Of a stretch of DNA of 45,574 nucleotides, positions 1 to 45,574 are shown in pieces. The position numbers and the translations under genes are program-made. Within the stretch, counting starts at the first letter, position 1, and each line of letters opens with the position of its first letter. The stretch is from Bacteroidaceae bacterium. Lineage in GTDB: Bacteria; Bacteroidota; Bacteroidia; Bacteroidales; Bacteroidaceae. The notes beneath the pieces were generated by a model. The model searched no databases, was not told the DNA's origin, and saw only the letters and a program-made list of their open reading frames with translations. Location of the stretch: the NCBI GenBank assembly GCA_017615835.1, contig JAFZZI010000010.1:1-45574 (forward strand), in the 5' to 3' direction.

Positions 1-234
<234 letters not shown>

Positions 235-262
235 TTAGAAACTTAATGTTCGCATTGTAAAG

Positions 263-1441
263 TCAATAGAGAAGTCCGAACAGCCACAGTGGTATTGTGC
301 TGCCGTGCCCTGTATCGGAATCGACGACATCGTAGAACTCGCCCGCATTCCTGTTCTGTACATTCCGGCCTGCACATATGCGGAAATTGAGATGACCGTC
401 AACCAGAAACCGGTATCTCTTGCCGCCATTATGAACCACGTGGTCTTTCCACAAAGTATTGACGAAGAATGTCTCGAACACCTCCTGACGGTCGGAACGC
501 GGTGGATATATTGTGTATATGAGGTTGGGGTTGTGCATCATCACCAATGCCGGTTTCTTGGGAAAAGAGTCGCCTTTAGAATATACCATGTTTATCAGGC
601 GGGAATCAGCCAGATACTTGATGTAGTTCATCACTGTTGCACGTGAAGTGTCAGTCTGGAGTGCAAGTTGGCTTACATTGGGAGCACATATTCCTCCTGC
701 GGCTATCAGATAGAACAGCTTTTTGATTTTTGTCAGATATTTAAGTTCCATCTGCTTGATAAGCAGAATATCCACCTCCATCATCATGTTCATTGTCTTG
801 AGAAGATTTTCGGAATAGTTCCGGTTCTCAAGAAAAAACGGATAGAAGCCGTGGTGAAGGTAGTCCTGGAAGTAATCGCGAGGATTGACCAGAGATAGAA
901 TTTCACCTTCTATGCGTTCATGATGGCCGATGATGTCATCGAGACTGAACTTCGGTATGGTAAGACCGGTCTTTAGATTCATAAACTCGCGGAACGAGAA
1001 GCCGCGGAGATTATATGAACTGACAATTCCGCCGAGCTCGGAGTTCTCTTCTTTGAGTCGCATAACCGATGAGCCCGTAAAGACGATTTTCAGATTGGGG
1101 TAGAGGTCGTAACACTTACGAAGTTCGCTGCTCCACTCGGGATGTTTGAACACTTGGTCAATCAGCAGAACCTTGCCGCCTATCTTATGAAATTCGCCCG
1201 CGAATTCGGCAATGCCCTGACCTTGAAAGTAGAAGTTGTTCATGTTTATGTACAGACATGAACGGTTGCGTCCGAATTTTTCTTTGGCATACTGAAGCAG
1301 AAACGTAGTCTTGCCAACCCCACGGGTACCCTTGATGCCGATCATACGCTGTGACCAGTCAATTTCATCCATAAGATCTCGCCTTACGGATGCGTTCAGG
1401 TGTTCAACCAGATAATCGTGGGTTCTGAAAAACTGTTCCAT
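263..1441 (-). CDS. AAA-family ATPase with DUF4143-like C-terminal part
   Basis: This 392-residue protein belongs to the AAA_14/DUF4143 type of P-loop ATPases, which are abundant in Bacteroidales and of unknown cellular role. The Walker A motif GTRGVGKTT lies at residues 38-46 and a sensor-like IVFTGSS at about 119-125. The Walker B strand reads VLLIDQV at about 91-97, so the usual catalytic Glu after the Asp is Gln (Q96). The C-terminal half contains a winged-helix-like stretch around 260-290 (SQLALQTDTSRATVMNYI), typical of the family. ATG 1441 is preceded by a consensus-like promoter (1489-1519). It faces away from the cupin lipoprotein gene and reads toward nifJ. The substrate or partner cannot be told from sequence. 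Confidence 0.8.
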   Translation of the reverse strand: MEQFFRTHDYLVEHLNASVRRDLMDEIDWSQRMIGIKGTRGVGKTTFLLQYAKEKFGRNRSCLYINMNNFYFQGQGIAEFAGEFHKIGGKVLLIDQVFKHPEWSSELRKCYDLYPNLKIVFTGSSVMRLKEENSELGGIVSSYNLRGFSFREFMNLKTGLTIPKFSLDDIIGHHERIEGEILSLVNPRDYFQDYLHHGFYPFFLENRNYSENLLKTMNMMMEVDILLIKQMELKYLTKIKKLFYLIAAGGICAPNVSQLALQTDTSRATVMNYIKYLADSRLINMVYSKGDSFPKKPALVMMHNPNLIYTIYPPRSDRQEVFETFFVNTLWKDHVVHNGGKRYRFLVDGHLNFRICAGRNVQNRNAGEFYDVVDSDTGHGSTIPLWLFGLLY

Positions 1442-1488
1442 TACAGAGTGGCTGGCTCGCGTATCCGCACTCGGGTGTACACGGCGCG

Positions 1489-1519
1489 CAAAGTTAATAT
1501 AAAATCCGCATTTTGCAAA
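1489..1519 (-). promoter_or_regulatory. Bacteroidota-type promoter of the AAA ATPase gene
   Basis: On the minus strand TTTG (1519-1516) is followed by 19 bases and TAACTTTG (1496-1489). This is an exact match to the -33 TTTG / -7 TAnnTTTG consensus of the Bacteroidota primary sigma factor. The ATG lies about 48 bases downstream. Confidence 0.6.
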
Positions 1520-1585
1520 CTCCGCTTTGCAAGATGCACTATTTGTTTTTTTGTCACATGGAGTATCACCTGATTTTTTATCATC

Positions 1586-1593
1586 TATATTTG
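1586..1593 (+). promoter_or_regulatory. Possible -7 box of the cupin lipoprotein gene
   Basis: TATATTTG matches TAnnTTTG and lies about 46 bases before ATG 1640. No good -33 element is seen at 19-21 bases upstream. Confidence 0.35.
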
Positions 1594-1639
1594 TGGCCAG
1601 GAACTACTCGAAAGACGAAAACAGAGATATTGTACAACT

Positions 1640-2119
1640 ATGAAGAATCGAATCTTTCTTTTTGCAATGACCGCGATGCTTGTAACCAGCGGAGCGGGAT
1701 TAATGAGTGCTTGTGGCGGATCAAAGTCAAAAGACGTCACGGAGCAACAGCAGGTCCAGTCAACCGAACTTCTCCGTACAAGTCAGAGTTGGGATGGTGT
1801 GGAACTTCCGGACTACCTTGAGGGCCGTCCGGAACTGGTGGCTGTGAAATACGTGTTTCCTGCCGGTCAGAAACTAGGTTGGCATCATCACCCGGTCATG
1901 AACTATGGAGTACTTGTCGAAGGCGAACTGACAATTATCGGCATTGACGGTCAGGAGAAGGTCGTTCACGAAGGTGAGGCCTTGGCGGAGATGGTAGGTA
2001 CTATCCATCACGGAGAGAACCGTGGAACTAAACCGGTAGTACTCTATATGTTCTACCTCACCAACGAGGATACGCCCCTTTCTGTCCAGCATCCTGAAAT
2101 CCCGTTGACTGAAGAATAG
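1640..2119 (+). CDS. Cupin-domain lipoprotein
   Basis: This 159-residue protein has a lipoprotein signal peptide: basic start MKNR, a hydrophobic core, and lipobox LMSAC with Cys25 as the predicted lipidated residue. From about residue 65 to 140 it carries a single small cupin barrel. The first motif is GWHHHPVMNYGVLVEGEL (about 80-97), with three consecutive His as likely metal ligands. The second motif includes TIHHGENRG (about 121-129). Cupins of this type bind a divalent metal, but the reaction here cannot be predicted. It would be attached to a membrane, facing the periplasm. The following pgeF gene starts 8 bases after its stop, so the two are probably co-transcribed. Confidence 0.85.
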   Translation: MKNRIFLFAMTAMLVTSGAGLMSACGGSKSKDVTEQQQVQSTELLRTSQSWDGVELPDYLEGRPELVAVKYVFPAGQKLGWHHHPVMNYGVLVEGELTIIGIDGQEKVVHEGEALAEMVGTIHHGENRGTKPVVLYMFYLTNEDTPLSVQHPEIPLTEE

Positions 2120-2127
2120 GCACGATA

Positions 2128-2817
2128 GTGGACACACATCAGAAGACCGATTTTTTAAGATATGATGTAGGTGACGGAGCGGAGGCATTCACTTCGATGG
2201 TTGGAACGGAGTTGCCATATCGGGTGATTACCGGCCATCAGGTTCATTCGGACAAGGTCGCGTTGGTTGATAATCCTTTGCTGACGCGCGAAGATCTTGA
2301 GGGGTTCGATGCTCTGGTGACAGCCCTGCCCGGATGTGCTGTGGGGGTAAGGACGGCAGACTGTATTCCGTTGCTGCTGTTTGACCCTGTCTGCCGCGCT
2401 GTTGCGGCCGTACATTCCGGCTGGAAGGGTACGGTACTGCGTATTGTTCAGAAAACCATTGCCGATATGGAAGGCTGGTTTGGCACCAGCGCTTCCAACC
2501 TCAGGGCTGTGATTGGACCGGGAATTTGCGCCGATTCGTTTCAGGTAGGCAGTGAGGTGTGTGATCGCTTCAGCGAGGCGGGATTCCCTATGCAACTGAT
2601 ATGGAGAGAGGATGGTGTTCCCGAGCCAGGCAGCATGAGGGGTGGCCACCATATAGATTTGTTCGCCGCAAACATGTGGCTTCTTGAGGAAGCCGGAGTG
2701 AAGAGCCGTAACATTCAGTTGAGCGGCGTCTGCACCTATCTTGATGAACGTTTTCATTCGGCAAGGCGCGAGGGTGCTGCATGTGGCCGCATAACCAGTT
2801 GGATAAGGCTGGTATAA
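2128..2817 (+). CDS. pgeF: PgeF/YfiH/LACC1-family protein (multicopper polyphenol oxidase-like)
   Basis: This 229-residue protein is a member of the YfiH/PgeF/LACC1 family, usual length 230-260. Family members are reported as purine nucleoside phosphorylase/adenosine deaminase-type enzymes, and in E. coli as a factor correcting the amino acid used in peptidoglycan precursors. The conserved zinc-site residues are present: H40 in GHQVHSD, C79 in RTADCIPLL and H96 in AVHSGWKG. The IGPGIC segment at about 129-134 and RFHSARREG near the C-terminus are also typical. No in-frame ATG lies near the beginning, so the GTG at 2128 is taken as start. It lies 8 bases after the lipoprotein stop. uvrA begins 78 bases downstream. 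Confidence 0.88.
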   Translation: MDTHQKTDFLRYDVGDGAEAFTSMVGTELPYRVITGHQVHSDKVALVDNPLLTREDLEGFDALVTALPGCAVGVRTADCIPLLLFDPVCRAVAAVHSGWKGTVLRIVQKTIADMEGWFGTSASNLRAVIGPGICADSFQVGSEVCDRFSEAGFPMQLIWREDGVPEPGSMRGGHHIDLFAANMWLLEEAGVKSRNIQLSGVCTYLDERFHSARREGAACGRITSWIRLV

Positions 2818-2895
2818 TATTCCTTTGTGAACACTGGAGCCGGGTTGTTAGGCCAACTCGTAAAAAAAAGGTAACTTCGCGCGATTCTTCGGGGG

Positions 2896-5742
2896 ATGCG
2901 CATGAATGATGACGGACAGAACATAAGTATCCGGAATGCCAGGGTAAACAACTTGAAGGGTGTGTCTCTTGACATACCGCGTGACAAGTTCATTGTCATC
3001 ACTGGTCTCTCAGGCTCGGGCAAGTCTTCTCTTGCCTTTGACACACTATATGCCGAGGGGCAGCGTCGCTATGTGGAGTCCCTGTCTGCCTATGCCCGCC
3101 AGTTTCTGGGCAGGATGAAGAAGCCTGAGTGCGACTCCATTGCCGGACTTCCACCCACAATTGCCATTGAACAGAAGGTGAGTACGAGAAATCCTCGCTC
3201 TACTGTAGGTACATCGACCGAAATATATGATTACCTGAGACTGCTTTATTCGCGCATCGGCAGGACTTACTCGCCTGTAAGCGGCAAAGAAGTGAGAAAG
3301 CACAGTACCGAAGACCTGCTGCAATGCGTTCTGAAACACGCTCCCGGCACAAGGTTCACGTTGCTGGCCCCGTTGCGCATTGCAAAGGGGCGGACTTTGG
3401 GTGAACATCTGCAGACCTGTCTGAAAGAGGGTTTTACCCGATTGGACCGTGATGGCGAGGTGGTTCGGATAGAGGATGTCCTGAACGATGAAAGCCTGCT
3501 TGAGAGTCTTACCGCAAACAGGGAATCGCTGAATCTTTTGGTTGACAGGCTGATCACCGATAACTCCAAGGAATTGGTTAACCGTTTGATGGATTCTGCT
3601 GAAACGGCATTCTACGAAGGTGGGGGAGCCTGCATGTTGCGTTTCTACGACACTCCCGAGACCACTTTGGAGCGTTTCAGCTATCGTTTTGAGGCTGACG
3701 GAATTACATTTGAAGAACCCAGCGACCAGCTTTTCTCATTCAACTCACCTCTTGGGGCTTGCCCTACCTGCGAGGGCTTCGGCCGTATAGTCGGCATTGA
3801 CGAGTCACTTGTGGTTCCGAACCGGGCCCTGAGTGTATATGACGGAGCTGTGGTATGCTGGCGTGGAGAGAAGATGGGGGAGTGGCTCAAGTATTTCATG
3901 ATGGAGGCAGCCGAACATGATTTCCCTATATTCACACCATATTACCAACTGACCGAAGAGCAGAAGGACTATCTGTGGCACGGAACCGGACAGACTATAA
4001 CGGTTGATGGTGAGGAATGGCCTGAGTGCTGCATCGACAATTTCTTCAAGATGCTTGAGCGTAACCAGTACAAGATCCAACACAGAGTTATGTTGTCCCG
4101 TTATCGCGGTAAGACGCTCTGCCCGACCTGCCATGGAACGAGACTGCGCAAGGAGGCTTCGTATGTCAAGGTTGGCGGCAAGTCGATATCAGAACTTGTT
4201 GACCTGCCGATTACCAGACTAAAGGAGTTCTTCGATAACCTTGTGCTTGACAAAAGCGAACAGTTGACTGCCGAACGCATACTGAGTGAGATAAGGCATC
4301 GCATATCGCTGCTCATTGACGTTGGCCTGGAGTATCTTACTCTGAACAGGCTCAGCAACTCGCTGTCTGGCGGCGAAAGCCAGCGCATCAATCTGGTAAC
4401 TTCGCTGGGAAGTAGCCTGGTGGGCTCGCTCTATGTTCTTGACGAACCGAGCATTGGACTGCACAGTCGTGATACAGCACGTTTGACTGCTGTGCTCAGG
4501 CAACTTCAGCAGATTGGCAACACCGTGATTGTTGTGGAGCATGACGAAGAAATAATACGTGAGGCCGATCTTGTTATTGATGTGGGTCCCGAAGCCGGCA
4601 GGCACGGCGGCGAGATTGTATGCATGGGTTCTCCTCAGAGAATCTGCGCCGAGGGTAAGGGTTATACCGCCAAATACCTTAATGGCGAGGAGCGGATACC
4701 AATACCGGCATCGAGGCGTCCCTGGAACAATTTTATAATGGTAAAGGGAGCCAGACACAATAATCTGAAGGGTATTGACGTGAAGTTTCCGCTGAACGTC
4801 ATAACGGCAGTAACGGGTGTCAGCGGTTCGGGCAAGAGTACTCTGGTGCGCGACATCTTCTATCTTGGGCTGAAACGGCACTGCAGTGAGACTGGCGAGC
4901 GGCCAGGCGAGTTCGTGGCAATGGAGGGCGACTTGGGCATGGTGAGCAGTGTGGAGTTCGTTGACCAGAACCCGATAGGAAAGTCATCACGCTCTAATCC
5001 GGTAACTTACGTAAAGGCTTACGATGAGATAAGACGCCTGTTTGCTGAACAGCCGGCGGCCAGACAGATGGGTTTCCGTTCTGCTCATTTCTCGTTCAAT
5101 TCTGAGGGAGGACGCTGCGAAGAGTGCAAAGGAGAGGGTACGACAACAGTTTCTATGCAGTTTATGTCAGATCTTGTCCTTGAGTGCGAGAGTTGTCACG
5201 GAAAGAGATTCAAGAAAGATATACTTGACGTAACATATCGGGGCAAGAATATATGGGACGTTCTCGAGATGACGGTAAATCAGGCAATAGACTTCTTCAG
5301 CGAAGAGGGCGGAGCTGACGAGCGGCGTATAGTGAAAAAACTGAAACCGCTTCAGCAGGTGGGACTGGGTTATGTGAAGTTGGGACAGTCGTCTTCAACC
5401 TTGTCGGGAGGTGAGAGTCAGCGTGTAAAACTTGCCTATTATTTAAGTCTCGAAAAGTCTGAGCCTACGGTTTTCATATTTGACGAGCCTACTACCGGCC
5501 TGCACTTCCACGACATACGCAAACTTATGGAGGCGTTCGATGCGCTCATAGGGCGTGGCCATACGCTGGTGGTGATAGAGCACAACATTGAGGTCATTAA
5601 GTGTGCAGACCACGTAATAGACCTTGGCCCCGAAGGTGGTGAGGCCGGTGGATATATTGTCGCTGAAGGTACTCCCGAGCAGGTCGCAGCCTGCAGCTCT
5701 TCATACACCGGAGCCTGCCTGCGTCGAAAGCTTGTCCTGTAA
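2896..5742 (+). CDS. uvrA: Excinuclease ABC subunit A
   Basis: UvrA is the DNA-damage-sensing ATPase of nucleotide excision repair; it loads UvrB on damaged DNA. The 948 residues match the family length. Two ABC ATPase heads are visible: Walker A GLSGSGKSSLAF near residue 38 and GVSGSGKSTLVR near 640, with signatures LSGGESQRINL and LSGGESQRVKLA. Zinc modules are CPTC/CPTC in the first half and CEEC/CESC (GGRCEECKGEG, LECESCHGKR) in the second. The UvrB-binding insertion is present but reads RTYSPVSGKEVRKH where many UvrAs have a Cys pair, as I recall for other Bacteroidota. ATG 2896 is used; ATG 2902 is an alternative two codons in. The 3' end overlaps the convergent LytTR gene by 42 bases. 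Confidence 0.97.
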   Translation: MRMNDDGQNISIRNARVNNLKGVSLDIPRDKFIVITGLSGSGKSSLAFDTLYAEGQRRYVESLSAYARQFLGRMKKPECDSIAGLPPTIAIEQKVSTRNPRSTVGTSTEIYDYLRLLYSRIGRTYSPVSGKEVRKHSTEDLLQCVLKHAPGTRFTLLAPLRIAKGRTLGEHLQTCLKEGFTRLDRDGEVVRIEDVLNDESLLESLTANRESLNLLVDRLITDNSKELVNRLMDSAETAFYEGGGACMLRFYDTPETTLERFSYRFEADGITFEEPSDQLFSFNSPLGACPTCEGFGRIVGIDESLVVPNRALSVYDGAVVCWRGEKMGEWLKYFMMEAAEHDFPIFTPYYQLTEEQKDYLWHGTGQTITVDGEEWPECCIDNFFKMLERNQYKIQHRVMLSRYRGKTLCPTCHGTRLRKEASYVKVGGKSISELVDLPITRLKEFFDNLVLDKSEQLTAERILSEIRHRISLLIDVGLEYLTLNRLSNSLSGGESQRINLVTSLGSSLVGSLYVLDEPSIGLHSRDTARLTAVLRQLQQIGNTVIVVEHDEEIIREADLVIDVGPEAGRHGGEIVCMGSPQRICAEGKGYTAKYLNGEERIPIPASRRPWNNFIMVKGARHNNLKGIDVKFPLNVITAVTGVSGSGKSTLVRDIFYLGLKRHCSETGERPGEFVAMEGDLGMVSSVEFVDQNPIGKSSRSNPVTYVKAYDEIRRLFAEQPAARQMGFRSAHFSFNSEGGRCEECKGEGTTTVSMQFMSDLVLECESCHGKRFKKDILDVTYRGKNIWDVLEMTVNQAIDFFSEEGGADERRIVKKLKPLQQVGLGYVKLGQSSSTLSGGESQRVKLAYYLSLEKSEPTVFIFDEPTTGLHFHDIRKLMEAFDALIGRGHTLVVIEHNIEVIKCADHVIDLGPEGGEAGGYIVAEGTPEQVAACSSSYTGACLRRKLVL

Positions 5743-6612
5743 AGGCCGCTCCTGGACTATGGCCTGGACTACTTCGCGGTATGTGCGCGAAACAGGAATC
5801 TGGCCTACTTTCGGGTTGTCGAGCTGAATGAACATATTGTCACGCTCGGTGTTGAAATTCATTATTCTTGACGGGTTTACAAGGTATGACCTGTGACACC
5901 GCAGCATTGATGTGCCGGCGCTCTTTTCGAAGTCGCGTGTTGTGCTGCGCAAGGTACGGGAGCTTATTCCGTCGCCGGTCTCGAAGAATACGCGAATGTA
6001 GTTGTCCAGCGATTCTGCATACAGAAGATCTTTGGTGGGAATATGAAGAGTGGACTTGCCTCCATATCCGTAGAAGATCAGTTCCTGCGGTAGGTAGGGC
6101 GGTTCCGTAGTGTCTGCCTGTGCGTTGGCTTGTCTCTGACGGCGGAGTTCGCCCTTGAGGTATGACACTGTCCTGAACAGAATGCAGATTGTGTATGCAA
6201 GTGACAGTATGCATGAAATACAGAAGAACGCTCTCGTAATGATGTATGCCAGTCTGACCGAATCGTCGTACAAGAGCAGAACCGAGGAGAAGACGGTGTA
6301 AAGAACTGTTATTACGATTATTTCTGTCAGGACAAATAACATGCCTCTGACGTATGTGAATGGTCTGCGCCTGTACCGGTCGGCCAGACTCCGCTTGCTT
6401 GTGAGCAGGAAGAACACAGCCATAAAGTAGAATGAGAGGGTTGAAAGAATGCCTTGTCTTGTGCCGAGACTGAACCAGACTGTTTCCGAGTGGGCTACGT
6501 AAAGCAGCATGAAAGGTACGGAAAAGGCGACGATGGCAATTACCGTCAAAATGAGAAACCTTTTGTCAATAAGGTATTCCGGCACGATTCTGATTCTTCT
6601 GTCCTTAGTCAT
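5701..6612 (-). CDS. Membrane-anchored LytTR-domain transcriptional regulator
   Basis: This 303-residue protein has about four membrane helices in its first half (near residues 16-38, 54-72, 88-115 and 121-148). A LytTR DNA-binding domain follows at about 182-290 (LLYAESLDNYIRVFF, MLRCHRSYLVNPSRI). There is no receiver domain, so it is not a classical response regulator. Family members bind short direct repeats through LytTR; here the membrane part presumably senses a signal. Its coding end overlaps uvrA tail to tail by 42 bases. A TATCTTCG box (on the + strand 6636-6643, read leftward) precedes the start and resembles a degenerate -7 element. No partner histidine kinase is nearby. The family call is firm; its target is unknown. 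Confidence 0.85.
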   Translation of the reverse strand: MTKDRRIRIVPEYLIDKRFLILTVIAIVAFSVPFMLLYVAHSETVWFSLGTRQGILSTLSFYFMAVFFLLTSKRSLADRYRRRPFTYVRGMLFVLTEIIVITVLYTVFSSVLLLYDDSVRLAYIITRAFFCISCILSLAYTICILFRTVSYLKGELRRQRQANAQADTTEPPYLPQELIFYGYGGKSTLHIPTKDLLYAESLDNYIRVFFETGDGISSRTLRSTTRDFEKSAGTSMLRCHRSYLVNPSRIMNFNTERDNMFIQLDNPKVGQIPVSRTYREVVQAIVQERPLQDKLSTQAGSGV

Positions 6613-6771
6613 TCTGAATTGTCGGAACTGTCTCGCGAAGATACTGTTTTTTAATCAATTTTCAATGTCAGTGGCGGGTAACACGCCACAGTATTACGCA
6701 CTTTACCACATTTGCACAGTGATTAATCCACAAACAGCATTATCCTTGAAGATTGTCATCTGACTACTGCT

Positions 6772-6779
6772 TATTTTTG
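6772..6779 (+). promoter_or_regulatory. Likely -7 box of the acyl ligase gene
   Basis: TATTTTTG matches TAnnTTTG and ends 14 bases before ATG 6794. Upstream TTG triplets at 6746 and 6753 do not have ideal spacing. Confidence 0.4.
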
Positions 6780-6793
6780 CAAAAACATCAGGT

Positions 6794-8485
6794 ATGGAGA
6801 ATTTGAGCGATTACGGCAAACCGGACGTTAATCTCGGATGTACCAGCGTCATCAAAATGTACGAGGATAGTTTCAGACGCCACTGGAACCTGACTGCGAT
6901 GATTGACTACGAAGGACTAAGCCTTACATACGGCGAGGTGGCTGAAAGAATTGCAAGATATCACATCATTTTTGAGAATTGCGGTGTCAGGAGGGGCGAC
7001 AAGATTTCTGTTTGCGGACGCAACTGCTCCGACTGGGCTGTAGCGTTTCTGGCGATATTCACATATGGGGCTGTTCCGGTTCCCATCCTGAATGATTTCA
7101 AGTCGGACAACATCCACATGATAGTTAACCATTCAGAGTCAGTGCTGCTCATAGCCGGCGGGCAGGTCTGGGAAAAGCTGACAGCTGATGAGATGCCTGA
7201 ACTGGCGGGTGTGATAGTTTTTGACGACTGCAGACTGACATTAAGCCGCAATGACGCTCTTTCGTCTGCTTTCGATATCATGAGCAGTGAATACGTTAAG
7301 AAATTTCCCGGAGGACTGAAACCTGACGGAGTAATATATGAGGCTGAGAGAGATGAGAACGACCTGGCTATCCTGAACTATACGTCAGGCACTACAAGCG
7401 ATCCGAAGGGAGTGATGATACCCTATCGTGCAGTAATGCTGAATATGCAGTTTGCATGCCGCAACATCCCGTTGCAGCATGACCACAGGGTTGTGGCCAT
7501 CCTGCCGCTGGCACATATGTTCGGCCTGTCTTTCCAAATGATGTACGAACTGCTGCTCGGCTGCGGAGTATGCTTCCTGGACAGGACACCGACTCCGGCG
7601 GTATTGTTCAAGGCTTTCGCTGAAATAAAGCCAAAGATGATTCTGACCGTTCCGCTGATCATTGAAAAAATCGTCCGTCAAGAAATAGTTCCCGTTCTTG
7701 GAACTCCGATGATGAAGATGGCAATGTGTATTCCGGGAGTCTGCGGAATGATAGGCAACAAGATACGTAACAAGATAGTTAATGTATTGGGTGGCGAGAT
7801 GGACATACTGGTCATTGGCGGTGCGGCTCTCAGCCCTGATGTCGAGAAGATTCTGCGTAAGATACGGTTCCATTACACTGTGGGATACGGCACCACTGAA
7901 TGTGCCCCGCTGATTGCATATTCGGCATGGTATGAGTACAAGCAGGGTTCGAGTGGGAAGATACTGCCCGGAACTCAGTGCGACATATTCAGTACCGACA
8001 GTCACAATGAAACTGGTGAGATTCTGATAAAGGGCCCTAATGTCATGCTGGGCTATTACAAAAACCCGACTGCCACACGTGAGACTATAGATCCTGCCGG
8101 ATGGTATCACACCGGTGACATTGGAACCATCGACAGTGAGGGAAACATCACAATAAAAGGTCGCAGTAAAAACATGATTCCGGGTCCTTCGGGTCAGAAT
8201 ATCTATCCCGAGGAGATTGAGGATATTCTCGGCAGACTGCCATACGTTGAGGAGTGCCTGGTGGTTGGGCGTGACAACGGTCTGGTGGCTCTCGTTGTTC
8301 CCGACTACAAAACCGCATCGGAGAATGATATGACTTCACTCCAGCTTGTAGAGAAAATGGAAGAGAACCGCAAGACCTTGAACTCGCTATTGCCGATGTA
8401 TTCTCAGGTTACTCAGATTGAGCTTCGCAGCGAGCCTTTCGAGCATACACCCAAGAAGAGCATCCGCCGCTTTCTGTACAAGTAA
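6794..8485 (+). CDS. AMP-dependent synthetase/ligase (long-chain acyl-CoA synthetase type)
   Basis: This 563-residue enzyme of the ANL superfamily activates a carboxylate with ATP to an acyl-adenylate and then normally forms a CoA thioester. The phosphate-binding loop YTSGTTSDPKGVM lies at about residues 196-208. The acyl-adenylate motif is GYGTTECAP near 359-367, and the hinge and ribose-binding Asp are in GWYHTGDIG near 437-445. The C-terminal Lys region reads HTPKKSIRRFL instead of the common PxxxxGKIxR, but keeps a Lys in place. In Bacteroidales such enzymes are usually annotated as long-chain fatty acid-CoA ligases; substrate is not predictable from sequence. Its TAA stop directly abuts the stop codon of nadE on the other strand. 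Confidence 0.88.
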   Translation: MENLSDYGKPDVNLGCTSVIKMYEDSFRRHWNLTAMIDYEGLSLTYGEVAERIARYHIIFENCGVRRGDKISVCGRNCSDWAVAFLAIFTYGAVPVPILNDFKSDNIHMIVNHSESVLLIAGGQVWEKLTADEMPELAGVIVFDDCRLTLSRNDALSSAFDIMSSEYVKKFPGGLKPDGVIYEAERDENDLAILNYTSGTTSDPKGVMIPYRAVMLNMQFACRNIPLQHDHRVVAILPLAHMFGLSFQMMYELLLGCGVCFLDRTPTPAVLFKAFAEIKPKMILTVPLIIEKIVRQEIVPVLGTPMMKMAMCIPGVCGMIGNKIRNKIVNVLGGEMDILVIGGAALSPDVEKILRKIRFHYTVGYGTTECAPLIAYSAWYEYKQGSSGKILPGTQCDIFSTDSHNETGEILIKGPNVMLGYYKNPTATRETIDPAGWYHTGDIGTIDSEGNITIKGRSKNMIPGPSGQNIYPEEIEDILGRLPYVEECLVVGRDNGLVALVVPDYKTASENDMTSLQLVEKMEENRKTLNSLLPMYSQVTQIELRSEPFEHTPKKSIRRFLYK

Positions 8486-10369
8486 TCAGCCGAGTTCCCG
8501 AAGCCATTCTTCCGAGCTTACATCGCTCGGCATCTGCCAGCCGCCCCGCGGTGAGAGCGAGACAGGTCCGGTACATGGACCGTCTGGCATGCAGGAGCGT
8601 TTGAACTGGTTGCTGAAAAATCTTTTTATGAATATTTTGAGCCACTTGACTATTTCGGCATCAACATATTTGTCTGCGAAGGCTTTCCCGGCCAGCATCC
8701 TGATTTTTTCTGCATTGAAACCGTTTACGGCAAAATTGTACAGGAAGAAGTCGTGTAGTTCGTAAGGACCGATAATATCTTCTGTTTTCTGGGTGATGCT
8801 GTCTTTGTCGTCTGATGGCAGCAATTCGGGCGTAATAGGGGTTTCAGTCACGTCGAGAAGATTGGTTTTTGCTGCTGCAAATCTCTCTGTACCGGCTGCT
8901 TCCCTAATTATCCCGGCAATGAGAGTTTTGGGTACGCCGGCATTCACACCGTACATTGACATGTGGTCTCCGTTGTATGTGCACCAGCCAAGAGCAAGTT
9001 CCGAGAGATCGCCGGTCCCGACAACCATTGCTCCCAGTTTGTTCCCGAGATCCATAAGAATCTGAGTCCGCTCGCGAGCCTGGGCATTCTCGTACGCAGA
9101 GTCATGCACGCTGAGGTCGTGGCCTATGTCTTTGAGGTGTTGGAGACAGGCATCCTTAATGCTTATCTCTCGCCAGTCGATTCCCAACGCCTTCATCATT
9201 TCGACGGCGTTTGTGTAGGTGCGTCCGGTAGTGCCGAAGCCCGGCATAGTCACTCCGATGATGTTGCTCCGGTCTGAGCCCATGCTGTCGAAGGCATTGA
9301 CGCATACAAGCAGAGCCAGGGTTGAATCTAGTCCGCCGGAGACTCCCAGAATCACTTTGCCTGTTCCGATATGTCTCAGACGTGCTATGAGAGCCTCGGT
9401 CTGAATACGGAAAGTGTCTGCGAAGACTGTGGGGCACTGGTGGAACGGCGCGGGCGAAACTGTACGCAGAAGTGTTCCGTTGCTCTTGCCGGGAATGCTT
9501 GCGTGCACTTCGTCGAAGTGGAACGTGCGGGTGCGCGGATTTCTGAACGCCCTGTTTTTACGGCGGGCGTTTTCAAGCAGTTCGGTGTCTATGTCGGTAA
9601 GTGCCAAAGTGTCTGATTTGTGTGACGCTGCCAGGATGGCTCCGTTCTCTGCAATGACCGCATGCCCTGAGAAAAGGCAGTCAGTGGACGATTCTCCTTC
9701 GCCCGAGGATGCCAGGACAATGACGGAATTACAATCCAGAGAGCGTTGCGACAATACAGATTCCAGCTGTCTGGCGCGGCCAGGCAGTTCGTTGAAAGCT
9801 GCAGGACAGAGTATTACATTTGCCCCTGCCAGTGCCAGTGCCGAGGAGGCGGGAGTGGGTGACAGAAGATCATATCCGCTCTCAATTACGACAGAAGCTT
9901 CTCCACAACGGAAAACGATGGATCTGGAGACGGCAGTCTGCTGTCCGCATATCGTGACTGCGCCTGATGTCAGGGCATCGGAAGAGGCAAAATTGCCTGC
10001 TCCTGCAGGAAATCTGGCTGCCGTAATGCCGGCAATCTCTCCTTTACATATGGCAACGAATGCGCTGAAGAGCCTGCCGTCTGATTCCAGCGGCATCCCT
10101 ATGACAATGAAGGCATCAAGTGATGCGCTCCGGGTCAATATGTCTGAAAGAGCATCTTCTGTCTTGTCAAGCAGAGAGCGGCTGTTTGCCAGATCTCCGA
10201 CAGTACAGCCCGTCAGGGATAATTCGGGGAAGCAGATGATTCGGGCACCCTTGGAACAGGCATTCCCGGCTGCATCGAGAATACGTGATGAGTTTTCTGT
10301 CGGACAGGCAAGCTTTACATCGGGTACGCAGGCCGCCACCCTGATAAAGCCGAAATCATTCAGTTTCAT
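8486..10369 (-). CDS. nadE: NAD synthetase with degenerate glutaminase domain
   Basis: This 627-residue protein has the two-domain layout of glutamine-hydrolysing NAD synthetase: a nitrilase-like glutaminase (about 1-290) and an ATP-pyrophosphatase synthetase domain (about 315-600). The enzyme makes NAD from nicotinic acid adenine dinucleotide and ATP. The synthetase half looks intact, with SGGLDST at 344-350 and GTGDLSELALGW. In the glutaminase half only the Glu (E49 in FPEL) is kept. The nucleophile Cys of the usual ICEDLW motif aligns with G165 (ESGYDLLSP). The catalytic Lys of the usual PKxYLPNYxEFYE segment falls in AARFPAGAGNF and is absent. The enzyme may therefore need free ammonia or another glutaminase. 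The gene is divergent from the xylanase gene. Confidence 0.92.
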   Translation of the reverse strand: MKLNDFGFIRVAACVPDVKLACPTENSSRILDAAGNACSKGARIICFPELSLTGCTVGDLANSRSLLDKTEDALSDILTRSASLDAFIVIGMPLESDGRLFSAFVAICKGEIAGITAARFPAGAGNFASSDALTSGAVTICGQQTAVSRSIVFRCGEASVVIESGYDLLSPTPASSALALAGANVILCPAAFNELPGRARQLESVLSQRSLDCNSVIVLASSGEGESSTDCLFSGHAVIAENGAILAASHKSDTLALTDIDTELLENARRKNRAFRNPRTRTFHFDEVHASIPGKSNGTLLRTVSPAPFHQCPTVFADTFRIQTEALIARLRHIGTGKVILGVSGGLDSTLALLVCVNAFDSMGSDRSNIIGVTMPGFGTTGRTYTNAVEMMKALGIDWREISIKDACLQHLKDIGHDLSVHDSAYENAQARERTQILMDLGNKLGAMVVGTGDLSELALGWCTYNGDHMSMYGVNAGVPKTLIAGIIREAAGTERFAAAKTNLLDVTETPITPELLPSDDKDSITQKTEDIIGPYELHDFFLYNFAVNGFNAEKIRMLAGKAFADKYVDAEIVKWLKIFIKRFFSNQFKRSCMPDGPCTGPVSLSPRGGWQMPSDVSSEEWLRELG

Positions 10370-10404
10370 ACAGTTTTCACTTTTTTATTATCGTTACCGT
10401 TCCG

Positions 10405-10412
10405 CAAAGTTA
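10405..10412 (-). promoter_or_regulatory. Likely -7 box of nadE
   Basis: On the minus strand TAACTTTG matches TAnnTTTG and lies 35 bases before the nadE ATG. The upstream -33 region has only a partial TTTC. Confidence 0.45.
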
Positions 10413-10443
10413 CTCTCATTATCGAAACTCTCCTTTTTTTCTC

Positions 10444-10473
10444 TTGTTTTTATTTTTTTCTTGATTACCTTTG
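10444..10473 (+). promoter_or_regulatory. Promoter of the GH10 xylanase gene
   Basis: TTG at 10444-10446, a 19-base spacer and TACCTTTG at 10466-10473 fit the Bacteroidota -33/-7 consensus. About 62 bases of leader precede ATG 10536. Confidence 0.55.
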
Positions 10474-10535
10474 CTAATTATACTGCATTTGAGTGTAAAA
10501 TGTTTTAGGAAGTTTATCAACAATAATAACTGCTT

Positions 10536-13298
10536 ATGAGGAAACGTTTACCCGTATTTCTTTTTCTTGTCGCATGTGGATCATTGCTTGTCGGTGTACA
10601 GGCTCAGCTGTCGACCAATCCGTACAAGTTTCTGGGAAACATCACCACTACTTACAACATGGATACCGATGGCTTTATCTTTTCGGATCTGTGGAACCAG
10701 GTCACTCCTGAGAATGAGACTAAATGGTCTTCGATAGAGGGCAACAGGGGGTCGTTCAATTGGGGAGGTGCCGACAATGCATACAATTATGCCAAGCGGA
10801 AAGGCTTTCCGTTCAAATTCCACACTTTGATCTGGGGTAGCCAGTATCCGTCGTGGATGGACGGCCTGAACAAAAAGGACCAGTATGATGAGATTATCAG
10901 GTGGATGGATGCCATTAAGGATCATTATCCCGACCTGGAACTGATTGATGTCGTGAACGAAGCAGTTCCCGGACATGCTCCCGCACCTTACAGGGAGGCT
11001 CTGGGAGGTGACGGCGTGACAGGGTACGACTGGATAATCAAGGCATTCGAGCTGGCTTATGAGCGTTGGCCGAATGCAATCCTGATTTACAATGACTACA
11101 ACACGTTCCAGTGGCAAAGGTCCCAGTTTATACAGTTGGTTCAGACTCTCATCGATGCTGGCGCTCCCATTGATGCGTACGGCTGTCAGTCGCACGACCT
11201 GACCGACATGAACGTGAATGACTTCAAGAGTGCGATGAAGGAGATTCAGGATGCTCTCCAACTGCCGATGTACAGCACAGAGTATGATATCGGCACTGCC
11301 GATGACAATCTGCAGTTGCAACGCTATAAAGAGCAGATTCCGTATATGTGGGAGGCTGACTATTGCGCCGGCATAACGCTTTGGGGCTTTATCTACGGTA
11401 AGACCTGGGTCACAGACGGTAATTCAGGCATCATCAGAGACGGTGTGGACCGTCCGGCAATGACATGGCTTCGCGAATACATGGCTTCGGACAAAGCCAA
11501 GAATGCCAAGTTCAGGGACAACTTCCCACTGTCTGACGGCCATACAAAAGAGGCTTCTGTCTATGTCACTCCTTCGACTGTGAAGGCTCAGAAGGGTGAT
11601 ACAGTACATGTGAACGTCCGTGCCAGGATGAGGACCAAGACCATCGAAAAGATAGAGTTCTACGTGAACAACAAGCTGACAAAGACAATGACCGAGGCTC
11701 CCTATCTTGTCGATTACTATGCTCAGAGTGAGGGTACCGTTGCCTTCAAGGCTCTGGTTTACACTACAGACGGAAGCGTCTATACCAGGACTGCCCGCAC
11801 TACGGTCTATCCGCCACGCAAGCCTTACCGTGATACCGTAGCCGAGATTCCGGGCGTAATCCAGGCAGAGAACTTTGATACGGGAGCCGACGGCCTGGCA
11901 TTCCACGATTCCGACACCAACGATCAGGGAGGTACCGGATACCGTGCCGACAGGACTGGTGTCGATATAGTCAGAGGAAACGGCGGCTATGTACTGGGTT
12001 ACACTTCTGCCGGTGAATGGCTGGAATACACTGTCGATGTCAAGACACCAGGTGCCTATCTTTTCCGTGTCTGGGCTTCGGCAGGTGTGGCAAATTCAGG
12101 TTTCACACTGAGTCTCAACGATAATGGCGAACTTACTGAATTCGCAAGGATAAGCGTTCCACAGACAGGCAACAACAGCTGGGATGTATATAAGACCATT
12201 GACGGCAAGTGCAGTGTCGAGTTTACTGAAGGCCGTCATATTATCAGGTTGACCATTACCGGTTCTTCCTGCAATATTGACAGATTCGAGCTTATTCCGT
12301 TCGAGATTACCGACCGCGTGAAACTTGACCTCAGCATTGAACCTGATGTCATCTTCTCCGGCGACCAGGTGACGGTGAAGGCTGATGCAACTGTGCTGCC
12401 CGATACTGTACAGACAGACGGAGGAACGAAGATTGAAACTGTCAGCGTCAGCTATGTCGATTTCTATCTTGACGGTCAATCGATTGGCAGGAAGACTGCT
12501 CCTCCTTTCCAGGTCACGATCAGCAGCGTGAACGGCAGCGGACAACATGTGCTGAGTGCAGTTGCGACCGATTCAAAGCGTCGCGAGAGTGTTAAGTTCG
12601 ATAAGACGTTCAACGTAATCAAGTCCCGTACTCCTTACGGCAGGATTTCTTCGGCAACCGGTGTCCTTCAGTTCGAGAACTTTGACAGACAGGGTGAAGG
12701 ATTCTCGTTCCATGACTCGGATGATGTAGATGAGGGCTGTTACTGCTACAGGAATGACAATGAAGGTGTTGATGTGTTTGCAGGCGGATCCGGCTATTAC
12801 GTAGGCAGTACCGTTGCCGGTGAGTGGTTGGAATACATCTTCAATGTCAAGGCCTCTCAGGAGTACTTCATCAACTCATTTGTCTCATCAGCTGTTGAGA
12901 ACTCAAGTTTCAACATATCGCTGATTGACAACGGTGAAATGAAATCTTTAGCCGACGTGTCAGTTCCGAGGACTGAGGACGGACGTTTTGCCACCGTCAC
13001 CCAGGATATAGGATTCCTTGAAGAGGGAGACTATATCTTGAGGATAACCATAACCGGTGGCGGCTGCAATCTTGACAAAATGGAGTTCCGCAAAGGAACG
13101 ACGCCAGTTTCTGCCATACTTGAGCAGGCTGCCGTTACATATCAGGTCTATTCAATGACAGGCGTTTCCGTAGGTCAGTTTACCGCCTCGGATTCCGATT
13201 CCCTGACAGGAGAAGTATCTCGCGTTACCGGCCGTAAGGGTATATATCTCGTGAAGAACCTGGCTACCGGCAAAACTGAGCGCATTGTGGTAATGTGA
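10536..13298 (+). CDS. Secreted GH10 endo-1,4-beta-xylanase with two CBM6-like modules
   Basis: A signal peptide ends near VQAQ24. A GH10 catalytic domain follows at about 28-320: TPENETKW (57-64), acid/base E142 in DVVNEA, and a probable nucleophile E249 in STEYDI, where many GH10 enzymes have TELDI. LWGFIYGKTW at 282-291 is typical. Next come an Ig-like module (about 340-425), a CBM6-like module (about 436-588, starting GVIQAENFD), a second Ig-like module (about 595-695), a second CBM6-like module (about 708-853) and a C-terminal tail (about 865-920) like type IX secretion sorting domains (KGIYLVKNLATGK). It should cleave xylan outside the cell or at the surface. LVAC14 is a weak lipobox alternative. 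A strong terminator follows. Confidence 0.92.
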   Translation: MRKRLPVFLFLVACGSLLVGVQAQLSTNPYKFLGNITTTYNMDTDGFIFSDLWNQVTPENETKWSSIEGNRGSFNWGGADNAYNYAKRKGFPFKFHTLIWGSQYPSWMDGLNKKDQYDEIIRWMDAIKDHYPDLELIDVVNEAVPGHAPAPYREALGGDGVTGYDWIIKAFELAYERWPNAILIYNDYNTFQWQRSQFIQLVQTLIDAGAPIDAYGCQSHDLTDMNVNDFKSAMKEIQDALQLPMYSTEYDIGTADDNLQLQRYKEQIPYMWEADYCAGITLWGFIYGKTWVTDGNSGIIRDGVDRPAMTWLREYMASDKAKNAKFRDNFPLSDGHTKEASVYVTPSTVKAQKGDTVHVNVRARMRTKTIEKIEFYVNNKLTKTMTEAPYLVDYYAQSEGTVAFKALVYTTDGSVYTRTARTTVYPPRKPYRDTVAEIPGVIQAENFDTGADGLAFHDSDTNDQGGTGYRADRTGVDIVRGNGGYVLGYTSAGEWLEYTVDVKTPGAYLFRVWASAGVANSGFTLSLNDNGELTEFARISVPQTGNNSWDVYKTIDGKCSVEFTEGRHIIRLTITGSSCNIDRFELIPFEITDRVKLDLSIEPDVIFSGDQVTVKADATVLPDTVQTDGGTKIETVSVSYVDFYLDGQSIGRKTAPPFQVTISSVNGSGQHVLSAVATDSKRRESVKFDKTFNVIKSRTPYGRISSATGVLQFENFDRQGEGFSFHDSDDVDEGCYCYRNDNEGVDVFAGGSGYYVGSTVAGEWLEYIFNVKASQEYFINSFVSSAVENSSFNISLIDNGEMKSLADVSVPRTEDGRFATVTQDIGFLEEGDYILRITITGGGCNLDKMEFRKGTTPVSAILEQAAVTYQVYSMTGVSVGQFTASDSDSLTGEVSRVTGRKGIYLVKNLATGKTERIVVM

Positions 13299-13326
13299 CC
13301 ACAGACTTTGGCTCTGAATGACAGAT

Positions 13327-13368
13327 GGAGGCAACCGGATCAGTTATCTGCCGGTTGTCTCCGTTTTT
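13327..13368 (+). terminator. Intrinsic terminator after the xylanase gene
   Basis: A 12-bp stem (13327-13338 with 13351-13362, one G-T pair) and 12-base loop are followed by GTTTTTATT. It starts 28 bases after the xylanase stop. Confidence 0.8.
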
Positions 13369-13404
13369 ATTGTCAGTATGTCGTGATACTAAAATAATTA
13401 TGTG

Positions 13405-13412
13405 TACTTTTG
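13405..13412 (+). promoter_or_regulatory. Likely -7 box of the aminotransferase operon
   Basis: TACTTTTG matches TAnnTTTG and lies 19 bases before ATG 13432, just after the preceding terminator. Confidence 0.45.
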
Positions 13413-13431
13413 CATTAAACTGTAATATGCG

Positions 13432-14625
13432 ATGAAGATATCCGAAAGGGCTGAGATAATGCCCAGTTCTCCAATCCGTAAACTTTCAAAGATTGCACAG
13501 CAAATTGAGTCCGAAGGAGTAAAGGTGTTTCACCTGAATATTGGCCAGCCTGACCTGCCTTCCCCCCAGATTGGCCTGGATGCACTGAAATCGGTAGACC
13601 GCGAGGTCCTGGAGTATTCTCCCAGTCAGGGCTTCTTCAGCCTGAGAAAGAAGCTTTGCGATTATTACGCTCAGTATCAGATTAAATTCGATCCGGACGA
13701 TATCATTGTTACCTGCGGTGGCTCAGAAGCGGTGCTGTTTGCATTCATGACATGTCTTAACCCGGGTGACGAGATTATAGTTCCCGAGCCTGCATACGCC
13801 AACTACATGGCCTTCGCCGTATCTGCCGGAGCCGTCATCAAACCCATAGTCTCGACTATTGAGGATGGTTTCGCACTGCCGCCTGTCGATAAATTCGAAG
13901 AGCTGATAACTGATAAGACCAAGGGCATACTGATTTGCAATCCCAACAATCCTACCGGTTACCTGTACACCCGCAAAGAGATGCTGCAACTCAGGGATCT
14001 TGTCCGCAAGTATGACCTTTACCTCTTTTCCGATGAGGTTTACCGTGAGTTCATCTATACCGGTTCCCCCTATATTTCCGCATGTCACCTTGAGGGAATT
14101 GAGAACAACGTGATTCTTATCGATTCGGTCTCGAAGCGTTATTCGGAGTGCGGTATCAGAATAGGGGCCATAGCCACCAAGAATGAACAGGTGCGCAAGG
14201 CTGTGATGAAGTTCTGTCAGGCTCGTCTGAGTCCGCCTCTGATTGGACAGATTGTGGCAGAAGCTTCAATATCAGCACCTCGTGAATACATGACTAATAC
14301 ATACGAGGAGTTTATCACGCGGCGCAAGTATCTGATTGACGGACTGAACAAGATACCGGGAGTCTATTCACCGATTCCGATGGGGGCCTTCTATACCACT
14401 GCCCAGCTGCCGATAGATGACTGCGACAAGTTCTGCCAGTGGTGTCTTACAGATTTCCGTCGTGACGGCAAGACCATCATGATGGCACCTGGAACAGGTT
14501 TCTATTCCGATTCCGGCCTGGGCAAGAATCAGGTACGTCTGGCTTATGTCCTCAATGTGGACGATTTGAAGGAGGCGCTGTCATTATTGGCCGAGGCTCT
14601 GGAGGAATACAACTCCATCAAGTGA
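13432..14625 (+). CDS. Class I/II pyridoxal-phosphate aminotransferase (aspartate aminotransferase-like)
   Basis: This 397-residue fold-type I aminotransferase has the standard family length. The pyridoxal-phosphate Lys is K235 in DSVSKRYSECGIRIG. Other landmarks are NPNNPTG (170-176, with the Asn contacting the cofactor ring oxygen), SDEVY (200-204, Asp to pyridine nitrogen), and the N-terminal FHLNIGQPDLPSP. It transfers amino groups between an amino acid and a 2-oxoacid in the cytoplasm. Aspartate/2-oxoglutarate is the usual annotation, but related enzymes use aromatic amino acids or alanine. The GHL10 gene begins 7 bases after its stop, so the two share a transcript, with no obvious functional link. 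Confidence 0.9.
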   Translation: MKISERAEIMPSSPIRKLSKIAQQIESEGVKVFHLNIGQPDLPSPQIGLDALKSVDREVLEYSPSQGFFSLRKKLCDYYAQYQIKFDPDDIIVTCGGSEAVLFAFMTCLNPGDEIIVPEPAYANYMAFAVSAGAVIKPIVSTIEDGFALPPVDKFEELITDKTKGILICNPNNPTGYLYTRKEMLQLRDLVRKYDLYLFSDEVYREFIYTGSPYISACHLEGIENNVILIDSVSKRYSECGIRIGAIATKNEQVRKAVMKFCQARLSPPLIGQIVAEASISAPREYMTNTYEEFITRRKYLIDGLNKIPGVYSPIPMGAFYTTAQLPIDDCDKFCQWCLTDFRRDGKTIMMAPGTGFYSDSGLGKNQVRLAYVLNVDDLKEALSLLAEALEEYNSIK

Positions 14626-14632
14626 CCGCATC

Positions 14633-16135
14633 ATGCCGTCAAAACTGAAAAGGTTTATCCTGATATTGCCGCTACTGGCAATGTTTCTGGAGACTCCATG
14701 CGTGAATCCCAAGAGAGAATTTCGCGGAGCATGGATTCAGGCTGTCAACCATCAGTTTGAGGGCATTCCCGCAGCCAAGCTGAAAAAGACGCTGTCAGAC
14801 CAGCTCGACAGCCTTGCCGCTTGCGGCATCAACGCAATATTGTTTCAGGTTCGTGTCGAGGGTGATGCCTTGTACAAGTCTGATCTGGAGCCATGGAGTG
14901 CTTACCTTACAGGACGGCAGGGACAGGCTCCGGATGAGGATTGGGACCCTTTGCGTTTCATGGTGGCCCAGTGTCACGACCGGGGTATGGAACTTCATGC
15001 CTGGATCAATCCTTTCCGTGCCAAGACTGCCTCTACTAAACGGCTTGACCCGAAACATCAGGCAACAATTCATCCTGAAAGGTTCGTAAAGTACGGAACT
15101 CTGACGCTGTTCAATCCTGCCCTTCAGGAGAACCGTGATTTCATCTGTTCAGTAGCTGCCGACATCGTAAGGCGCTATGATATTGACGGTTTCCACATTG
15201 ACGACTATTTCTATCCATATCCGGAAAGCGGACTCGTCTTCAATGACGATGCTGATTTCCGCAGGGATCCGCGTGGGTTCACCACAAAGGCCGACTGGCG
15301 AAGGGATAATGTCAACATTTTCATTGCCCAGCTCTATTCGACGATAAAGGAACTGAAACCGTGGGTGAAGTTCGGTATATCGCCGTTCGGGATATATCGC
15401 AATGCCTCAGCCGAATACCCTGAAGGCAGCGACACCAACGGTTTGGAAAACTTCAGCGGTCTTTATGCCGATGTGCTTCACTGGCTCGACATGGGATGGA
15501 TGGACTATTGCATACCCCAGGTTTACTGGAATGTGGGTACTAAGGTAGCAGACTATAATGTGCTGGTTGAATGGTGGGCCGACAATGCCCGCGGTTGTCC
15601 TATGTACATCGGGCAAGATGTTGAGAGAACTGTCAAGGGCAAGGATCCGCGCAACTCTTCAGCTCATCAGGAGGTGCTGAAAATGGACTTGCAGCGAAGC
15701 AGGCCCGAACTTATGGGCAGTTGCCAGTGGCCTGCCAAGTCGGTTGTCGACAATCCCGGCAACTACCGGACAATTCTGAAGAAACAGTATTATAACACTC
15801 CGGCACTGCAGCCGCTGTCACCCGGGATATCACAGCAGGAACCCGGAAAAGTCCGGAAGGTTCGTAAGTTGCTGACATCAGATGGTCCGGTGCTTTTCTG
15901 GACGCCCCCCTCTTCCAAGTCTGGAGATGCAGATGCCTGCAAATATGTTGTCTATTGTTTTGATGCCGGTGACAAAATTGATATTGATGATCCTTCACAT
16001 ATAGTTGCGATAACGGAACATACGTTTTATCTGTTGCCTGATGTCGGCAGAGATGTCCAGCAGTTCTACGTCATTACAGCTCTCTCGCGCGTTCAGGCAG
16101 AGTCCAAACCTGTCCGCATCAAGGTCAGGAACTGA
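14633..16135 (+). CDS. GHL10-family glycosyl hydrolase-like secreted protein (YngK/DUF187 type)
   Basis: This 500-residue protein starts with a basic n-region and a hydrophobic stretch (about 7-19), so it is exported. The sequence TPC23 near the end of that stretch is a poor lipobox. From about residue 28 it matches the GHL10 TIM-barrel family: EFRGAWIQAVNH at the start, ELHAWINPFRA around 120, and DGFHIDDYFYPYP around 186-198 with likely acidic active-site residues. The enzymes act on uncharacterised glycans, possibly of the cell wall. The last 100 residues look like a fibronectin-III-type module. It follows the aminotransferase gene at 7 bases. A repeat-rich gap with a terminator follows. 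Confidence 0.88.
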   Translation: MPSKLKRFILILPLLAMFLETPCVNPKREFRGAWIQAVNHQFEGIPAAKLKKTLSDQLDSLAACGINAILFQVRVEGDALYKSDLEPWSAYLTGRQGQAPDEDWDPLRFMVAQCHDRGMELHAWINPFRAKTASTKRLDPKHQATIHPERFVKYGTLTLFNPALQENRDFICSVAADIVRRYDIDGFHIDDYFYPYPESGLVFNDDADFRRDPRGFTTKADWRRDNVNIFIAQLYSTIKELKPWVKFGISPFGIYRNASAEYPEGSDTNGLENFSGLYADVLHWLDMGWMDYCIPQVYWNVGTKVADYNVLVEWWADNARGCPMYIGQDVERTVKGKDPRNSSAHQEVLKMDLQRSRPELMGSCQWPAKSVVDNPGNYRTILKKQYYNTPALQPLSPGISQQEPGKVRKVRKLLTSDGPVLFWTPPSSKSGDADACKYVVYCFDAGDKIDIDDPSHIVAITEHTFYLLPDVGRDVQQFYVITALSRVQAESKPVRIKVRN

Positions 16136-16282
16136 CTCAATACGCAGTAGGCTCTCTTTATGCTTGTCAGAATATTTCGTAAATGAGGCCCGCATTCGAA
16201 CAGCCTTTTCCATACTGAAAAGCTATCACGGGACGGTAGAGCTGACGCTGTTCCTCAGGCAGCCGGACATCCCGTTTGAAAA

Positions 16283-16381
16283 AGATATGGGTCTGAATGA
16301 AAAAACACCCATATCTAAACGAAAAGATACCCATATCTGAACTACAAAGATATATGGGTCTTTTTTTACTCAGATATGGGT
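16283..16381. repeat. Five copies of a 10-base AGATATGGGT motif in both orientations
   Basis: Copies lie at 16283-16292 (+), 16307-16316 (-), 16329-16338 (-), 16348-16359 (+, with two extra bases TA) and 16372-16381 (+). Copies 1/2 and 3/4 can form hairpins. Copy 3/4 is the stem of a terminator. Confidence 0.85.
16329..16367 (+). terminator. Intrinsic terminator, probably of the aminotransferase-GHL10 operon
   Basis: ACCCATATCT (16329-16338) pairs with AGATATATGGGT (16348-16359, two-base bulge), followed by CTTTTTTTA. It is 193 bases after the GHL10 stop. Confidence 0.6.
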
Positions 16382-16386
16382 CTTTC

Positions 16387-16410
16387 TATACGCGCGCGCG
16401 TACGCGCGCG
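16387..16410. repeat. Alternating pyrimidine-purine (CG)n tract
   Basis: Twenty-four bases alternate strictly between pyrimidine and purine (TATA followed by CG runs with a central TA). The inner 18 bases are a perfect palindrome. Such tracts are prone to Z-DNA or cruciform formation. Confidence 0.85.
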
Positions 16411-16552
16411 AACCTTATTATTATTGTTCGTTGCCAAAACCATAAATACATGAAATTACGGCGGTCATGTTGAACTGCACTCTTCTTCTGTAATTAGGTA
16501 TCAGACAATGAGCCCTCCCTGACGGTATGGACAAACTGTCAAATAAATTTGC

Positions 16553-16609
16553 GTACAAAGAGTACACAAAGTACACAAAGAGACTTCCCATATATGTACT
16601 TCTGTGTAC
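16553..16609. repeat. Short GTACACAAA iterations with inverted copies
   Basis: Three adjacent 9-mers, GTACAAAGA, GTACACAAA and GTACACAAA (16553-16579), are followed by inverted relatives around 16592-16599 and 16601-16609 (TCTGTGTAC). The arms can pair imperfectly. Function is unknown. Confidence 0.6.
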
Positions 16610-16699
16610 TTTCTGCAATTTGTAACCTACAGTTTGTTGTCTGTTTGAATTAACACAATTTAACATATGGGAGGGGTGGGTAAATAGCGACTTTCCTTA

Positions 16700-16707
16700 T
16701 ACATTTG
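16700..16707 (+). promoter_or_regulatory. Possible -7 box ahead of the sorting-domain fragment and variable gene
   Basis: TACATTTG matches TAnnTTTG. If used, transcription would begin almost at the ATG of the small ORF at 16713. No -33 element is evident. Confidence 0.35.
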
Positions 16708-16712
16708 CATAT

Positions 16713-16835
16713 ATGCCAGTTATTGGCTGTTTCACTGACCAGGACGGCTCCGTCACGTTCAGCATCGCTAACCTGCCTCAAGGCATATACATTATCAAAT
16801 CCGAATCACTGACCTGTAAAATCCTCAAGCAATGA
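16713..16835 (+). pseudogene. Orphan fragment of a type IX-secretion-like C-terminal sorting domain
   Basis: This 40-codon reading frame, too short for most gene callers, ends with GIYIIKSESLTCKILKQ. That closely resembles the last strand pair of C-terminal sorting tails on Bacteroidota secreted proteins (GIYIVK...KILK). No secreted protein precedes it, so it is most simply the remnant of a deleted gene. Its TGA overlaps the ATG of the next gene in an ATGA arrangement. That leaves open a second role as a short leader ORF translated in series with it. The frame is open further upstream but without recognisable homology. Confidence 0.6.
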
Positions 16836-17665
16836 AACGAAACACCTTGCGTCACTTTCTGACATGCAGCATCGCAGCAGCATTGCTGTTTCTTGGCTAT
16901 ACGCCGGCATCGGCCCAGTATTACATGAACGTATTCAAGAAGAACGGCGAGACTGTCCAGTTTGAAGTGACTGAATTGGACAGCGTATCCTTCACTTCCA
17001 CAGAAGTAGCATACGAGTATGTCGATCTGGGTCTCAGCGTAAACTGGGCGACCTTCAACGTGGGTGCCACTAGGCCAGAGGCGTACGGTGACTACTTTGC
17101 CTGGGGCGAGACGGAACCATACTACGAGGCCGGCTACGCACAGGAGAATCCGCAAGCACACTGGAAAGATGGGAAATCTGATGGATACAATTGGTTCAAT
17201 TACAAGTGGTGCAACGGCACATACGATTCTCTGACAAAATACAATACGAAGAGTGATAAAGGAACGGTCGACAACAAAACCGTGCTTGACCCTGAGGATG
17301 ACGTTGCCCACGTCAAGTGGGGCGGCAGCTGGCGCATGCCGACCAAAGAAGAACAGTATGAATTGTTCAATAACTGCACCTGGACCTGGTACGACTCCGG
17401 CAACACAGAATTTAATGGTGTGGCCGGTTATAAGGTTACCAGCAATAAGGATGGTTACACAGACCGCTCCATATTTCTTCCGGCTGCCGGGTTCCGCGGC
17501 GGCACGTACCTCATCGACGGGGGGTCCTACGGCCTCTACTGGTCCAGTTCGCTCTACACGGAGAGCCCGCACGGCGCGTGCAGCCTCATCTTCGATTCGG
17601 GCAACCACGGCGCGGACAGCCTCGACCGCGGCTACGGTTTCTCTGTCCGGCCCGTTCTCCCGTAG
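16832..17665 (+). CDS. Secreted Fib_succ_major-type (C-type-lectin-like) protein with hypervariable-looking C-terminus
   Basis: This 277-residue protein has a signal peptide cleaved near ASAQ29. A short N-terminal beta module (NVFKKNGETVQFEVTELDSV) common in Bacteroidales surface proteins follows. From about residue 62 it carries a Fibrobacter succinogenes major paralogous domain: YVDLGLSVNWATFNVGA, GDYFAWGE, GGSWRMPTKEEQ, YWSSS and a final FSVRPV. The role is unknown; related folds are C-type-lectin-like and bind ligands. The last 57 codons (17492-17662) differ sharply from the rest: about 68% G+C over the first 51, no A-ending codon, and mostly NNC codons. That is the pattern expected of a retroelement-diversified variable region. 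The start overlaps the small ORF at 16713. Confidence 0.85.
   Translation: MKRNTLRHFLTCSIAAALLFLGYTPASAQYYMNVFKKNGETVQFEVTELDSVSFTSTEVAYEYVDLGLSVNWATFNVGATRPEAYGDYFAWGETEPYYEAGYAQENPQAHWKDGKSDGYNWFNYKWCNGTYDSLTKYNTKSDKGTVDNKTVLDPEDDVAHVKWGGSWRMPTKEEQYELFNNCTWTWYDSGNTEFNGVAGYKVTSNKDGYTDRSIFLPAAGFRGGTYLIDGGSYGLYWSSSLYTESPHGACSLIFDSGNHGADSLDRGYGFSVRPVLP
17492..17662 (+). other. Candidate variable region (diversity-generating retroelement target)
   Basis: Residues 221-277 of the preceding gene. In the 51 codons from GGG-TTC to GGT-TTC I count 36 ending in C, 12 in G, 3 in T and none in A, with 22 A among 153 bases. Runs such as TAC-CTC-ATC-GAC and GAC-AGC-CTC-GAC-CGC are what randomised AAC codons would give. 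The flanking YWSSS and FSVRPV framework residues are conserved in the domain family. Template repeat and reverse transcriptase are not in the window, so the assignment is inference. Confidence 0.5.
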
Positions 17666-17733
17666 GATTTGTCCTCCCCACCGGCTCAACAGGCCTCGAA
17701 ACACGCATTCATTCAGCCGCAGGTCGGCCTGAT

Positions 17734-17766
17734 GCAGGCGGGGTGGCAATACCAAAGCCACCCTGC
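17734..17766. other. Hairpin downstream of the candidate variable region
   Basis: GGGTGGC (17741-17747) pairs with GCCACCC (17757-17763) around a 9-base loop, extended by GCA/TGC across a bulge. No T-tract follows, so it is a poor terminator. It lies about 75 bases after the stop codon. Confidence 0.45.
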
Positions 17767-17848
17767 AAGCGTTGTGTGCCGTGCACAAATACTCCGGTCA
17801 ATCAATAAAAATTCAGGAAAACTAAATGGCGTTTTTAGCTTTTTTCTA

Positions 17849-17856
17849 TATGTTTG
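17849..17856 (+). promoter_or_regulatory. Likely -7 box of the C10 protease gene
   Basis: TATGTTTG matches TAnnTTTG, 29 bases before ATG 17886. A T-rich stretch lies in the -33 region. Confidence 0.4.
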
Positions 17857-17885
17857 TAGAACATAGATTTTGTTTTTAACCTGAT

Positions 17886-19946
17886 ATGAAGAGATTTCTT
17901 GTATTGTTCAGCCTGACGCTACTCTTTGCCGGAGTTCAGGCCAGAGTGGTAAATGTAGAAAAGGCCGCCTTGGCAGCCGGTGCCGATGCCCGTCTGACTT
18001 ACACTGCTTCCGCAAACGGCAAGCCAGACTTCTATGTGTTCAACAAAGAGTCCGACAGTGGGTTCGTAATAGTTGCTGCCGACGATGTTGTAGGCGATAA
18101 CATAGTTTTGGGTTATTCGGACAACGGACCGTTTGATTACGAGTCCAGTCCTGACAATTTCAAGTGGCTGTTAAGTGAGTATCAGGCGCAGATAGAGAGT
18201 CTTAGAAGTTCCGGCAGGCATGTAGAGTCAAAAAAAACTCCGGATCGGGCGGAGGTAACCATAGCTCCGCTGTTGGGCGATAACAAATGGGGCCAGAGTT
18301 TCCCTTACAACTGGAAATGTCCCCAGCTGAATGGCCATAATTGTGTAACCGGTTGCGTCGCAACATCGATGTCGCAGATAATGTACTACTATAAATGGCC
18401 TTTGGTGGGTACCGGAAGCAACGAATACACGTGGATTGGGAGTAAATTAAGTGCTGATTTCAGCGAGGCACCGTTCAGGTGGTATGAAATGTTGCCGTAT
18501 TATGTCAGTAACGGTTTGACGGAAGATATGGTATTGGCAGTTTCAGACCTGTTGTACAAATGCGGTATTTCTGTCAATATGTCGTATGGCCTGGGCGAAA
18601 GTTCTGCTTCTGACGCATGGATTCCCGAGGCACTGAAAAATTACTTCGGTTACTCATCTGCAAGAATGATTAACCGTTCTGACTACTCCGAAGAAGACTG
18701 GATTTCCCTGCTGAAAGGGAATCTTCAGAAGAAAATGCCTGTAATTTATTCGGGTGAGAGTGACGGAGGCGGACATGCGTTTGTATGCGACGGATACAAC
18801 TCGTCCGATTACTTCCACTTCAATTTCGGCTGGAAGGGATTGAATGACGGCTATTATCTTGTATCGGTTGCAGGAGATTATAACAAAAAACAGCAGATGG
18901 TCTGCGATATCATACCTGGCAAGACTCCTGTCATCTCCGGAGGTGTATATCTGAGCAGACTTGGAAACGGCCAGGCAGAGGTCACCTCATTTGGACTGAC
19001 AGGCGGCTATACCGGTGAAGTAATGATACCCGAGTCGGTAACCATAGGCGATGAGGTTCTTACCATTACATCTATAAACAGCGATGCCTTCATGAATTCC
19101 GGTATTACAAAGGTAACTGTGCCGTCCAGTGTGAAACGCATTGCTGCCGGTGCCTTCTTTGGTTGTAATAACCTGAAGACCATAGTCGTTGAAGGTGCCG
19201 TTCCTGAAGTGTATGACGGCAAACTGTTTGACAACAGTGTCTATTCTGAAGCGAAACTTATCGTTCCTGAGGGTAGCGTCGAACTCTATTCGTCAGTGAT
19301 GCCGTGGATGTGCTTCTGCAATATTACTGACGGTGTTGAATCTAAGCAATGGTCGGAGTGGACGAAGGCAGGGGACGGAACCGGTATAGGCACGTACGTC
19401 AACCTTAGCGGTACTGATACGTTTAACGGTACTGCCGAGAATTTGCCGGTCAGTTACCGTTACATGCTCACGGACACATACAGTTGGCAGTTCAAGATAG
19501 ATGACTGGATGAATGCATCGACCCTTATAATCAACGCTGACATGGAAAGTGGAGAATGTGTTGTCAAGAGCCAGACGACAGGCAATATAATCACCACTAC
19601 TGACGGTGTCTCAAACTATGAATTCTTTGTTTATTTCACGGATATACCTTCATTCTATACATACCTGTCTTACAGTTCTTATCCGTGTGTTTTTGACAGG
19701 GAGACCGGTACCTTCACCTTGAACTCTTTATTTGTCCCGTATGGAATGAATGCATATTTCTCAATGGGTGTGTACAGTTTCAAGATTGACGGGTTTGACT
19801 ATTCAAAAATAGACCCTGTCGGCGTGAAGACTGAATTTGTTGACTCTCCGGACATAAAGACTATTTTCAATCTGAACGGACAGAGTGTCAACGAGCCCTT
19901 GAAGGGTAGCATATACATCATCAACGGCGAAAAGGTTCTGTACTGA
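17886..19946 (+). CDS. Secreted C10-family (streptopain-like) cysteine protease with BspA-type repeat
   Basis: This 686-residue protein has a signal peptide (to about residue 19) and an inhibitory prodomain (about 20-115). The peptidase C10 domain spans about 125-345. The nucleophile is C157 in TGCVATSMSQIMYYYKWP, the catalytic His is H297 in DGGGHAFVCDGY, and W316 lies in FNFGWKG. A leucine-rich BspA-like segment follows (about 365-470: VPSSVKRIAAGAFFGCNNL). An uncharacterised beta-rich region comes next, then a C-terminal tail (IFNLNGQSVNEPLKGSIYII) like type IX secretion sorting domains. It probably digests host or dietary protein outside the cell after self-activation. It has its own putative promoter and ends 2 bases before the convergent chromate-transporter gene. 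Confidence 0.9.
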   Translation: MKRFLVLFSLTLLFAGVQARVVNVEKAALAAGADARLTYTASANGKPDFYVFNKESDSGFVIVAADDVVGDNIVLGYSDNGPFDYESSPDNFKWLLSEYQAQIESLRSSGRHVESKKTPDRAEVTIAPLLGDNKWGQSFPYNWKCPQLNGHNCVTGCVATSMSQIMYYYKWPLVGTGSNEYTWIGSKLSADFSEAPFRWYEMLPYYVSNGLTEDMVLAVSDLLYKCGISVNMSYGLGESSASDAWIPEALKNYFGYSSARMINRSDYSEEDWISLLKGNLQKKMPVIYSGESDGGGHAFVCDGYNSSDYFHFNFGWKGLNDGYYLVSVAGDYNKKQQMVCDIIPGKTPVISGGVYLSRLGNGQAEVTSFGLTGGYTGEVMIPESVTIGDEVLTITSINSDAFMNSGITKVTVPSSVKRIAAGAFFGCNNLKTIVVEGAVPEVYDGKLFDNSVYSEAKLIVPEGSVELYSSVMPWMCFCNITDGVESKQWSEWTKAGDGTGIGTYVNLSGTDTFNGTAENLPVSYRYMLTDTYSWQFKIDDWMNASTLIINADMESGECVVKSQTTGNIITTTDGVSNYEFFVYFTDIPSFYTYLSYSSYPCVFDRETGTFTLNSLFVPYGMNAYFSMGVYSFKIDGFDYSKIDPVGVKTEFVDSPDIKTIFNLNGQSVNEPLKGSIYIINGEKVLY

Positions 19947-19948
19947 AT

Positions 19949-20521
19949 TTAAATCAGGCTGTAGAACAGGCCTCCGGTAATGCCTGCCGCTACAATGACC
20001 AGTATCGGATTCCATTTGAACCGGAAGGTCATGATGAAAGCTGCTGCAAAGAGAATGGCACTCATGACAATCTGATTTGTTGAGGTGCCGAAGTTTTCAG
20101 GACTGACGAGCGAGAGTACGGCAGCTGCAAGAAGTCCGATTATTACCGGGCGAATCCATGCAAGCACCCTCTGCACAGCAGGGTGCTTGCTGTGTTTTAT
20201 GAAAAAAATGCTTATTGCAAGCATCAGGATGAACGAGGGCAGGATGACGGAGAATGAGGCCAGCAACGAGCCGAGGACTGCGTATGGTTCGCTATACCCG
20301 GCGTTTGTGACCGCCATGTATCCGACGTATGTGGCAGAGTTTATTCCAATTGGTCCCGGAGTCATCTGGCTGACAGCGACTATATCAGTGAACTCCTGAA
20401 TGTCTATCCATCCGTAGTGGTTGACTACCCTGTTCTGAATGAGCGACAACATTCCGTAACCTCCGCCGAACCCGAAGAGTCCGATGGTAAAGAATGTCTT
20501 GAAAAGTTGCCAGAAAATCAT
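19949..20521 (-). CDS. chrA: Chromate transporter-family protein, second half of a split pair
   Basis: This 190-residue membrane protein belongs to the short-chain chromate ion transporter (CHR) family, in which two single-domain genes replace one two-domain ChrA. The family start is visible: FKTFFTIGLFGFGGGYGMLSLI and DIVAVSQMTPGPIGINSATYVGY. About five to six hydrophobic helices follow. ATG 20521 is chosen because it overlaps the stop of the upstream half-gene (ATGA) and gives the usual N-terminus. Longer frames upstream read into the other gene. Transport of chromate by such pairs is known in other bacteria; the substrate here may differ. Confidence 0.88.
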   Translation of the reverse strand: MIFWQLFKTFFTIGLFGFGGGYGMLSLIQNRVVNHYGWIDIQEFTDIVAVSQMTPGPIGINSATYVGYMAVTNAGYSEPYAVLGSLLASFSVILPSFILMLAISIFFIKHSKHPAVQRVLAWIRPVIIGLLAAAVLSLVSPENFGTSTNQIVMSAILFAAAFIMTFRFKWNPILVIVAAGITGGLFYSLI

Positions 20522-21057
20522 AATTCTTTTTTCTCCCTGAAAAAATAATATGCTACAGCACCGGCAATTGTCGCTGAGATGATAATGACAGGCGATACGC
20601 CCAAGGCCCAAATGGCAACGGCAGTAATTACAGGAACCCAGGCGTTGCGCCAACTGATTCCGGCGTCACCGGCAAGACGCAGGGTGGGGGTAAGTATAAG
20701 TGCAACGACAGCCGGTCTTATACCTTTGAAAATATTTTCTATCAGTTCTATATCTTTGAACTTGTGGAAAAACAGGGCGATTAGGAGTATTATGGTGACT
20801 GAGGGCAGAACTGTTCCGATTGTAGTGACAATACTCCCCAATATCCCCTTCATCCTATATCCGATGAAGATTGATATGTTCACGGCGAATATCCCGGGGG
20901 CTGTCTGTGAAATGGAAAGCAAGTCAAGAAAATCCTGTCGCGAAATCCATGAGTTTTGCTCAACGACCTCTCTTTCAATCATCGGAATCATCACATAGCC
21001 GCCGCCTATCGTGAAGAGACCGATTTTCAGAAAAGTAAGAAAGAGCTTCAGCAACAT
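20518..21057 (-). CDS. chrA: Chromate transporter-family protein, first half of a split pair
   Basis: This 179-residue membrane protein is homologous to its downstream partner: FLTFLKIGLFTIGGGYVMIPMI and LLSISQTAPGIFAVNISIFIGY occupy the same positions as in the second half. The two would form a heterodimer of opposite topology, as proposed for short-chain CHR proteins. Its ATG follows the purL stop by 3 bases, so purL and both transporter genes form one leftward transcript. The four-base ATGA overlap with the partner suggests coupled translation at equal amounts. Confidence 0.88.
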   Translation of the reverse strand: MLLKLFLTFLKIGLFTIGGGYVMIPMIEREVVEQNSWISRQDFLDLLSISQTAPGIFAVNISIFIGYRMKGILGSIVTTIGTVLPSVTIILLIALFFHKFKDIELIENIFKGIRPAVVALILTPTLRLAGDAGISWRNAWVPVITAVAIWALGVSPVIIISATIAGAVAYYFFREKKEL

Positions 21058-21060
21058 GGT

Positions 21061-24000
21061 TCAGCTGCGTTTCTTCTCAATCCACTTACGGGCGTTAACG
21101 AAAGCTTCAATCCATGGAGTTACCTGATCATCCTTTCTGTCGGCAGGCCAATAGGCGCATTGCCAAGGGAATATGGCGCGCTCGGGGTGGGGCATCATAG
21201 CTATGTGACGTCCGTCAGGACTGGCTATTCCAGCCACATTGTAGTCCGAACCGTTAGGATTTGCGGGATAGTCGGGGTAGGTGTACTTGGCAACGATGTT
21301 GTATTGCTCTTCGGGGTAAGGAAGATGAAACTTGCCTTCACCGTGGGCTACCCATACTCCCAGACGTGAGCCTCCAAGGCTGTTCAGCATGATGCTGTTG
21401 TTGTCGGGTATGCTTACGCCAAGGAATGCCGACTCGAATTTGTGGGAATCATTGTGGAGCATACGGCTCTTTTCCTTGTGGTCCGGATTTATGAGGCCCA
21501 ATTCTATCATTAGCTGGCACCCGTTGCAGATACCGAGCGACATGGTGTCTTCGCGTGCATAGAATCTGTCGAGTGTTGCCTTTGCAGTTGGATTGAACAG
21601 GAATGCTCCTGCCCAGCCTTTTGCAGAACCAAGGACGTCAGAATTTGAGAAACCTCCACAGAAGACTATCATGTTGATTTCGTCCAAAGTCTCCCGTCCG
21701 CTTACAAGGTCTGTCATTGTCACATCTTTCACATCAAAGCCTGCAAGCCACAACGTGTACGCCATTTCGCGCTCTCCGTTCGTGCCTTTTTCGCGGATGA
21801 TGGCAGCTTTTACTCCGCTGGGATTCCTCCTGTCAGGATTGAGCCCATACTGCGATAGTTTGCCTTGGAATGTATATGGAACTTTTATGCTAAGGGGCTG
21901 TTTGCCATAGTTCTCGAACCTTTTTTCTGCAAATCCGGCGGATGCCTGGCAACGTTCCATCAGATATGAGGACTTGTACCAGATCTTGCGCATGGAGTCG
22001 ATGTCAACCTTAACTTTCTGCTTGCCGAAACGAACGTTTACTGAGCGTTCGGAAATCGGAGCCCCTATCCGTGCAAAACCTACGCCTTCTTCCTCCAATA
22101 CTGATACGACTGCATCAAGATTCCTGTTGTCAACCTGTATGACGATGCCCGGATTCTCGGCAAATAGAGCGGTAACCATATCCCGACAGTGTAGATCGTC
22201 AAGGCAGATGTCAAGGCCGCCTTCAGTGTTGGCGAAACACATCTCAAGGAGGGTAGTAATAAGACCTCCTGCAGATATGTCGTGACCGGCCAGCACCAGT
22301 TCCTTGTCAATCAGGCGCTGTACTGCATTGAATGTGTCAGAGAAATATTCCGGGTTGCGGACAGTCGGAACATCGCTGCCAATTCTGTTAAGTGACTGTG
22401 CCAGTGCTGATCCCCCCAGCTTGAGTTCGTCAAAGCTGAAGTCAAGGTGAAGTAGTGTGCTTCCCTTTATCGAAGAGAGCACAGGAGAGATAATCTTCCT
22501 GATGTCAGATACTTCGCCTCCGGCCGATACAATCACTGTCCCGGGGCTTATTACCTTGCTTCCATCCGGATATTTCTGTGTCATCGAAAGTGAATCCTTT
22601 CCTGTGGGAACGTTGATTCCGAGTGCAATACAAAAATCGGACAAAGCTTTCACACCCTTGTACAGACGGGCGTCCTCACCTTTCTGCGAGCGGCAAGGCC
22701 ACATCCAGTTGGCGCTGAGTGAAACAGTGGCAAGTCCGTCCCTCAGAGGGGCAAAGACAATGTTCGTGAGAGCTTCTGCCACAGATAGTACAGATCCGGC
22801 TGCCGGGTCGGCAAGACCGGCTTGGGGTGCATGTCCGATAGAGGTCGCAATTCCGCTTTTGCCACGATAGTCAAGAGCCACTGCACCACAGTCCGAAAGC
22901 GGAAGCTGTATCTTTCCCTGACACTGTTGCCTGGCAATCTTGCCTGTCACCGACCTGTCAACCTTGTTTGTGAGCCAATCCTTGCAGGCTACACTTTCAA
23001 GTTGGAGGACGTTGCTCAAATACTCCTCTGCAAGATTGGGATCGTATCTGACATCTTCGTATCTGCGCTCCACCGTCTCGTCTTTCATTATTGTCTTGGG
23101 CGATGAACCGAACATCTGGCTGACAGCCAGGTCGAACGGGCGTCTGCCGTCAGCCTGCTCAAAGGCAAAACGGGCATCGCCTGTGGTTTCTCCTACAACA
23201 TACATCGGAGCTCGCTCACGTTCGGCTATTTTTCTGACGTGCCCGATGGATTCTTCCTGAATCAAAAGACCCATGCGCTCCTGTGATTCGTTCGCGATAA
23301 TCTCTTTCGAAGAGAGGGTCTTGTCTCCGATCGGCAATTTATCCATCTCAATCAGGCCTCCGCACTCTTCTACCAGTTCTGAAAGGCAGTTCACGTGTCC
23401 GGCCGAGCCGTGATCGTGGATAGAAACTATCGGATTGACATCTTCTTCGCACAGGGCACGGGTAACATTGTATCCGCGTTTCTGCATCTCAGCGTTGGCG
23501 CGCTGGACAGCGTTGAGTTCTATTCCAGAAGAGTATCTGCCCGTTTCGACTGAGGATACAGAACCTCCGCCAAGGCCGATGCGGTAGTTGTCACCGCCAA
23601 GTACGACGATTTTGTTCCCTTTCTCAGGATGTCCCTTCATGCAGTCGCGTCTGGTTCCGTAGCCTACGCCGCCTGCCAGCATGATAACTTTGTCATATCC
23701 GTACAGCTCTCCGTTCTCCTGATGCTCAAAAGTGAGAAGGGAACCGCAAATCAGCGGCTGGCCAAACTTGTTACCGAAGTCGGATGCACCGTTAGAGGCT
23801 TTTGTAAGAATCTGTTCGGGAGTCTGGTAGAGCCATTTGCGCTCCTTTAGAGACATTTCCCATCGACGGCCTGAGTCGTTCCGCGGATATGAGGTCATAT
23901 AGACAGCTGTTCCGGCTATGGGCCACGAACCCTTGCCGCCACCCATTCGGTCTCGTATTTCGCCTCCTGTCCCTGTTGAAGCACCATTGAAAGGTTCAAC

Positions 24001-24762
24001 AGTGGTAGGGAAGTTGTGAGTCTCGGCTTTTATTGATATGACAGATTCGATGTTGCGTATGACGAAGTAGTCAGGCACTGAATGATCGGCCGGAGCAAAC
24101 TGCTCGACAACAGGTCCTTCCGCGAAAGCCACATTGTCCTTGTAAGCCGATATTATGCGACCGGGATGTTCTTTTGTGGTGTTTTTTATCATCTGAAACA
24201 GAGATGACTCCATCTCCTTCCCGTCAATGATGAACGTCCCGCCGAAAATCTTGTGACGGCAGTGTTCCGAGTTGATCTGTGCAAATCCGAATACCTCTGA
24301 ATCCGTAAGGTTGCGGCCGATCTCTTTCTCTACCTTGTGAAGATAGTTGATTTCTTCTTCTGAAAGTGCCAGTCCTTCCTGTTCGTTATACGATTCGAGG
24401 TCATCAATCAGCAGAATTGGCTGCGGTTTGATATTTACCGTGAAGATGTCCTGTCCGAGACCGTCATACAGTCTTTGAAGCATGGGATCGTATTCAGCTT
24501 CAGCAGAATCAACGGGGAAATATTCTTCAATGCGTGTTATGCCTGACAAACCCATGTTCTGGGTTATCTCGACAGCATTTGTACTCCAGGGAGTTATCAT
24601 TTCGCGTCGTGGACCGACAAAAAAACCGGATAGGTTTTCTGACTCGTAGAGTGTTGCCTCACCATAAAGCCAGCTCAGTTTGCTGACATCCTCACGACTT
24701 AGTTTCCCGGCAGTTTCGGTTGCAATGACCGCGCCTGCAGGAGCCTTGAAAAATAGAATCAT
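21061..24762 (-). CDS. purL: Phosphoribosylformylglycinamidine synthase, single-chain
   Basis: This 1233-residue enzyme catalyses the fourth step of purine synthesis: formylglycinamide ribonucleotide plus glutamine and ATP gives the amidine. Order of domains: N-terminal PurS-like part, two AIR-synthase-type halves (SIKAETHNFPTTVEPFNGAS near 245-264; LSMTQKYPDGSKVISPGT around 735), and a C-terminal class I glutaminase. The glutaminase nucleophile Cys is in SLGICNGCQLMIELG and the His is in MMPHPERAIFPWQ. The length suits the large single-chain type. A terminator stem upstream overlaps its putative -7 box. It leads an operon with the two chromate-transporter half-genes, with no evident functional link. 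Confidence 0.97.
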   Translation of the reverse strand: MILFFKAPAGAVIATETAGKLSREDVSKLSWLYGEATLYESENLSGFFVGPRREMITPWSTNAVEITQNMGLSGITRIEEYFPVDSAEAEYDPMLQRLYDGLGQDIFTVNIKPQPILLIDDLESYNEQEGLALSEEEINYLHKVEKEIGRNLTDSEVFGFAQINSEHCRHKIFGGTFIIDGKEMESSLFQMIKNTTKEHPGRIISAYKDNVAFAEGPVVEQFAPADHSVPDYFVIRNIESVISIKAETHNFPTTVEPFNGASTGTGGEIRDRMGGGKGSWPIAGTAVYMTSYPRNDSGRRWEMSLKERKWLYQTPEQILTKASNGASDFGNKFGQPLICGSLLTFEHQENGELYGYDKVIMLAGGVGYGTRRDCMKGHPEKGNKIVVLGGDNYRIGLGGGSVSSVETGRYSSGIELNAVQRANAEMQKRGYNVTRALCEEDVNPIVSIHDHGSAGHVNCLSELVEECGGLIEMDKLPIGDKTLSSKEIIANESQERMGLLIQEESIGHVRKIAERERAPMYVVGETTGDARFAFEQADGRRPFDLAVSQMFGSSPKTIMKDETVERRYEDVRYDPNLAEEYLSNVLQLESVACKDWLTNKVDRSVTGKIARQQCQGKIQLPLSDCGAVALDYRGKSGIATSIGHAPQAGLADPAAGSVLSVAEALTNIVFAPLRDGLATVSLSANWMWPCRSQKGEDARLYKGVKALSDFCIALGINVPTGKDSLSMTQKYPDGSKVISPGTVIVSAGGEVSDIRKIISPVLSSIKGSTLLHLDFSFDELKLGGSALAQSLNRIGSDVPTVRNPEYFSDTFNAVQRLIDKELVLAGHDISAGGLITTLLEMCFANTEGGLDICLDDLHCRDMVTALFAENPGIVIQVDNRNLDAVVSVLEEEGVGFARIGAPISERSVNVRFGKQKVKVDIDSMRKIWYKSSYLMERCQASAGFAEKRFENYGKQPLSIKVPYTFQGKLSQYGLNPDRRNPSGVKAAIIREKGTNGEREMAYTLWLAGFDVKDVTMTDLVSGRETLDEINMIVFCGGFSNSDVLGSAKGWAGAFLFNPTAKATLDRFYAREDTMSLGICNGCQLMIELGLINPDHKEKSRMLHNDSHKFESAFLGVSIPDNNSIMLNSLGGSRLGVWVAHGEGKFHLPYPEEQYNIVAKYTYPDYPANPNGSDYNVAGIASPDGRHIAMMPHPERAIFPWQCAYWPADRKDDQVTPWIEAFVNARKWIEKKRS

Positions 24763-24783
24763 TCTGTTCGGGTTTATTTACTG

Positions 24784-24791
24784 CAAAAATA
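24784..24791 (-). promoter_or_regulatory. Likely -7 box of purL
   Basis: On the minus strand TATTTTTG matches TAnnTTTG, 21 bases before the purL ATG. Its T-run is also the tail of the LytTR-gene terminator. Confidence 0.45.
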
Positions 24792-24819
24792 GCCATTTAT
24801 TCCTTACAGGAAAATGGCT
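24785..24819 (-). terminator. Intrinsic terminator of the small LytTR gene
   Basis: On the minus strand AGCCATTT (24819-24812) pairs with AAATGGCT (24798-24791), with an inner TCCT/AGGA pairing. ATTTTTG follows. It lies 38 bases after the LytTR stop. Confidence 0.6.
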
Positions 24820-24856
24820 GTGCTCCAAAAAAAATCCAATAAGGTTACGTATGGAT

Positions 24857-25357
24857 TCAGTAGCTTGCAACAGTTTCGGAATGATAGAATTCGTAAATTC
24901 GTTTCACATTGTCCCTGTGCTTGACAGAAACAGGAATTGATATTTGTTCGGGCTTGTATATCCTTAAATACAGGTTGTTGCTGTCATTGTTGAAATGGAC
25001 GATATGTTTGGGGTTTACAAAATATGAACGATGGCATTGTATGAGGTGCGGACGGCACATTTCCACTGTCTTTTTCAGTGTCAGCCGAAAAAACTGATGC
25101 TCAACGAATCCTGATTTGCCGATATAGAAAATATCAACGTAGTTTGTATCAGCAGCAACGCAAATCAGATTGTGGGGTAAGACAGTGAACAGAGTGTTGT
25201 TCCTGTTGTCCGACAGAACGATTTCGTCTGCCTCTGCACTATCGTTGTTTTCTGTTTCTTTCGAGCGTCCGATAAAAAACCTGAAGGTATTTGAGAGTGA
25301 GTTGATAATAACGCGTAACTTGTTGTTGTGTTTGCAGATACCTGATAGTCCTTTCAT
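24857..25357 (-). CDS. Small soluble LytTR-domain DNA-binding protein
   Basis: This 166-residue protein (from ATG 25357; an upstream TTG at 25369 is possible) has a LytTR domain at about 60-160. It includes HNLICVAADTNYVDIFYIG, LIQCHRSYFVNPKHIVHF and ISIPVSVKHRD. The N-terminal 55 residues contain no receiver domain or clear membrane helices. The same HRSYxVNP core occurs in the larger membrane LytTR protein at 5701-6612, so the window has two regulators of this family. The gene follows tRNA-Tyr on the same strand by 74 bases and ends before a terminator. Targets are unknown. Confidence 0.8.
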   Translation of the reverse strand: MKGLSGICKHNNKLRVIINSLSNTFRFFIGRSKETENNDSAEADEIVLSDNRNNTLFTVLPHNLICVAADTNYVDIFYIGKSGFVEHQFFRLTLKKTVEMCRPHLIQCHRSYFVNPKHIVHFNNDSNNLYLRIYKPEQISIPVSVKHRDNVKRIYEFYHSETVASY

Positions 25358-25431
25358 TTCATAAAACAAGAGCTACGGAGAAAACGATGGCAATGTTTTT
25401 CACCTAAACGTGAACATAATGTGTGACATAG

Positions 25432-25514
25432 TGGGTGAAGATGGATTCGAACCACCGAAGTCGAGAGACAGCAGATTTACAGTCTGCCCCATTTGGCCAC
25501 TCTGGAATTCACCC
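25432..25514 (-). tRNA. tRNA-Tyr: tRNA-Tyr (GTA)
   Basis: The 83-base minus-strand sequence folds as a class II tRNA. Acceptor arms GGGTGAA (25514-25508) and TTCACCC (25439-25433) pair perfectly, with A73 at 25432. The anticodon GTA is at 25480-25478 in a CTGTAAA loop, and the T arm is GGTTCGAATCC. A long variable arm is present, as expected for bacterial tRNA-Tyr. The CCA end is not encoded. The 5' end lies only 16 bases after the stop of the TPR gene on the same strand. Confidence 0.96.
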
Positions 25515-25530
25515 TATTGGGAAACGGTCC

Positions 25531-26268
25531 TTACTTGGATGTAAGCCGTGTGATGTAGGCGTCAATATTGGAGGCCTCTCGTGATGCCGGATAATCAGAT
25601 TTGATACTGTTGTACAGTTTCAAGGCCTGGGACGGCTGCTCCATGGCCTCATAGATGAGACCCGCATTGAAAAGGTATAAAGGCGAAAGCAGATCATTGT
25701 CCGCTTTCTTTGCAGCTTTCTGGAATGTTGAGGCAGCAAGCTGAAGCTGGTCCGTAGAGGCATAGCAGTCTGCCAGGGCACTGAGAACTGCAGGAGCTAT
25801 CATCTGATCTTTGCCTTTGTACTTTGAAAGATACTTGATGGCGAGTTCGCAACTGTCAAGTTGTGCCAGACACAAGCCGGCATAGGCTCCAGCCAGTTTC
25901 CCGGCTTTGGTGTTCCTGTAGTTTGCGGCAATTTCCTCAAATCCGAGGAAACTGCTTCCGTCACCCTCAAGTGCCTTCTGATACTGCCCGTCCATGAAAT
26001 AGTTCTCACCTGGGAAAAGGTATTCGGAAACCCTAAGCTCGCGCGGCTCAACGACCTTTGTCTTGTAAAGAGAGATGCCGACGGCTGCAACTATGATAGC
26101 GCAGACAACTGCGATGATTGCTGTCTTGTTCTTTTCAATGAATTCTTCCCAACGGTTTAAGGTTTCTTCCATAGTGACTCCATTCTGCTGAACCTGTGCG
26201 GCAGGAGCCTTCTTGGTCTGTACTGCAGAAGCCTTCTTGGCTGTTGAGCTGCTCTTCTTCTGTGCCAT
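25531..26268 (-). CDS. Membrane-anchored TPR protein (YfgM-like)
   Basis: The 245-residue protein is read from ATG 26268 (MAQKKSSSTAKKAS). A longer frame to 26310 starts at a non-ATG codon in the intergenic region. The N-terminal 45 residues are Lys/Ala/Gln-rich. A single membrane helix (AIIAVVCAIIVAAVGISLY) follows at about residue 54-72. Degenerate tetratricopeptide repeats fill the rest (LSALADCYASTDQLQLAASTF, LFNAGLIYEAMEQPSQALKLY). The layout matches YfgM/TPR_21-type proteins, which act around membrane protein export in E. coli; that role here is only an analogy. It is divergent from recF and may be co-transcribed with tRNA-Tyr. Confidence 0.82.
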   Translation of the reverse strand: MAQKKSSSTAKKASAVQTKKAPAAQVQQNGVTMEETLNRWEEFIEKNKTAIIAVVCAIIVAAVGISLYKTKVVEPRELRVSEYLFPGENYFMDGQYQKALEGDGSSFLGFEEIAANYRNTKAGKLAGAYAGLCLAQLDSCELAIKYLSKYKGKDQMIAPAVLSALADCYASTDQLQLAASTFQKAAKKADNDLLSPLYLFNAGLIYEAMEQPSQALKLYNSIKSDYPASREASNIDAYITRLTSK

Positions 26269-26307
26269 ATCTGACAAATGCTGTTGTTTGATTTCTTTAA
26301 GCGGTTG

Positions 26308-26315
26308 CAAAATTA
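26308..26315 (-). promoter_or_regulatory. Likely -7 box of the TPR gene
   Basis: On the minus strand TAATTTTG matches TAnnTTTG, 39 bases before ATG 26268. Confidence 0.4.
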
Positions 26316-26378
26316 CTCTTTTTTTGACTTAACGGTAATAATTTATGTAAAAATTCGGTCTAAATCAGAAAAGAGAAT

Positions 26379-26386
26379 TATCTTCG
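26379..26386 (+). promoter_or_regulatory. Possible -7 box of recF
   Basis: TATCTTCG is a one-base variant of TAnnTTTG, 20 bases before the GTG start. Similar TTCG variants precede uvrA and the large LytTR gene. Confidence 0.25.
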
Positions 26387-26406
26387 CTTTAAAAACCGAC
26401 AGCCCC

Positions 26407-27501
26407 GTGTATCTAAGTCGTCTTTTTCTGATGAACTACAGAAATGTAGAACAGGCGGACTTGCTGCTTTCTCCAAAGATAAACTGCTTTGTCGGCAGCA
26501 ACGGCATGGGGAAAACCAATATTCTGGATGCAATACACTATCTGTCGTTCTGCAAAAGTTCAGTCAACCCCGTTGATTCACAAATAGTACGTCATGGTGC
26601 TGACTGTATGTTTCTGCAAGGCAGCTATGTCTTTGACATGGATATGAATGTGGACATAAGCTGCACTCTGAAAACCGGGTCAAGGAAGTTGTTCCGCCGG
26701 AACGGCAAGGATTACAGGCGCTTTTCAGACCACATCGGTCTGATTCCGCTAGTCATGATATCTCCTGATGACGGAGGTCTGATATCTGAAGGCAGTGAAG
26801 GGCGCAGGCGTTTCATGGATGTTGTCATCTCGCAGTATGACCATGAGTACCTTGGACATCTCATTGATTACAACAAGGCGCTTGTACAGCGTAACACCCT
26901 GTTGAAACTGGAAACTGAACCTGACGCTGATCAGTTTGTGATGTGGGAATCCATGATGGACAGATGTGCCCGGACAATACATGACAGGAGACGTGCATTT
27001 GTTGGCAACCTTATACCTGTGTTTCAGAGAATCTATTCCCAGATAGGTTCTGAAAACGAAAAGGTAGGACTTGACTACCGTTCACACTTGGAACGCGGCC
27101 CTCTGGCAGGCCAGCTTGCATCATGGCGCACAAAGGAACGTGCGGTCGGCTATACTCTTCATGGGATACACAAAGACGACCTTGAAATGACCCTTGACGG
27201 ATATCCCATAAAAAGGGAGGGCTCTCAGGGGCAGAACAAGAGCTACCTGATAGCGTTGAAACTTGCACAGTACCTCTGCCTTACTGAAGCATGCTCCGGC
27301 CGGAGACCCCTTCTTTTGCTGGATGACTTGTTTGACAAGCTGGATTCATCAAGAGTAGGACGAATACTTAAGATGGTATCCGGTGATGACTTCGGCCAGA
27401 TTTTCATCACCGACGTTGACCGTAACCACTTGGATTCGATAATAGGGATGCTGGAGAGAGACTTCAGAATATATACAATTGAAAACGGCGAAATAAGATG
27501 A
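26407..27501 (+). CDS. recF: DNA replication and repair protein RecF
   Basis: RecF binds gapped DNA with RecO and RecR and helps load RecA at single-strand gaps. Reading from GTG 26407 gives 364 residues, the usual RecF length, starting MYLSRLFLMNYRNV. The frame is open further upstream but lacks homology there. Walker A GSNGMGKT is at 30-37, the ABC-like signature is in EGSQGQNKSYLIALKLAQ, and Walker B is LLLLDDLFDKLD. The stop overlaps the start of the DUF721 gene by four bases (ATGA). The pairing recF-DUF721 is common near replication genes in bacteria. dnaA and dnaN are not in the window. Confidence 0.95.
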   Translation: MYLSRLFLMNYRNVEQADLLLSPKINCFVGSNGMGKTNILDAIHYLSFCKSSVNPVDSQIVRHGADCMFLQGSYVFDMDMNVDISCTLKTGSRKLFRRNGKDYRRFSDHIGLIPLVMISPDDGGLISEGSEGRRRFMDVVISQYDHEYLGHLIDYNKALVQRNTLLKLETEPDADQFVMWESMMDRCARTIHDRRRAFVGNLIPVFQRIYSQIGSENEKVGLDYRSHLERGPLAGQLASWRTKERAVGYTLHGIHKDDLEMTLDGYPIKREGSQGQNKSYLIALKLAQYLCLTEACSGRRPLLLLDDLFDKLDSSRVGRILKMVSGDDFGQIFITDVDRNHLDSIIGMLERDFRIYTIENGEIR

Positions 27502-27788
27502 GGCGTACAGACAGCGAGACCGTTCAGGATGTGGTGTACCGGTTCCTGCGTGACCAGGGACTTGAGATGCCTCTGAACGAGTATAGGCTGATTCAGGCCT
27601 GGAACGCTGTAATGGATAAATCCATATCCCTGCACACAAAAGAGTTGAGGATATATAACCAGGTGCTGTTTGTTACCGTAACATCGGCAGTTGTAAAAAA
27701 TGAGATTATGATGCGACGTTCCGTTCTGGTCAAGACCTTGAACGATCACGTGGGAGCACAGGTAATCCGTGACATTATGGTGCGCTGA
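27498..27788 (+). CDS. DUF721 (DciA-like) protein
   Basis: This 96-residue protein has the DUF721 core: a helical start (VQDVVYRFLRDQGLEMPLNEYRL), the motif QAWNAVMDKSISLHTKEL, and a strand-rich LRIYNQVLFVTVTSAVVKNEIMMRR. DUF721 includes DciA, the ancestral loader or operator of the replicative helicase DnaB, which fits its place directly after recF. The start overlaps the recF stop, so translation is probably coupled. It ends 24 bases before the convergent protease gene. Confidence 0.88.
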   Translation: MRRTDSETVQDVVYRFLRDQGLEMPLNEYRLIQAWNAVMDKSISLHTKELRIYNQVLFVTVTSAVVKNEIMMRRSVLVKTLNDHVGAQVIRDIMVR

Positions 27789-27812
27789 AGAGAACTTGCA
27801 GTAACTGTGCAA

Positions 27813-29423
27813 TCACTTTTCTGAGAGGATGTCTATAGCTTTCTTGACCGTTACGTCGAAGGTGTTGATGTAAGCCATGTAATCTTCCATGTCCATCGCA
27901 TCGTAAATGATGCCGGAATAGAGGAGTCTCTTCAATTGTTCCATAGCCTCGGAAGGAACCGGCCCGGTCCGTCTGATACCATTCTCTGCAGCATATCTGA
28001 TGAAAGAGTCGAACACTTTTCCCTTTTCGAGATATGCAGTCACATCCTTCCAGCCCTTGAAGCCGGACAATTCCTTGCGGTGTGAGTCGACATATTTCAG
28101 GGAATATTTGTTCGGCAGACTTTTGCGCACTATCGAAGTGTAATATTCGTTGTAGGCTATTGTATCTTGCGGAACGAAAACATCGGGCATGATGCCTCCT
28201 CCACCATATACTTTCTTGCCGGATTTTGTCGTGAAAACCTGTTCCTCATCCAGCTTGACACTGTCGGCTGAGAAAAACTCACCCCTTTCCCATCTCTTGA
28301 CAATGTCCATTGCATAGTCTTCGTCATCCTTGCCGTACGGCTTCTGAATACATCTGCCCGATGGGGTGTAGTAGCGGGCTATTGTAAGACGGATGCTGGA
28401 GCCGTCGTTGAAATCGATTGGCTGCTGGACAAGTCCTTTGCCGAAAGAACGGCGTCCCACAATCGTGCCGCGGTCATTGTCCTGTATGGCTCCTGTGAAT
28501 ATTTCGCTTGCCGAGGCACTGATTTCGTCAATCAGTACGACGAGAGGTATGTTTTGGAAACGGCCTCGCCCATTGGCATATTCTGCCTCGTAGCTGCTGT
28601 GAAGTCCCTGAGTATAGACAATCATCTGTCCTTTAGGCAGAAATTCATTAACAGTCTGGATAGCTGTACCGAGATACCCTCCGGTGTTCCCGCGAAGGTC
28701 AACAATGATTTTGCGGCATCCCTCCGACATAAGTTTGGCCATTCCGGTCATCATCTCAGAGTATGTGGTCTCGCCAAACTTGTTCAGTACGATGTAACCA
28801 ATCTGGTCAGTAATCATGTATGCTGCGTCAACGCTCTTGACGGGAATTGGGCCACGCTCAATGGTGAAATCTATAATACCGGCATCTCCAGGGCGCGAAA
28901 CGCCTATTTTGACTTCGGTGCCTTCCGGTCCTTTCAGGTTCTTGACAATTTCATTGCTTGAAATACCTTTGCCTGCAAACAGAGAGTCATCAATATACAC
29001 TATCCTGTCTCCTGCCAGGACTCCTACCTTCTCAGAGGGACCGCCGTGTATGACATTGTTCACGTGTATGGTATCGTCCTGCATGGAAAACTGTATGCCT
29101 ATTCCCGAGAAGCTGCCGTGAAGTTCATCGTTGCTCTCCTTGGTCTCTTCGGCGGGATAGTATGCAGAGTGGGGATCAAGCTTGTTCAGTATTACAGGCA
29201 GGGCTGCTTCAATCAGAGTGTCAACATTGACAGAGTCTACATACAGTTGATTGATGGCTGAAATAAGAGTGTTTATCTTATTGTTCCTGCCGTTGTTCGA
29301 ACGTATGGCGTATTCAAGCTTGAAGGCCTGCTTTTTCCATTGGTCTGACATTATTTTACTGCCCAGGGCGAAACCAAGGATGAGCACTGCCGCCAACAAA
29401 AGAATATAATGGAGTCTTTTCAT
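27813..29423 (-). CDS. S41-family C-terminal processing peptidase
   Basis: This 536-residue protease is anchored by an N-terminal hydrophobic segment (6-22) and faces the periplasm. A PDZ domain spans about 104-185 (FSGIGIQFS, GDRIVYIDD). The S41 catalytic domain follows, with the Ser-Lys dyad at S304 (ISASASEIF) and K329 (SFGKGLVQQP), spaced 25 residues as in Prc/CtpA. The C-terminal 180 residues form an extra helical region usual in Bacteroidota. Such enzymes cleave proteins from their C-termini. The start overlaps the dCMP deaminase stop by four bases (ATGA), placing it third in the leftward operon. Confidence 0.93.
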   Translation of the reverse strand: MKRLHYILLLAAVLILGFALGSKIMSDQWKKQAFKLEYAIRSNNGRNNKINTLISAINQLYVDSVNVDTLIEAALPVILNKLDPHSAYYPAEETKESNDELHGSFSGIGIQFSMQDDTIHVNNVIHGGPSEKVGVLAGDRIVYIDDSLFAGKGISSNEIVKNLKGPEGTEVKIGVSRPGDAGIIDFTIERGPIPVKSVDAAYMITDQIGYIVLNKFGETTYSEMMTGMAKLMSEGCRKIIVDLRGNTGGYLGTAIQTVNEFLPKGQMIVYTQGLHSSYEAEYANGRGRFQNIPLVVLIDEISASASEIFTGAIQDNDRGTIVGRRSFGKGLVQQPIDFNDGSSIRLTIARYYTPSGRCIQKPYGKDDEDYAMDIVKRWERGEFFSADSVKLDEEQVFTTKSGKKVYGGGGIMPDVFVPQDTIAYNEYYTSIVRKSLPNKYSLKYVDSHRKELSGFKGWKDVTAYLEKGKVFDSFIRYAAENGIRRTGPVPSEAMEQLKRLLYSGIIYDAMDMEDYMAYINTFDVTVKKAIDILSEK

Positions 29424-29851
29424 TTTTCAGTAGGGTCAAGATACAGTAATTCAATTCCAGCCCGTTCAAGAAGGTCCACACCATCTGTCAGACGGTACTT
29501 TTCCGAATATACGACGCGCTTTATTCCTGCCTGTATTATTAATTTGGCGCATTCAATGCAAGGAGCTGCCGTACAGTACATGGTGGCACCTTCACTGCTG
29601 TTGCCAGATCTGGCGAGCTTTGTAATAGCATTTGCTTCGGCGTGAAGTACATATGGCTTGGAGTTGTTGTTTTCGTCCTCGCAGACATTCTCGAAACCTG
29701 TGGGAGTCCCGTTGTATCCGTCCGAGATAATCATCTTGTCCTTTACTACCAGAGCACCGACTTTTCTGCGCTCGCAGTAAGAGTTTTCGGCCCATATACG
29801 CGCCATCCGGGCATATCTCATATCCAGACTGAGCTGTTTTTCCTTATTCAT
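29420..29851 (-). CDS. Deoxycytidylate (dCMP) deaminase
   Basis: This 143-residue zinc enzyme (from ATG 29851) converts dCMP to dUMP, supplying dTMP synthesis. Zinc ligands are H70 in HAEANA and C98/C101 in APCIECAK; E72 is the catalytic Glu. The family loop DGYNGTPTGFENVCED is present at about 44-60. A start at 29881 would overlap the crp/fnr gene by 29 bases. The chosen ATG lies one base after that stop (TGA-T-ATG), which is more likely. The stop overlaps the protease start. Confidence 0.92.
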   Translation of the reverse strand: MNKEKQLSLDMRYARMARIWAENSYCERRKVGALVVKDKMIISDGYNGTPTGFENVCEDENNNSKPYVLHAEANAITKLARSGNSSEGATMYCTAAPCIECAKLIIQAGIKRVVYSEKYRLTDGVDLLERAGIELLYLDPTEK

Positions 29852-29852
29852 A

Positions 29853-30530
29853 TCACTTAGCGGTTTTTTGTAAGTTTTCAAGAGCCAGGATAGTAAATCC
29901 TCCGCGTTTGAGTACTATCTTGCCTTCATGAGCCATGCTGTTCAACAATTTTGATACGCTGAGCCTCGTCTCACCAAGAATTCTGGAGAGGTCTTCCATT
30001 CTTACGCGAATTTCTTTCGGGCCGGAAGGAATGTCAGAGAAACTACAGACTATAGTTGCGAGGCGCTCTTCCATGCTGGTTTCGCGCTTGTCCCATATCT
30101 GGTTTTCAAGGTTCTGGATTCTGCCGCTGAGTATGTTCATCAAGTTCATCCTGCAAATCTCGTACTTATACAGTTCGGAGTAGAGATACTGCTTGTCAAT
30201 GATGAGGAGGCTGGAGTTCTCTTTTGCCGTGTACTGTCTGGTGAAAGCCGGCTGGATTCCGAAAAGAGAATGCGGCTCAATCAGAAAGGGAGTGTCTATG
30301 GTTTCTGAAAACGTGAGAGTTCCGTTCTGGGTAGTGCGGCTGGACAAGACGGAACCGTTCAGTATGAAGACGAATTTACTGCATGGCATACCGGCTTTTA
30401 TGAAAGTCTGCCCTTTGATAATGGTGCGGAACTCAAAACGCACCTTCTCAAGGACCTCTTCAAATTCCGTCTTGGAAAGCCCTTGAAACAGCGGTAACCC
30501 CAACAGGGTGTCATATATGGTGTAATCCAT
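29853..30530 (-). CDS. Crp/Fnr-family transcriptional regulator
   Basis: This 225-residue protein is read from ATG 30530; the frame extends to a TTG at 30554, which lies inside the putative -7 box and is less likely. A cyclic-nucleotide-binding-type beta barrel covers about 10-125 (LFQGLSKTEFEEVLEKV, KFVFILNGSV). A winged helix spans about 160-220, with recognition region GETRLSVSKLLNSM. There is no FNR-type N-terminal Cys cluster, so an iron-sulfur oxygen sensor is unlikely. The ligand is unknown. It heads the operon with dCMP deaminase and the S41 protease. Confidence 0.88.
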   Translation of the reverse strand: MDYTIYDTLLGLPLFQGLSKTEFEEVLEKVRFEFRTIIKGQTFIKAGMPCSKFVFILNGSVLSSRTTQNGTLTFSETIDTPFLIEPHSLFGIQPAFTRQYTAKENSSLLIIDKQYLYSELYKYEICRMNLMNILSGRIQNLENQIWDKRETSMEERLATIVCSFSDIPSGPKEIRVRMEDLSRILGETRLSVSKLLNSMAHEGKIVLKRGGFTILALENLQKTAK

Positions 30531-30551
30531 TGACAAATCGGTTCTAATGCG

Positions 30552-30559
30552 CAAAAATA
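30552..30559 (-). promoter_or_regulatory. Likely -7 box of the crp/fnr operon
   Basis: On the minus strand TATTTTTG matches TAnnTTTG, 21 bases before ATG 30530. A lone TGTGA half-site lies about 18-21 bases upstream. Confidence 0.4.
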
Positions 30560-30673
30560 CTGAATACTGTCTGAAATCACATTTGCTCGGTGTTAAAAAA
30601 TACTATTTTGGCGATATCGTATCTCAATGCAAGAAAAACAGTCCTCTGAGTGGATAATGTAAAAAAAAGGTGC

Positions 30674-30681
30674 TAACTTTG
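30674..30681 (+). promoter_or_regulatory. Likely -7 box of the NfeD-flotillin operon
   Basis: TAACTTTG matches TAnnTTTG, 39 bases before ATG 30721. Confidence 0.45.
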
Positions 30682-30720
30682 GAGAGAACATTATTATTTA
30701 AACATTAAACCATAACAGCT

Positions 30721-31296
30721 ATGAGTTCGTTTCTTTCAACACTTGACACACCGCTGAGAATATTCTGGATTATCGCCATTGCAGCCAGTGTAGTGTTTGT
30801 CGTACAGACAATCATGACATTCATTGGCTTCGGAGGCGATGCCGACTTTGACGAAATATCAACTGCCGAGACGGTTGACGATGCCGGCTTCTCAGGTCTG
30901 TTTTCATTCAGAAATCTCATCAATTTCCTTCTCGGATACGGCTGGACCGGTGTCATACTATATGATGACATAACAAAACCTTTCTGGCTTTATGCCATTA
31001 GTTTTGGAGTCGGCGTCCTGTTTGTGGCCGCCTTTGTATTCATGTTCAGAAAAATGATGAAACTGTCGCATGACGGCTCTTTCCGTATATCTGAGGCTGT
31101 GGGAATTACAGCCGATGTTTATCTGCGAATTCCCGCGTCAAACGGAGGAAGGGGAAAGGTGCAGTTCAGTGTCAAGGGATCCGTACATGAGCTGGATGCC
31201 GTGACCGACGAATCCGAGGAGATTCCCACGGGTGCCAAGGCCAAGATAGTTGATACTTTGGGCGATGACGTGGTAAAAGTCGTTAGAATCAACTGA
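30721..31296 (+). CDS. NfeD-like membrane protein with OB fold
   Basis: This 191-residue protein has three membrane helices (about 13-38, 63-81 and 87-109) and a C-terminal OB-fold domain (about 116-190: GKVQFSVKGSVHELDAV, PTGAKAKIVD). That is the layout of YuaF/NfeD-type partners of flotillins. It is followed 48 bases later by a flotillin gene, as in Bacillus yuaF-yuaG. NfeD proteins are thought to help organise or anchor flotillin assemblies in the membrane. Confidence 0.85.
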   Translation: MSSFLSTLDTPLRIFWIIAIAASVVFVVQTIMTFIGFGGDADFDEISTAETVDDAGFSGLFSFRNLINFLLGYGWTGVILYDDITKPFWLYAISFGVGVLFVAAFVFMFRKMMKLSHDGSFRISEAVGITADVYLRIPASNGGRGKVQFSVKGSVHELDAVTDESEEIPTGAKAKIVDTLGDDVVKVVRIN

Positions 31297-31344
31297 AAAT
31301 ATAAGGAGGTCTGAATCACATATTAATAAAACCTAAGATACAAA

Positions 31345-32718
31345 ATGGACATTTCACTTATCATCATTATTGCAGTAGCACTGCTGTTCGTACTGTTTGT
31401 AACAATCATACGGCGCTACAGACGCTGTCCGTCAGACAAGATTCTGGTAGTGTACGGAAAGACCGGCGGCGGTTCCGCCAAGTGTATTCATGGAGGCGGT
31501 AAGTTCGTGTGGCCTGTAATTCAGGACTATGCATACCTTAGTCTGACTCCTATTTCGATAGATGCAAATCTTACGAATGCCCTTTCGCGCCAGAATATCC
31601 GCGTTGACGTTCCATGCCGCTTTACTGTTGGTATCTCGACCGATTCCGATAGCATGAACAATGCAGCTGAGCGTCTTCTCGGTCTCTCTGCCGATGAAAT
31701 CCAGGAACTTGCACGCGATATTCTTTTCGGTCAGCTTCGTCTGGTCATAGCAACCATGTCTATAGAGGAGATAAATTCTGACCGTGATACTTTCCTCGAG
31801 AAGATAGCAAAAAATGTTGAGGTAGAACTCAAGAAGATCGGACTTCGTCTCATCAATGTGAATGTCACCGATATCAAGGATGAGTCAGGTTATATCCAGG
31901 CTCTGGGTAAGGAGGCAGCAGCAAAGGCTATCAACGAGGCTAAGGTAAGTGTTGCCGAGCAGGACAGAAATGGTGAGATAGGTAAGGCAGAGGCTGTAAA
32001 AGAAACCCGAATCAGGACATCGCAGGCGAACGCCGTTGCCGTACAGGGTGAGAACAACGCAAAGGTTGAGATTGCTAATTCAGACGCTTTCCGTCGCGAG
32101 AAGGAAGCTGAAGCCAACCGTCTTGCAGTTACTGCAGAGAAAGTACAACAGGCTAAGGCTCTGCAGGATGCCTACATCGCAGAACGTGATGCTGAGCTTG
32201 CCCGCGCCGAACGTGAGCGTTCAACCCAGCAGGCCAATATTCTGGTAAGCCAGGAGGTTGACAAGCAGCGTGTTATCATCGCCGCAGAGGCCGAGGCCGA
32301 GCAGAAACGAATCAATGCCAAGGGTGAGGCTGATGCCATCTTTGCAAAGATGGAAGCTGAAGCAAAGGGCTATTTTGAGATACTAACTAAGCAGGCTGCA
32401 GGTTATGACAAGGTGGTTCAGGCTGCCGGAGGCGATGCATCAAAAGCTTTCATGCTCCTTATGTCAGAAAAGATGCCGGAGTTGGTAAAAACCCAGGTTG
32501 AAGCCATCAAGGGTGTCAATATTGATCACGTAACTGTGTGGGATTCCGGAAACAATGCTGACGGCAAGGGCTCCACGGCTAATTTCCTTAGCGGTTTGAT
32601 GAAATCCGTGCCTCCAATGTCCGATCTGTTCGATCTGGCAGGACTCAAACTCCCCGAGTATCTGGCAAAGAAACAGGAAGGACAGCAGTCTGAGGCAGTT
32701 CCCGCCGATGCTGAATAA
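31345..32718 (+). CDS. Flotillin-family (SPFH) membrane scaffold protein
   Basis: This 457-residue protein has an N-terminal hydrophobic segment (about 4-23) and an SPFH/PHB domain (about 30-190). A long Ala/Glu-rich coiled coil follows (about 190-350; repeated AEA, EREK and RERSTQQ patterns), then a Gly/Ser-containing C-terminal tail. Flotillins oligomerise on membranes and organise microdomains. The preceding NfeD-like gene supports the assignment. A good intrinsic terminator follows at 32736. Confidence 0.93.
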   Translation: MDISLIIIIAVALLFVLFVTIIRRYRRCPSDKILVVYGKTGGGSAKCIHGGGKFVWPVIQDYAYLSLTPISIDANLTNALSRQNIRVDVPCRFTVGISTDSDSMNNAAERLLGLSADEIQELARDILFGQLRLVIATMSIEEINSDRDTFLEKIAKNVEVELKKIGLRLINVNVTDIKDESGYIQALGKEAAAKAINEAKVSVAEQDRNGEIGKAEAVKETRIRTSQANAVAVQGENNAKVEIANSDAFRREKEAEANRLAVTAEKVQQAKALQDAYIAERDAELARAERERSTQQANILVSQEVDKQRVIIAAEAEAEQKRINAKGEADAIFAKMEAEAKGYFEILTKQAAGYDKVVQAAGGDASKAFMLLMSEKMPELVKTQVEAIKGVNIDHVTVWDSGNNADGKGSTANFLSGLMKSVPPMSDLFDLAGLKLPEYLAKKQEGQQSEAVPADAE

Positions 32719-32735
32719 TCCGGTTTGTCCAGTAC

Positions 32736-32770
32736 AAAAACGCTTTCGCTTTCAGCGAGGGCGTTTTTTT
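32736..32770 (+). terminator. Intrinsic terminator of the flotillin operon
   Basis: AAAAACGC (32736-32743) pairs with GCGTTTTT (32761-32768). The stem continues inward through T-G pairs to CGCT/AGCG around a TTC loop. A T-run follows. Confidence 0.8.
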
Positions 32771-32772
32771 TG

Positions 32773-32780
32773 TAAGTTTG
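32773..32780 (+). promoter_or_regulatory. Likely -7 box of the M64 peptidase gene
   Basis: TAAGTTTG matches TAnnTTTG and lies directly after the terminator. TTTC at 32750-32753, in the terminator stem-loop, sits 19 bases upstream. ATG 32803 is 22 bases downstream. Confidence 0.45.
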
Positions 32781-32802
32781 CATAAGTATACTCTGTGTGG
32801 AC

Positions 32803-34143
32803 ATGAAACGTTTGGTCTTGACCTTGTTCAATGTGTTGATGTATGTCTCTGCCATTTTCGGGCAGGTTCTGCTGACAGACAAAACTCTTCGTGCGGACTA
32901 CATATTCTCCGGCAATTCGGGCTGTTATAACATCAGTCTCGATGAATTGAGCTCTTATAGTGGGTGGTCAGGCCGCAGCGTAAATATGGATAGGGTCTTC
33001 CAGCAAGGCAACGGTCAGATACGCATGACTGATGCTGCGTCTGGCAAGTTGCTGTATATCAACTCTTTCAGTACACTGTTTCAGGAATGGCTCTGTACTG
33101 AAGAGGCCGTCAATGTGAGCAAGAGTTTTGAGAATGTTTTCCTGTTGCCGATGCCATCTGAAAAAGTTGATGTCACCGTAGAATTATATGACACTCACAA
33201 TAAGGTAACGGCTTCCCTGACACATCGGGTAGATCCCAAGGATATCCTGATACGACCAAATGTAAATGAAGTTCCAGAATATACCTATATTTGGAAAGGA
33301 GGCACTCCTGCCGAGTGTATTGATGTTGTCATTCTGCCGGAAGGATATACGTCGTCTGAGATGGAGCTTTTCATGAAGGATGCGGCCTTGGCTGTCGGGA
33401 GCATTTTCAGCCATTCTCCGTTTGGAAGTTTCAAAGATCGGTTCAATTTCCTTGCGGTACAGTTGCCTTCACGGGAAAGCGGGGTCAGTATCCCTCATGA
33501 AGGAATCTGGAAGGACACCGCCCTGAAATCGCACTTTGATACATTCTACTCTAACAGATATCTCACCACATTACGTCTGGGACAGATGCACGATCTGTTG
33601 GCGGGTGTGCCATACGAGCATATAATTATTCTGGCCAATACCGACAACTACGGCGGTGGTGGAATATTCAACTCCTATACTCTGACCACTGCACATCACC
33701 GCGACTTTGCTCCTGTGGTAGTCCATGAGTTTGGGCACAGTTTCGGCGGACTGGCCGATGAGTATTATTATGACGACCAGTATGAAAACTATTACAATTC
33801 TGAGACAGAACCTTGGGAACGTAACATAACGACGCTGGTCGATTTTGAAAGCAAGTGGAAGGATATGATAGAACCTGCGACGGTAATACCAACCCCTATG
33901 CCTGTGGCAAATCCTAATCTGGTCAATTCCGAAAACGAAGATGCTGTCAGGGCGCTGCCTTCCGTTGGGTTGTATGAAGGGGGAGGGTATATGTCTAAAG
34001 GGGTGTGGAGGGGCTCATTTGACTGTAGGATGCACACAAACAAATGTAACGGATTCTGCCCCGTCTGCAGGAATATCCTGGAAAGAATTATAAGGTTTTA
34101 TACTGAGGACTTGGGGGGATGCCAGATTGACGTATCAGAATAG
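32803..34143 (+). CDS. Secreted M64-family metallopeptidase
   Basis: This 446-residue protein (from ATG 32803; a GTG at 32797 is possible) has a signal peptide ending near FGQ21. It has an M64 N-terminal beta domain (about 22-155) and a catalytic domain (about 160-440). The zinc site is HEFGHSFGGLADEY at 308-321, with H308, H312 and probably D319 as ligands and E309 as catalyst. VILPEGYTSSEMELF around 180 is the typical entry to the domain. The family takes its name from an IgA-cleaving protease of Clostridium ramosum; the Bacteroidales substrates are largely unknown. The 3' end overlaps ygiQ by 9 bases tail to tail. Confidence 0.9.
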   Translation: MKRLVLTLFNVLMYVSAIFGQVLLTDKTLRADYIFSGNSGCYNISLDELSSYSGWSGRSVNMDRVFQQGNGQIRMTDAASGKLLYINSFSTLFQEWLCTEEAVNVSKSFENVFLLPMPSEKVDVTVELYDTHNKVTASLTHRVDPKDILIRPNVNEVPEYTYIWKGGTPAECIDVVILPEGYTSSEMELFMKDAALAVGSIFSHSPFGSFKDRFNFLAVQLPSRESGVSIPHEGIWKDTALKSHFDTFYSNRYLTTLRLGQMHDLLAGVPYEHIIILANTDNYGGGGIFNSYTLTTAHHRDFAPVVVHEFGHSFGGLADEYYYDDQYENYYNSETEPWERNITTLVDFESKWKDMIEPATVIPTPMPVANPNLVNSENEDAVRALPSVGLYEGGGYMSKGVWRGSFDCRMHTNKCNGFCPVCRNILERIIRFYTEDLGGCQIDVSE

Positions 34144-35937
34144 TTCCTTTATCAGGTCCGCTCTTCCGATTCTCTTCAGTTCATTAGTCAGCATTCGTCT
34201 CTGTGACGGCTCGTACCAGAAGAAGAATTGTCTCTGAGCCTGTTTCTGTCTTGGATCACGGGCGCAGTACACTTCCTGCATTGTATATGGGTTTATTCCC
34301 GTGCAGAACATTTCGGTACTAAGCGTCATCGGTGTGGGGGTGAAATCCTGAATCTGTTCCAGGTGGAAATCCATCCGTTTTGTTATTACTGCCAGTTCAG
34401 CCATGTCTTCTTCAGTACATCCGGGGTGGCTGCTTATGAAATAGGGTATCAGCTGCTGTTTCAGTCCGACATCGCGGTTTACATCGTCAAATATCTTTCT
34501 GAATTGGTTGAACTGACTGAATGAAGGTTTGCGCATCAGGTTCAAAACCCTGTCGGAAGTGTGTTCAGGTGCAACTTTCAGACGGCCGCTGACATGCTTG
34601 GAAATCAGTTCGCGGGCATAGTCAATATGGGAACGGTCAATAATCGGATTACCGCTACGGTGCAGAATTATGTCATACCTGATTCCGCTGCCAATACTTA
34701 TTTTCTTTACTCCAGTCACCGCTGAAGCAGCACGGTAAAGGTCAATAAGCGGTCTGAGGTCAGTGTTCAGGTTCGGACATATCTTTGGGTGGAGACAAGT
34801 GGGACGCCTGCACTTCTCGCACAATGTTTTGTCCCTGCCTGAGATGGCGTACATGTTGGCGGAAGGCCCTCCCAGGTCGGAGATGTGGCCTTTGAAGTCT
34901 TCCATCTGAGTAATAGCTTTTACCTCGCGAAGAATACTCTCCTTGCTTCGGCTGACAATCTGTTTGCCCTGATGGGCCGAAATTGTGCAGAAAGCGCAGC
35001 CTCCGAAACACCCTCTGTGAATGGTTACCGAATGTCGGATCATCTCGAAAGCAGGTATGCGTTTGCCGGCATAACGGGGGTGAGGCATGCGTGTGAACGG
35101 GAGATCATATACGGCATCCAGTTCTGCTGTTGTCATCGGCTCGTAAGGAGGGTTTACCACAACAAAACTGTTTCCGCTTTTTTGTATAATCCGGTTCGCG
35201 TGAATGCGATTCGACTCTTCCTCGATAACCCTGAAGTTTTCAGCCTGTGCCTTCCTGTCATTGAGGCATTTTTCAAATGAATTAAGCACCCTGTCATCCG
35301 GCTTTTCGCCTTCCGGTATCTCCCTGCATACGAATGCCACCTGTGGCTGAAGTACTATCTCCTCGGGATGCCCTCGACGGATGGCGTCTGCAATGGCCGT
35401 CATAGGTTTCTCTCCCATGCCATAAACAAGCCAATCGGCTCCACTTTCAAGAAGAATACTCTGACGAATGCGATTCTGCCAGTAATCGTAGTGGGCAAGT
35501 CTTCGCATAGAAGCCTCGATGCCTCCAAGTACTACAGGCACATCTGGAAAAATGCTTTTAAGAGCTTTTGTATAGACTATCGAAGGATAATCCGGTCGTG
35601 CGGAGTGGCGGCCATCGGGCGTATAGGCATCTTCCGAGCGTAGTCTCTTTCCCGCAGTATAACGGTTTACCATAGAGTCCATAGCTCCGGCCGACACTCC
35701 GAAATACAGGTTCGGACGACCAAGTTTCCTGAAGTCCCGAAGGTCATCCTGCCAGTTTGGCTGAGGAACTATAGCTACACGTAACCCCTGTGCTTCCAAC
35801 ACCCTGCCGATGACGGCGGTTCCGAACGTGGGATGGTCAACGTATGCATCTCCGCTGAAAAGTATGACGTCAAGGCTGTCCCAACCCAGACGTTCGCACT
35901 CCTTGCGGGTGGTGGGCAACCAGACTCCAGATGTCAT
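34135..35937 (-). CDS. ygiQ: YgiQ-family radical SAM protein
   Basis: This 600-residue protein has the N-terminal YgiQ domain (LGWDSLDVILFSGDAYVDHP) and a radical SAM core. The 4Fe-4S motif is C310-x3-C314-x2-C317 in HRGCFGGCAFCTIS. Further Cys in CEKCRRPTCLHPKIC and the C-terminal DUF3362-type segment match the family. Radical SAM enzymes cleave S-adenosylmethionine to a radical; the reaction of YgiQ is not established. The ATG overlaps the stop of the preceding 106-residue gene (ATGA). Confidence 0.93.
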   Translation of the reverse strand: MTSGVWLPTTRKECERLGWDSLDVILFSGDAYVDHPTFGTAVIGRVLEAQGLRVAIVPQPNWQDDLRDFRKLGRPNLYFGVSAGAMDSMVNRYTAGKRLRSEDAYTPDGRHSARPDYPSIVYTKALKSIFPDVPVVLGGIEASMRRLAHYDYWQNRIRQSILLESGADWLVYGMGEKPMTAIADAIRRGHPEEIVLQPQVAFVCREIPEGEKPDDRVLNSFEKCLNDRKAQAENFRVIEEESNRIHANRIIQKSGNSFVVVNPPYEPMTTAELDAVYDLPFTRMPHPRYAGKRIPAFEMIRHSVTIHRGCFGGCAFCTISAHQGKQIVSRSKESILREVKAITQMEDFKGHISDLGGPSANMYAISGRDKTLCEKCRRPTCLHPKICPNLNTDLRPLIDLYRAASAVTGVKKISIGSGIRYDIILHRSGNPIIDRSHIDYARELISKHVSGRLKVAPEHTSDRVLNLMRKPSFSQFNQFRKIFDDVNRDVGLKQQLIPYFISSHPGCTEEDMAELAVITKRMDFHLEQIQDFTPTPMTLSTEMFCTGINPYTMQEVYCARDPRQKQAQRQFFFWYEPSQRRMLTNELKRIGRADLIKELF

Positions 35938-36254
35938 TTTTCAGGAATTTCGTCATGTTCAGGGTTCTCTTTGGACCAGTTCTCATATAGAACCAACAGA
36001 TTTTCCAGTCCTAAACTCTTCATGTCTTTGTGATAGAGTACGTCGATGCATAGGTCAATAAGATCTCTGTCTGTTCCGGCTGAAGTCAGAAGCGAGCGCA
36101 CATTCAGACGGAGCTTGTCCAACGCGGTCTCAGTAACTATGCCGTTACTGTCCACCAACCATTGGAACAGAGAGTATTTCCGTATGGTTCTCAGGTTGTC
36201 GTCCGATACCTCAATCCAGCGGGTAGCCGATTTGTTAGCTTGAATTCTATACAT
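35934..36254 (-). CDS. Hypothetical 106-residue protein
   Basis: I do not recognise this family. The protein is mixed charged and hydrophobic, without a signal peptide or membrane segment, so it is probably cytoplasmic and helical (KYSLFQWLVDSNG, TDRDLIDLCIDVLYHK, LGLENLLVLYENW). It sits 12 bases after the amidase gene and overlaps ygiQ by four bases, so it is a genuine operon member. The Asp/Glu-rich C-terminus (KENPEHDEIPEK) is likely disordered. Confidence 0.75.
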   Translation of the reverse strand: MYRIQANKSATRWIEVSDDNLRTIRKYSLFQWLVDSNGIVTETALDKLRLNVRSLLTSAGTDRDLIDLCIDVLYHKDMKSLGLENLLVLYENWSKENPEHDEIPEK

Positions 36255-36266
36255 AGTGCATTGCTG

Positions 36267-39164
36267 TTATCTCATCAAATAGCTTATCAGTGAGGACATT
36301 ACCTTCGTTCTTATCTTTTCGCCCCTCAAACTCTCAAATGGAAATCCCAGAGTAACAGTGTTTTTCTTCCTGTCATTCTGGCCGACACCTGCGCAGAATC
36401 TGCTGTCCGTATAGGCAAAAATCGCAATTGCGCCGGATACTGGCTCAATCACGTCCGGATGTGTCAGCTGGTACACCTCCTCACCCTGTTCAGTTACCAG
36501 ACTGTATTCATCACCCAATCCTTTAACTGACTTTTCTGAATTGCTCTTTATTGAACCGCTCCAGGTGAATCCAAGAATGTCAGATGCGAATCGTCTGCCC
36601 TCGGCAGTTGAACAAAGGTCGCTGCCGACATATGAGCCGCTGACCAGCAGCCTTCCCCCATTTATGCAGTAATCTCTTACCATCTGCATCAATATCGGAG
36701 GGAATGTCCTGAAGTCGTTACCCATTATAGTATCATTGGGCGTGCGTTTCTGCAAACCAAGTATCAGGTCGGTCAGAGGATAGTCTTTGAGCATGACCAG
36801 ACTGTCCTGTACTGCTTCGCGGCTGCATGAGACAAAGGAATATTCCTTTCCGGCTGCAATTGACATACCGTGGATAAACGGATAGTTGAACGTGTTGCCG
36901 GTAAGCAGTGTGCCATCCAGTTCATCTCCGCTGAAACCCAGTTCTTCCTCTTCCGACATCAGGACGTGGCTTCGGTCAAAGACTTTCTGTATACCACAGA
37001 ATATCGGAGATGACATATACTGTACACCAGCGTCGGCCTCCAGGTCAAACCCAAGTCTTGATGACGATTCAACCGTAGCTGGCCCGCTCAGTCTCTGAAA
37101 TCCGTTCACCACAAGGATTGTCCCTTTTGCGCGGTTGTTGAGACATGCGGACAAGGTTTCGGATGGCATGCTCTGACCGCCTCCATTCAAAGCGGTAACC
37201 TTGAAACTGTAAACGTGTCCCGGTTCAGGAACCAGTTCGTAATAGGGGTGTCGCACGGCAATTCCGTTGTCGAAAGCAAGACCGTCAATGCTGGTGTAAA
37301 CAACATATCCGTCAGGTCTTGCCGATGGTTCAATCGGATCATATACAGGCTGCCATGACAGAGTCAGCGAGCGGTTTTCCTTGTTTTCGGTAATCATGAA
37401 ATGATCCACTGGCAGGGGTTGTACGGTATACTGCAGTCCGTGCATGAAAGACACATATTTCAGTATTGACTTGTAAATGGCCCGTGATGTCACGAAACGG
37501 AAGGTGGGGTCGAAGGCATATTTCAAGTCGTAGAAGTTCTGGTGGGATAGAAGTTCCAGCAACGTTGAAGGCATCTGTGGCTCGCGGCTTTCACAATAAT
37601 TCCCATCCAAGACTCCACGTATTGTCCATGGCCTTCCTGATGCTGCCTCAATGTCGCGCTTCAGCTCACTTAGTACCTGATCAGCAAGGTCACGGGAAAC
37701 GTCGCGGGTCAGGCCGGTGGCCAGAATCCCGTCTTTCTTCTGTGTAGTGCATATTCCCAGTGAACCGACAATGCTGTCACCAAGACGAACTCCCGCATCA
37801 GTGTGGAGGGCAAAAGACAACTCTATCGGAACGTTTGCTCCTGATTCTGTAGGATTGAATATTGATCCTCCCGAAAGCCAGTTCGTCATTCTGGGACGTG
37901 TCTGGATGTCTTCGTTGTAGTCGTCAAGACCGTCATATTTGAGAAATACCGAATCGGGAGCGCCGCTGAATTTTGCGTAATAGCGGGAGCCTTCAAGATA
38001 TCTCGCCTTGCCGCTTAGAGAGCCTCCGCGTTCCTCGTTCCCTATTCCGCCACCGAAACGTACGGCATCGGCGCATATCAAACCCTCTTCAGAACTGTTG
38101 TTGTCAAGCACTACCATGGCCTTTTCACTGCGTCCCTTCTCGAATCTGAACGTACCCAGATATACCCATGTATCCCCTCCAATCTTCTGGTTTACACGGA
38201 ATGTGGTTTCTCCTCCTTGATGAAAAACCGTGTATCGTGCATCGGAGACGCTGTTACTGAAAGTGTGGTATGTGACATAAACGGAATAGTTGCCGCTCTT
38301 CGGGATTTCAGGACTCCAGGTCACCGATGCTGACTCGGACGATCTGCCACTGCCGCTTCCAACCACCCTCACAGTTGCCGAACTGTCGTTTACTATTCTC
38401 CCGAAACGAGGCGAATATCCATTTGTCCGGACCGACTTCCATCTGTTTCCGCGCGAGTTCTGTTCCTGATAACTTTTTCGTCCTGACTGGTCGTCTGTCA
38501 CGACACAGTCGGTTTGCCAGTCACGCTCTCGCATGGCAGTCACCACGGCTCCGGCATTTTCGAGCATGGGAATCAGGTAGGGATAGACAAACGACTGAGA
38601 GAGCAGATCTTCCCTTGTACACCACAAGGCAGGACGCTGCCACTTCCAAATCTGTTTTTCGCGGTTGTCGAAATAGTAGCCGTGACTTGGTGTGACAGAC
38701 AGATGCACTCCACCCAAGCCCCTTGTTACATGGAACGCTTTAGTCTCGTTGGTAATCCAAGGTGTTCCGGTGTATCTCGTGCCATTCCACAGCATCTCCT
38801 GATCAATGTAGGGTCTGTACCTGTTTGGAATCAGACTTTCAATCTCCTTGTTGTTGCTGTAGACAAGAATGCGGTAGCTTCTGAATGAATCGGGCAGTAC
38901 CTTCTTCACTCCGTCCCTGATCCGCTCTACTATGGCTGTTCTGAACTGCTGACGCGAGAAGTTGTCACTCAATGTTATTGTGACGGTCTTGTTCCTATGG
39001 TTGAAAGTGCAACTCTTTACCGACACTTTGCGTATGTCGGCAGGACACTCGTAGCTGTCAAAGTACTCGTTTATCCGCGAACGCGCCAAAGCGTCGCCAC
39101 CCTGAGCGTAGGCAACAACCGCAATAAACAGGACAAACAGGACTGATGCAAGTCTTTTGCCCAT
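36267..39164 (-). CDS. Secreted amidase-like protein with inserted golvesin-like domain and FN3 module
   Basis: Read from ATG 39164, the 965-residue protein starts with a clear signal peptide (MGKRLASVLFVLFIAVVAYA); an ATG at 39185 adds seven residues. Pieces of an N-acetylmuramoyl-L-alanine amidase (Amidase_3) fold are seen: H161 in TPSHGYYFD, YLIPMLENAGAVVTAMRERD, then after a gap H454 in SFALHTDAG and E537 in STLLELLSHQNFYD. Between them (about 260-373) lies a golvesin-C-terminal-like module (YSVYVTYHT, VYLGTFRFEKG, ICADAVRF). A fibronectin-III-like module (about 595-680) and a C-terminal Rossmann-like domain (about 685-940, GGRLLVSGSYVGSD) follow. Such proteins are often labelled xanthan lyase without biochemical support. 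A cell-wall or glycan role is inferred. Confidence 0.8.
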   Translation of the reverse strand: MGKRLASVLFVLFIAVVAYAQGGDALARSRINEYFDSYECPADIRKVSVKSCTFNHRNKTVTITLSDNFSRQQFRTAIVERIRDGVKKVLPDSFRSYRILVYSNNKEIESLIPNRYRPYIDQEMLWNGTRYTGTPWITNETKAFHVTRGLGGVHLSVTPSHGYYFDNREKQIWKWQRPALWCTREDLLSQSFVYPYLIPMLENAGAVVTAMRERDWQTDCVVTDDQSGRKSYQEQNSRGNRWKSVRTNGYSPRFGRIVNDSSATVRVVGSGSGRSSESASVTWSPEIPKSGNYSVYVTYHTFSNSVSDARYTVFHQGGETTFRVNQKIGGDTWVYLGTFRFEKGRSEKAMVVLDNNSSEEGLICADAVRFGGGIGNEERGGSLSGKARYLEGSRYYAKFSGAPDSVFLKYDGLDDYNEDIQTRPRMTNWLSGGSIFNPTESGANVPIELSFALHTDAGVRLGDSIVGSLGICTTQKKDGILATGLTRDVSRDLADQVLSELKRDIEAASGRPWTIRGVLDGNYCESREPQMPSTLLELLSHQNFYDLKYAFDPTFRFVTSRAIYKSILKYVSFMHGLQYTVQPLPVDHFMITENKENRSLTLSWQPVYDPIEPSARPDGYVVYTSIDGLAFDNGIAVRHPYYELVPEPGHVYSFKVTALNGGGQSMPSETLSACLNNRAKGTILVVNGFQRLSGPATVESSSRLGFDLEADAGVQYMSSPIFCGIQKVFDRSHVLMSEEEELGFSGDELDGTLLTGNTFNYPFIHGMSIAAGKEYSFVSCSREAVQDSLVMLKDYPLTDLILGLQKRTPNDTIMGNDFRTFPPILMQMVRDYCINGGRLLVSGSYVGSDLCSTAEGRRFASDILGFTWSGSIKSNSEKSVKGLGDEYSLVTEQGEEVYQLTHPDVIEPVSGAIAIFAYTDSRFCAGVGQNDRKKNTVTLGFPFESLRGEKIRTKVMSSLISYLMR

Positions 39165-39201
39165 GATTTGGTTTTTCAAACGCATTAACCTCCAGAGGTT
39201 C

Positions 39202-39477
39202 TTATTTGGCTTTCAAGCCTTCTATTTTCCTGACGATGTCATCAATGTTTTTGTTGAAGTCGGAGTACAGCGTCTTGTAGTACTTGGCTGCGTTTCCCGG
39301 TTCAGTGTGGTTGATTCTCTTGACAAATTCAGCATCTGTCTCCAGAAGTTCGTTTATCAGTTCCAAAACCTTTTCCTTGTCAATGCCCGGTGAATACTGG
39401 TAACGTATGAAGCATTCCGAGACCAACTCGCCTATGATGCAGTCTATGTTCTTTTTCAGTTGTTTTCTGCTCGCCAT
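39202..39477 (-). CDS. Hypothetical 91-residue protein, first gene of the leftward operon
   Basis: This is a small, highly charged, helical protein without a signal peptide (MASRKQLKKNIDCIIGELVS; RKIEGLKAK at the end). The sequence looks like a conserved Bacteroidales cytoplasmic protein of unknown function. A consensus-like promoter lies just upstream. The amidase gene follows 37 bases after its stop, so the four leftward genes to ygiQ probably form one transcript. Confidence 0.8.
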   Translation of the reverse strand: MASRKQLKKNIDCIIGELVSECFIRYQYSPGIDKEKVLELINELLETDAEFVKRINHTEPGNAAKYYKTLYSDFNKNIDDIVRKIEGLKAK

Positions 39478-39508
39478 ATTGAATACATTTATTGATTATT
39501 TCTGTTTA

Positions 39509-39539
39509 CAAATATAGTCTAACTGCCCCAAACATACAA
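39509..39539 (-). promoter_or_regulatory. Promoter of the 91-residue protein - amidase - ygiQ operon
   Basis: On the minus strand TTG (39539-39537), a 20-base spacer and TATATTTG (39516-39509) fit the Bacteroidota consensus. The start codon is 31 bases downstream. Confidence 0.5.
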
Positions 39540-39659
39540 GACGTTCCGTAAACTTACCTTGATATATTGTACATTTTAGGCAAAAGTTTGCTCAATTCTG
39601 CATTTTTGGCGAAATTTGCATGACTAACCGGAAACAGAAACTTCATAAAAATACAGAAA

Positions 39660-41300
39660 ATGAAAAGTGCTTTACAGATTGCACGCGCAGCCTATCAGCC
39701 TAAGCTTCCCAAGGCTTTACGCGGTGCATTGAAGGCTGTCGAGGGCGCACCAACACAGTCAGTTGCCAATCAGGACGAAGTCAGGAAACTCTTTCCAAAC
39801 ACTTACGGAATGCCGTATCTGCATTTCGAACCCTCAACAGGGGGAACTTTCAAGAAGAAACTGAATGCCGGTGTGATTCTTTCGGGCGGCCAGGCCCCCG
39901 GTGGACACAACGTTATTGCAGGACTCTTCGACGGACTCAAGTCGCTTGATCCGGACAACCGTCTATATGGCTTTATCCTTGGCCCAGGCGGACTTGTCGA
40001 TCACAAATACATGGAGCTTACCTCTGACATTATAGACGAGTACCGCAATACAGGCGGCTTCGACATAATCGGTTCCGGACGCACCAAACTTGAAAAGAAG
40101 GAACAATTCGACAAGGGTCTTGAGATTCTCAGACAACTTGACATCAAGGCTCTCGTTATAATCGGCGGTGATGATTCAAACACCAATGCATGTGTACTTG
40201 CCGAGTATTACAAGGCCATCGGAGCCGGTGTTCAGGTTATCGGATGTCCCAAGACCATTGACGGTGATCTCAAGAACTCCGAGATTGAGACATCGTTCGG
40301 TTTCGACACAGCCACCAAAGTTTATTCAGAGGTTATCGGCAATATTGAGCGTGACTGCAATTCGGCCAAGAAGTACTGGCATTTTATAAAGCTTATGGGG
40401 CGCAGCGCCAGCCACGTCACCCTTGAGTGTGCCCTTCAGACTCAGCCCAACATCACCTTGATAGGTGAGGAGGTTGAAGCTAAGAATCAGACTCTTGATG
40501 ATGTCGTGACATATATTGCAAAAGCAGTAGTGGCACGCTCCGAGAGAGGTCTCGATTTTGGTACGGTTCTCGTTCCCGAGGGGCTTATCGAGTTTATACC
40601 TGCCATTAAGAGACTCATAGCCGAACTGAATGACCTGATTGCTGCCAATCAGGAAGAATTTGACAAGATTGACGCAGACAGGAAAATATCTTTCATCAAG
40701 TCTCATCTGTCGTCAGACAATGCTGCCATTTTTAACAGCCTTCCCGCAGGTGTGAGCCGTCAGCTTGCTCTTGACCGCGATCCGCACGGAAACGTACAGG
40801 TATCACTTATCGAAACCGAGCAACTGCTTGCAGACATGACAGCGGCCAAGCTTGACGAGTGGAAGAAAGAAGGCAAGTTCAAAGGCAAGTTTGCAACGCA
40901 GCATCATTTCTTCGGGTACGAGGGCCGTTGCGCAGCTCCGTCCAACTTCGATGCCGACTATTGCTACAGTCTTGGCTATAACGCTTCTATGTTGATAGCA
41001 GCCGGAAAGACAGGGTACATGTCGTCAATCAAGAACACCGTAGCTCCTGCCGATCAGTGGATTGCCGGTGGAATACCGATCACCATGATGATGAACATGG
41101 AGAAGCGCAACGGCGAGATGAAACCTGTCATCCGCAAGGCTCTCGTTGAACTTGATGGTGCTCCGTTCAAGGAGTTTGCTGCTCACCGCGACGAGTGGGC
41201 CATAGAAACAGCATTCGTATATCCTGGCCCGATTCAGTACTTCGGTCCTTCCGAGGTCTGTGACCAGCCAACCAAAACCTTGAAACTGGAACATAAGTGA
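39660..41300 (+). CDS. pfp: Pyrophosphate-fructose-6-phosphate 1-phosphotransferase
   Basis: This 546-residue enzyme is of the long PPi-dependent phosphofructokinase clade. It reversibly phosphorylates fructose 6-phosphate with pyrophosphate in glycolysis or gluconeogenesis. The motif GGDDS (169-173) has Asp where ATP enzymes have Gly. PKTIDGDLKN (197-206) carries the Lys typical of PPi use. SGGQAPGGHN (75-84) is the phosphate loop, and MGRSASHVTLECAL binds the sugar phosphate. The divergent 182-base region upstream contains TTTG-like boxes but no clean promoter. The stop overlaps the GH25 start (GTGA). Confidence 0.95.
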   Translation: MKSALQIARAAYQPKLPKALRGALKAVEGAPTQSVANQDEVRKLFPNTYGMPYLHFEPSTGGTFKKKLNAGVILSGGQAPGGHNVIAGLFDGLKSLDPDNRLYGFILGPGGLVDHKYMELTSDIIDEYRNTGGFDIIGSGRTKLEKKEQFDKGLEILRQLDIKALVIIGGDDSNTNACVLAEYYKAIGAGVQVIGCPKTIDGDLKNSEIETSFGFDTATKVYSEVIGNIERDCNSAKKYWHFIKLMGRSASHVTLECALQTQPNITLIGEEVEAKNQTLDDVVTYIAKAVVARSERGLDFGTVLVPEGLIEFIPAIKRLIAELNDLIAANQEEFDKIDADRKISFIKSHLSSDNAAIFNSLPAGVSRQLALDRDPHGNVQVSLIETEQLLADMTAAKLDEWKKEGKFKGKFATQHHFFGYEGRCAAPSNFDADYCYSLGYNASMLIAAGKTGYMSSIKNTVAPADQWIAGGIPITMMMNMEKRNGEMKPVIRKALVELDGAPFKEFAAHRDEWAIETAFVYPGPIQYFGPSEVCDQPTKTLKLEHK

Positions 41301-42175
41301 CCAAATCTGGAACAAATGGGCCCAGTGGTCGGAAAAGAGGGTCTTCCTTACGGCTAAAGGCCAAGGGAAGACCCTCTTCCTCAAAACGGCGTAAAAAGAA
41401 ATCCGCTTCAAAGAGCGAATTTCCCTTGTGGGCACGTCGTTCAGCAACCGTACTCTTTTACTTCGTTGTCTGCTGGCTCGCTTATCTGTTTCTGATAAAA
41501 CCTTATTCTTACCGGTGGAGGCCCTGCTACGGCTCAAAAGAATACGAAGTCTGCATGCCCCACGGCTTCAGCGTCTTCGGAATAGATGTCTCTCATCATC
41601 AGGGAAGCATTGATTGGGACAAAGTGGCCGGAACGTCGCAGAATGAGTATCCTATAAGTTTTGTCATGATCAAGGCGACCGAGGGCGGTGACTTTATGGA
41701 CGAGAACTACGATTCCAACATTGTCAATGCCCGCCGCGTGGGCCTTACTTGCGGGTCGTATCTTTTCTTCAACCCTAAGACAGACCCTGTCGTCCAGACT
41801 GAATTCTTTACGAAAGCCGTCGCTCTGTATCCAGGTGACATCCCGCCTGTAATTGATGTAGAGCAACATGGAGAGTCGCGCGAACTTCTTCAGAAACGGC
41901 TTCTTGAATGTCTCCGTCTTATTGAGAATCATTATGGTGTAAGACCGGTAATTTACACCTCTTATAAGTTCAGACGTCACTATCTTGACAATCCCGCCTT
42001 CGACGACTACCTTTTCTGGATAGCGCATCACTACGTAGAGAAGCTTGCAGACGATGCAGAGTGGACATTTTGGCAGTTTACTGACCGGGGACGTGTGAAT
42101 GGCATCTCAGGTTATACTGATCTCAATACTTTTGCCGGGACCCAGGCCGAGTTCAGGTCGATTCTCGTAAAGTAA
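41297..42175 (+). CDS. Membrane-anchored GH25 lysozyme-like muramidase
   Basis: This 292-residue protein has a strongly basic N-terminus (about 1-40, Lys/Arg/Ser-rich), one membrane helix (about 48-67) and a GH25 domain (about 90-290). Motifs are GIDVSHHQGSIDW with D97, FVMIKATEGGDF, PPVIDVEQ with D187 and E189 as catalytic acids, and TFWQFTDRGRVNGI. GH25 enzymes hydrolyse the MurNAc-GlcNAc bond of peptidoglycan. The start is GTG 41297, overlapping the pfp stop in GTGA; the next Met is too far inside the fold. The type II anchor would place the enzyme in the periplasm. Confidence 0.9.
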   Translation: MTKSGTNGPSGRKRGSSLRLKAKGRPSSSKRRKKKSASKSEFPLWARRSATVLFYFVVCWLAYLFLIKPYSYRWRPCYGSKEYEVCMPHGFSVFGIDVSHHQGSIDWDKVAGTSQNEYPISFVMIKATEGGDFMDENYDSNIVNARRVGLTCGSYLFFNPKTDPVVQTEFFTKAVALYPGDIPPVIDVEQHGESRELLQKRLLECLRLIENHYGVRPVIYTSYKFRRHYLDNPAFDDYLFWIAHHYVEKLADDAEWTFWQFTDRGRVNGISGYTDLNTFAGTQAEFRSILVK

Positions 42176-42302
42176 AGTTACTGCATCATTGTCACATACC
42201 AATCTGATACAGTATGTGGTTTACAGATATCGTGCATTTTCGGCGGTTTTCTGTGACAATTTACCCTATGGACACAGCGAATGTCGGGTTGGATGTAAAA
42301 AA

Positions 42303-42368
42303 TAGGGATTTCCCCCGAAAAGAGTAGGGATTTTCCCGATTCAGGGTATTTTTCCCTATTTATATTTG
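42303..42368 (+). promoter_or_regulatory. Promoter with three AGGGA/TCCC palindrome-like elements
   Basis: TAGGGATTTCCC (42303-42314), TAGGGATTTTCCC (42325-42337) and AGGGTATTTTTCCCT (42343-42357) precede a -7 box TATATTTG (42361-42368). The last element fills the spacer and the second covers the -33 position, where no TTTG is found. A regulator is likely. ATG 42406 is 37 bases downstream. Confidence 0.55.
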
Positions 42369-42405
42369 CATTGAAAAATAGTACAAACTCAAAAAAAGAA
42401 CAGTT

Positions 42406-43932
42406 ATGAAAAGGTTAGTAATCATTCTTGCCGCGACATTGGTCAGCGCAGGCATCGCAGCGCAGAGGAATGACATCTATGGCAACAACGCCGGTTCCGC
42501 TGCTTCAGTTTCGGTCCCTTCGGCTTCAGCCACGATACCGCAAGTGACTGCTCCGACAACATCGTCATCGGCAATACGCGATTTGAATGATGTTGACAGT
42601 TACAATCGTCGCTACTCATACAGTTCCGATGCGACGGTTGACAATTATTATGACAATGTGATTCACGATACGGTCTATGTGGAATCCGGCTCGTACAAGG
42701 AGGGCTATTATGATGCTGCAGAGGATTATGAGTATGCACTCAGGATGGTACGGTTCCACAGCCCCAGACTCAGACTGATATCAAGTCCATATTACTGGGA
42801 CTTATTCTACGATCCCTGGTACTATTCGCTGAGCTGGTTCGATATCCACTTCGATCCATGGTTTGACATCCGTTTCGATCCGTGGTTCTATGGAGGCTGG
42901 TCAATCAGTTGGGGACCTTTCAGTTACTACTCATATTATCCAAGCTACTATTCGTACTATCCGGGTTATGGCTACAACAGCTATAACGCAGGGTACAATG
43001 CCGGTTTTTATGCAGGCTCACACTATTATGGCGGTTCGGCGTACTATCGTGACAGGTTTGTTCCTTACCGTCAGGTGAATACGGCATGGGACAGGGAACT
43101 TGCAGGTGGAGTTCGCAGAGTTTCGGCAACCGGGCGTATGGCAAGTGGCGCGACTGCAAGGACTTCCAGTTCTGTTGCTGACCGCGGAAGCATTGACAGA
43201 GGCAGTGCCCGCAGTGCTACCACCGACAGAGGCAGCGCCCGTAGCGCGACTACTGACAGAGGTGATGTCCGCAGTACTGCCACTGACAGGGGCAGTGCCC
43301 GCAGCGCGACCACTGACAGAGGTGATGTCCGCAGTGCTACCACTGACAGGGGCAGTGCCCGAAGTGCGACCACTGACAGAGGTGATGTCCGCAGTACTGT
43401 TACCGACAGGGGCAGCGTCCGCAGCGCGACTACAGAAACTGGTACTGTCAACGGTGCAACAATCGACAGAAATGGTGTCCGCAGCACTGTCACCGACAGG
43501 GGGGCTTCTGCAACACGTTCCACGACTCCGGCAACTTCGAGCCGCGGCAGTACGGGTACGTCAACTTCAAGCCGTACCGTGACCCCGACAACCTCAAGCC
43601 GCAACATGAATGCTACCAGCTCCAGCCGCAGCGTCAGCTCAGGAACTGAATACAACCGTCCGAGCAGCACCAGCAGGAGCTCGTCTGACTCCCGTAGCAG
43701 CTCCAGCAGCGTCCGCATTACTACTCCAAGCAGTTCCAGCAGTTCCAGCAGTTCCAGCAGTGTACGAACAGTCACGCCGAGCGTTTCCAGCAGTTCGCGC
43801 AGCAGCTCAAGCACTCCATCCATGGGTAGTTCGCGTGGCGGCTCTATTGGCGGCGGCTCTATTGGCGGCGGTTCTATTGGCGGCGGTTCAAGCAGCTCAA
43901 GAGGCAGCGGCAGTAGCGGCGGACGTCGTTGA
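42406..43932 (+). CDS. Secreted low-complexity protein with ten-residue tandem repeats
   Basis: This 508-residue protein has a signal peptide (about 1-19, cleavage near AAQ). An N-terminal region of ordinary composition is followed by a Tyr/Trp/Phe-rich block (about 118-225: DPWYYSLSWFDIHFDPW). Ten tandem copies of a ten-residue unit, GSARSATTDR or GDVRSTATDR, occupy residues 266-365. Then come Ser/Thr/Arg-rich sequence with Ser runs and a GGGSI repeat near the C-terminus. The repeats are basic and hydroxyl-rich, and probably disordered and surface-exposed. I do not recognise a named family. Its promoter carries an unusual palindrome array. The outer membrane protein gene follows 57 bases later. 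Confidence 0.8.
   Translation: MKRLVIILAATLVSAGIAAQRNDIYGNNAGSAASVSVPSASATIPQVTAPTTSSSAIRDLNDVDSYNRRYSYSSDATVDNYYDNVIHDTVYVESGSYKEGYYDAAEDYEYALRMVRFHSPRLRLISSPYYWDLFYDPWYYSLSWFDIHFDPWFDIRFDPWFYGGWSISWGPFSYYSYYPSYYSYYPGYGYNSYNAGYNAGFYAGSHYYGGSAYYRDRFVPYRQVNTAWDRELAGGVRRVSATGRMASGATARTSSSVADRGSIDRGSARSATTDRGSARSATTDRGDVRSTATDRGSARSATTDRGDVRSATTDRGSARSATTDRGDVRSTVTDRGSVRSATTETGTVNGATIDRNGVRSTVTDRGASATRSTTPATSSRGSTGTSTSSRTVTPTTSSRNMNATSSSRSVSSGTEYNRPSSTSRSSSDSRSSSSSVRITTPSSSSSSSSSSSVRTVTPSVSSSSRSSSSTPSMGSSRGGSIGGGSIGGGSIGGGSSSSRGSGSSGGRR
43201..43500 (+). repeat. Tandem 30-bp repeat, ten units, inside the low-complexity gene
   Basis: Ten consecutive 30-base units encode G-[ST/D]-[A/V]-R-S-x-x-T-D-R. 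Units alternate between a GGCAGTGCCCG and a GGTGATGTCCG type, giving a 60-base higher-order period. The last three units are more diverged. Confidence 0.9.
43837..43889 (+). repeat. 15-bp tandem repeat encoding GGSIG
   Basis: Three full copies and one partial copy of GGCGGYTCTATTGGC lie near the 3' end of the same gene. They encode a Gly-rich tail. Confidence 0.85.
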
Positions 43933-43989
43933 TGACCATGTTGATAGCGTTATTCTAACTACAACAGTTAATTGTTAATTCACAAGACA

Positions 43990-45507
43990 ATGAAAACCAG
44001 AATATATTTTTCAGCATTGTTGACACTGTCAGCAATGGCTGCGAATGCACAGACATCGTATGATGTTGCCAGACTGATGGAGGAAGATTTGAATGGAACT
44101 GCCCGCTATGTGGGCATGGGAGGTGCAATGGGGGCTTTTGGAAGCGATGTTTCTGTCATCTCCAAAAATCCTGCCGGTATAGGTACATTTGTTAACAACG
44201 ATGTCAACGTCTCTTTCTCAGGTTCCGCGTCATGCACATCAATGCGTAACCCGGGAATCGCATTCGAAGGCACACCCTCAGCAACCGCATATTATTCAGA
44301 TGGCGATAAGTCAGATTTGAGAATGGCATTGGACAACGCTTCGTTCGTGCTGACTTTGCCCACATATTCCGAATATGGTCTGAAGAATGTAAATTTCGCA
44401 TTCGCTTACAGGCGTGTAGCAGATACGGAGAGGATATTGTCCTATCATGATGATTTTCAGGAACCAGATTCGAAAAATGTAGTATTCAGAGATTTTGAAG
44501 ACAACCAGCAGAACCGCATCAATCAGTTCGACTTCAACTTGTCGTTCAACCATAACGACAGGTTCTACTGGGGAATCACTACTGGTGTGGTAACGTCATT
44601 GTACCGCTCGGATGGTCACTTCTATGACTACTATCCTAAGCAGGAAGGATTCAATAGCCCAACTGACTATAATTCCGTGGATCGGATGAATGACTTCAAC
44701 GCTCGCGGGTGGAACATCGGACTGGGTGTGATATTGCGTCCCCGGGCAGGCGGACTGCGGTTCGGGCTGTCATTCAAGTCTCCTACATACTATCGCGTGA
44801 ACCAGTATTATTCCGATTATCTGTATGCTGAATGGGGAAGTGATTATACGATTGATGATAAAGGCAACAAGATAGTCCCTGACAAATATTCCACCAATAC
44901 TTCTTACCGATTCGTTTCTCCATTGTCTGTAAACGTAAGCGCCGGATATAGTTGGAATACGAGTGCCATAGGCCTTGAGTATGAATTCAATGCTGCAGGC
45001 TTGGCGAATATGAAAATTGCCAATCAGACTCTGAAGAATCAGTGCGGTTACAAGGATTTCAAGTCCTATTCAGTCTTGAGGGTAGGCTATGAGACCAACA
45101 TTTCTAAACTTAGTCTGCGTTGCGGCTACAACTACACATTCCCGGTTTTCAAGGAAGATGCTTACAAGAATATTGGTAATTATGTTCAGGGTGAGGATCA
45201 AGAATATAAATTCAAGGGTACTACTGAGTTCAACCAGAACAGGTTTGACAGAGAGTTCGAAAATCCCAAAGGACGTCACACCATTTCAGTCGGGGCCGGT
45301 TACTGCAGCGCACCTAACAGCGAAGGTTCTCAGTTTTATGTTGATGCTGCCTTTGTATATAATATCAGCAACAGCGATTTCAATGTAGGAGAATATTCAG
45401 TGAATGACGCTTATCATCGTAGAGTTGACGATAGGCCTGTAGATCCCACTGTAGGATATCAGACAAGAAGAGGTAAGCTTCTCCTGACTTTGGGCTGGAC
45501 ATTCTGA
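43990..45507 (+). CDS. Outer membrane beta-barrel protein (OmpP1/FadL/TodX-like)
   Basis: This 505-residue protein (from ATG 43990; the frame extends to a TTG at 43972) has a signal peptide ending near ANAQ. The early motif LNGTARYVGMGGAMGAFGSDVSVISKNPAGIG is the hallmark (given here at about residues 22-53) of Bacteroidota FadL/TodX-type proteins, often annotated as hemin receptor. Alternating beta strands run to the C-terminus, which ends LLLTLGWTF with a terminal Phe as in BAM substrates. It likely forms a channel for hydrophobic compounds; the substrate is unknown. A strong terminator follows. Confidence 0.88.
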   Translation: MKTRIYFSALLTLSAMAANAQTSYDVARLMEEDLNGTARYVGMGGAMGAFGSDVSVISKNPAGIGTFVNNDVNVSFSGSASCTSMRNPGIAFEGTPSATAYYSDGDKSDLRMALDNASFVLTLPTYSEYGLKNVNFAFAYRRVADTERILSYHDDFQEPDSKNVVFRDFEDNQQNRINQFDFNLSFNHNDRFYWGITTGVVTSLYRSDGHFYDYYPKQEGFNSPTDYNSVDRMNDFNARGWNIGLGVILRPRAGGLRFGLSFKSPTYYRVNQYYSDYLYAEWGSDYTIDDKGNKIVPDKYSTNTSYRFVSPLSVNVSAGYSWNTSAIGLEYEFNAAGLANMKIANQTLKNQCGYKDFKSYSVLRVGYETNISKLSLRCGYNYTFPVFKEDAYKNIGNYVQGEDQEYKFKGTTEFNQNRFDREFENPKGRHTISVGAGYCSAPNSEGSQFYVDAAFVYNISNSDFNVGEYSVNDAYHRRVDDRPVDPTVGYQTRRGKLLLTLGWTF

Positions 45508-45526
45508 ATTGAATATGGTGCTACTA

Positions 45527-45563
45527 AAACAAAAGCAAGCGGCCAGGCCGCTTGCTTTTGTTT
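45527..45563. terminator. Strong inverted repeat, probably bidirectional terminator
   Basis: Two 18-base arms (45527-45544 and 45546-45563) are perfectly complementary around one base. A-rich and T-rich ends flank a GC core GCAAGCGGCC. It lies 19 bases after the outer membrane protein stop. Confidence 0.85.
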
Positions 45564-45574
45564 ATAAGTCCGGC

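Follow-up and report, generated by a model that had tools for sequence, protein, structure and literature searches.

The 3' end of an Lcl_C-like protein gene in a Bacteroidaceae draft genome is very probably the variable repeat of a chromosomal diversity-generating retroelement

Target genes with DUF1566 and Fib_succ_major domains are known from the diversity-generating retroelements (DGRs) of human microbiomes (PMC4159848), and remote as well as leftover DGR targets have been described (PMC4891356), so that the kind of locus reported here is already known. Phage DGR hairpins, as presented in PMC3240598, have stems of 7-10 bp and 4-nt GRNA loops and lie 4-34 bp from the variable repeat (VR), and the accessory gene type MSL is named with the Pfam family PF01624 (PMC10053308). 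Surveys that look for a VR beside a reverse transcriptase (RT) miss stand-alone targets, as is stated of its own approach in PMC8144416.

In the present case, a lone VR could be recognised by its codon composition, and both an intragenomic twin and a same-genus template confirmed it. The window, i.e., the whole stretch of 45,574 nt of DNA analysed, lies on contig C12 of the draft genome G000 (2.34 Mb, 32 contigs, 82% complete), the other contigs of which are cited below as C4, C22, C30, C31, and C32. We consider it very probable that the 3' end of one gene in the window is the VR of a chromosomal DGR, an assignment that rests on VR features and on a related template, and the best reading of this gene is that of a stand-alone DGR target, recently diversified together with a twin on C32. 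The features of the locus are the following:

16734..16835, + strand: 3' remnant of a partner gene, its 5' part absent; it matches C4 from C4 position 107, the match starting at window position 16734
16832..17665, + strand: target gene, an open reading frame of 277 aa with a signal-peptide-like N-terminus (by eye) and an Lcl_C-like C-terminal domain
17387..17492, + strand: 5' homogenised block, 106 nt identical to the C32 paralog; the gene bodies upstream differ
17493..17631, + strand: VR core, with 39 substitutions relative to C32 between the identical blocks, plus a 3-nt length difference
17632..17677, + strand: 3' identical block of 46 nt, with the stop codon and ending 12 nt past it
17662-17674, + strand: VR-type boundary motif (IMH-like), GTAGGATTTGTCC, inside the 3' identical block
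17714..17735, + strand: left outer arm of the downstream hairpin, from alignment with nine genus copies; the right outer arm of the relatives is missing in the window
17738..17766, + strand: retained inner stem of 10 pairs (one G-T) with a 9-nt loop, AATACCAAA, from alignment with genus copies

The repeat sits at the 3' end of a coding gene and is NNC-rich and A-poor, as DGR targets are. The 57 codons of 17492-17662 comprise 39 C-ending, 13 G-ending, and 5 T-ending codons and none ending in A; A makes up 22 of the 171 bases, and G+C is 67.8%. In codons 1-220 of the same gene, 39 codons end in A and G+C is 50.5%, which confirms the sharp contrast that the first-pass annotation had drawn between this tail and the first 220 codons. 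Its hand count over 51 codons stood as regards 36 C-ending codons, the lack of A-ending ones and 22 A in 153 bases, while the recount gave 11 G-ending and 4 T-ending codons and 66.7% G+C instead of 12, 3, and about 68%, being off by one codon. The lack of A-ending codons in the tail exceeds chance: among 3625 sliding windows of 57 codons, taken from six long frames of the window that include the first part of the target gene itself, none was free of them (minimum 2), and at the rate of these six frames (18.5%) 57 codons without an A-ending one have a probability of about 9e-6. The 153-base window with the highest G+C content in the whole 45.6 kb begins at 17480; by the criterion of fewest A the tail is not extreme, windows near 2256 having 19 A in 153.

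The window protein scored 23.9 bits against Pfam Lcl_C (PF07603; 24.7 in a second search) over residues 156-275, below the cut-off of 34.9, a point counted against the VR reading, though 17 of the 18 aligned target domains match Lcl_C at E <= 0.01 (best 1.6e-9), and the domain is therefore called Lcl_C-like. Lcl_C is, we take it, the present name of DUF1566. The label "Fib_succ_major-type" given earlier to the gene holds for 2 of the 18 related domains at the same threshold, but the window protein itself has no match to Fib_succ_major (PF09603) at E <= 1. No Pfam family other than Lcl_C matched this protein at E <= 1 and no NCBIfam family at E <= 0.1, and a PDB profile search with the target domain returned no match at E <= 1. 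The framework residues YWSSS and SVRPV, previously pointed out as fixed in the tail, are common to relatives.

The best other match of the window VR within G000 is the paralog on C32. Outside the identical blocks, the two genes are different over most of their length, and the substitutions between them are distributed very differently along the codon: 18/20/1 at positions 1/2/3 in the VR, 17/20/50 in the first 183 aligned codons of the upstream body, where the usual third-position excess is found (50/87), and 0 in the flanking codons. Retrohoming would be expected to leave such a footprint, with faithful flanks and scrambled NN of NNC codons.

Similar stretches occur in 15 of 37 genomes of the genus at E <= 1e-10, the window's own being included in the 37. 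In the same genus, the Bacteroidaceae MAG G018 from horse faeces (JAKSIV010000056.1) carries on an 8-kb contig a cassette composed of a partner gene, a target gene with VR (642 aa), a hairpin, an accessory gene (177 aa), a template repeat (TR) rich in A, and an RT of 395 aa (loci L086 and L049 are the same G018 sequence); its small partner gene, which precedes the target, is intact (L049:1555-2040). Between the TR and the VR of G018, 24 of 26 changes fall at template adenines and the remaining two are the boundary-motif differences. When the window and C32 copies are placed on this template, which is related to the window VR and not cognate with it, 33 of their 39 differences lie at adenines and 6 elsewhere, the unchanged sites being 20 adenines and 143 others (Fisher p 3.6e-18); the 6 differences off the template adenines were counted against the VR reading. 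Mean entropy over 36 VR strings of the genus, i.e., those left after dropping duplicates and strings with more than 25 gaps to the template, was 1.45 bits at template-A sites and 0.69 elsewhere. Most other within-genome VR pairs show far more frequent differences at non-A sites and, judging from this, are older. The claim of the first-pass annotation that the gene "is or was" a DGR target is thus supported by the C32 copy and by the template adenines of G018, and its wording was right. Of what it had proposed to look for in the rest of the genome, the near-identical copy was found on C32, with differences mostly at the adenines of the related G018 template, while neither a template nor an RT cognate to the window VR turned up in the 82%-complete assembly.

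The exact motif GTAGGATTTGTCC is found at two places in G000, the window and C32. The boundary differs between VR and TR, reading TAGGATTTGTCC in the window and TAGCACTTGTCC in the G018 template, and the two forms were assigned from sequence as IMH and IMH*, respectively. Among the 37 genus genomes, at least 10 have VRs with the exact 12-base TAGGATTTGTCC after the stop codon, a lower bound from the loci examined.

Further downstream, the C32 hairpin is full and the folding z of its tail is -5.2, against -1.7 in the window, where the outer 3' arm is absent, a difference counted against the VR reading; misassembly is possible at the window hairpin because the sharp change falls inside a repeated element. 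Among the tails folded, which are those with a recognisable anchor, z < -2.5 was reached by 31 of 51 VR tails and by 3 of 22 TR tails (L089, L099, and L098), so that the TR control is not clean. The RT-linked VR tails (L086-L130) have a strong hairpin (z < -2.5) in 16 of 19 cases; L096, L112, and L109 fail, and L112, which adjoins the RT, is probably a template at the threshold. By pattern match, an unpaired TACCCA-like stretch lies on the 3' side of an inner stem in 9 of these 16 strong hairpins. Ten genus copies, selected by their loop motif and scored on the structure of one of them, had 86.5% of cells paired and 7 pairs changed on both sides (reached in 4 of 500 shuffles), with a covariation score that 14 of 500 shuffles attained and no excess of further pair types (238/500). 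In this DGR family the long hairpin, which in some copies has a TACCCA-like bulge, may represent a variant; no description of a long TACCCA-bulged hairpin turned up in literature searches made without a bulge-specific query, which is no proof of absence. Boundary motif and hairpin together can help to list further DGR targets.

Six further copies in G000, three on C4 and three on C30, were considered as additional VRs and rejected. The exact motif is absent from all six and a marked hairpin from four (z -1.1 to 0.1), and they are therefore at most decayed VRs; the two with a hairpin are on C30 (C30:232661, z -3.5; C30:255714, z -2.8). At C4:205-2739 (L048) three tandem Lcl_C-like domains were observed, with Ig-like stretches between them (by eye); the boundary motif is inexact in all three, none is followed by a marked hairpin (z -1.1, 0.1, and -0.3), and these domains are perhaps fossil VRs. 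The left ends of C32 and C4 overlap exactly by 68 nt (suffix/prefix) inside the partner gene, and C4 probably continues C32 as its neighbour, in the order target, hairpin, partner gene, three-domain target. This join did not locate the core, since a search of C4 for an RT or accessory match returned none.

The 82%-complete G000, searched with the window VR and the G018 TR, yielded no TR cognate to the window VR, nor an RT cognate to it or close to the G018 RT, which was weighed against the VR reading together with the lack of an accessory-gene relative, and viral contigs searched for a cognate TR with one framework pattern gave no match. In the genus, the G018 RT is matched at E <= 1e-10 in 3 of 37 genomes, namely G018 itself, G024 (31% identity), and, through its prophage RT, G000 (26%). 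The G024 match is a 407-aa frame (G024:C26:227232-228254; L084) that may represent a second DGR type. Of the ten or more genomes with exact-motif VRs, four given as 90-98% complete (G001, G007, G016, and G027) have no close RT, which was counted against the VR reading, and because of them loss as well as incompleteness must be considered.

Three RTs are present in G000: one retron-like (below cut-off), one with weak family matches, and the RT of a prophage-type DGR. The retron-like RT (L012, C22:16.5-20.1 kb) was set aside as cognate RT, its NCBIfam matches being below the cut-offs; the best of them, far below cut-off, is a TIR-type antiphage RT, and L012 is possibly a defence locus. The RT at C31:28-32 kb was set aside with it, as its matches to retron, group II, and defence types are also below the cut-offs. 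The prophage-type DGR occupies about 95.3-97.6 kb of C31 (L014, L045) and has a VR at a 3' gene end, an avd-like ORF (likeness by eye, with no Pfam match), a TR, and a 423-aa RT; its TR and VR are 85% identical over 122 nt, with 16 of 18 substitutions at A, and we infer that it lies in a prophage.

As a stand-alone target, the window gene would depend on a template RNA rich in AAC codons, reverse-transcribed by the RT of the element with random bases opposite adenines. The resulting cDNA would replace the C-terminal stretch of the Lcl_C-like, probably secreted protein, copying the flanks faithfully and scrambling the NN of NNC codons, and the variable residues would form a ligand-binding face. 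The window copy, near which the assembly has no RT or TR, would share an unseen template with the C32 copy, and the cognate TR and RT would either lie in the unassembled part or have been recently lost. A related reading, which shares this origin and differs on present activity, is that the gene was diversified by a DGR whose RT/TR core has since been lost from the lineage, or that the truncated hairpin no longer supports retrohoming; we give it a considerable chance, somewhat below even. It draws on the contrast between exact-motif VRs, found in at least 10 genomes of the genus, and close RTs, found in one of the 37, on the outer arm missing from the window hairpin, on the apparent commonness of decay (the six C4/C30 copies without exact motif, four of them without marked hairpin), and on the Treponema denticola isolates that keep leftover targets without a core DGR (PMC4891356). 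Nevertheless, the identity to C32 over 152 flanking nt speaks for recent homing, C32 retains the full hairpin, and in a draft that is 82% complete a core such as that of G018, whose contig measures 8 kb, could drop out during binning.

The remaining explanations dispense with a dedicated element or look for it elsewhere in the assembly. The first-pass annotation had offered cassette exchange with paralogs as an alternative, that is, a mosaic made by RT-free gene conversion, and several paralogs do exist in G000; moreover, the identical 5' block extends well upstream of the start of the G018 TR/VR homology, although a longer template would give the same. Tracts converted from other paralogs would, however, bring changes at non-A sites, and a second alignment shows 34 of 53 template A sites and 6 of 150 non-A sites changed between the window and C32. 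The other paralogs compared depart from each of these two copies at 31-42 of the 145-150 non-A sites. This comparison disfavours the exchange, which we regard as very unlikely. That the tail is an ordinary G+C-rich domain under diversifying selection, without dedicated machinery, is in line with a framework common to distant members, but can hardly be credited when the template adenines of a related genome predict the variable sites and third-position differences number 1/39 in the VR vs. 50/87 in the gene body. As to the prophage-type DGR on C31, it is the sole one seen in the assembly with RT, TR, and VR, but the chance that it diversifies the window gene in trans is close to nil, since its TR matches its own adjacent VR with the adenine bias given above and is absent from the G000 matches to the window VR or the G018 TR, and its RT is 26% identical to that of G018.

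Beyond the window's genome, the G018 RT has relatives at 42 GTDB loci, mostly in Bacteroidales MAGs of ruminant or horse gut origin, and the weaker matches include Saccharibacteria; in the bacterial family they occur in 12 of 399 sampled genomes and 8 of 30 genera at E <= 1e-60, and three more loci (35-49% identity) are on viral contigs. A TR- or VR-like stretch was detected in 31 of these 45 loci (42 GTDB and 3 viral). In 17 of the 45, G018 being counted apart, an A-rich copy (24% or more) and an A-poor one are both present, and the 19 TR/VR pairs that these loci provide, one of which (L092) is aligned over 75 nt only, have 465 of 495 changes at template A, corresponding to 48% of A sites changed vs. 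1.1% of others. The order target, accessory gene, TR, RT recurs in the single-contig genome G115, which has three weaker copies elsewhere. At L096:5386-5980, the repeat adjoining the RT is A-poor and occupies the end of a target frame, while its own end is of TR type, and no accessory gene was found; this has the look of a recombination between VR and TR in which the template was deleted. The DGR target frame at L115:2663-4801 has a Ser/Thr kinase-like start (by eye) and a VR-like Lcl_C-type domain at its end.

Relatives of the accessory gene are present at 31 of the 41 RT loci examined. MutS domain I (PF01624) is matched by 19 of 26 accessory proteins at a permissive threshold of E <= 10, with 3.1e-4 as the best value, the G018 protein giving E 0.21, below cut-off, and a PDB profile search with the accessory protein returned no MutS among its matches, of which the best (E 0.17) is not meaningful. 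A phenylalanine, F31, is invariant across the 26 aligned accessory proteins and presumably corresponds to the residue with which MutS stacks on the mismatch. In sequence, the accessory gene may weakly fit the MSL type named in PMC10053308. At L114:2065-2823 and L115:4907-5620 the accessory domain is apparently fused to an Avd-like helical C-terminus (by eye), a fusion that, if real, would link two accessory types. It is conceivable, albeit rather unlikely, that the targets of this DGR family are marked by a long DNA hairpin, bulged in part, and that the MutS-domain-I-like accessory protein reads it, in which case a fold for mismatch or bulge recognition would have turned target-site reader; if true, such reading would explain how one core finds dispersed VRs like that of the window. 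For Bacteroidaceae of the herbivore gut, the locus ties probably secreted proteins to programmed hypervariation and provides a testable idea of target recognition.

Compared with the DUF1566 and Fib_succ_major targets of human microbiomes described in PMC4159848, the window gene is alike in having its VR in such a C-terminal domain and in the adenine-specific TR/VR differences, and unlike them in that neither RT nor TR accompanies its VR on the contig, the draft genome belonging to the genus of a horse-faeces Bacteroidaceae MAG. The BPP-1 DGR of a Bordetella phage shares mutagenic retrohoming and an IMH at the VR end, and it requires a downstream hairpin/cruciform (PMC3240598), a structure that the window has in part; in contrast to the short phage hairpins of that source, the aligned genus copies have about 22+10 pairs and a 9-nt loop, and that of the window starts 36 nt after the identical block. 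The relatives' accessory gene, located between VR and TR and weakly resembling MutS domain I, recalls the MSL type (PMC10053308), with the difference that no relative of it was found in the window's assembly. The Treponema denticola DGRs presented in PMC4891356 belong to an unrelated host and have HRDC as accessory gene, but, as proposed here, they include remote targets, together with leftover targets in core-less isolates.
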